In this document: positions 1 to 24,585 of the stretch, in pieces
Layout of the letters: each line of letters starts with the position of its first letter
Position numbering within the stretch: position 1 is the first letter of the stretch
DNA from: a virus
DNA length: 24,585 nt
Strand: one strand, 5' to 3'
IMG/VR virus record: IMGVR_UViG_3300025671_000504
Location: 1-24,585 of that record
Program-made: the position numbers and the translations under genes
Notes under the pieces: model-generated
What the model saw: the letters and a program-made list of their open reading frames with translations, nothing else
What the model was told of the DNA's origin: nothing
The model's database searches: none

Positions 1-71
1 GTGGCGAATGACCCATACCGAAAGGTCTATAAAGTACCTACGAGACGCCCGCAGAGGCGTTCTGAGGCGTT

Positions 72-239
72 TTAGTCGCATGATGGCCTTCGGTTGGCAT
101 AGTCAGGATGATAGCCGTTACAGACGTTGTACGTGTACGTGTCAGCTTGCTGTACTGCGTGGTCATAGTCATCAGTGCCGACCATAGCCAGCCCTGTTAC
201 TAACGCGATACCTATTACAATCTTGGTTAATCTGTTCAT
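72..239 (-). CDS. Small secreted or membrane-anchored phage protein (55 aa), function unknown
   Basis: The frame starts with ATG at 239, preceded by a strong AAGGAGC ribosome site at 251..245, and ends with TAA at 72. Residues 1-4 are MNRL with K6, followed by a hydrophobic stretch (about residues 7-20, IVIGIALVTGLAMV), so a signal peptide or N-terminal membrane anchor is likely. The mature part is polar, with Cys40 and Cys54 and an NGYHPDYANR segment. As I recall, short exported phage proteins with a Cys-x-G-x-x-PDY pattern occur elsewhere in siphophages without a known role. It has its own promoter just upstream, unlike its coupled neighbours. Function is not recognised. Confidence 0.7.
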   Translation of the reverse strand: MNRLTKIVIGIALVTGLAMVGTDDYDHAVQQADTYTYNVCNGYHPDYANRRPSCD

Positions 240-244
240 CACTT

Positions 245-292
245 GCTCCTTATGATGTAACGATTATCGTTTACTTTTAATGATCGTGTCAA
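245..292 (-). promoter_or_regulatory. Sigma70-like leftward promoter and ribosome site for the 55-aa gene
   Basis: Read on the minus strand there is a perfect -35 TTGACA (292..287), an 18-nt spacer, and a -10 GATAAT (268..263). An AAGGAGC ribosome site (251..245) follows, 5 nt before the ATG at 239. The promoter lies just after the end of the preceding gene (298), so it probably makes a separate transcript. A palindrome overlaps the -10. Confidence 0.6.
259..271. promoter_or_regulatory. Candidate operator: perfect 6-1-6 palindrome over the -10 element
   Basis: AACGAT-A-ATCGTT (minus strand) is a perfect inverted repeat with a one-base centre. It covers the GATAAT -10 element of the promoter at 263..292. 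A repressor bound here would block RNA polymerase. The only candidate regulator in the window is the XRE protein at 7544..7765. The link is an inference from position and symmetry. Confidence 0.35.
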
Positions 293-297
293 CTAAG

Positions 298-984
298 CTA
301 TTTAGCTTTCTTCAGCGCCTTATCTAAGTTTGATCTGAACTTTCTCGCAAACCCGTTGTCCTGGCTGAATACATAATCCTTTGTGATCTTGCCGAACGGG
401 AACAGTGGTTGATATTGAGCATTGCCCTTGAATGCTGCAACCATTCGTATTTTCTGACCGCCCTTCTTGGTCCGTCTTCCATAGCGTTCCCAGATACCTT
501 CCGACTGGCGCTTGGCCCCTTTGGGTACACCTTTGAAGTATTTGGGATTAGTGCCTCCGAACCATTCATCTAGCACGCCTGGCTTAAAGTTACCGTAAGC
601 GTCTAAATATTTCCGGCTATGGCTTGTTGGGACTAGCACAGACTTTTGTTTAGGGAACCGTGTACCGCCTGCTACCTGGAACTTCATGTAGTCTGCGTTT
701 CTTTCGTCCCAGAACACGTAAGCCGTCAGTTCACGTTTGGTTGATTTGTCGAAGAAAAAGTTCCGTTGCGTGAATTTGGTGGAACCTGTTGAGCCAGATT
801 TTTTCCTGAATGTTTTGGTAGTAGCTTTACCGATGATACCTATCCCACGACCGCCTTTGCCCTTGGTCAATTCTTTGGCTAACTGATTTAGTGTCTGAGA
901 CGTAGCAAATGGGATCTGTTTCTTCTGAACTCTACTCAAACCTTTGGTAGCTGATTTGATATCAGCCCTAATATCAATCTTCAA
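298..984 (-). CDS. Putative minor tail / tail completion protein (lambda gpZ-like)
   Basis: A 228-aa, strongly basic protein. Its N-terminal region has the pattern MKIDIRADI...VQKKQIPFATSQTLNQLA, which resembles tail completion proteins of the lambda gpZ type (an N-terminal segment on self-interaction, then 'PFATxxALN'). This is motif recall, not a search. The start is taken as TTG at 984, with GGAG 7 nt upstream; it overlaps the preceding gene by 11 nt. Such proteins act at the head-tail interface and normally sit between the connector and tail-terminator genes. Here the gene lies among small early-region genes, far from the tail operon. The C-terminus is rich in Lys and Arg. Confidence 0.55.
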   Translation of the reverse strand: MKIDIRADIKSATKGLSRVQKKQIPFATSQTLNQLAKELTKGKGGRGIGIIGKATTKTFRKKSGSTGSTKFTQRNFFFDKSTKRELTAYVFWDERNADYMKFQVAGGTRFPKQKSVLVPTSHSRKYLDAYGNFKPGVLDEWFGGTNPKYFKGVPKGAKRQSEGIWERYGRRTKKGGQKIRMVAAFKGNAQYQPLFPFGKITKDYVFSQDNGFARKFRSNLDKALKKAK

Positions 985-1231
985 TGATCAACTCCAATAA
1001 GTCCTCAATGATGGACTGCTTGATAAGATCGTGATAGCCCAACTGCGTAATTAAATGTGCTTGATCAAATGATTTATCGCCTTCTTTGATCAATTTCCAT
1101 TCAACAAAATCCCCATCATCCTGCTGAACAAGCCCTTCAATGAACGTTATCTTCCCTTCGTCTGCCATCCTCGCCAAACTCCGCAATGATTCGGCCAGTT
1201 GGTTGCGGTGGATGTGAGTTATATTTGTCAT
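974..1231 (-). CDS. Hypothetical protein (85 aa)
   Basis: The chosen start is ATG at 1231, preceded by GGTGGG. An upstream in-frame TTG at 1249 would add six residues but looks less natural. The protein is acidic and probably helical, ending in a run of Ile, Leu, Glu and Asp (IIEDLLELIIED). The middle carries 'KITFIEGLVQQDDGDFVEWKL', which looks like a small alpha/beta fold. No family recognised. It overlaps the membrane-protein gene upstream by 95 nt in another frame and the gpZ-like gene downstream by 11 nt. Confidence 0.55.
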   Translation of the reverse strand: MTNITHIHRNQLAESLRSLARMADEGKITFIEGLVQQDDGDFVEWKLIKEGDKSFDQAHLITQLGYHDLIKQSIIEDLLELIIED

Positions 1232-1361
1232 AGGCCCACCATAAGTCAATGGACTTTTTAGCTGTCCAATAAAGTAAGAATAATAGCGGAAGCGAGATGA
1301 TCATTAAAAGACAAAAAATCAAAAAGCCGTTGATCGATCCTATCAGATAAAGTCTTTTCAT
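1137..1361 (-). CDS. Small membrane protein (74 aa), function unknown
   Basis: The ATG at 1361 overlaps the stop of the preceding gene as ATGA, so translation is probably coupled. Residues about 5-33 are strongly hydrophobic (Leu, Ile and Phe rich), giving one or possibly two membrane segments. The cytoplasmic or periplasmic tail is polar and basic, with HPPQPTGR. The last 31 codons lie inside the next gene in another frame. That makes the exact C-terminus the least certain part. No family recognised. Confidence 0.5.
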   Translation of the reverse strand: MKRLYLIGSINGFLIFCLLMIISLPLLFLLYWTAKKSIDLWWAYDKYNSHPPQPTGRIIAEFGEDGRRREDNVH

Positions 1362-1534
1362 CGGGCTATCGTGTTCGGATCAACTAAATCAACGCACCAA
1401 TCGCATGTTATGCAGGATGCTTGCGGTGGGGATTCGTGCTTTATTATTTCACCTTCGCAAACAGGACAAACAGGCTCAAACCTGTCAAAGAACTTGTCCC
1501 AGAACGGCATGTCATCAGGATAGTTACTCGGCAT
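1358..1534 (-). CDS. Small zinc-ribbon-like protein (58 aa)
   Basis: ATG at 1534 to TGA at 1358. The gene overlaps the upstream one by 11 nt and the downstream one by an ATGA. The N-terminus is acidic and aromatic (FWDKFFDRFE). It is followed by CPVC (Cys23, Cys26), then Cys41, Cys44 and Cys47 in a CITCDWC arrangement. Two pairs of cysteines fit a zinc ribbon, possibly for nucleic-acid or protein binding. The tight overlaps on both sides support a real gene. Function unknown. Confidence 0.6.
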   Translation of the reverse strand: MPSNYPDDMPFWDKFFDRFEPVCPVCEGEIIKHESPPQASCITCDWCVDLVDPNTIAR

Positions 1535-1766
1535 AGTCTAGCCCGTCCGTTAAGCCTTGCTTCAGGGCTTTGATAATGCCTTTATAGTTAGCTTCAAAAT
1601 GCAATAGATCCAGCCTCAAATTTACGTCCCTTTTCCAGTGGCGCTGATGGGATTCGATGCCACACTTCATCTTAATTTGGTTCAAGACTCTATTCGTAGT
1701 GTGTGCATAAACGATTCTTTCAAGCTCTTCGTTTGGCTTGCGATAGATTCCCCTGACTATTTTCAC
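1524..1766 (-). CDS. Hypothetical basic protein (80 aa)
   Basis: Starts with GTG at 1766, overlapping the upstream stop as GTGA. An AGGA lies about 9 nt upstream. The protein is basic and mostly helical by composition, with aromatic and Arg/Lys residues throughout (HQRHWKRDVNLR near the middle). No motif or family recognised. Its place in a chain of overlapping small genes below the replication genes suggests an early accessory role, but this is only positional. Confidence 0.55.
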   Translation of the reverse strand: MKIVRGIYRKPNEELERIVYAHTTNRVLNQIKMKCGIESHQRHWKRDVNLRLDLLHFEANYKGIIKALKQGLTDGLDYAE

Positions 1767-1915
1767 TTTTCTTTATCCTGTAGCTCGTTTAAAAGTTTAA
1801 GAATTGAACGGATCATCTGCTGATCGCATTCATCGACTTGCTTGGAATCGTAATGATCCAAGACCTTAACTAACGTCATCCACGCTAACAACAATTCGGT
1901 TTTAGTTGGTTTCAT
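1763..1915 (-). CDS. Hypothetical small helical protein (50 aa)
   Basis: ATG at 1915 has GGGG 6 nt upstream. An in-frame ATG at 1921 directly abuts that ribosome site and is less likely. The peptide is a Leu-rich amphipathic helix (ELLLAWMTLVKVLDHY, later ILKLLNELQDK), which could form a coiled coil. The stop overlaps the next start by 4 nt (GTGA). It is the first gene after a short AT-rich intergenic segment (1922..1982). No family recognised. Confidence 0.55.
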   Translation of the reverse strand: MKPTKTELLLAWMTLVKVLDHYDSKQVDECDQQMIRSILKLLNELQDKEK

Positions 1916-1939
1916 GCTCATCCCCTGTTTTCTCCTACT

Positions 1940-1957
1940 ATAAACGTTTTTGTTTAC
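1940..1957. promoter_or_regulatory. AT-rich inverted repeat upstream of the 50-aa gene, possible operator
   Basis: On the plus strand ATAAAC and GTTTAC flank six bases (five of six arm positions match). This is the only intergenic gap of note (1916..1982) between 1 and 2.3 kb. The minus-strand hexamer GTAAAC also occurs in the two better-supported promoters (near 270 and 9305). I do not see a convincing -35/-10 pair here. Confidence 0.2.
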
Positions 1958-1982
1958 TATGGGATAGACCGTTTTGGAATAA

Positions 1983-2360
1983 CTAAGACACCTTTAATAA
2001 CTTAACTCGCTCCTTAGCTAAACGGTATCTTTTGAAATCGTTGTAGGTAATTCGTGTTCCTTTGGCCTTTTCTTGCTCAAAAATATCAATAAAGAAGTAA
2101 TCTTCTTGGGCCTGTTCCAATACCTTAATTGGGATCTCATTCTTCCTGGGATCGCGGAAAAGTAAGCTAGGGGATAGCCGCAGGGCTTTCATAATCTCAA
2201 TCCCGTTTGCCTGACATCCGAAGCAGTGCATCAGTACCCGATCATCTTGCTCGGTTATTGACAAACTTGGGTTTTTGTCTGGATGCGCTGGGCATATTGC
2301 CCATAATTTTTTGCCTTTCTTAGTGACTCCGTTTAAATGAGGAAGTATGTCTGCTAACAC
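1983..2360 (-). CDS. CHC2-type zinc-binding domain protein (DnaG primase N-terminal domain alone)
   Basis: A 125-aa protein with the DnaG-type zinc site: Cys23-x2-His26 (CPAHPDKNPSL) and Cys46-x2-Cys49 (HCFGCQANG). This is the CHC2 domain that recognises template DNA in bacterial and phage primases. The catalytic TOPRIM domain and helicase domain are absent from this protein and from the window, so it either acts with a separate catalytic subunit or is a stand-alone DNA-binding protein. Start is GTG at 2360 with AAAGGG upstream. It overlaps the helicase gene by 41 nt, which indicates joint expression in the replication module. Confidence 0.8.
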   Translation of the reverse strand: MLADILPHLNGVTKKGKKLWAICPAHPDKNPSLSITEQDDRVLMHCFGCQANGIEIMKALRLSPSLLFRDPRKNEIPIKVLEQAQEDYFFIDIFEQEKAKGTRITYNDFKRYRLAKERVKLLKVS

Positions 2361-3798
2361 TTTTTACCCTTTTGATTTGTAGATGTTTAACAAAACTTTG
2401 AACTTCGTTCGACAAATGAATGCTAGGCTGAGGAGTCACAGCGTTAGGCCATACTCCGAATTTACTTCTGTAAGCCCAAGAAGCCCATCCTGGCTTGTAG
2501 CCTTTCTTCTTTGCGTAAAACTGAAATTCACCTAGCCAGCGAGCCTTGTCTTCTTTGGACGTTTCTCTATTGGCTTTTTTAAGCTCCTTTAGGATCTGAT
2601 CGTCTGACTTCAATATTTCTTTTGGTGGACGTTCAAACCCACAGACACACTTTACAACGAAATGCTGGAAACATCGTGGACATACCGATAATTCTGATTC
2701 TTTTTTCTCTTTAGTCAGTTCTCGCTCATTGTAAGTCTTGTCCCCAGTGTCGAGGCTTTCGGGAACAATCGATTCAGGAAAGCCATGCCATTGGACGTTA
2801 CCCGCGTGATCCAGGTAAACCGCCTCTGTCTTATTCGGATGAATTCGCATGATACGTCCTGCTCTTTGAACGAACGAGATCAGGCTTTTGGTAGGCTTTA
2901 AATCGATTAGAGTCTGGACTTTGGGCGCGTCATATCCTGTATTGAGAAGCTGCGAACAACTCAAGACTTGAAAATCACCTTCATCGTGGCTTTCATAGAT
3001 TATTTGTCGTTCTTCATCGTCCATGTAACCGTCGATGTGGACTGCTGAGATTCCCTGTTTCTCGAACATCTCCACCAGCTTTTTCGACGTTTTGATGCTT
3101 GGACTGAAAGCGATCGTTTGCCCCTTACCGAACCTTTTGAAGTTCTCAACAATGTCTCCGACTAGATCTGACTCTTCCGTGACTTGAGCTAAGCTCTTAG
3201 GATCATAGTCTACGCCACCCGTAGGCAGTCTTTTAGTCTTGACTTTAGACAAGTCAACGTGATTCCCGCCGTAATACCTAACGGGACACAAGTAGTCTTT
3301 ATCAAGAAGCTGTTCAGTCGTGATAGGAACTATCAAGTCTTGGTAGTGCTTGCCCAATCCTTTGGAATAAGGTGTAGCACTTAACCCAATGAAGATGACT
3401 TTAGAGTTCTTCTCCATTAATTCCGTTAAATGCTTATAGTGCGTATGGCATTCATCCACGATGGCAACGTGAAAGATCGGTTGGTATCGTCTTCTCGATA
3501 ACGTCTGTATGGACGCGATCTGAATGTCTGCATTGGGATCTGTGCGCCAGTGATCGCCCTGCATCACCCCGACTCTTATGCCCGCCCTGTCGAATGCTTC
3601 CAGAGATTGCTGGACTAGCTTGATTCTGTCGCAGATGAAGATGCCCTTCTTGCCGTTCTTCACAACGTTAATGAGTATCTCAACCGCTGTTATCGTCTTG
3701 CCAAAACTGCATGGTGCGGCTAGGACGATTCTCTTGTTCCCCTTTTTGATTGAATGTCTTAATTGGTTAATTGCTCGTTCTTGATGTGGCCTCAGCAC
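2320..3798 (-). CDS. Superfamily 2 DEAD/DEAH-type helicase with C-terminal cysteine cluster
   Basis: Numbered from GTG 3798 (492 aa). The first residues match the Q-motif-like LRPHQ. Walker A APCSFGKT is at 28-35, motif II DECH at 115-118, motif III SATP at 140-143, and motif VI QRAGRIMR at 311-318. These define a ResIII/UvrB-like ATP-dependent translocase. A CPRC...CVC cluster (about 373-386) suggests a zinc ribbon. The start GTG has AGGGG 7 nt upstream and overlaps the preceding stop by 7 nt; a TTG at 3837 would add 13 residues. It probably remodels replication or recombination intermediates. The neighbouring nuclease and methyltransferase leave open a restriction-like complex. Confidence 0.88.
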   Translation of the reverse strand: MLRPHQERAINQLRHSIKKGNKRIVLAAPCSFGKTITAVEILINVVKNGKKGIFICDRIKLVQQSLEAFDRAGIRVGVMQGDHWRTDPNADIQIASIQTLSRRRYQPIFHVAIVDECHTHYKHLTELMEKNSKVIFIGLSATPYSKGLGKHYQDLIVPITTEQLLDKDYLCPVRYYGGNHVDLSKVKTKRLPTGGVDYDPKSLAQVTEESDLVGDIVENFKRFGKGQTIAFSPSIKTSKKLVEMFEKQGISAVHIDGYMDDEERQIIYESHDEGDFQVLSCSQLLNTGYDAPKVQTLIDLKPTKSLISFVQRAGRIMRIHPNKTEAVYLDHAGNVQWHGFPESIVPESLDTGDKTYNERELTKEKKESELSVCPRCFQHFVVKCVCGFERPPKEILKSDDQILKELKKANRETSKEDKARWLGEFQFYAKKKGYKPGWASWAYRSKFGVWPNAVTPQPSIHLSNEVQSFVKHLQIKRVKSVSRHTSSFKRSH

Positions 3799-4307
3799 AA
3801 TGCATCCCCTATTCTCTTCAGATTTTCTTTGCTCCAAAAAACCATGCCACTATTACAATGATCTTTTGGTTTGCAACGGTGGTTTTCATTATTTTTCAAA
3901 AACTCTAAATCGTTAAAAAATAATCCAGACTCACTTTTATCTGAATCTTTCGCAGCGCCTCCTCTATGATTAAAAAATAAATAGATCGGGATTTTCGTTT
4001 TCTGCGACAAAAATATGTAGTCTTGGTAGTGCTTCAAATCTATCCCAGTTGTCCACCTTTGCGTGTTGCGATGCCAAGTGAACGCCTCTTTGTTTTTCGA
4101 CTCTATAAAACAAATATTAGAATCTGGTTTGATGCACAACATATCAGGCGCAATCAATGGCTTTTCGTTTATGAACAATGCTGGCCCTGCATACTCGCTC
4201 TTTTCTATTTCATAAACAGGCAACACATAATTACCCCGAGCCTGCAACCACTTTGATATGGCGCTTTCAGCAACTTTCCCGAAACTCAATGATTGTTCAA
4301 ATGACAT
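3792..4307 (-). CDS. PD-(D/E)XK nuclease-like protein
   Basis: 171 aa from ATG 4307; an ATG at 4370 would add 21 residues that lie wholly inside the methyltransferase gene. The core reads APDMLCI (Pro54-Asp55) then a strand ending FIESK (Glu69, Lys71), the classic PD-(D/E)XK layout. It is followed by a conserved-looking TWHRNTQRWTTGIDLKHY block. The N-terminus (SFGKVAESAISKWLQARG) resembles the helix that opens many such nucleases. It overlaps the methyltransferase by 11 nt and the helicase by 7 nt, so the three are made together. Possible roles: Holliday-junction or flap cleavage, host DNA degradation, or a restriction-like function. Confidence 0.65.
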   Translation of the reverse strand: MSFEQSLSFGKVAESAISKWLQARGNYVLPVYEIEKSEYAGPALFINEKPLIAPDMLCIKPDSNICFIESKNKEAFTWHRNTQRWTTGIDLKHYQDYIFLSQKTKIPIYLFFNHRGGAAKDSDKSESGLFFNDLEFLKNNENHRCKPKDHCNSGMVFWSKENLKRIGDALC

Positions 4308-5349
4308 GGGGAACCATGACAAAGCCAAACGACTCAAAACGCTTGCTGAATTTATGAACATCATTGCCAAAATAAAAAATAGCTTGGCCTTGTGTGGGCG
4401 CTGCTTTCTGTCCCTCTGGGCTTAGAAACCCAATCCTACCTTTGGTAAAACAAATCGCGGCACATCGGCTTTGAGCAGCATGGAACCACTTTGTGTCAGT
4501 ATAATTATGAGTCAACAGAATAGCCTCTGGAACATTCTGACTTTTTATTTCTTCAATTAGCTTTTCTATGAATTGCCCAATCTGCGGCTGTGAATATGGT
4601 GGGTTCAACCATACTCGTCCCTGCCAATCCCTTGATAAACCATCATCATCGATGGAGTAGAACTTTTTAGCTTTAACCGTAATGTTCGCAATTTCTGAAG
4701 ATGCAGGATCTAAATCAATTACATCCAAGACTTCTTTAGCTGCTTCTATATATTCCTTCGGTGTGTACCATTCATTCTGCCCTGTACCTTGAGTTCCTCT
4801 AATTTTTTTGACTTCTTGGCGTATTTCTGATTCGCTGAGACTGGCTACATACTTTTGTTCTTCTGGAGACAGTGCCAAAAGATTCTTGGCAGCACTAACG
4901 GACACCTTGCCAGACTCAACCGCCTGCTTTAGCTCAGGCTCGCCTTCTTTCGCTACCTGGCGGGCCGTTGCTGTGCTTCTTGGGGACACGTTCATCATTG
5001 CAGCGGCAGCGTCAATGGTTACGGAAGACTGCAAATTTGCAGTCTTTTTACCCACCTCTAAATTAGCAATCGACTGAGCAACCATCGCTTTCTGGCTTTC
5101 GCTTAAATGCCTTCTCTTCAGGTTGAGGCTAATAACAAAACTTAAAGGATCATCTCCTTTATACTCTTCGTAGATCGGTAAAACTTCTGCTACTTGACAT
5201 GCTTGGAACCTGTTTCGTCCATCAAGAATTTTTTCCTGATAGACGATAATGCTTTCTTGTTGTCCGTTTTGTTTGATGTCATTTCCTAGCTCTTGAATCT
5301 CAGATTCAGACATCATTGGAAATATGTTTGCTAATTCGTGATATTCCAT
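4297..5349 (-). CDS. ParB-like domain fused to a Dam-type (N6-adenine) DNA methyltransferase
   Basis: 350 aa. The N-terminal third (1-105) is a ParB/sulfiredoxin-like domain with ILDGRNR (41-47), the signature nucleotide-binding loop. A helical linker with a possible HTH follows (about 110-165). The C-terminal part is a phage Dam-type methyltransferase: NEWYTP (192-197), DLDPAS (212-217) and the catalytic NPPYS (249-253). The predicted product is N6-methyladenine in phage or host DNA, which could protect against restriction or time replication. ATG at 5349 follows AAGGGA. It is the first gene of a block with the nuclease and helicase. Target sequence cannot be read from the protein. Confidence 0.85.
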   Translation of the reverse strand: MEYHELANIFPMMSESEIQELGNDIKQNGQQESIIVYQEKILDGRNRFQACQVAEVLPIYEEYKGDDPLSFVISLNLKRRHLSESQKAMVAQSIANLEVGKKTANLQSSVTIDAAAAMMNVSPRSTATARQVAKEGEPELKQAVESGKVSVSAAKNLLALSPEEQKYVASLSESEIRQEVKKIRGTQGTGQNEWYTPKEYIEAAKEVLDVIDLDPASSEIANITVKAKKFYSIDDDGLSRDWQGRVWLNPPYSQPQIGQFIEKLIEEIKSQNVPEAILLTHNYTDTKWFHAAQSRCAAICFTKGRIGFLSPEGQKAAPTQGQAIFYFGNDVHKFSKRFESFGFVMVPHVI

Positions 5350-5362
5350 TTTTATCCCTTAT

Positions 5363-5560
5363 TTAAATCCCAGCCCTAAACAATTCCGCGCCGCTTAATG
5401 AGTAAATGATCCTGCCTTCCCTGGTGCAGCTTTCGCATCGGAAATGATGCAGATCGATTGGGCCGTCAGTGACTTTCCCAAATGACCATTCTCTGGCTTT
5501 GGCTGATGTTTTGACTATTCTTTGTTCTTTGTTGATTTCCCCACCACATTGACATTGCAT
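5363..5560 (-). CDS. Small zinc-finger-like protein (65 aa)
   Basis: CQC at residues 3-5 and CESC at 42-45 give four cysteines fit for one zinc ion. Between them is a KAREWSFGKVTDGPIDLHH segment. Small two-knuckle proteins like this are common in phage early regions, usually without an assigned role. ATG at 5560 has AAGGA upstream. It is the first gene after the 490-bp gene-free region, so its leader includes that region's hairpins. The stop lies 13 nt before the methyltransferase start. Confidence 0.6.
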   Translation of the reverse strand: MQCQCGGEINKEQRIVKTSAKAREWSFGKVTDGPIDLHHFRCESCTREGRIIYSLSGAELFRAGI

Positions 5561-5703
5561 ATTTTGTTTTCCTTGCTCCGTTTATTTTAGGCACAGCTCC
5601 ACTTTTTCCCTGTTGCAAGAGACAGGCGTATCATTCGCTAGATGACTTAGCCCATGCGTCTCTAGATCCTAAGATCCGGTACTCATGTGGTTTCCCTTTC
5701 CTA

Positions 5704-5737
5704 GTAGGACGCAACTCCTACCATACCCCGCTCGGGG
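5704..5737. other. Two adjacent short hairpins
   Basis: GTAGGA/TCCTAC with a 6-nt loop (5704..5721) is a perfect 6-bp stem. It is followed 4 nt later by CCCC/GGGG with a GCTC loop (5726..5737). Neither is followed by a T-run on either strand, so they are not classical terminators. They would lie in the leader of the zinc-finger and methyltransferase transcript, or in single-stranded origin DNA. Confidence 0.4.
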
Positions 5738-5817
5738 CCTGCTGCAATTCAAGGACGTGAATCGGGACAAGTGGTCAGTCCTACAACGTGCTCACGGATT
5801 ATCGCTATGTTCGTATC

Positions 5818-5832
5818 TAGTCATTTTGACTA
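5818..5832. repeat. Perfect inverted repeat TAGTCA-TTT-TGACTA
   Basis: Six-base arms around three T residues. The arm TGACTA recurs downstream at 5873 and 5883, so this is probably a two-half-site binding site for the same protein that reads the phased repeats at 5873..5922. Confidence 0.5.
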
Positions 5833-5872
5833 CTTGCTGGCACGATTAAGCCAGGCGAAACGAGCGACGGGT

Positions 5873-5922
5873 TGACTAGTTTTGACTATGTATGACTTGT
5901 CATGACTTGTCATAACTTGTCA
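5873..5922. repeat. Five tandem 10-bp iteron-like repeats, consensus TGACTWGTNA
   Basis: Units start at 5873, 5883, 5893, 5903 and 5913: TGACTAGTTT, TGACTATGTA, TGACTTGTCA, TGACTTGTCA and TAACTTGTCA. The period is exactly 10 bp, about one helical turn, so bound proteins would line up on one face. The third and fourth units are also near-palindromes (TGAC-TT-GTCA). They end 8 bp before the -35 of a rightward promoter. Iterons of a replication origin or an activator/repressor array are both possible. Confidence 0.65.
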
Positions 5923-5929
5923 AATAGTC

Positions 5930-5959
5930 TTGAAGGGTTAGATTTGGGCGGGGTATAAT
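5930..5959 (+). promoter_or_regulatory. Rightward sigma70-like promoter with perfect TATAAT
   Basis: TTGAAG (5930..5935), an 18-nt spacer, and a perfect TATAAT (5954..5959). This is the only convincing rightward promoter in a window where all genes point left. A transcript would start near 5966 and run antisense to the DUF3310 and HNH genes, or end as a short RNA. It might also prime or activate replication next to the iterons. Confidence 0.5.
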
Positions 5960-5965
5960 AGATAC

Positions 5966-6040
5966 CGTGTCGGTTTGCGCACGGTTGTCTTTCATACCTT
6001 TCTCAAATCGGCCTTCAGGGACTGCCAATCCCGCCGACAC
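5966..6040 (+). ncRNA. Possible structured RNA downstream of the rightward promoter
   Basis: The segment after the promoter has GTGTCGG (5967..5973) pairing with CCGACAC (6034..6040). An alternative inner fold has CCGTG/CACGG (5965..5969 with 5980..5984) and TCGGC plus GGGA pairing with TCCCGCCGA (6029..6037). The two folds compete for the same 3' strand. No open frame with a ribosome site follows the promoter. No known RNA family recognised, and no clear T-run terminator follows, so the 3' end is unknown. Confidence 0.25.
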
Positions 6041-6052
6041 ATTCAATATACT

Positions 6053-6382
6053 CTACTCTATCTCTTGAATCAACCGTTCCAGATACCATTTAGCCTTTTC
6101 AAGATCCTGCTTTGGGTTGTTCTTGTATTTGTGACGGTGAATGTACTTTAAGACGTTCCCTTCCAGGTAGCCCTTAAAGCCAGATCCTAACTGTTGTTTG
6201 ATGTAATCAATCGCCTCTATGCCACCTTTGTTATAGTGTGGTGGCTTGTTAATTAGATTCCAATCCTTCTCGCTGGCGGTGTCGATACTTTTTGATTGTT
6301 TGCCAGACTGATCTTGTGTCCCAAACTTTACCATTCCGTTTTGCCAGGCCTCGTCGGTTGAGTTCATCTCGTATTTTTCCAT
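6053..6382 (-). CDS. DUF3310 family protein
   Basis: 109 aa. The C-terminal half (from about residue 41) matches the DUF3310 pattern: INKPPHYNKGGIEAIDYI, then GNVLKYIHRHKYK and QDLEKAKWYLERL. The family is widespread in phages and has been annotated as nucleotide-kinase-associated, but its function is not established. ATG at 6382 has a strong AAGGGG with 7-nt spacing. That start makes the first 45 residues overlap the HNH gene by 134 nt in another frame; this extension is Ser/Asp/Gln-rich and looks disordered. It is the last gene before the origin-like region. Confidence 0.75.
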   Translation of the reverse strand: MEKYEMNSTDEAWQNGMVKFGTQDQSGKQSKSIDTASEKDWNLINKPPHYNKGGIEAIDYIKQQLGSGFKGYLEGNVLKYIHRHKYKNNPKQDLEKAKWYLERLIQEIE

Positions 6383-6704
6383 TGTTCATCCCCTTATCGT
6401 CTAAACTTATAATCAGTTTTAAGACTTTGTATTCGCTTGGTTTCCTTTTGAGTTTTCCGCTTTCCAACTCATAGCCATATGGCGCAACGCCATGCCAGAA
6501 ACCTTTTTTCCTACGTTTCGCCAAGGCATTTTTGACCAGCGCGCTTGAGTCGATGAAGTTTCGGTTGTGGACCTTGCCATGACAGTCAGCACATAGAAAA
6601 ACAGTCTTAGTCCCACCGAGACTGCGAGGAACGACGTGATGTGCATGAACCGCTTGATCCTGGCAATCAAAACAGCTTTCCTTTGAGTTGTTTAATTTCG
6701 GCAT
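6249..6704 (-). CDS. HNH endonuclease with a serine-recombinase-like C-terminal region
   Basis: 151 aa. The N-terminal half is an HNH nuclease: CFDC (11-14), HHVVPRSLGG with His22/His23, CADC (38-41) and HNRNF (46-50), so zinc-knuckle plus beta-beta-alpha metal site. After a basic linker, residues 67-140 have the layout of the 'recombinase' region of large serine recombinases: PYGY (75-78), an IRDELNRRGL helix, and GKVWDTRSVWQTIKKY. No resolvase catalytic domain is present. This suggests a nuclease with a recombinase-derived DNA-binding tail. It overlaps NinG by 38 nt and DUF3310 by 134 nt. Confidence 0.72.
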   Translation of the reverse strand: MPKLNNSKESCFDCQDQAVHAHHVVPRSLGGTKTVFLCADCHGKVHNRNFIDSSALVKNALAKRRKKGFWHGVAPYGYELESGKLKRKPSEYKVLKLIISLDDKGMNNGKIRDELNRRGLAKRNGKVWDTRSVWQTIKKYRHRQREGLESN

Positions 6705-7071
6705 TAAACTCTTTGATCATTTCCCTATAATCAGCGGCATAGAGTTTATGCGGTTTGTTGGCTGTATCCAACATTTGATCAACGTACGTTTTTCCGTACG
6801 CTTCAATCATAAAGACAGTGTAATTCTGCGCTGCGAGTCCATGCTTCATGCCGTATAAATTACATCCTGGGCATTGAAGATGAACATTGTTAGGATTGAA
6901 CGCATGAAATGAGCTCTTCCCTTTAGGGATGAAGTGCCCACCATGCATTTTTGTGTAATGCCCGACTTTCCCGCAAGTAACGCAAGCCCCGAATCCATGA
7001 TCGTCACATTCTTCCAGTCTTCGTTTTAACTGGAAAAGTCTTAGGGCTTTAGATCGCAGCGTTTCTGGCAC
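6667..7071 (-). CDS. ninG: NinG/Rap-like recombination endonuclease
   Basis: 134 aa from GTG 7071, which has GGAG 7 nt upstream; the TTG at 7077 lies too close to that site. CVTC (30-33), HGGH (43-46), a SSFHAFNPNNVHLQC block and CPGC (67-70) match the lambda NinG (Rap) fold, a structure-specific nuclease acting on recombination intermediates such as Holliday junctions and D-loops. Residues 84-110 (YGKTYVDQML) also fit the family. It follows NinB with a 23-nt overlap, the same order as in the lambda nin region, and shares an operon with the annealing protein and exonuclease. Confidence 0.8.
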   Translation of the reverse strand: MPETLRSKALRLFQLKRRLEECDDHGFGACVTCGKVGHYTKMHGGHFIPKGKSSFHAFNPNNVHLQCPGCNLYGMKHGLAAQNYTVFMIEAYGKTYVDQMLDTANKPHKLYAADYREMIKEFNAEIKQLKGKLF

Positions 7072-7486
7072 GCGCAAACTCCGAATTCTTTGGGTTAGTT
7101 AAAGTAACCCCGTGATCTAATCCCCAGTGGAAGACTTGCTCCATGAACTCATGCATCTCGCCTTTAGTGAGGCTCGACGTGGACCTGAGTTGATGCTTGA
7201 TCTCCGTCTTACCGACGAAAACATCTTCCGTCCCTAGAAACTCGTTCTTCATCAGTAGTTTCATCTTCTCTGGCGTGATGTCGATTTTACTTGAGAAGTG
7301 ATCTGCCATTTCCCCGCACCACATATGAAACAAAGCATTCTGACTCAGACTTCTAGTCGCAGAGTAAGGCTCAATCTTCCAAGCTATCGGACGTGAGTAA
7401 TCCCAGTCATCAAGAAATTTCTTGAAGAACTTCAAGACTTGATCGATATCCTTCCGATTTCTGATCATCCAGAAGATGCCGTTCAT
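7049..7486 (-). CDS. ninB: NinB/Orf-like recombination mediator
   Basis: 145 aa from ATG 7486, with GGAG 8 nt upstream; a GTG at 7522 would add 12 residues of poor quality. The length is close to lambda NinB (146 aa). RSLSQNALFHMWCGEMADHF (45-64) is the family's hallmark, followed by EKMKLLMKNEFLG and STSSLTKGEM. Lambda NinB (Orf) binds single-stranded DNA and helps load annealing proteins in place of host RecFOR. The neighbouring Erf, exonuclease and NinG genes make that role consistent here. Confidence 0.82.
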   Translation of the reverse strand: MNGIFWMIRNRKDIDQVLKFFKKFLDDWDYSRPIAWKIEPYSATRSLSQNALFHMWCGEMADHFSSKIDITPEKMKLLMKNEFLGTEDVFVGKTEIKHQLRSTSSLTKGEMHEFMEQVFHWGLDHGVTLTNPKNSEFARARNAAI

Positions 7487-7593
7487 CTCTTGATCTCCGC
7501 TATCACGTCTTCGACGAACCACTTAACCTCTAGCCACAATTGCTTAAAGAATTTCTTCAGTCGCAATTTCCATGAATTCAGAGACTTTAACAT
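7483..7593 (-). CDS. Possible 36-aa amphipathic mini-protein between the XRE and NinB genes
   Basis: An ATG frame from 7593 to TGA at 7483 overlaps the end of the XRE gene and meets the NinB start as ATGA. It fills the otherwise empty 57-nt gap. The peptide is Lys/Trp/Phe-rich and amphipathic (KKFFKQLWLEVKWF). No good ribosome site precedes the ATG, so a shorter form may start within the gap. Plausible but weak. Confidence 0.3.
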   Translation of the reverse strand: MLKSLNSWKLRLKKFFKQLWLEVKWFVEDVIAEIKR

Positions 7594-7765
7594 CAAGACA
7601 ATTGCAGATTTTAGCAACCAGCGATAATTTGGCATCTTCCCTATACCTCCAATGTGATATTTGCTGCTTTGTCAGACCAAGGCGTCGGGCCAGTTCAACT
7701 GAACTGACCCCTTTGGACGCTTGAATGACTCGTAAAGCCTTCCCGAAGTTAAAACGGTAGGTCAT
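7544..7765 (-). CDS. XRE/Cro-CI family helix-turn-helix regulator
   Basis: 73 aa from ATG 7765, with AAGGA 8 nt upstream; an ATG at 7789 would add eight Met-rich residues. A helix-turn-helix of the XRE type spans about 22-43 (SVELARRLGLTKQQISHWR), followed by LSLVAKICNCLDV, the usual last helices. There is no C-terminal cleavage or dimerisation domain, so it is Cro-sized rather than CI-sized. It is the only obvious transcription factor here and probably acts on the phage's own promoters. It overlaps the SSB-tail gene by 17 nt. Confidence 0.8.
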   Translation of the reverse strand: MTYRFNFGKALRVIQASKGVSSVELARRLGLTKQQISHWRYREDAKLSLVAKICNCLDVKVSEFMEIATEEIL

Positions 7766-7976
7766 CACCATCATCCTTTTTGTATGCATCTGAGATTTTA
7801 CCAGTCATCACTGGTTGGTTCCCAGACGCGTCTTCGCGCTTCCACAAGGCGATATCCAGGGTTTCCCCTTCCTTGATATCCCGATGGGCAACGACCTTAC
7901 CTGTGACGACTGGCTGCTTATCGCCGCCTTTGTCGTTCTTCCACAGGCTTACTTTTCCCCGATTGTCATATTGCAT
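7749..7976 (-). CDS. SSB-tail mini-protein with an internal repeat, likely ssDNA-binding partner
   Basis: 75 aa. The last residues are KKDDGDDLPF: an acidic tail ending Leu-Pro-Phe, like the C-terminal tip that bacterial and phage single-strand binding proteins use to recruit partners. The body has two related halves: VSLWKNDKGGDKQPVVTGKV (9-28) and IALWKREDASGNQPVMTGKI (42-61). That repeat suggests two equivalent beta-strand units, too small for a standard OB-fold SSB. ATG 7976 has GGAG 6 nt upstream and lies 1 nt after the exonuclease stop. The exonuclease, annealing protein and SSB-like protein would form a recombination set. The exact biochemical role is inferred. Confidence 0.55.
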   Translation of the reverse strand: MQYDNRGKVSLWKNDKGGDKQPVVTGKVVAHRDIKEGETLDIALWKREDASGNQPVMTGKISDAYKKDDGDDLPF

Positions 7977-7977
7977 T

Positions 7978-8586
7978 TTAGACTCCTATGAGTTGAAAGT
8001 TAGTTTCTAGATCTTCAAGTAGTTTCTCAATCGCCGCTTGAAGACCAGCGATATACTTATCGTCCCGTGAGACTTTCATGATCAGATTAGGTAGATCTGG
8101 ATGGTAGGACATAAACCAATACTCTGGTAAATCCATGATCCACATTGTTCCCTGGACTTGGGCATAATACTCTGGCGGCATGATGCCTTCTTTGTGGTAA
8201 TCAATCAGATACTTCACCTGAGTCGTATGCATCGGGCATTTAATCTCTAGCCCTATGTCACCGACTAACCGATCAGGACTGCAACCGACGGCTTCCTTGT
8301 CGTCAGTTACAAACCCGACTTCTCGGCAGGGTAAATCTGTCTGAAAGGTAAAGACATCAGCCGCTTGAGGCTCTAGTTCACGGCCACGCTTCATGTGGAA
8401 AGTATCAAAGCCTTCAAACCGTTTCATCGATAGTCTTTCGGCTAAAAGCTCGTGCATGTACTTCTCTACACTGCTGGAAAGCTTACCAGTACCCGTGACG
8501 CAATCTTTGAACCTGGATGCTGAAGGCTTACCCAAGCGGAGCCTGAACCACTCAGGCGTCCCTTGCTCAACGTTGTGGATCTTCAT
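7978..8586 (-). CDS. YqaJ-family viral exonuclease (recombination)
   Basis: 202 aa. The YqaJ/lambda-Exo fold signature is clear: QGTPEWFRLRLGKPSASRF (8-26), GRELEP (68-73), GCSPDRLV with Asp105, and LEIKCP with Glu114 and Lys116; YYAQVQG (140-146) closes the active site. These enzymes chew 5' strands of double-stranded DNA ends to give 3' single strands. The partner annealing protein (Erf) is two genes upstream, so the pair works like lambda Red. The start ATG overlaps the 28-aa gene as ATGA. Confidence 0.9.
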   Translation of the reverse strand: MKIHNVEQGTPEWFRLRLGKPSASRFKDCVTGTGKLSSSVEKYMHELLAERLSMKRFEGFDTFHMKRGRELEPQAADVFTFQTDLPCREVGFVTDDKEAVGCSPDRLVGDIGLEIKCPMHTTQVKYLIDYHKEGIMPPEYYAQVQGTMWIMDLPEYWFMSYHPDLPNLIMKVSRDDKYIAGLQAAIEKLLEDLETNFQLIGV

Positions 8587-8669
8587 CGATACATCCGCTG
8601 GAAGTCAGGTTTACGGATGAAGTCTTTTGACTCAATGAAGAATCCCCAATCTAAAAAGCGTCGTCTCAT
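8583..8669 (-). CDS. 28-aa mini-protein coupled between Erf and the exonuclease
   Basis: ATG at 8669 forms TAATG with the Erf stop, and TGA at 8583 forms ATGA with the exonuclease start. A good AAGGGG lies about 6 nt upstream. The gene exactly fills the 82-nt gap. The peptide begins MRRRF, then DWGFFIESKDF and ends QRMYR: basic and aromatic. No family recognised. It may be a true small protein or only a coupling device that passes ribosomes to the exonuclease. Confidence 0.55.
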   Translation of the reverse strand: MRRRFLDWGFFIESKDFIRKPDFQRMYR

Positions 8670-9253
8670 TACTGTCCCCTTTTCTTCTGCTGAAGCTGCT
8701 TGACTGCCTTGTCGTACTGACTGTCGGTTAGGTTTTCAATCTTCTCAACGCCATAGACTTTGAGAAACGCTTGACGGTTAGACTTTGTAGAGTCTAGTAA
8801 CGCATCGATGTGCGCTACTTTCTTCTCTGAGATGTTCTCAATCCCAATAGAGTTATCCGTCAAAGTCTGAGCATCATTGTCATCTTCAGCATTGATGCCC
8901 CACATCGCCTGAGCCTGGTATCTACGAATGTAGGTAGAGATGATCCCGATGTCTTGGGGAACGTTCTTGACGTTATCCGATAGCGGAACCATCGCACTAC
9001 AACGAATCCACTGACCAGAACCGTGGGATATCTGAGACTGTACCGTCACGCGTTCATCGATCATATCCACGGACTGGATGAAACTTAAACCATGGGATGA
9101 TGCAACTGGACGAATGGCATTTAGAACTGATGTTAGATCAGCGTACTCGTTTTTGAAGAAGGTATTCTTCGTGTTCTTGGCTGGATTCTTTATCTCAGCC
9201 TGAGCCTTCGCCATTGCAGCGAATAGCTCGTTTACTTGCTCCGATTGGTTCAT
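8669..9253 (-). CDS. erf: Erf-family single-strand annealing protein
   Basis: 194 aa from ATG 9253, preceded by AGGAGC; an in-frame TTG at 9271 lacks a good ribosome site. The N-terminal domain has KNPAKNTKNTFFKNEYADL (22-40), LNAIRPVASSHGLSFIQ, and the later IGIISTYIRRYQAQAMWGI with acidic EDDNDA, as in P22 Erf-type annealing proteins. It pairs complementary single strands made by the exonuclease. The C-terminal tail is Lys/Gln-rich. It is the first gene after the promoter at 9285..9312, so it leads the recombination operon. Confidence 0.88.
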   Translation of the reverse strand: MNQSEQVNELFAAMAKAQAEIKNPAKNTKNTFFKNEYADLTSVLNAIRPVASSHGLSFIQSVDMIDERVTVQSQISHGSGQWIRCSAMVPLSDNVKNVPQDIGIISTYIRRYQAQAMWGINAEDDNDAQTLTDNSIGIENISEKKVAHIDALLDSTKSNRQAFLKVYGVEKIENLTDSQYDKAVKQLQQKKRGQ

Positions 9254-9284
9254 ATTTCTTGCTCCTGTCAACTAAACCTCGGAC

Positions 9285-9312
9285 ATTGTAGCAGAAATAG
9301 TTTACCATGCAA
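9285..9312 (-). promoter_or_regulatory. Extended -10 leftward promoter for the recombination operon
   Basis: Minus strand: TTGCAT (9312..9307), a 16-nt spacer, then TACAAT (9290..9285) preceded by TGC, giving the extended -10 TGnTACAAT. The spacer holds GTAAAC, shared with the promoter at 263..292. It sits between the endolysin hairpin and the erf start and would begin an early transcript. Confidence 0.55.
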
Positions 9313-9348
9313 CCCCTTGAACAATGATATACTGCTCGGATTGCTCCT

Positions 9349-9386
9349 GGCCCCGTTCGGTATCCTTCCCCTAGCCGTTCGGGGCC
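9349..9386. terminator. GC-rich hairpin over the endolysin stop codon, possible operon boundary
   Basis: GGCCCCG (9349..9355) pairs with CGGGGCC (9380..9386); two more elements, CGG/CCG, pair inside after an AA/AA mismatch. The endolysin TAG lies in the loop. Read leftward no T-run follows; read rightward the hairpin is followed by TTCTTATAT. So it is a weak terminator for the late operon and a better one for rightward transcripts. An 8-mer CCGTTCGG is present twice in it. Confidence 0.4.
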
Positions 9387-9808
9387 TTCTTATATGTACC
9401 GCTGCGAATCATCTCGCAGATCTCAATAGCCCTGTTGCCTACTTGTTTGGCCCACTTAGAGTCATAGAATTCGTCAGCGGCTGTCTCATAGTCGCCTTCT
9501 TTCATTGCAGCCAGTGCATTACGGAATAACATAAGCCTTGGAAGACCGAGATTAAAACAAATATCAACGACAGCATCGCTGCGAACATTGTCAAGGCTAT
9601 TAAACCAAGGGAAAACAGAGTTAAGCTCTTTGATGCATCGGATGATGTCGTTATCCAAAAGATAGTCGATTTCATCATCACTTAATCCCAAGCCACCATC
9701 TTGATCGATGTTTCTACCGACCCCGACGGTGATCTTTCCCGCACTACAGGTATAGGCATGAGACTTAACGCCTTCATGCCTTTTCAGCATTTCCCGCAGG
9801 TTGTTCAC
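9371..9808 (-). CDS. Endolysin, T4-type lysozyme (glycoside hydrolase family 24)
   Basis: 145 aa. RHEG (Glu12), Cys21 and Thr27 line up with the T4 lysozyme triad Glu11-Asp20-Thr26, with the same spacing of 8 and 5 residues. Later SDAVVDICFNLGLPRLMLFRNAL and the SKWAKQVGNRA block are also family features. The enzyme cuts the MurNAc-GlcNAc bond of peptidoglycan. The Asp-to-Cys change is a known tolerated variant. There is no signal-anchor segment, so release depends on a holin. GTG 9808 overlaps the upstream stop as GTGA. No cell-wall-binding domain, as is usual for Gram-negative hosts. Confidence 0.88.
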   Translation of the reverse strand: MNNLREMLKRHEGVKSHAYTCSAGKITVGVGRNIDQDGGLGLSDDEIDYLLDNDIIRCIKELNSVFPWFNSLDNVRSDAVVDICFNLGLPRLMLFRNALAAMKEGDYETAADEFYDSKWAKQVGNRAIEICEMIRSGTYKKAPNG

Positions 9809-9987
9809 TTATCTTTAGCCTTAAAGATATTCAGAGCTAAGATATCAATCACCTTATAGACTTTGGCCCAAGCCTTGCCGATCTTGGATACCATCTCGTC
9901 GTCCTTCGGTGTAGGCGTGATTGCAGCGAGGCTAGATGCTGCTGCGATGATCACAGGCACCATCTCTAGGTATGAAAAAATTCCCAT
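9805..9987 (-). CDS. Small membrane protein, lysis cassette (holin candidate, 60 aa)
   Basis: The chosen start is ATG 9987, with a perfect AAGGAG at 9999..9994 and 6-nt spacing; a start at 10044 would add 19 residues inside the 48-aa gene. One hydrophobic segment (about 9-23, VPVIIAAASSLAAIT) is followed by TPTPKDD and a basic amphipathic tail (IGKAWAKVYKVIDILALNIFKAKDK). I recall similar TPTPKDD proteins beside endolysins in other phages. The position right before the endolysin supports a holin or antiholin role, which is not proven. Confidence 0.6.
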   Translation of the reverse strand: MGIFSYLEMVPVIIAAASSLAAITPTPKDDEMVSKIGKAWAKVYKVIDILALNIFKAKDK

Positions 9988-9997
9988 AACGTTCTCC

Positions 9998-10144
9998 TTA
10001 TCTACGGTTAAACAAATCAAACAACGTCCTAATCTTTTCTTCAACCACGTCCATTCTGGACATCAGTTTTCCGATTGACAGGACTAATACAATAAACCCA
10101 AGAAATATAGGCCAGACAGCGGATATAAGCTCAATGTATTCCAT
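9998..10144 (-). CDS. 48-aa single-span membrane protein, lysis cassette
   Basis: ATG at 10144 forms TAATG with the upstream stop, and the gene fills the gap to the next one exactly. Residues about 6-25 are hydrophobic (ISAVWPIFLGFIVLVLSIG), followed by a charged coiled tail (SRMDVVEEKIRTLFDLFNRR). One membrane span plus a charged tail fits a class III holin or pinholin-like peptide or an accessory lysis protein. No family recognised. The stop lies 10 nt before the next start. Confidence 0.6.
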   Translation of the reverse strand: MEYIELISAVWPIFLGFIVLVLSIGKLMSRMDVVEEKIRTLFDLFNRR

Positions 10145-10539
10145 TACTTGTCCACCACCTGCGAATTCCAGATATCAAATAACGTAGACAGCTTTTCAGA
10201 ATGTGTCTCGTTGACTCCAGAGACTTTATTGATGTCAATCTGAAGCTGGTTCATCCGATCCTGTAAACGGGCTATCTCGGCCTGCTTAGACTCTAGGGCC
10301 ATGATCTTAGCATTCTGGATAAGATCGTCAGGAAGCGCACCACGGAGTCCTAACGGCCACTCACGGACAAATGACGCATTCTCACGGATCGTCATATCCT
10401 GAATAGACTGCCCGTGTTCCAGCGTAGTGATGCGGGAATTGAGTTCAGCGTAGCCTGCAACTGCTACGGCTGTCGCAATTAATAAACTAACTAGATTCCT
10501 CAGCTGGATCGTCAGATTGCTGTTGTCGTTGATCTCCAT
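10144..10539 (-). CDS. Membrane-anchored coiled-coil protein, lysis region (131 aa)
   Basis: A single N-terminal membrane segment (about 13-30, LVSLLIATAVAVAGYAEL) is followed by a long coiled coil in two parts (31-48 and about 83-118), split by a conserved-looking REWPLGLRGALPDDLIQNAK. This topology resembles inner-membrane spanins (Rz) or holin-associated proteins, but no outer-membrane partner is seen. ATG 10539 has AAGGA 8 nt upstream and overlaps the preceding gene by 53 nt. Function is uncertain. Confidence 0.6.
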   Translation of the reverse strand: MEINDNSNLTIQLRNLVSLLIATAVAVAGYAELNSRITTLEHGQSIQDMTIRENASFVREWPLGLRGALPDDLIQNAKIMALESKQAEIARLQDRMNQLQIDINKVSGVNETHSEKLSTLFDIWNSQVVDK

Positions 10540-10717
10540 TCACTTCGTCCTTCACCGTGTTGACATAAGCCTGAAACACGGTTTGCAGTTCATTAATCTG
10601 AAGGTTCAGTGATCGGATCTGGGCATTGATCTCTTGCATTCGGCCTACTTTAGCTCGGGTTTCTTCAGGAAGATCATCAATCTCATAGTCACGATCATCA
10701 ATTCTCAGAGTCGGCAT
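10487..10717 (-). CDS. DUF6447-like small coiled-coil protein (76 aa)
   Basis: MPTLRIDDRDYEIDDLPEE then a heptad-patterned helix (VGRMQEINAQIRSLNLQINEL) and an acidic, Gln/Ser-rich end. The opening 'MPT(I/L)xIDxxxYexDxL' followed by a coiled coil matches a small phage family (DUF6447, by recall), whose function is not known. It lies between fibre-linked and lysis genes. The C-terminal 17 codons overlap the next gene. Confidence 0.6.
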   Translation of the reverse strand: MPTLRIDDRDYEIDDLPEETRAKVGRMQEINAQIRSLNLQINELQTVFQAYVNTVKDEVNGDQRQQQSDDPAEESS

Positions 10718-10726
10718 ATTTATTTC

Positions 10727-10936
10727 CTATTTTGAATAAATAGCTATACAAGCGGCAACGCATGTTGTGACAACTAGCCAAGCTAGTCTTTCCCATCGTG
10801 CTGCGTGAGCATCCGTTGCTTTGCGTAGCTCTTTTAATTCTACCACAGCCTCGCCCCATCGCTCACCGCATTCTTTTTCGTGCGTAGCGATACGTTCTAG
10901 AGCCTCAAGAGCTAGGTTGCGTTCTAATTCATTCAC
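10727..10936 (-). CDS. Coiled-coil protein with C-terminal membrane anchor (69 aa)
   Basis: A helical, heptad-rich N-terminal part (residues 1-47, LERNLALEALERIATHEKECGERW) leads into a membrane segment (about 50-67, LAWLVVTTCVAACIAIY). A soluble coiled coil with a C-terminal span is the topology of haemolysin XhlA-type and some holin-like proteins. ATG 10936 overlaps the upstream stop as ATGA. It is the first of four small membrane or coiled-coil proteins ahead of the endolysin. Confidence 0.6.
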   Translation of the reverse strand: MNELERNLALEALERIATHEKECGERWGEAVVELKELRKATDAHAARWERLAWLVVTTCVAACIAIYSK

Positions 10937-11253
10937 CAGGGAACACCAGAGCCTTGAGTTGGGTTCTTGTCAGCTTCAATCTTAGCCGCCAGAGATGCCT
11001 CAGTAGCGTCCTTGTCCACACCGTTGTCCCAGCACCACTGGAGGCAATCAGCTTCCGTGAGGCTGTCATAGGCTACCCAGTCAGGGCTTGAAGGGTCTGG
11101 TGAAAACCCGCAAGTGCCGTATGATGATGCAGAGTAGGTTACAGCGTCATCACCTTCGCCTACGGTTTCAGAATCAGTAGCTCGCCAGTGTGCGACAATA
11201 ACGCCACCGTCAGATAGCTCACGTTCAAGCGTTGAGATTGTCCATGTAACCAT
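10933..11253 (-). CDS. Fibre-adjacent hypothetical protein (106 aa)
   Basis: Contains VAHWRATDSETV, SSYGTCGFSPDPSSPDWVAYDSLTEADCLQWCWDN and a C-terminal ALAAKIEADKNPT-like helix ending GVPW. I recall close relatives directly after fibre genes in many aquatic phages, without assigned function. The conserved place next to the S74 fibre suggests a fibre accessory or virion protein. The start forms TAATG with the fibre stop, so the two are made together. Confidence 0.6.
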   Translation of the reverse strand: MVTWTISTLERELSDGGVIVAHWRATDSETVGEGDDAVTYSASSYGTCGFSPDPSSPDWVAYDSLTEADCLQWCWDNGVDKDATEASLAAKIEADKNPTQGSGVPW

Positions 11254-12770
11254 TAGTTAGCTCCTTCTAGTGTTGCGATACGTGCAGTTAATTCCTGAAT
11301 AGCTTTGATCAATACTGGAACCATCTGCGCTTGATCGACTAGCCATTTCTGATCGCTTTCTTCGTCAATACTTAGGTCTTCTTCGTTCCGTGGTGCGTTT
11401 ACTGCAAAAGGCAAAACGTCCACTAGCTCTTGAGCCAAAACGCCTGTCCACTTGCCACGAGCATTACGGTTATTGAATGAGGTGTCAGATGGATCGTCCC
11501 AGTTGAAATCCACGACACGGACTTGATTAAGTTTTTCTGTGGCGTTCATTTCAGTGTCAACGATATTAGTCTTCAATCGTTGATCAGAGGACACTTGAAT
11601 GGCAGCGTTTCCAATGTACAGTGTTGCTGAACCACCTCCCGCTGAACTGGAACGTATTTGATTGTCGCCGTTTGCTGCGCCTACATAGACGCCTTCACCA
11701 ACCATGATGTTGCCGCTATTAATGCCAGATGAATAAAGATTAAAAAAGCCGCGACCACCTGCGTGGACGTCTTTGAAGCGGCCTGTTGACTTTCCTAAGT
11801 CGATAGCATTATCTCTAGTTGCACCTGTAGCATCACAAGGAACAACCTGGTCTGTAGAACCAGCACCATAAATCTGCAAACCTGTGTCATCATTTGATAT
11901 ATACAACGCCGAACTAACAGTACCAATACTACCGACTAATGTGCCGTCTTTGTAGAAGTTCGCAATGTCACCGTCATTGGTTGTTCTGTTGAACTGCACA
12001 GGGTTACCAGAGTCACGAGTAAACCTAGCATAAGTTGGCGTTATTGCATGACCTTCAGTATTTAGAGTTACTGCAGTCTTACCAACCAACAAGTTGCCGC
12101 TAGAGTCGATGCGGAGGCGTTCTGTAGCTCTAGCACCTTCTGAGTCAGAACTTAATGAGGTAGCAAATACAAGTTCAGCTCCAGCGCCAGTAGCAGTCTC
12201 AGCTCTTGCTTCAATAAAAGCGGCTACGTTTGGCCCTGCACCAGAACTGTCTGTATTGTAAAACTCAATACCCGCAAAGTTTTTGTCTTCGACGTTGCCA
12301 GAGTTACCTGATATTCTCAAGTAGCTTTCGCTTGATGTTGCTGATGTAATTTCTGCTACTCTAGACGGACTCGTAGTCCCAATCCCCAGCGACTCTGCCG
12401 AAGCGTCCCAGAAGAACTTTGCAGTCGTACCCGTGTCTTCGTAGAAGCTGATGTCGCCTGTGGCGTGGTCTACAGCTAATCTTTTTGTTGCAACACTACC
12501 TGCATCATTTAGCGTATCAATTCTAAATTGACCTGCGGTACTTCTCAGAAACGAATTAAGATCAGTTGTATCTGTCTCATTCATTGCTAACGCAACAGCA
12601 GTAGAATTTATCGTAACTGAACCATCAACAGTCAACCCATCAGCAGTCACAGTGCCCAAGCTAAGATTTCCATTAGCCTGGACTTTGACATTACCGCCAG
12701 AACGGACAGCAATTAGATAATCTGTACTTTGTAAACTTCCACCGTCTGAAAGTTCTGAAATCTTAGCCAT
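11253..12770 (-). CDS. Tail fibre/spike with C-terminal S74 intramolecular chaperone
   Basis: 505 aa. The N-terminal 390 residues are beta-rich, with short repeats such as ERLRIDSSGNLLVG and LGIGTTSPS, typical of trimeric fibre shafts. From Ser395 begins SDQRLKTNI, the peptidase S74 start: Ser395 cleaves its own chain, with Lys400 as the catalytic partner. The remaining 110 residues (GVLAQELVDVLPFAV, MVPVLIKAIQEL) form the chaperone that trimerises the fibre and is released. Probable receptor-binding or side fibre. It follows the tip protein. Confidence 0.85.
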   Translation of the reverse strand: MAKISELSDGGSLQSTDYLIAVRSGGNVKVQANGNLSLGTVTADGLTVDGSVTINSTAVALAMNETDTTDLNSFLRSTAGQFRIDTLNDAGSVATKRLAVDHATGDISFYEDTGTTAKFFWDASAESLGIGTTSPSRVAEITSATSSESYLRISGNSGNVEDKNFAGIEFYNTDSSGAGPNVAAFIEARAETATGAGAELVFATSLSSDSEGARATERLRIDSSGNLLVGKTAVTLNTEGHAITPTYARFTRDSGNPVQFNRTTNDGDIANFYKDGTLVGSIGTVSSALYISNDDTGLQIYGAGSTDQVVPCDATGATRDNAIDLGKSTGRFKDVHAGGRGFFNLYSSGINSGNIMVGEGVYVGAANGDNQIRSSSAGGGSATLYIGNAAIQVSSDQRLKTNIVDTEMNATEKLNQVRVVDFNWDDPSDTSFNNRNARGKWTGVLAQELVDVLPFAVNAPRNEEDLSIDEESDQKWLVDQAQMVPVLIKAIQELTARIATLEGAN

Positions 12771-12795
12771 AGTTCACCTCTGGTTGTATTTTAAC

Positions 12796-12990
12796 CTATC
12801 GATCAATAAATCCATATTGCTGATATGTATTTGTGTCTGCATCAAACGCACTGAGCCAAAAATAAAGTATATCAGTCCTTCCTGAACATGATTCCTTCAA
12901 TAATCTAATTGATTCATTTGCTTCTGGGGCTGTGTTGCAATCCTCATGAAACACATCCTCGTTTTCAGTTCTATATCCGACTTTGATCAT
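12796..12990 (-). CDS. Hypothetical small protein between tip and fibre genes (64 aa)
   Basis: ATG at 12990 overlaps the stop of the tip protein as ATGA, so it is probably translated by the same ribosomes. The sequence is polar with a mixed alpha/beta pattern (ESIRLLKESC, DILYFWLSAFDADTNTYQQYGFID). No motif or family recognised. Position suggests an accessory to the tip or fibre, such as a chaperone or a superinfection factor, but there is no direct evidence. Confidence 0.5.
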   Translation of the reverse strand: MIKVGYRTENEDVFHEDCNTAPEANESIRLLKESCSGRTDILYFWLSAFDADTNTYQQYGFIDR

Positions 12991-15900
12991 GCGTAATTAC
13001 CAATAACCCCTGTTGCCCTTAGAAATGTAATGGTTATGTTTGATGCGCTAGTATTCCTCTGGGCCGAAATTCTGACATCAGTCGCCGTATTCGTAGGGCC
13101 AAGACCATAGGTGATTGGAAGTGTCTGATAACTGGTGCTTCCATCAGCAGGCAAATATGGTGATAAATAAGTAGTAAATCCAACTTCTACCCATGTTCCA
13201 GCAGATGTGAATTTATCTACATTATGATATACATTATTTGATACCGAAAAAATCGGATTAGTAGACGAAACTTTGATGATTGTTCTATTTGACACACTGT
13301 CATAGTAGACAGCAAAAACAGAACCAGGGCCATTTGTGGAACTTCCATCGCTGGTAGAATCAACGCTTCCGCTAGAATCAATTAATCCAGTGACATTTCC
13401 GCTTATTTCTATTCTTTGAATTACAGAACTTTCTGAACTAATCGCTACAACAGTCCCGATCAATGTACTAGATGATCCTTTGCTTTTCCTTTGAATCCTG
13501 GTTGACCATGGAGTTATATCTGATGTTCCTCCTGATGAAATACTAGCGGAATAGGTAACATTTGCTTGGATAAAGTTTCTTTTCGTTAATGAAAGCTCTG
13601 TCGCTGGAATGGAAAACTCAGCCAACGTAGTCAATGACAAAGGAACAGAAACGCCTCCTGTTGCATATATTTGCAACGGATAGACTTCAGTGACATCACC
13701 TTGCAATTTAGTGACAGTTAGTGTCCCATCAATGATGATATCGCCAGTAAAAAAGTCTGATTTCTCTACCCACGCTCCGCCTGAGTAAACATACATCGTT
13801 GATACTTCAGGGCTAGACGTTGTATTGACTACTACTAGAACATCGTTAGTCCGTGGATCTCTTCCGAATTGGGTATTGAATGTAGTGTTATCAGGCGCAG
13901 ATACATCATCACCACCAGCAGTGGTTTCATATCTGAAGAAAGCATTATTATTAGTATTGCTTATCTGATCATCAGTATCAGTTAAGGTGGCACCTGAAGA
14001 CAGAGTAAACGATGCGGCAGTCACATCACCGCTAACTGTTAAATCTGTTCCGTCAAAAGATAGCTTGTCCTGTAGGCTGAATTGCCCAGTATTGTCTAAA
14101 TAAAACCCCGTATCGGCGTTATTGAAATTACCCGTTCCTTGGTATAGCGATGTGCTAGTTATGGTAACAGGCCCAGCAGTACCCGATGTGATATCATCCC
14201 CAGGCTGAATTGCTGTATCAGCACCATCTAGGCTTGTTTGAACAGATGGATCTAAGTCTGTTTTCGGAATACTAATTCCAGATAACGTAAGGCTTGTAGC
14301 TGTAATTTCACCAGTTATCGTCGCATTAGTCGCAGTTAAAGCCCCTGCTGCGGTGACTCTAAACGGTGCTGATGCGAATGTCTCGTTCCCTAGCTGAATC
14401 CCTTCAGAACTAGCCTTGAAGAAACTAGCCCCAGAACCTACCTGAAGCGCAACGTCAGATATCGTCGTTCCAGTGGTTAATAGATCACCGTCTACCTGGA
14501 CATCAGTTCCAAGGAAGATCTTCTGAGAAGTAACCGTGAACGGTTGGATGGGTGCTAACGCAGTAGATGCTGGATCAACGATAGAGAATTGATCAGCAAT
14601 GACTACAAATTCACTGAATGCAGGATCTGTCGTATCTGTTGGAAGTGTAGACGCTAAACCAAATCCTGCGATGCGCCCGTTATTGTCAATCTTGACGGTA
14701 TAGTTAGCCTCAATGCCATCAATAGAATCAGCTTGAGTTGAAATAAGGGCAGAGTTATCGCCAACGTCAGTTTGCAACGTTGTGATATCTGCCGCTTGTG
14801 ATGTTATTGATCCTTCTGCTGTAGTGACTCTAGTAGTCAAACTACTCAATCCTGTCGCAGTCGCACTAACCCCAGTAGACGGATCATTCACCGTAGACTG
14901 CAAAGCCGTGATCTGGCTTGCCTGAGTAGTGATAGAGCTTTCGTTTGCAGTAGTCCTAACGTCTAGGGCTTGGGTAGCTGCTGATTGGCCTGATACATAT
15001 TCAGTCAAGACGTTTAGATCAACGTCAGTTCCAGTCTCAGTGGTTAGCTGTCCACCTGTCTCGTCTTTAACCTTAGTCCTGAACTCAAGATCTTGAGTAA
15101 ATGACGCATCCAGCGTAATGATTGCTGATGAATTGGTATCTATATCTGATTCAGTCGTATCGACTCGGGTAGTTAGTGCAGAAAGCCCTGAAGCTGTCGC
15201 AGCCACGCCTGTAGAGGCGTCATTAACCGTTGTCTCTAGTGCGGTGATATCTGATGCATTAGCTGTGATATTGCCTTCAGCAGTAGTGACTCGGGTATCT
15301 AGTCCTGAGATTGCGCCTGCATTTGTGGTGATATTGCCTTCAGCAGTCGTTAGATCAGCCTGAAGCTCAGTGATGTCTGAAGACTGTGAAGTAATCGTCC
15401 CTTCAGCGGTTGTAACTCTAGTGGTTAAATTTGATAACCCTGTCGCATTAGCCACCACACCTGTTGATGCATCGTTGACCGTAGTCTCAAGGGCTGTGAC
15501 ATCCGATGAGATGCTTGTGATGGAATTGCCCTGGTTAGTGACAGTCGTATCTAAAACAGATATCGCACTAGCATTCGCGGTAACGTTTGAATTCGTCGTA
15601 GTCAATGACGATTGCAGATTAGTGATATCCGCTTCATTCTGGCCGATACGGGGATCTTCTAAGTCCTGCCAAGCACTACCATCCCAATAATAAGGATGAT
15701 TGTTATCGTCTGAGTCGTACCATCTTGAAAAATCAGGGATAGGATCTGAGACGCCGCCGACGCCTGCTACTGGAGCCGTAGCTTGGACGTAGACTTCACC
15801 TACACCAGTCGTTAGATCGACAACGACATCTTGAAGACTAGATAAGCTGTTTGAAACAGACGTGATTGATGCATTTAAAATCGCATTCTGATCACTGACG

Positions 15901-18347
15901 TAGATCGCAACATCGCCTAGATTCTGGATGTCTACATCTGCGCCCGTCTCTAAATCTAAGACATCCCCTGCCTCTACTTCTACCAGAAGGATATCTTGAG
16001 CAAGGATAGAGTTCTTAACGTCTGTCTCGCCTAGAACAGTAATCCCATCGGTGTCATAAAGATCAGTACCAACGGTAGCACCAGCCGTAGCGTTATCTTC
16101 TGGCGCATTGGTAGAACCTGCAACATCAGACCATTCTACTCTTCCTACTGTAGCGAAGACTGTCGTATTAGGATCAGCGTTTGGTTCTAGGTTGGAGACA
16201 ACAGAATCATCTGTAGCTGTACCAGTACCAGATCCTGCTCCTGTTGCCGTAAATTTTAAACCTACGGTATTCGCAGAAGCCCCAATTGCGGTGAAGTCTG
16301 TCGTTCCAATCGTTGCAATTGTGTATGTAGACCCAACGATAAAATTCCCAGCAGTTACTGCGTTTTTTGAATTCTTAACTGCTCTGACCCAATAGTAACG
16401 AGTATCACCAGGACTTACTGAGTCAATGCCGTTAGCAAAGTCATGAATAAACTGAGTCCCGTCCGTTTCACCAATCTTTACTGCTGATGAGAAGTTGCCA
16501 TTCGGTGATGCGTAGACATAGATAGATTCGTAGTCTTTGTTGTTGGGTGGATTAACCCAATCCAATTCGACGTTCTTTAGACCAGCGGTAGCGCTTAGAC
16601 CAGATGGGCTAGGGACTCCACGGAATCCAGGCGTAATGTCACCAGTAGCAGTGATTGTAGAGTAGTCTCCGACAGCAGGATCTGCGTAAGACGTGGAAGA
16701 ATCTTCGCGTAATGTAAGATTGACACCACCTTCTTCACTGAACGTCCATCCTAGACACTGGAATACTTTGTTAGACCAGCTTAATTCCTCAATAGATACT
16801 TGAACCCTATCCCCGACAGCAACACGCATCGCTGATAGATTCGCGGGGAAAGTAACGATTTTTTGCTGATCGGAAAGCTGGATTAACTTGTTAGAAATCC
16901 GCTGCGCCATGTAGGACGAATTCGTCATATTTAGCGCAATTTCTTTGTCTAAGACTTCACCATTGTCTCTAGTGACAGCATCCGCTAGTTGTACCTCTGG
17001 GAATTCAGTGGACTTGTAGTTTTGACTAGGATCAATGAAGACCCCTTTGATCGTGTTGAAGCGATCACCACGTTCCAGAGATGTTTTAATCGATAATCCA
17101 GAGATCAGATCATCTTCATTCAGGCTTATCGCTGGTGCTTCGTAGATCCCAGCACGCATGACATACTTTCCATTCACATAGGAAAGCATTCCGTTCATTG
17201 AACTTAGGATCTTGTTGATATTCGTTCTATGAGAATCAGTACCAAACAGGACACCGTTACATGTAAACCTGGACTCAGAACCTCCTGGGACTGGAACGGA
17301 AACATCACAACCATCAGCGGCTGTTACTACTGCAGGCCAGTCAATCTTAGACGCTGGGATGCCCATGCCATAATGCGGAATTGATGCCTTGCCAGTTCCA
17401 GTCCCAGCGCCAGTAGCTTTAAATTTAAGACCTACAGTATTGGAATCAGCGCCAATCAATGTGAAATCTGTATCACCTACATACTCAATCTTATAATCAA
17501 CGCCAGTGACAAATGTTCCTGCGTCTTTGATGTCTACGTTTATCAAATAATCTAATAAACACAGCGCTGGGTTAGTTGAATATGTCCAAGTTGATGGATC
17601 ATAAACCCTATGTGTGCCTGATCCAGATATGTCAATTTGAGTAGAATCTAACCGTGGATCATAGAGCTTCTTTCCTTGAACCAGAGCCTTGATGTTTTGT
17701 GGGGTATATTTATCCCAAGTCTCTTGAGAATCTTCGTCTAACGTCCATTTGGTGACGACGTAGGCGATTCCCTTGCCTTGGTGGGCAGATGTCCATCCTG
17801 TGAAAGCTGCAACAAGATCACTATCTTCTGTCTGTGTGGACGTTCCTAGATACTTGTTGATTTTGACAATCGTTTTTGAGTTCTTAGGCCCAAAGATCCC
17901 AGAGCCTGTAACGTTGCCACTATAATCTGGTGATGTACCAATATCGGTTTGCTGGATAACAACATCATCAAAATGCATATCCGTTATAGCATTGACTTCA
18001 TGGCCTGCTAAGGCGATGGCATAATAGAGATCTTTGTTATCAGTATTAGCCGTACCGACAAATGCAATAGGCCCAGATACAAGAGTCTGACCATAGATAA
18101 TCTTATAAGGTTCGGTAGTAGACTTAACGGTAGCTTGACGTGATCGATCAGTGTCTATCTTGGGCATTTCTACTTCAAAGAGGCCCATGACTTTCTTAGC
18201 AGCCAACGCTCCAGCAACAACAACCGCTGCACCTATAGCAGCAGCGCCGAGACTAAATACACCCGCCGCAGCCGCCCAGCCGCCTACTGCGCCAAGCGTT
18301 GCAAAAGCACCGATTTTGGTTAATAAGATTCCTACTGCTGGTGCCAT
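12987..18347 (-). CDS. Tail tip / host-specificity protein (lambda gpJ-like), 1,786 aa
   Basis: Numbering is from ATG 18347 (a TTG at 18356 is less likely). Residues 1-55 are Ala/Gly-rich and hydrophobic. About 60-550 form the J-like tip hub, with PALCLLDYL and GMGIPASKIDW. A fibronectin-III-like domain follows at about 578-659. Two copies of a 48-residue module lie at 275-322 and 664-712. Residues 898-1213 are a repeat-rich coiled coil. Then comes NNGRIAGFGLA...FVVIADQFSIV (DUF1983-like, about 1222-1258), and a Ser/Thr-rich beta C-terminus, probably the receptor-binding end. It closes the tail and contacts the host. ATGA overlap with the next gene. Confidence 0.85.
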   Translation of the reverse strand: MAPAVGILLTKIGAFATLGAVGGWAAAAGVFSLGAAAIGAAVVVAGALAAKKVMGLFEVEMPKIDTDRSRQATVKSTTEPYKIIYGQTLVSGPIAFVGTANTDNKDLYYAIALAGHEVNAITDMHFDDVVIQQTDIGTSPDYSGNVTGSGIFGPKNSKTIVKINKYLGTSTQTEDSDLVAAFTGWTSAHQGKGIAYVVTKWTLDEDSQETWDKYTPQNIKALVQGKKLYDPRLDSTQIDISGSGTHRVYDPSTWTYSTNPALCLLDYLINVDIKDAGTFVTGVDYKIEYVGDTDFTLIGADSNTVGLKFKATGAGTGTGKASIPHYGMGIPASKIDWPAVVTAADGCDVSVPVPGGSESRFTCNGVLFGTDSHRTNINKILSSMNGMLSYVNGKYVMRAGIYEAPAISLNEDDLISGLSIKTSLERGDRFNTIKGVFIDPSQNYKSTEFPEVQLADAVTRDNGEVLDKEIALNMTNSSYMAQRISNKLIQLSDQQKIVTFPANLSAMRVAVGDRVQVSIEELSWSNKVFQCLGWTFSEEGGVNLTLREDSSTSYADPAVGDYSTITATGDITPGFRGVPSPSGLSATAGLKNVELDWVNPPNNKDYESIYVYASPNGNFSSAVKIGETDGTQFIHDFANGIDSVSPGDTRYYWVRAVKNSKNAVTAGNFIVGSTYTIATIGTTDFTAIGASANTVGLKFTATGAGSGTGTATDDSVVSNLEPNADPNTTVFATVGRVEWSDVAGSTNAPEDNATAGATVGTDLYDTDGITVLGETDVKNSILAQDILLVEVEAGDVLDLETGADVDIQNLGDVAIYVSDQNAILNASITSVSNSLSSLQDVVVDLTTGVGEVYVQATAPVAGVGGVSDPIPDFSRWYDSDDNNHPYYWDGSAWQDLEDPRIGQNEADITNLQSSLTTTNSNVTANASAISVLDTTVTNQGNSITSISSDVTALETTVNDASTGVVANATGLSNLTTRVTTAEGTITSQSSDITELQADLTTAEGNITTNAGAISGLDTRVTTAEGNITANASDITALETTVNDASTGVAATASGLSALTTRVDTTESDIDTNSSAIITLDASFTQDLEFRTKVKDETGGQLTTETGTDVDLNVLTEYVSGQSAATQALDVRTTANESSITTQASQITALQSTVNDPSTGVSATATGLSSLTTRVTTAEGSITSQAADITTLQTDVGDNSALISTQADSIDGIEANYTVKIDNNGRIAGFGLASTLPTDTTDPAFSEFVVIADQFSIVDPASTALAPIQPFTVTSQKIFLGTDVQVDGDLLTTGTTISDVALQVGSGASFFKASSEGIQLGNETFASAPFRVTAAGALTATNATITGEITATSLTLSGISIPKTDLDPSVQTSLDGADTAIQPGDDITSGTAGPVTITSTSLYQGTGNFNNADTGFYLDNTGQFSLQDKLSFDGTDLTVSGDVTAASFTLSSGATLTDTDDQISNTNNNAFFRYETTAGGDDVSAPDNTTFNTQFGRDPRTNDVLVVVNTTSSPEVSTMYVYSGGAWVEKSDFFTGDIIIDGTLTVTKLQGDVTEVYPLQIYATGGVSVPLSLTTLAEFSIPATELSLTKRNFIQANVTYSASISSGGTSDITPWSTRIQRKSKGSSSTLIGTVVAISSESSVIQRIEISGNVTGLIDSSGSVDSTSDGSSTNGPGSVFAVYYDSVSNRTIIKVSSTNPIFSVSNNVYHNVDKFTSAGTWVEVGFTTYLSPYLPADGSTSYQTLPITYGLGPTNTATDVRISAQRNTSASNITITFLRATGVIGNYA
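14709..15659 (-). repeat. Coiled-coil repeat block in the tip protein
   Basis: Heptad-rich segments of the kind LTTRVTTAEGxIT and (D)IxALxTTVND recur. A longer unit, AL-[EQ]-[ST]-TVND-[AP]-STGV followed by GLS-LTTRV, occurs three times (protein residues about 950, 1036 and 1147). The copies differ in sequence, so they are old or shuffled duplications. The block forms a long trimeric or dimeric stalk between the tip hub and the C-terminal region. Confidence 0.65.
16212..16358 (-). repeat. GTTDFT module copy 4 (in tip protein, after the FN3-like domain)
   Basis: Residues about 664-712: TAGNFIVGSTYTIATIG, then TTDFTAIGASANTVGLKF, then TATGAGSGTGTAT. It sits between YYWVRAVKNSKNA and VVSNLEP, which would otherwise join as the end of a fibronectin-type domain. 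See the finding on the four copies. Confidence 0.7.
17382..17525 (-). repeat. GTTDFT module copy 3 (in tip protein hub)
   Basis: Residues about 275-322: DAGTFVTGVDYKIEYVG, then DTDFTLIGADSNTVGLKF, then KATGAGTGTGKAS. It interrupts the hub between LLDYLINVDIK and PHYGMGIPASKIDW, sequences that are adjacent in related J-like proteins as I recall them. Confidence 0.7.
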
Positions 18348-18721
18348 AAATCCCAACCTGATGCGATATGTTCTTCAGGAATTCTAATCATTCCCTTGTG
18401 AACTAAACAGACTGCTGTATTGCCTAGTTTAACGCCCATCACTTGGCCTTGAGGCGTTTTTACAATGACGGGGCTACCATCCTTTAAAGATTTTATATCC
18501 TCTGTAGGAGGCCCCAAAACGCTTGCAGCAGTGTCTTCCAGATCACCAAAGTCTTTAATAATAGACTCAGCATCTGTCTCAGAATTATAGTGGAAATCGG
18601 CTAGATAGTCTTTGCCTGTTAGCTCTTTAACAATGAAACCTGCGAACTGACAGCAATCTACTGAACCGTAATCAAAGTCTTTTCTTTCCCACTTATTCAG
18701 GGCTTGCAAGACTTGAATCAT
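18332..18721 (-). CDS. DUF6950-like / NlpC-P60-type tail peptidase-like protein
   Basis: 129 aa. YGSVDCCQFAGFIVKELTG (18-36) carries Cys23-Cys24 at the start of a helix, the placement of the NlpC/P60 nucleophile. A GVKLGNTAVCLVHKGMIRIP strand pair and a final SGWDLW follow, as in DUF6950 proteins. I do not see the usual catalytic His, so it may be structural rather than active. In phages and gene transfer agents this gene sits just before the tip protein and helps cross the cell wall or complete the tip. It overlaps the tip protein gene. Confidence 0.65.
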   Translation of the reverse strand: MIQVLQALNKWERKDFDYGSVDCCQFAGFIVKELTGKDYLADFHYNSETDAESIIKDFGDLEDTAASVLGPPTEDIKSLKDGSPVIVKTPQGQVMGVKLGNTAVCLVHKGMIRIPEEHIASGWDLWHQQ

Positions 18722-19497
18722 GCCATTTCGCGGCGTTCTTTGATGTCGCCTGGAGTCTGTGGGTTATCTACTGGGCCTTGTCCACCTTCTGATGCGCCCC
18801 ATTTAATCTTAGCGCCTTCAACTTTGTGAATATGACTAAAGAACAAATCGCCTGCATACCTTTGCTGTTGATTAGCATTGGTGTACATCAGGTTCTTAGA
18901 CTTATCAAATCGTGATAACTCAGACTCAGCAATAAGCTGGATAGCATCCCCGCCATCAGCACCGACTGTCAGATTCATCTGATCCATCAGCCCTTCCCAT
19001 ATCTGGGTAGGCGTATCGATCAAAACATCATCAGAATCTAAGACGCCAAGATAAACTGTAACAGGACGCATGAAGTAATCTTCAGTCAGCGCCGCGCCTG
19101 ACATCGTGGCATCTAATCCTGATAACGTAAGAGTAATCGCATAGGGGCTAACGTCCGTCCCTTCTTCTACCCTTGAGATAGAACCTAAGTCTCCGACGCC
19201 TAGCCAATTTGAAGTTGCCGTACCAGTTCCAGTGCCTGCACCTGTCGCTTGAAATGTGACACCTACGGTATTTGAACTAGCTCCAATTAAAGTGAAGTCA
19301 GTCGTTCCTACTGCTTCAATAGTGTATTGGACATCTATTTCAAAAGATCCAGCAGTAACTGATCCCCAAGAATAAGTCCCAAGGCCATTATGGACATAAA
19401 GCGTCCCAGACGGAAACTCCAGTTTGGCGAACATGACCAGATTAACATTCTGGGCCTGAAGCGCTGTATTAACCGCTGAAGAAAAGCCCCTTGTCAT
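18718..19497 (-). CDS. Tail tip hub / minor tail protein with inserted GTTDFT module
   Basis: 259 aa. The opening (SSAVNTALQAQNVNLVMFAKLEFPSG) and WLGVGDLGSISRVEEGTD, then ITLTLSGLD and RPVTVYLGVLD, resemble hub proteins of the DUF2163 type that lie before the peptidase-like gene. Residues 47-96 are the GTTDFT module, inserted between LGTYSWGS and NWLGVGDLG; without it, the remaining parts would be contiguous. ATGA overlaps at both ends tie it to its neighbours. Likely a baseplate-like ring at the tail tip. Confidence 0.65.
   Translation of the reverse strand: MTRGFSSAVNTALQAQNVNLVMFAKLEFPSGTLYVHNGLGTYSWGSVTAGSFEIDVQYTIEAVGTTDFTLIGASSNTVGVTFQATGAGTGTGTATSNWLGVGDLGSISRVEEGTDVSPYAITLTLSGLDATMSGAALTEDYFMRPVTVYLGVLDSDDVLIDTPTQIWEGLMDQMNLTVGADGGDAIQLIAESELSRFDKSKNLMYTNANQQQRYAGDLFFSHIHKVEGAKIKWGASEGGQGPVDNPQTPGDIKERREMA
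19210..19359 (-). repeat. GTTDFT module copy 2 (in the 259-aa hub protein)
   Basis: Residues 47-96: VTAGSFEIDVQYTIEAVG, then TTDFTLIGASSNTVGVTF, then QATGAGTGTGTAT. The protein pattern matches the other copies while codon choice differs. Confidence 0.75.
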
Positions 19498-20270
19498 GCC
19501 AAGACATCCTCAATAGCTTCTATTGTAAAGTTAGATACTCGTCCTGGCCTTGTATCCCATGAAGCAGTAGACATAACGATCATCACTGCTAGAGGCGTGA
19601 CGAAGTTAATAGGATCGTTGTCATCAGGCGACTTCCTAAGTGGAGGAGCTATAGGAATCGTGATTTCACCTAGTCCATCAGTAGAGCAATCAGCCGTGAC
19701 AATGTGGAACTCGTTGTTAAACGCTATGTAGTCACCAGCCTTAAAGTAGTCCGTGTTAGTCAAATCAGCACCGTCTGCGATTAAACTAGAACCAGTCTGG
19801 CTTGCGCCTTTAACCTGAATACCGACAGTGACAACTGTTCCTGTTCCTGTTCCTGCGCCTGTAGCTTGAAAAACAACTCCTACAGTATTTGATGATGCAC
19901 CAATAGCCGTGAAATCTGTTGTCCCAACGAAAGTGATTTTATAAGTTATGCCAATAACCAAAGATCCTGCGGTTAAACTTGTAACAGAATCCCCGCTAGG
20001 CGCATTACCTGATCGGTTATAACCGTAGTCGGTGAAATACATCCTATGGACTTGTCCATCTAACTTAGCCAGGAATGCTTGCATCTTGGCCCTATCAGCG
20101 CCTTGTAGATTGTTAAACGTCGCAGTGGTCTTCCAGTAAGAACCTTTTCTAGTCTGCGTTTGAACAGCATTGGTCAGCGGAGACTGGAACATCTTAGTAT
20201 TCGTTACCAGTTCCCAAGTCTGCGTAGTCGGAGTTACACCTACCTCTGTGGCGAAGTTATAAGTTGTCAT
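19494..20270 (-). CDS. Distal tail (Dit-like) / minor tail protein with inserted GTTDFT module
   Basis: 258 aa, directly after the tape measure, where distal tail proteins are encoded. The N-terminus (WELVTNTKMFQSPLTNAVQT) and FNNLQGADRAKMQAFLAKLDGQVHRMYFTDYGY look like a tail-ring fold. The C-terminus (ITIPIAPPLR, then SWDTRPGRVSNFTIEAIEDVL) has the pattern of a common family of phage proteins at this position. Residues 99-147 are the GTTDFT module. Both ends overlap neighbours as ATGA. The exact ring (Dit or hub) is inferred from gene order. Confidence 0.6.
   Translation of the reverse strand: MTTYNFATEVGVTPTTQTWELVTNTKMFQSPLTNAVQTQTRKGSYWKTTATFNNLQGADRAKMQAFLAKLDGQVHRMYFTDYGYNRSGNAPSGDSVTSLTAGSLVIGITYKITFVGTTDFTAIGASSNTVGVVFQATGAGTGTGTVVTVGIQVKGASQTGSSLIADGADLTNTDYFKAGDYIAFNNEFHIVTADCSTDGLGEITIPIAPPLRKSPDDNDPINFVTPLAVMIVMSTASWDTRPGRVSNFTIEAIEDVLA
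19830..19976 (-). repeat. GTTDFT module copy 1 (in the 258-aa minor tail protein)
   Basis: Residues 99-147: LTAGSLVIGITYKITFVG, then TTDFTAIGASSNTVGVVF, then QATGAGTGTGTVV. It lies between NAPSGDSVTS and VGIQVKGASQ, that is, in a loop after the first half of the protein. Confidence 0.75.
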
Positions 20271-22042
20271 GCGAACCGCCTTCTACGCATAAGATCCTGA
20301 ATCGTAGCGATAGTCTGTTGTGACGTTACCTGCATGGCTTGCTGGATCTTGATATCTACTTCTGGCCCTGAGCCACGAGCGTCTACGTTGTTAATTATAG
20401 TAATTCCTTGGCCTTGGCCCTTGGTGTGATCAACAACAGTCTCATTCGGATGAAGTATTGCAGGGAATCCACCTTTTCCATCCATGCCGCCAGAACGGGA
20501 ACCAACACCAGTGAAACCACCGCCGTCGAATGACTGAGCCTTAATCTGCGCTACTTGCCCTAATCCAGCGGCTACTGTTGCTGCTGCCATTGCAAAGTTT
20601 AATGGTGGCGGGTATGAACTCATCGCCAGGGTAGCGCCCTGGTATGTTTGCATGATTGCTTGAGCAATCTGGAAAGCTTTATTCAGTTGGAAGAGCTTTT
20701 TATTATTCTGAGCTATGCCTGAAAATTGATTGCTAAGTTCGCCAAGAACATGGCTGGTTTGAGCCGTAGCCGACATCATCATAAACTCTTTTCGCTTCTT
20801 CTCGCCTTTAATGGCTTGTTCTTCAAAGAAACTGAGCTTCTTAACGGCTTCATCTAGCCCTTCAGTCATGGCGTCAGTGATAGCTTTGCCAGGGGCTTCA
20901 TTCGCTATCGTTTCTGCAACCCGTCTGGTCCCTGCAATAATTTCTTCAAACGCTGCATTAATCCCTTCGCTTGGCAATGGCTGATTCAACATCTCAGCAG
21001 CTTGTTGCATACCCAATGCAATAGCGCCATCCATGTTGGCAACCATTTGCTCGACAGCACCAGTATCGATAAGATCCATTCCAAAGACACTAGCCATCTT
21101 GTTATATTTTTCGGCTAAATACGTGAAGGCTGGATCTACTTCCTCCAAAATCATCTTAGTGACTTCTAGCAATTTGACAGATAGGTCTTTAAAGCCTAAT
21201 CGGATGATAAATAGTCCATCAGCGAGCTTTCCGTAAGCATTAAGAAGAACTTGAACGACTCGTTGACCAATCGTACCAAAGTCCTCGTTGTCTAATGCAG
21301 CTTGCCTAAAGTCATCAGCGACTACTTTGATTAACGGACTAAATGATGTGGCGAGTTGATTGCCTAAACCCGTAAACACGCCTGCTGCCCTAGTGACAGC
21401 ATCATTAGCCATCTCAATCTGTGCCGCATCAACCCTGGAGATAGCTATCCCTAGATGTTCAGCTTCAGCGGCCATAGTCTGAAGATTTTCAGAACCGCCG
21501 CCGATCATGTTCAATACGGCAACGCCTCTAGCCCCAAACAAATCAGTAGCAATCCTTACCCGATCGGTCTGGGTCTCTACATTTTTCATTGCATCTGCTA
21601 CTGCCAGCATCTGCTTGTCTAGCGGCATCTTCTCTAGGATTGCAGCATTCAGACCTAATTCAAGAAGCGCATCTTTAGCAACGCCAGTTCCATCGGCAGC
21701 ATCAGACACGCCAACGGCTAGGTTCTGTAGAGATTTCTCTAGGGTTCTGTTTTCGACGCCAGCTAATGCGGCTGCGTGTTGCAAACCTGCAAGTTGTTCT
21801 GTGGCTATGCCTAATCTGTCTGATGTTTTGGCAAGAGCATCAATACTCGTCATCGATGCTTTAGTTAGGGCTGCGGCGGCTGCTACGCCTGCGGTAGCAA
21901 ATGCTATCCCAATCTTCGCAACTTTAGCTGCTGTGTGGGCTGCTGCATTACCTAAAGATAAAAGACCTTTATTAGCTCTACCAAAAGTTTTGGTAAACCT
22001 GTCTTCTGCTGATATTGGAATTCTAACGGGATTTGTTGCCAT
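20267..22042 (-). CDS. Tail tape measure protein
   Basis: 591 aa. It has a long helical body rich in Ala, Leu and Gln, a hydrophobic stretch near 33-62 (KVAKIGIAFATAGVAAAAALTKA), and the typical C-terminal Gly-rich segment at 505-540 (DGGGFTGVGSRSGG, then FPAILHPNETVVDHTKG) and a basic end (RRRRFA). Tape measures set tail length, roughly 0.15 nm per residue, so about 90 nm here, a rule of thumb. It overlaps the GT frameshift product by 20 nt and the next gene as ATGA, the classic order of chaperone then tape measure. Confidence 0.9.
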   Translation of the reverse strand: MATNPVRIPISAEDRFTKTFGRANKGLLSLGNAAAHTAAKVAKIGIAFATAGVAAAAALTKASMTSIDALAKTSDRLGIATEQLAGLQHAAALAGVENRTLEKSLQNLAVGVSDAADGTGVAKDALLELGLNAAILEKMPLDKQMLAVADAMKNVETQTDRVRIATDLFGARGVAVLNMIGGGSENLQTMAAEAEHLGIAISRVDAAQIEMANDAVTRAAGVFTGLGNQLATSFSPLIKVVADDFRQAALDNEDFGTIGQRVVQVLLNAYGKLADGLFIIRLGFKDLSVKLLEVTKMILEEVDPAFTYLAEKYNKMASVFGMDLIDTGAVEQMVANMDGAIALGMQQAAEMLNQPLPSEGINAAFEEIIAGTRRVAETIANEAPGKAITDAMTEGLDEAVKKLSFFEEQAIKGEKKRKEFMMMSATAQTSHVLGELSNQFSGIAQNNKKLFQLNKAFQIAQAIMQTYQGATLAMSSYPPPLNFAMAAATVAAGLGQVAQIKAQSFDGGGFTGVGSRSGGMDGKGGFPAILHPNETVVDHTKGQGQGITIINNVDARGSGPEVDIKIQQAMQVTSQQTIATIQDLMRRRRFA

Positions 22043-22504
22043 CTTTTATCTCAAAATATGATGTCCAACCTTGGAATTCGACCAAACTCATTTCCATAAT
22101 TTCATCCACAGTTTTATGCAGATGTTCCGCTAACTGGTAGCAGAAGAATAGAGCCTGATCGTTTCTCAGTTTCCCGCTATGTCTTCCGCTTTAGGCTGCA
22201 TATCTGCGATTTCACCAGCAACCCTAATTAGAACATCAGGATCCACTGATCTGACAATCTCAACCTTTTCAGCCTTTTTGAAGCATGGCTCATTGTTGCT
22301 ATCTATCAAATAATAAATAAGCGTTAAAGCCAACCCTTCATCCATCTGGTTTCCAGTGAGCTTTGCCTGGATTTCCATTTTGTTCTTAACGGAAATCTGG
22401 GGACGCACATAATACGTCCCACCCCATTCAGGAATCTCTATTGGCTTCGGATCTGCGCTAAGGACTTCTTGGTAATGTGCTTTAGCTTTATCAAGAATGT
22501 TCAT
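22023..22504 (-). CDS. Tail assembly chaperone GT, made by a -1 ribosomal frameshift (gpGT-like)
   Basis: The G frame (112 aa) ends GGA AAC TGA. A -1 slip at GGGAAAC (22175..22169) opens a 48-codon extension from 22169 to the TAG at 22023. Translated, it reads LRNDQALFFCYQLAEHLHK, then TVDEIMEMSLVEFQGWTSYFE and ends NKSR. EFQGW...YFE is typical of T-domains of tail chaperones. The product is about 160 aa. As in lambda, the G and GT forms would bind the tape measure and recruit tail tube protein. The extension is not annotated as a start-codon frame and is easily missed. Confidence 0.85.
22166..22504 (-). CDS. Tail assembly chaperone G (unshifted product)
   Basis: 112 aa, starting as TAATG with the tail tube stop. 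WGGTYYVRPQISVKNKMEIQAKL, LTLIYYLIDSNNEPCFKKAEK and a helical end match small alpha-helical tail chaperones between tail tube and tape measure genes. They are abundant but absent from the mature tail. The last codons form the slippery site, and the stop follows at once. Confidence 0.8.
   Translation of the reverse strand: MNILDKAKAHYQEVLSADPKPIEIPEWGGTYYVRPQISVKNKMEIQAKLTGNQMDEGLALTLIYYLIDSNNEPCFKKAEKVEIVRSVDPDVLIRVAGEIADMQPKAEDIAGN
22169..22175 (-). other. Slippery heptamer GGGAAAC for -1 frameshifting
   Basis: In the G frame it reads G-GGA-AAC, the X-XXY-YYZ form, with TGA directly after it. Lambda uses GGGAAAG at the same place. The re-read frame encodes the T-domain. I do not see an obvious strong stem just downstream; the adjacent stop may help the pause. 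Confidence 0.8.
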
Positions 22505-22890
22505 TATACTGTCGTGCTACTTAATGGGCCGCTGCCCTGGAAGGTAATTGATGCTTCAACCATGCCGTCAAACGATGCTGAACGACTAACACCAGTTACC
22601 AAAGCCGTACCAGTGTAATAAGTATCGCCACCAGCATCCCCTTCTGGGTATAAGCCAATAGTTACACTTTCGCCAACTGCCAAAGCCGTTTGACCAGCAT
22701 CAGTTTCGTCCCAATAGACATCAGCAGAACCAGTAAATGATTTCAATGTCGTTTTGAATGTCCGATCAGTCGCCGTCATTTTTGTGTCTTCAACCGTATC
22801 TGCGGTTTGTTCCAATGAAAATGATCTAACTTCTGCGACAGTGGTTCCATCTACCTTGACTACGCCATCTCTTCCAATATGAACAGCCAT
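22504..22890 (-). CDS. Tail tube protein paralogue B
   Basis: 128 aa. MAVHIGRDGVVKVDG, SFSLEQTADTVED, FTGSADVYWDETDAGQTALAVGE and the end SFDGMVEASITFQGSG match phage major tail proteins, forming the hexameric tube. More than half of its aligned residues are identical to the gene just upstream. It lacks the 'STKNDG' insertion and the Pro/Ala loop of the other copy. AAGGAG 8 nt before ATG 22890 is a strong ribosome site. Confidence 0.75.
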   Translation of the reverse strand: MAVHIGRDGVVKVDGTTVAEVRSFSLEQTADTVEDTKMTATDRTFKTTLKSFTGSADVYWDETDAGQTALAVGESVTIGLYPEGDAGGDTYYTGTALVTGVSRSASFDGMVEASITFQGSGPLSSTTV

Positions 22891-22902
22891 TTCAACTCCT
22901 TA

Positions 22903-23346
22903 TTATGGCGCTACTGAATCATAAGCTGTCAGCGCACCGCTACCTTGAAACGTAATTGATGCTTCAACCATTCCATCAAAACTAGCATTCCTGGTAATAC
23001 CTGTCACTATTGCATTGCCTTCATACATCGTATCAGCAGCAACCGCTGGAGGCCCAGCATCTGCGACCGCATCACCTTCTGGGAAAAACTTGATAGTAAT
23101 CTGTGACCCAATAGCCAAGGCAGTTTGACCGCCATCGGTTTCGTCCCAGTATGCGTCAGCAGAGCCAGTAAAAGATGTCAGAGTTGGCAAGAATACTCTA
23201 GCAGTTGAACCCATCGCAGAGTATTCAACAGTGTCCGCAGTTTCTTCAATAGAAAATGATCGCAATTCGCCTAATACGGTTCCATCATTTTTAGTTGATG
23301 TGCCGCCTACTTTGATGATTCCATCACGGCCTATATGAGTAGCCAT
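22903..23346 (-). CDS. Tail tube protein paralogue A
   Basis: 147 aa. Same family as the next gene: HIGRDGIIKVGG, SFSIEETADTVEYSAMG, FTGSADAYWDETDGGQTALAIGS, SFDGMVEASITFQGSGALT. Extra material is an 8-residue insertion near residue 18 and an Ala/Pro-rich loop (GPPAVAADT). It starts as TAATG with the 56-aa gene and has AAGGAG upstream. Which copy forms the bulk of the tube cannot be told from the sequence. Confidence 0.75.
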   Translation of the reverse strand: MATHIGRDGIIKVGGTSTKNDGTVLGELRSFSIEETADTVEYSAMGSTARVFLPTLTSFTGSADAYWDETDGGQTALAIGSQITIKFFPEGDAVADAGPPAVAADTMYEGNAIVTGITRNASFDGMVEASITFQGSGALTAYDSVAP

Positions 23347-23516
23347 TATTCAGACTCCTTCTCAATAACTTCTTCAGTTACTTCTTCAACAACTTCTTTT
23401 TTCTTTGAAGCCTTTTTTGGCTTCGGTTCTGTCCAGCCACGTTCTAGGTAATACTCAACTTTTGATGGATGAGGCCACAACGTAACTTTCCCATCTGGGC
23501 TTACTAATTCCTTCAT
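23346..23516 (-). CDS. Small linker protein with Lys/Glu-rich tail (56 aa)
   Basis: ATG at 23516 overlaps the tail terminator stop as ATGA, and TAA at 23348..23346 forms TAATG with the tail tube start. The first 28 residues (KELVSPDGKVTLWPHPSKVEYYLERGWTE) form a small beta/alpha unit, and the rest is a highly charged run (PKPKKASKKKE then EVVEEVTEEV). The tail resembles the disordered end of the 70-aa protein upstream. No function is known; the perfect couplings support a real gene. Confidence 0.7.
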   Translation of the reverse strand: MKELVSPDGKVTLWPHPSKVEYYLERGWTEPKPKKASKKKEVVEEVTEEVIEKESE

Positions 23517-23956
23517 AGGCTAGACTCCGCATTATTGACGGCTGTCCTATATTGTACCGCATAAGTTAGCGTAACAACACCTACGGGGCTTTCACCTTCG
23601 CCGTTATAATTAATCTCTGTGCTTACTAACTGACTGAATTTTGCCAGATTATTCAATGTTCTATCTGCGCCCATCGCCGCCTCTACTTGAGCGCAAATGG
23701 TGTCCACAGTATCGTCAAAATCAGTAGTAGCTTTGACATAACCTTCAATAACGATATTTAGATCTCTTTGGGCTACCAATGTAGAACCCATTACATCAGC
23801 ATTTGAATCTTCGCTGATTGAGTATACTAAAAGGGCTGGAAGGTTTGCGTCTTGTAACGGATAAACCCTAGACTGAAATACGTTAGATCCAGTCGTGCTC
23901 AATCCCGTAACTGTAGTCGCTACTTGTTCTCTGATTTGCTGTCTTACGTGGCTCAT
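23513..23956 (-). CDS. Tail terminator / tail completion protein (lambda gpU-like)
   Basis: 147 aa. HVRQQIREQVATTVTGLSTTG, VFQSRVYPLQDANLPALLVYSISE, and the later DFDDTVDTICAQVEAAM and TYAVQYRT strands follow the pattern of small tail terminator proteins that cap the tube and join it to the head. The position, after the head-tail joining protein and before the tail tube, is the usual one. ATGA overlaps with both neighbours. Confidence 0.75.
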   Translation of the reverse strand: MSHVRQQIREQVATTVTGLSTTGSNVFQSRVYPLQDANLPALLVYSISEDSNADVMGSTLVAQRDLNIVIEGYVKATTDFDDTVDTICAQVEAAMGADRTLNNLAKFSQLVSTEINYNGEGESPVGVVTLTYAVQYRTAVNNAESSL

Positions 23957-24255
23957 TGTTGTTCTAATGCCACCTCAGTCATACCTGTCCCATCAGGACG
24001 AACATTGACCGCCTTGTAAGTTATTGTTTCAATAACAAAAGTATCGTTATGGGCTAGACTTGGGGCATCTGCCGTTCTAATTACAGCTATAGGCTGGGTC
24101 ATTTCCATCCCAACCGTACCTGCATCAACAGAATAATACTCATTCAAGAAGATTGCTTTAATAACTGAAGATGATCCACCGTCAGGCGTATAGGTTGCAT
24201 CAACGCCAAAATCAGACAGCATAATCAACCTATCTTCTGGGGTTTCTACAGGCAT
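23953..24255 (-). CDS. Head-tail joining protein (lambda gpFII-like)
   Basis: 100 aa. An all-beta pattern: DATYTPDGGSSSVIKAIFLNEY, GMEMTQPIAVIRTADAP, HNDTFVIETITYKAVNVRPDGTGMTEVALEQ. This layout (short beta domain ending in 'Y.V..v.pDGtGmt.l.L') is that of gpFII-type proteins that stop the packaged DNA and receive the tail. It starts as TAATG with the 70-aa gene and ends as ATGA with the terminator. Confidence 0.75.
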   Translation of the reverse strand: MPVETPEDRLIMLSDFGVDATYTPDGGSSSVIKAIFLNEYYSVDAGTVGMEMTQPIAVIRTADAPSLAHNDTFVIETITYKAVNVRPDGTGMTEVALEQQ

Positions 24256-24467
24256 TAGTCAGCCTTCTTAGGACGCCCACGGCGCTTAGGCTTTTCTTCT
24301 GAATCTTCTAAACCCACGGATCTGTTCTCAACCATAGGCTCAGAGTAAGGTGCGATACGGCCAAGAGCCAATAACGTTCTTTCTTCATCGCCAGTTACAT
24401 CAACAATAGATCCCGCTTTAGATGGAGATTTATTGATGATGCAGCTTTTCAATACTTCATATTTCAT
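24255..24467 (-). CDS. Small head-associated protein with AT-hook-like tail (70 aa)
   Basis: MKYEVLKSCIINKSPSKAGSI and EERTLLALGRIAPYSEP form a small SH3-like beta domain, followed by ENRSVGLEDSEEKPKRRGRPKKAD. KRRGRPKK is an AT-hook core (R-G-R-P) that binds the DNA minor groove. Similar NR-(S/A)-VGL proteins lie next to capsid genes of other phages as I recall. It may be a minor head protein or help condense DNA. ATG 24467 follows the hairpin at 24483..24502. Confidence 0.6.
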   Translation of the reverse strand: MKYEVLKSCIINKSPSKAGSIVDVTGDEERTLLALGRIAPYSEPMVENRSVGLEDSEEKPKRRGRPKKAD

Positions 24468-24482
24468 AGATCACCAAGATGC

Positions 24483-24502
24483 GGCGGGGACGAATCCCCG
24501 CC
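24483..24502 (-). terminator. Perfect 8-bp hairpin with UUCG loop after the capsid gene
   Basis: GGCGGGGA-TTCG-TCCCCGCC, perfectly paired, 8 nt after the capsid TAA. UUCG loops are very stable. No T-run follows, so it is more likely to protect or partly terminate the abundant capsid message than to end transcription, given that the next gene starts 16 nt later. Confidence 0.65.
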
Positions 24503-24510
24503 TAATCCCG

Positions 24511-24585
24511 TTAGCTACCGCCGTCGTTTCCGAGGCAGAATGATACAGCGTGACGTACTGCAACATCGCAAGTTTGCATTGCAAT
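24511..24585 (-). CDS. Major capsid protein, C-terminal end only (partial)
   Basis: The last 24 codons plus TAA of a frame that continues past the window edge: IAMQTCDVAVRHAVSFCLGNDGGS. The ...DVAVRHAVSF... end is typical of major capsid proteins of the HK97 fold, where a final strand reads 'D(I/V)AVRxPxSF'. The gene order (followed by hairpin, small head protein and head-tail joining protein) supports this. Only the tail is visible, so the identification is moderate. Confidence 0.6.
   Translation of the reverse strand: MAMQTCDVAVRHAVSFCLGNDGGS

Follow-up and report, generated by a model that had tools for sequence, protein, structure and literature searches.

Known Accessory and Mobile Domains

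Ig-like accessory domains of phage virion proteins are reportedly the subject of Fraser et al. 2006 (cited in PMC8718954). Accessory domains of this type (Big_1, Big_2 and FN3) are promiscuous, face outward from the virion, and are dispensable in some phages (PMC8718954). Those found in T5, lambda, YSD1 and SPP1 are larger beta-sandwiches, and most of them are C-terminal (PMC8718954). Two other systems are repeats that occur in coding sequence. Rickettsia palindromic elements (RPEs) are palindromic segments of about 150 bp that lie in frame in Rickettsia protein-coding genes, and the peptide they encode is conserved (PMC10969869). PARCELs are protein-coding repeats that have spread from gene to gene and across genomes and clades, commonly within surface proteins; they form 25-residue tandem arrays with dyad symmetry in the DNA (PMC2996958). 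Domain mosaicism, as described by Smug et al. 2023, refers to one fragment common to otherwise unrelated phage proteins and is frequent in tail proteins (PMC10684548). For receptor binding, the domains given there as examples are enzymatic or sit at the N or C terminus (PMC10684548).

The module described here behaves like the promiscuous accessory domains and the mosaic fragments; its likeness to RPEs and PARCELs is superficial. Like the Ig-like domains it is a promiscuous accessory domain on virion proteins, but it is only about 47 residues long, lies inside loops, and has neither a fold match in the PDB nor a Pfam model. It shares with RPEs a length of about 150 bp, an in-frame position and a conserved peptide, whereas it has no palindrome, its DNA is not conserved, and the copies found are all coding. 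In contrast to PARCELs, it is mostly a single folded domain of about 47 residues with no common inverted repeats or dyad symmetry. Compared with the examples described for domain mosaicism, it is a minimal insertion domain that reaches capsid, connector and tail-core proteins. Both marks of a mobile domain were found: a homologous fragment in otherwise unrelated proteins, and presence or absence at a given site among close homologues, with independent gains or losses. The module is regarded here as a new family of mobile insertion domain, akin to the promiscuous accessory domains and absent from the protein family databases searched. That it is mobile as a unit of protein is almost certain.

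The Window and Its Four Copies

The window is the whole stretch of DNA that was analysed, a contig of 24,585 bases from an uncultured siphovirus-like virus. Its module-bearing genes, the gene that lies between them, and the four copies are as follows.

19494..20270, minus strand, Dit/gpM-like distal tail protein, host gene 1, 258 aa (phrog_1302, E 1.1e-41)
18718..19497, minus strand, gpL-like tail protein, host gene 2, 259 aa (phrog_2048, E 3.8e-42)
18332..18721, minus strand, presumed gpK-like protein between the host genes, without a module (DUF6950/phrog_2134)
12987..18356, minus strand, tip/hub protein J, host gene 3, 1789 aa, two modules (phrog_5616, phrog_31)
19821..19974, minus strand, module in the Dit-like protein (core 19833-19970, E 1e-22, independent profile)
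19210..19359, minus strand, module in the gpL-like protein (core 19216-19353, E 6.9e-23, independent profile)
17379..17525, minus strand, module c1 in J (core 17385-17522, E 2.7e-21, independent profile)
16212..16358, minus strand, module c2 in J (core 16215-16352, E 9.7e-22, independent profile)

The product of the DUF6950 gene is probably gpK-like, a role that gene order suggests. By profile, the relatives of J are the T5-type hub protein pb3 (best E 1.1e-26) and lambda gpJ (9.3e-9), and its predicted fold also matches both of them. A surplus of about 50 residues in Dit and gpL is visible in the PHROG alignments: 191 profile positions of phrog_1302 cover 244 residues of the Dit-like protein, and 191 positions of phrog_2048 cover 239 residues of the gpL-like protein. 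Module c2 of J sits close to the end of an FN3-like domain.

The original prediction had placed four copies of one module in these three neighbouring tail genes. All four lie where it had put them, and all are matched by an independent profile, i.e., one built from other virus lineages with the window's own lineage excluded. The four matches are far beyond chance; no fifth copy was detected when the same profile was run against the window in six frames. The consensus of the module, (V)TAGSFVxGxxYxIxxVGTTDFTxIGAxSNTVGVxFTATGxGSGTGTA, is about 47 residues long.

Conservation of Protein and DNA

Codon use had been said to differ between the copies in the window, and it does: the pairwise DNA identity is 60-70%, and the same codon is used at 31-62% of the conserved residues, compared with about 35% for unrelated choice. 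The four copies are therefore not one recent duplication, as had also been proposed.

The same pattern extends to the wider family. When copies whose flanks are unrelated are compared between loci (14,001 pairs), the mean amino acid identity is 67%, a similarity inflated by the retrieval of most loci via exact peptide patterns. In these pairs the same codon occurs at 36% of conserved residues, and 35% is expected from pooled codon use. Every copy found reads in the sense frame of a long ORF. Among the 273 distinct copies in fetched loci, not one is broken by an internal stop codon or confined to a closed ORF shorter than 120 residues, although retrieval by pattern could miss decayed copies. 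Mean identity to the consensus is 77% for the 33 copies in loci fetched via host proteins and 63% for the 63 copies that have no search pattern at all. These 63 retain Tyr11, Ile13, Gly25 and Phe35 at 98-100%. Such conservation argues that selection acts on the protein sequence of the module.

Empty and Filled Sites

Relatives with empty sites were found by scanning with two of the host proteins, the module being left out. The Dit site is empty in L100 and L101 at 96-97% protein identity, the gpL site in L111 and L120, among others, at about 94%, and the J sites in L100, L107, L114 and others at 82-89%. L142 has only c1 filled and L113 only c2; both J sites are empty in L100, L107 and L114. 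In L100 the gpL module is present, and there is none in Dit or in the part of J that is covered. The two junctions at which the module had been thought to interrupt contiguous sequence are borne out by module-free relatives: where the window has WGS|NWLGVG they read NWDS|QDWLGVG, and where it has NVDIK|PHYGMG they read DYLINAD|YGMG. The junctions inspected are clean and in frame at the DNA level, and they show no sign of a mobilising enzyme, a target-site duplication or a fixed target sequence.

The module also enters a given host at different points. There are at least five distinct insertion points in the J family, near model residues 159, 275-322, 454, 641 and 662-712, and a second insertion point exists in Dit (L178). 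All five points in J fall in loops, between predicted secondary-structure elements; most of the host core in this model scores pLDDT 75-94. Tandem modules occur in the gpL-like genes of L109, L194 and L199. In these the first module lacks the Gly-rich end and joins the second directly, as if the module had landed in, or recombined with, another module.

Module carriers make up 27 of the 79 relatives for Dit, 6 of the 90 for gpL and 22 of the 71 for J. The minimum number of presence/absence changes on the host-gene trees is 4 for Dit, 5 for gpL and 11 for J; these are parsimony counts on quick FastTree trees built without the module, with gain and loss not separated. A single loss of an ancestral domain is unlikely, given at least 20 state changes over three genes and the scatter of the sites. 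The same changes, together with sites that stand empty in relatives up to 97% identical, agree with the proposal of a small mobile protein domain that colonises loops of virion proteins, and they are at odds with homologues that always carry it.

One move of the module from gene to gene can be seen in the DNA itself, a result that goes beyond what had been predicted. The Dit gene of L109 is module-free, with 90% and 94% nucleotide identity to the window's Dit gene on either side of the site. In the window the Dit gene carries its module on a 154-bp segment, and L109 has that segment in its gpL-like gene, at 88% nucleotide identity; the shared stretch extends four codons beyond the conserved core of the module. 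L109 and the window thus differ by a DNA-level move of the module between neighbouring genes within one virus lineage, in a direction that cannot be told. Insertions in this family are recent enough to show filled and empty sites plus one relocation between genes.

Predicted Fold and Database Matches

With 112 copies as input, AlphaFold2 folds the module alone at a pLDDT of 97.0 and a pTM of 0.79. The 53-residue model has strands at 2-4, 13-18, 37-39 and 49-52 and a short helix at 24-27. The strands predicted at both ends may suit insertion in a loop if they pair as their order suggests. Modelled inside J, where few alignment rows cover it, the module is of low confidence. Its predicted ability to fold by itself, with insertion points in J that lie between secondary-structure elements, speaks against an integral part of the host core.

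No convincing fold match to the module was found in the PDB (Foldseek gave three matches, with E above 8 and probability ≤0.02), and a second structure aligner gave no match with Z ≥ 2 among 10 chains compared. In a viral structure library, twelve proteins match the module with a probability of 1.00. All are from uncultured Caudovirales phages or Virus NIOZ-UU157, and the matches reach down to 23% identity. None of the PDB sequences, Pfam models or PHROG models covers the module convincingly, an NCBIfam scan of the three host proteins gave nothing on it, and its motif strings gave no match in the open-licence PMC papers searched. A module this small, lacking both a family model and a relative of solved structure, is a compact target for structural and binding work.

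Several known kinds of domain were considered. An Ig-like or FN3 domain, a beta-sandwich of about 80-100 residues, does not fit a 53-residue model of four short strands and a short helix, and the module has no PDB fold match and no Pfam match above the cut-off to support that identity. Carbohydrate or receptor binding, or shielding, had been suggested as a possible role; for a carbohydrate-binding module, Pfam gave no match above the cut-off. An intein is rejected: it would be longer than 100 residues (compared with about 47) and carry splicing residues (Cys/Ser at the N terminus, His, and Asn plus Cys/Ser/Thr at the C terminus), whereas column statistics show no conserved Cys or His. A resemblance to Pfam YjbE, seen in 32 of 112 copies (best E 5.7e-5), is likely compositional and due to the Gly/Thr/Ala-rich end; the window copy scores 15.1 bits, against a cut-off of 27.9.

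Distribution and Host Proteins

At least 551 confirmed relatives were found in a scan of IMG/VR viral contigs. When GenBank phage records were searched by tblastn with several module consensus sequences, 3 of 50,697 carried the module, and only one cultured phage, Cyanophage S-TIM54, is among the carriers. One query against plasmids found no module. About 273 distinct copies are present in the loci that were fetched. Their 216 host ORFs, 177 of them with a single module, fall into 64 unrelated clusters once the module is masked, and in an alignment of 62 representative hosts the module is the sole conserved part. Many unrelated virion proteins carrying the module in loops with clean boundaries had been anticipated; the 64 clusters, the clean in-frame junctions and the loop positions in J are in line with this.

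The annotated host clusters are almost all virion proteins. Examples include the major head protein (L208), head-tail adaptors (L014, L315) and a baseplate wedge (L271), as well as tail tube, sheath, distal tail, tip, fibres, connectors and internal-virion-like proteins (phrog_511). The original prediction had named virion surface proteins as the hosts. This holds for the tail proteins and is too narrow for the major head protein, connectors, sheath and internal-virion-like proteins; the hosts are mostly virion proteins, to which bacterial PilY1, autotransporter and FG-GAP proteins must be added. The core of the phage particle, not just its fibres and spikes, has been repeatedly altered by one small standard part. 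The module can serve as a natural marker of which virion loops accept inserts, and for annotating hundreds of proteins of uncultured viruses.

Bacterial carriers are rare, with 17 loci in GTDB contigs; scans of two bacterial groups found the module in 4 of 388 and 4 of 401 genomes. A Polaromonas PilY1 (L087:7074-11204), encoded beside pilin and housekeeping genes, has two modules. In a PilY1-like protein 60% identical to it (L331), the first module is common to both and the second site is empty; gain or loss of the module therefore also happens in bacteria. Further surface hosts in bacteria are a planctomycete FG-GAP protein (L089), an autotransporter (L329), Ig-like proteins and giant verrucomicrobial ORFs. 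Six copies occur in one verrucomicrobial MAG (G008; L319, L323, L324, L325, L326 and L327), with ORFs of up to 9621 codons. The remaining bacterial loci are prophage-like or of unclear kind, and in one of them (L098) the carrier follows what appears by eye to be a run of phage-tail-like genes.

Possible Role of the Module

In the explanation proposed here, the module would be a self-folding mini-domain of about 47 residues, and its coding segment of about 140-155 bp would be copied, reading frame intact, into those parts of virion-protein genes that encode loops, and at times into genes for bacterial surface proteins. The copying may occur by illegitimate or recombination-mediated DNA transfer. 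Terminal strands, placed there by the predicted strand order, would allow entry to a loop without disrupting the host fold. The module would then be kept because assembled particles gain a weak, multivalent adhesive surface, e.g., for a common envelope or matrix polysaccharide. Taken whole, this account of a mobile in-frame mini-domain retained for weak multivalent adhesion is on balance probable.

Displayed weak adhesion, as the role of the module, is offered tentatively as a best guess. The places where the module occurs suggest it: capsids, fibres and tail tips in phages, and autotransporters and PilY1 pilus-tip proteins in bacteria. Against it, the internal virion protein phrog_511, the head-tail adaptor, Dit and the sheath are not obvious adhesion surfaces, and high conservation with no hypervariable face is not the pattern of an arms race over receptor binding. 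A bolder version makes the module a hitherto undescribed fold and a mobile adhesive cassette of aquatic viruses, able to enter a loop of almost any protein of the particle, to pass from gene to gene within one virus lineage and to be traded with bacterial surface adhesins such as PilY1; this is rather doubtful.

The main rival to adhesion is a tolerated passenger, selfish or near-neutral, which recombination keeps copying and which virions tolerate because it folds alone, with no benefit to the phage and with survival only where it does no harm. Frequent presence/absence changes among close relatives would be expected of such a passenger, as would insertions in differing tolerant loops, those of non-adhesive structural proteins among them, and the module is carried by under half of the relatives in any single host gene. 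However, the protein is strongly conserved at saturated synonymous sites, and none of the 273 copies is decayed, with the same reservation about pattern-based retrieval. The small number of annotated non-virion hosts and the recurrence in bacterial surface proteins also suggest a common benefit. The passenger reading is a serious rival, though less likely than not.

A structural role, with the module acting as a stabiliser or spacer of virion assemblies (through inter-subunit contacts or as a wedge) and binding nothing outside, is considerably less probable still. It would account for modules in ring- or lattice-forming proteins (Dit, gpL, tail tube, sheath, major head protein, adaptors), and there is a precedent in the tail tube protein of phage YSD1, whose inserted beta-domain adds inter-subunit contacts (PMC8718954). 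The host geometries are unrelated, though, and offer no common partner surface, and close relatives manage with no module.

A DNA-level mobile element (a Rickettsia palindromic element or MITE) that is readable in frame by chance is rejected as scarcely credible: while RPEs are similar in size (about 150 bp) and likewise inserted in frame (PMC10969869) and one relocation (L109) is clear at the DNA level, no common inverted repeats were found, the DNA fold is inconsistent (z -2.05 to +1.90 over eight copies), codons are unrelated between copies, and the copies found are all in the sense frame of long ORFs, with no non-coding ones among them.

Other Features of the Window

Some features of the window lie outside the module. 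Adjacent genes at 22504-22890 and 22903-23346 (minus strand) encode very similar proteins, the first of which matches the major tail protein phrog_1407; the pair has the look of a major tail protein gene duplicated in tandem. In J, repeated coiled-coil-like units, TTVNDASTGVxATAxGLSxLTTRVTTAEG, occur from the middle towards the C terminus (14600-15690, minus strand). A 350-residue protein is encoded at 4297-5349 (minus strand); judged by eye, it resembles a ParB-type N-terminal domain fused to a DNA adenine methyltransferase.
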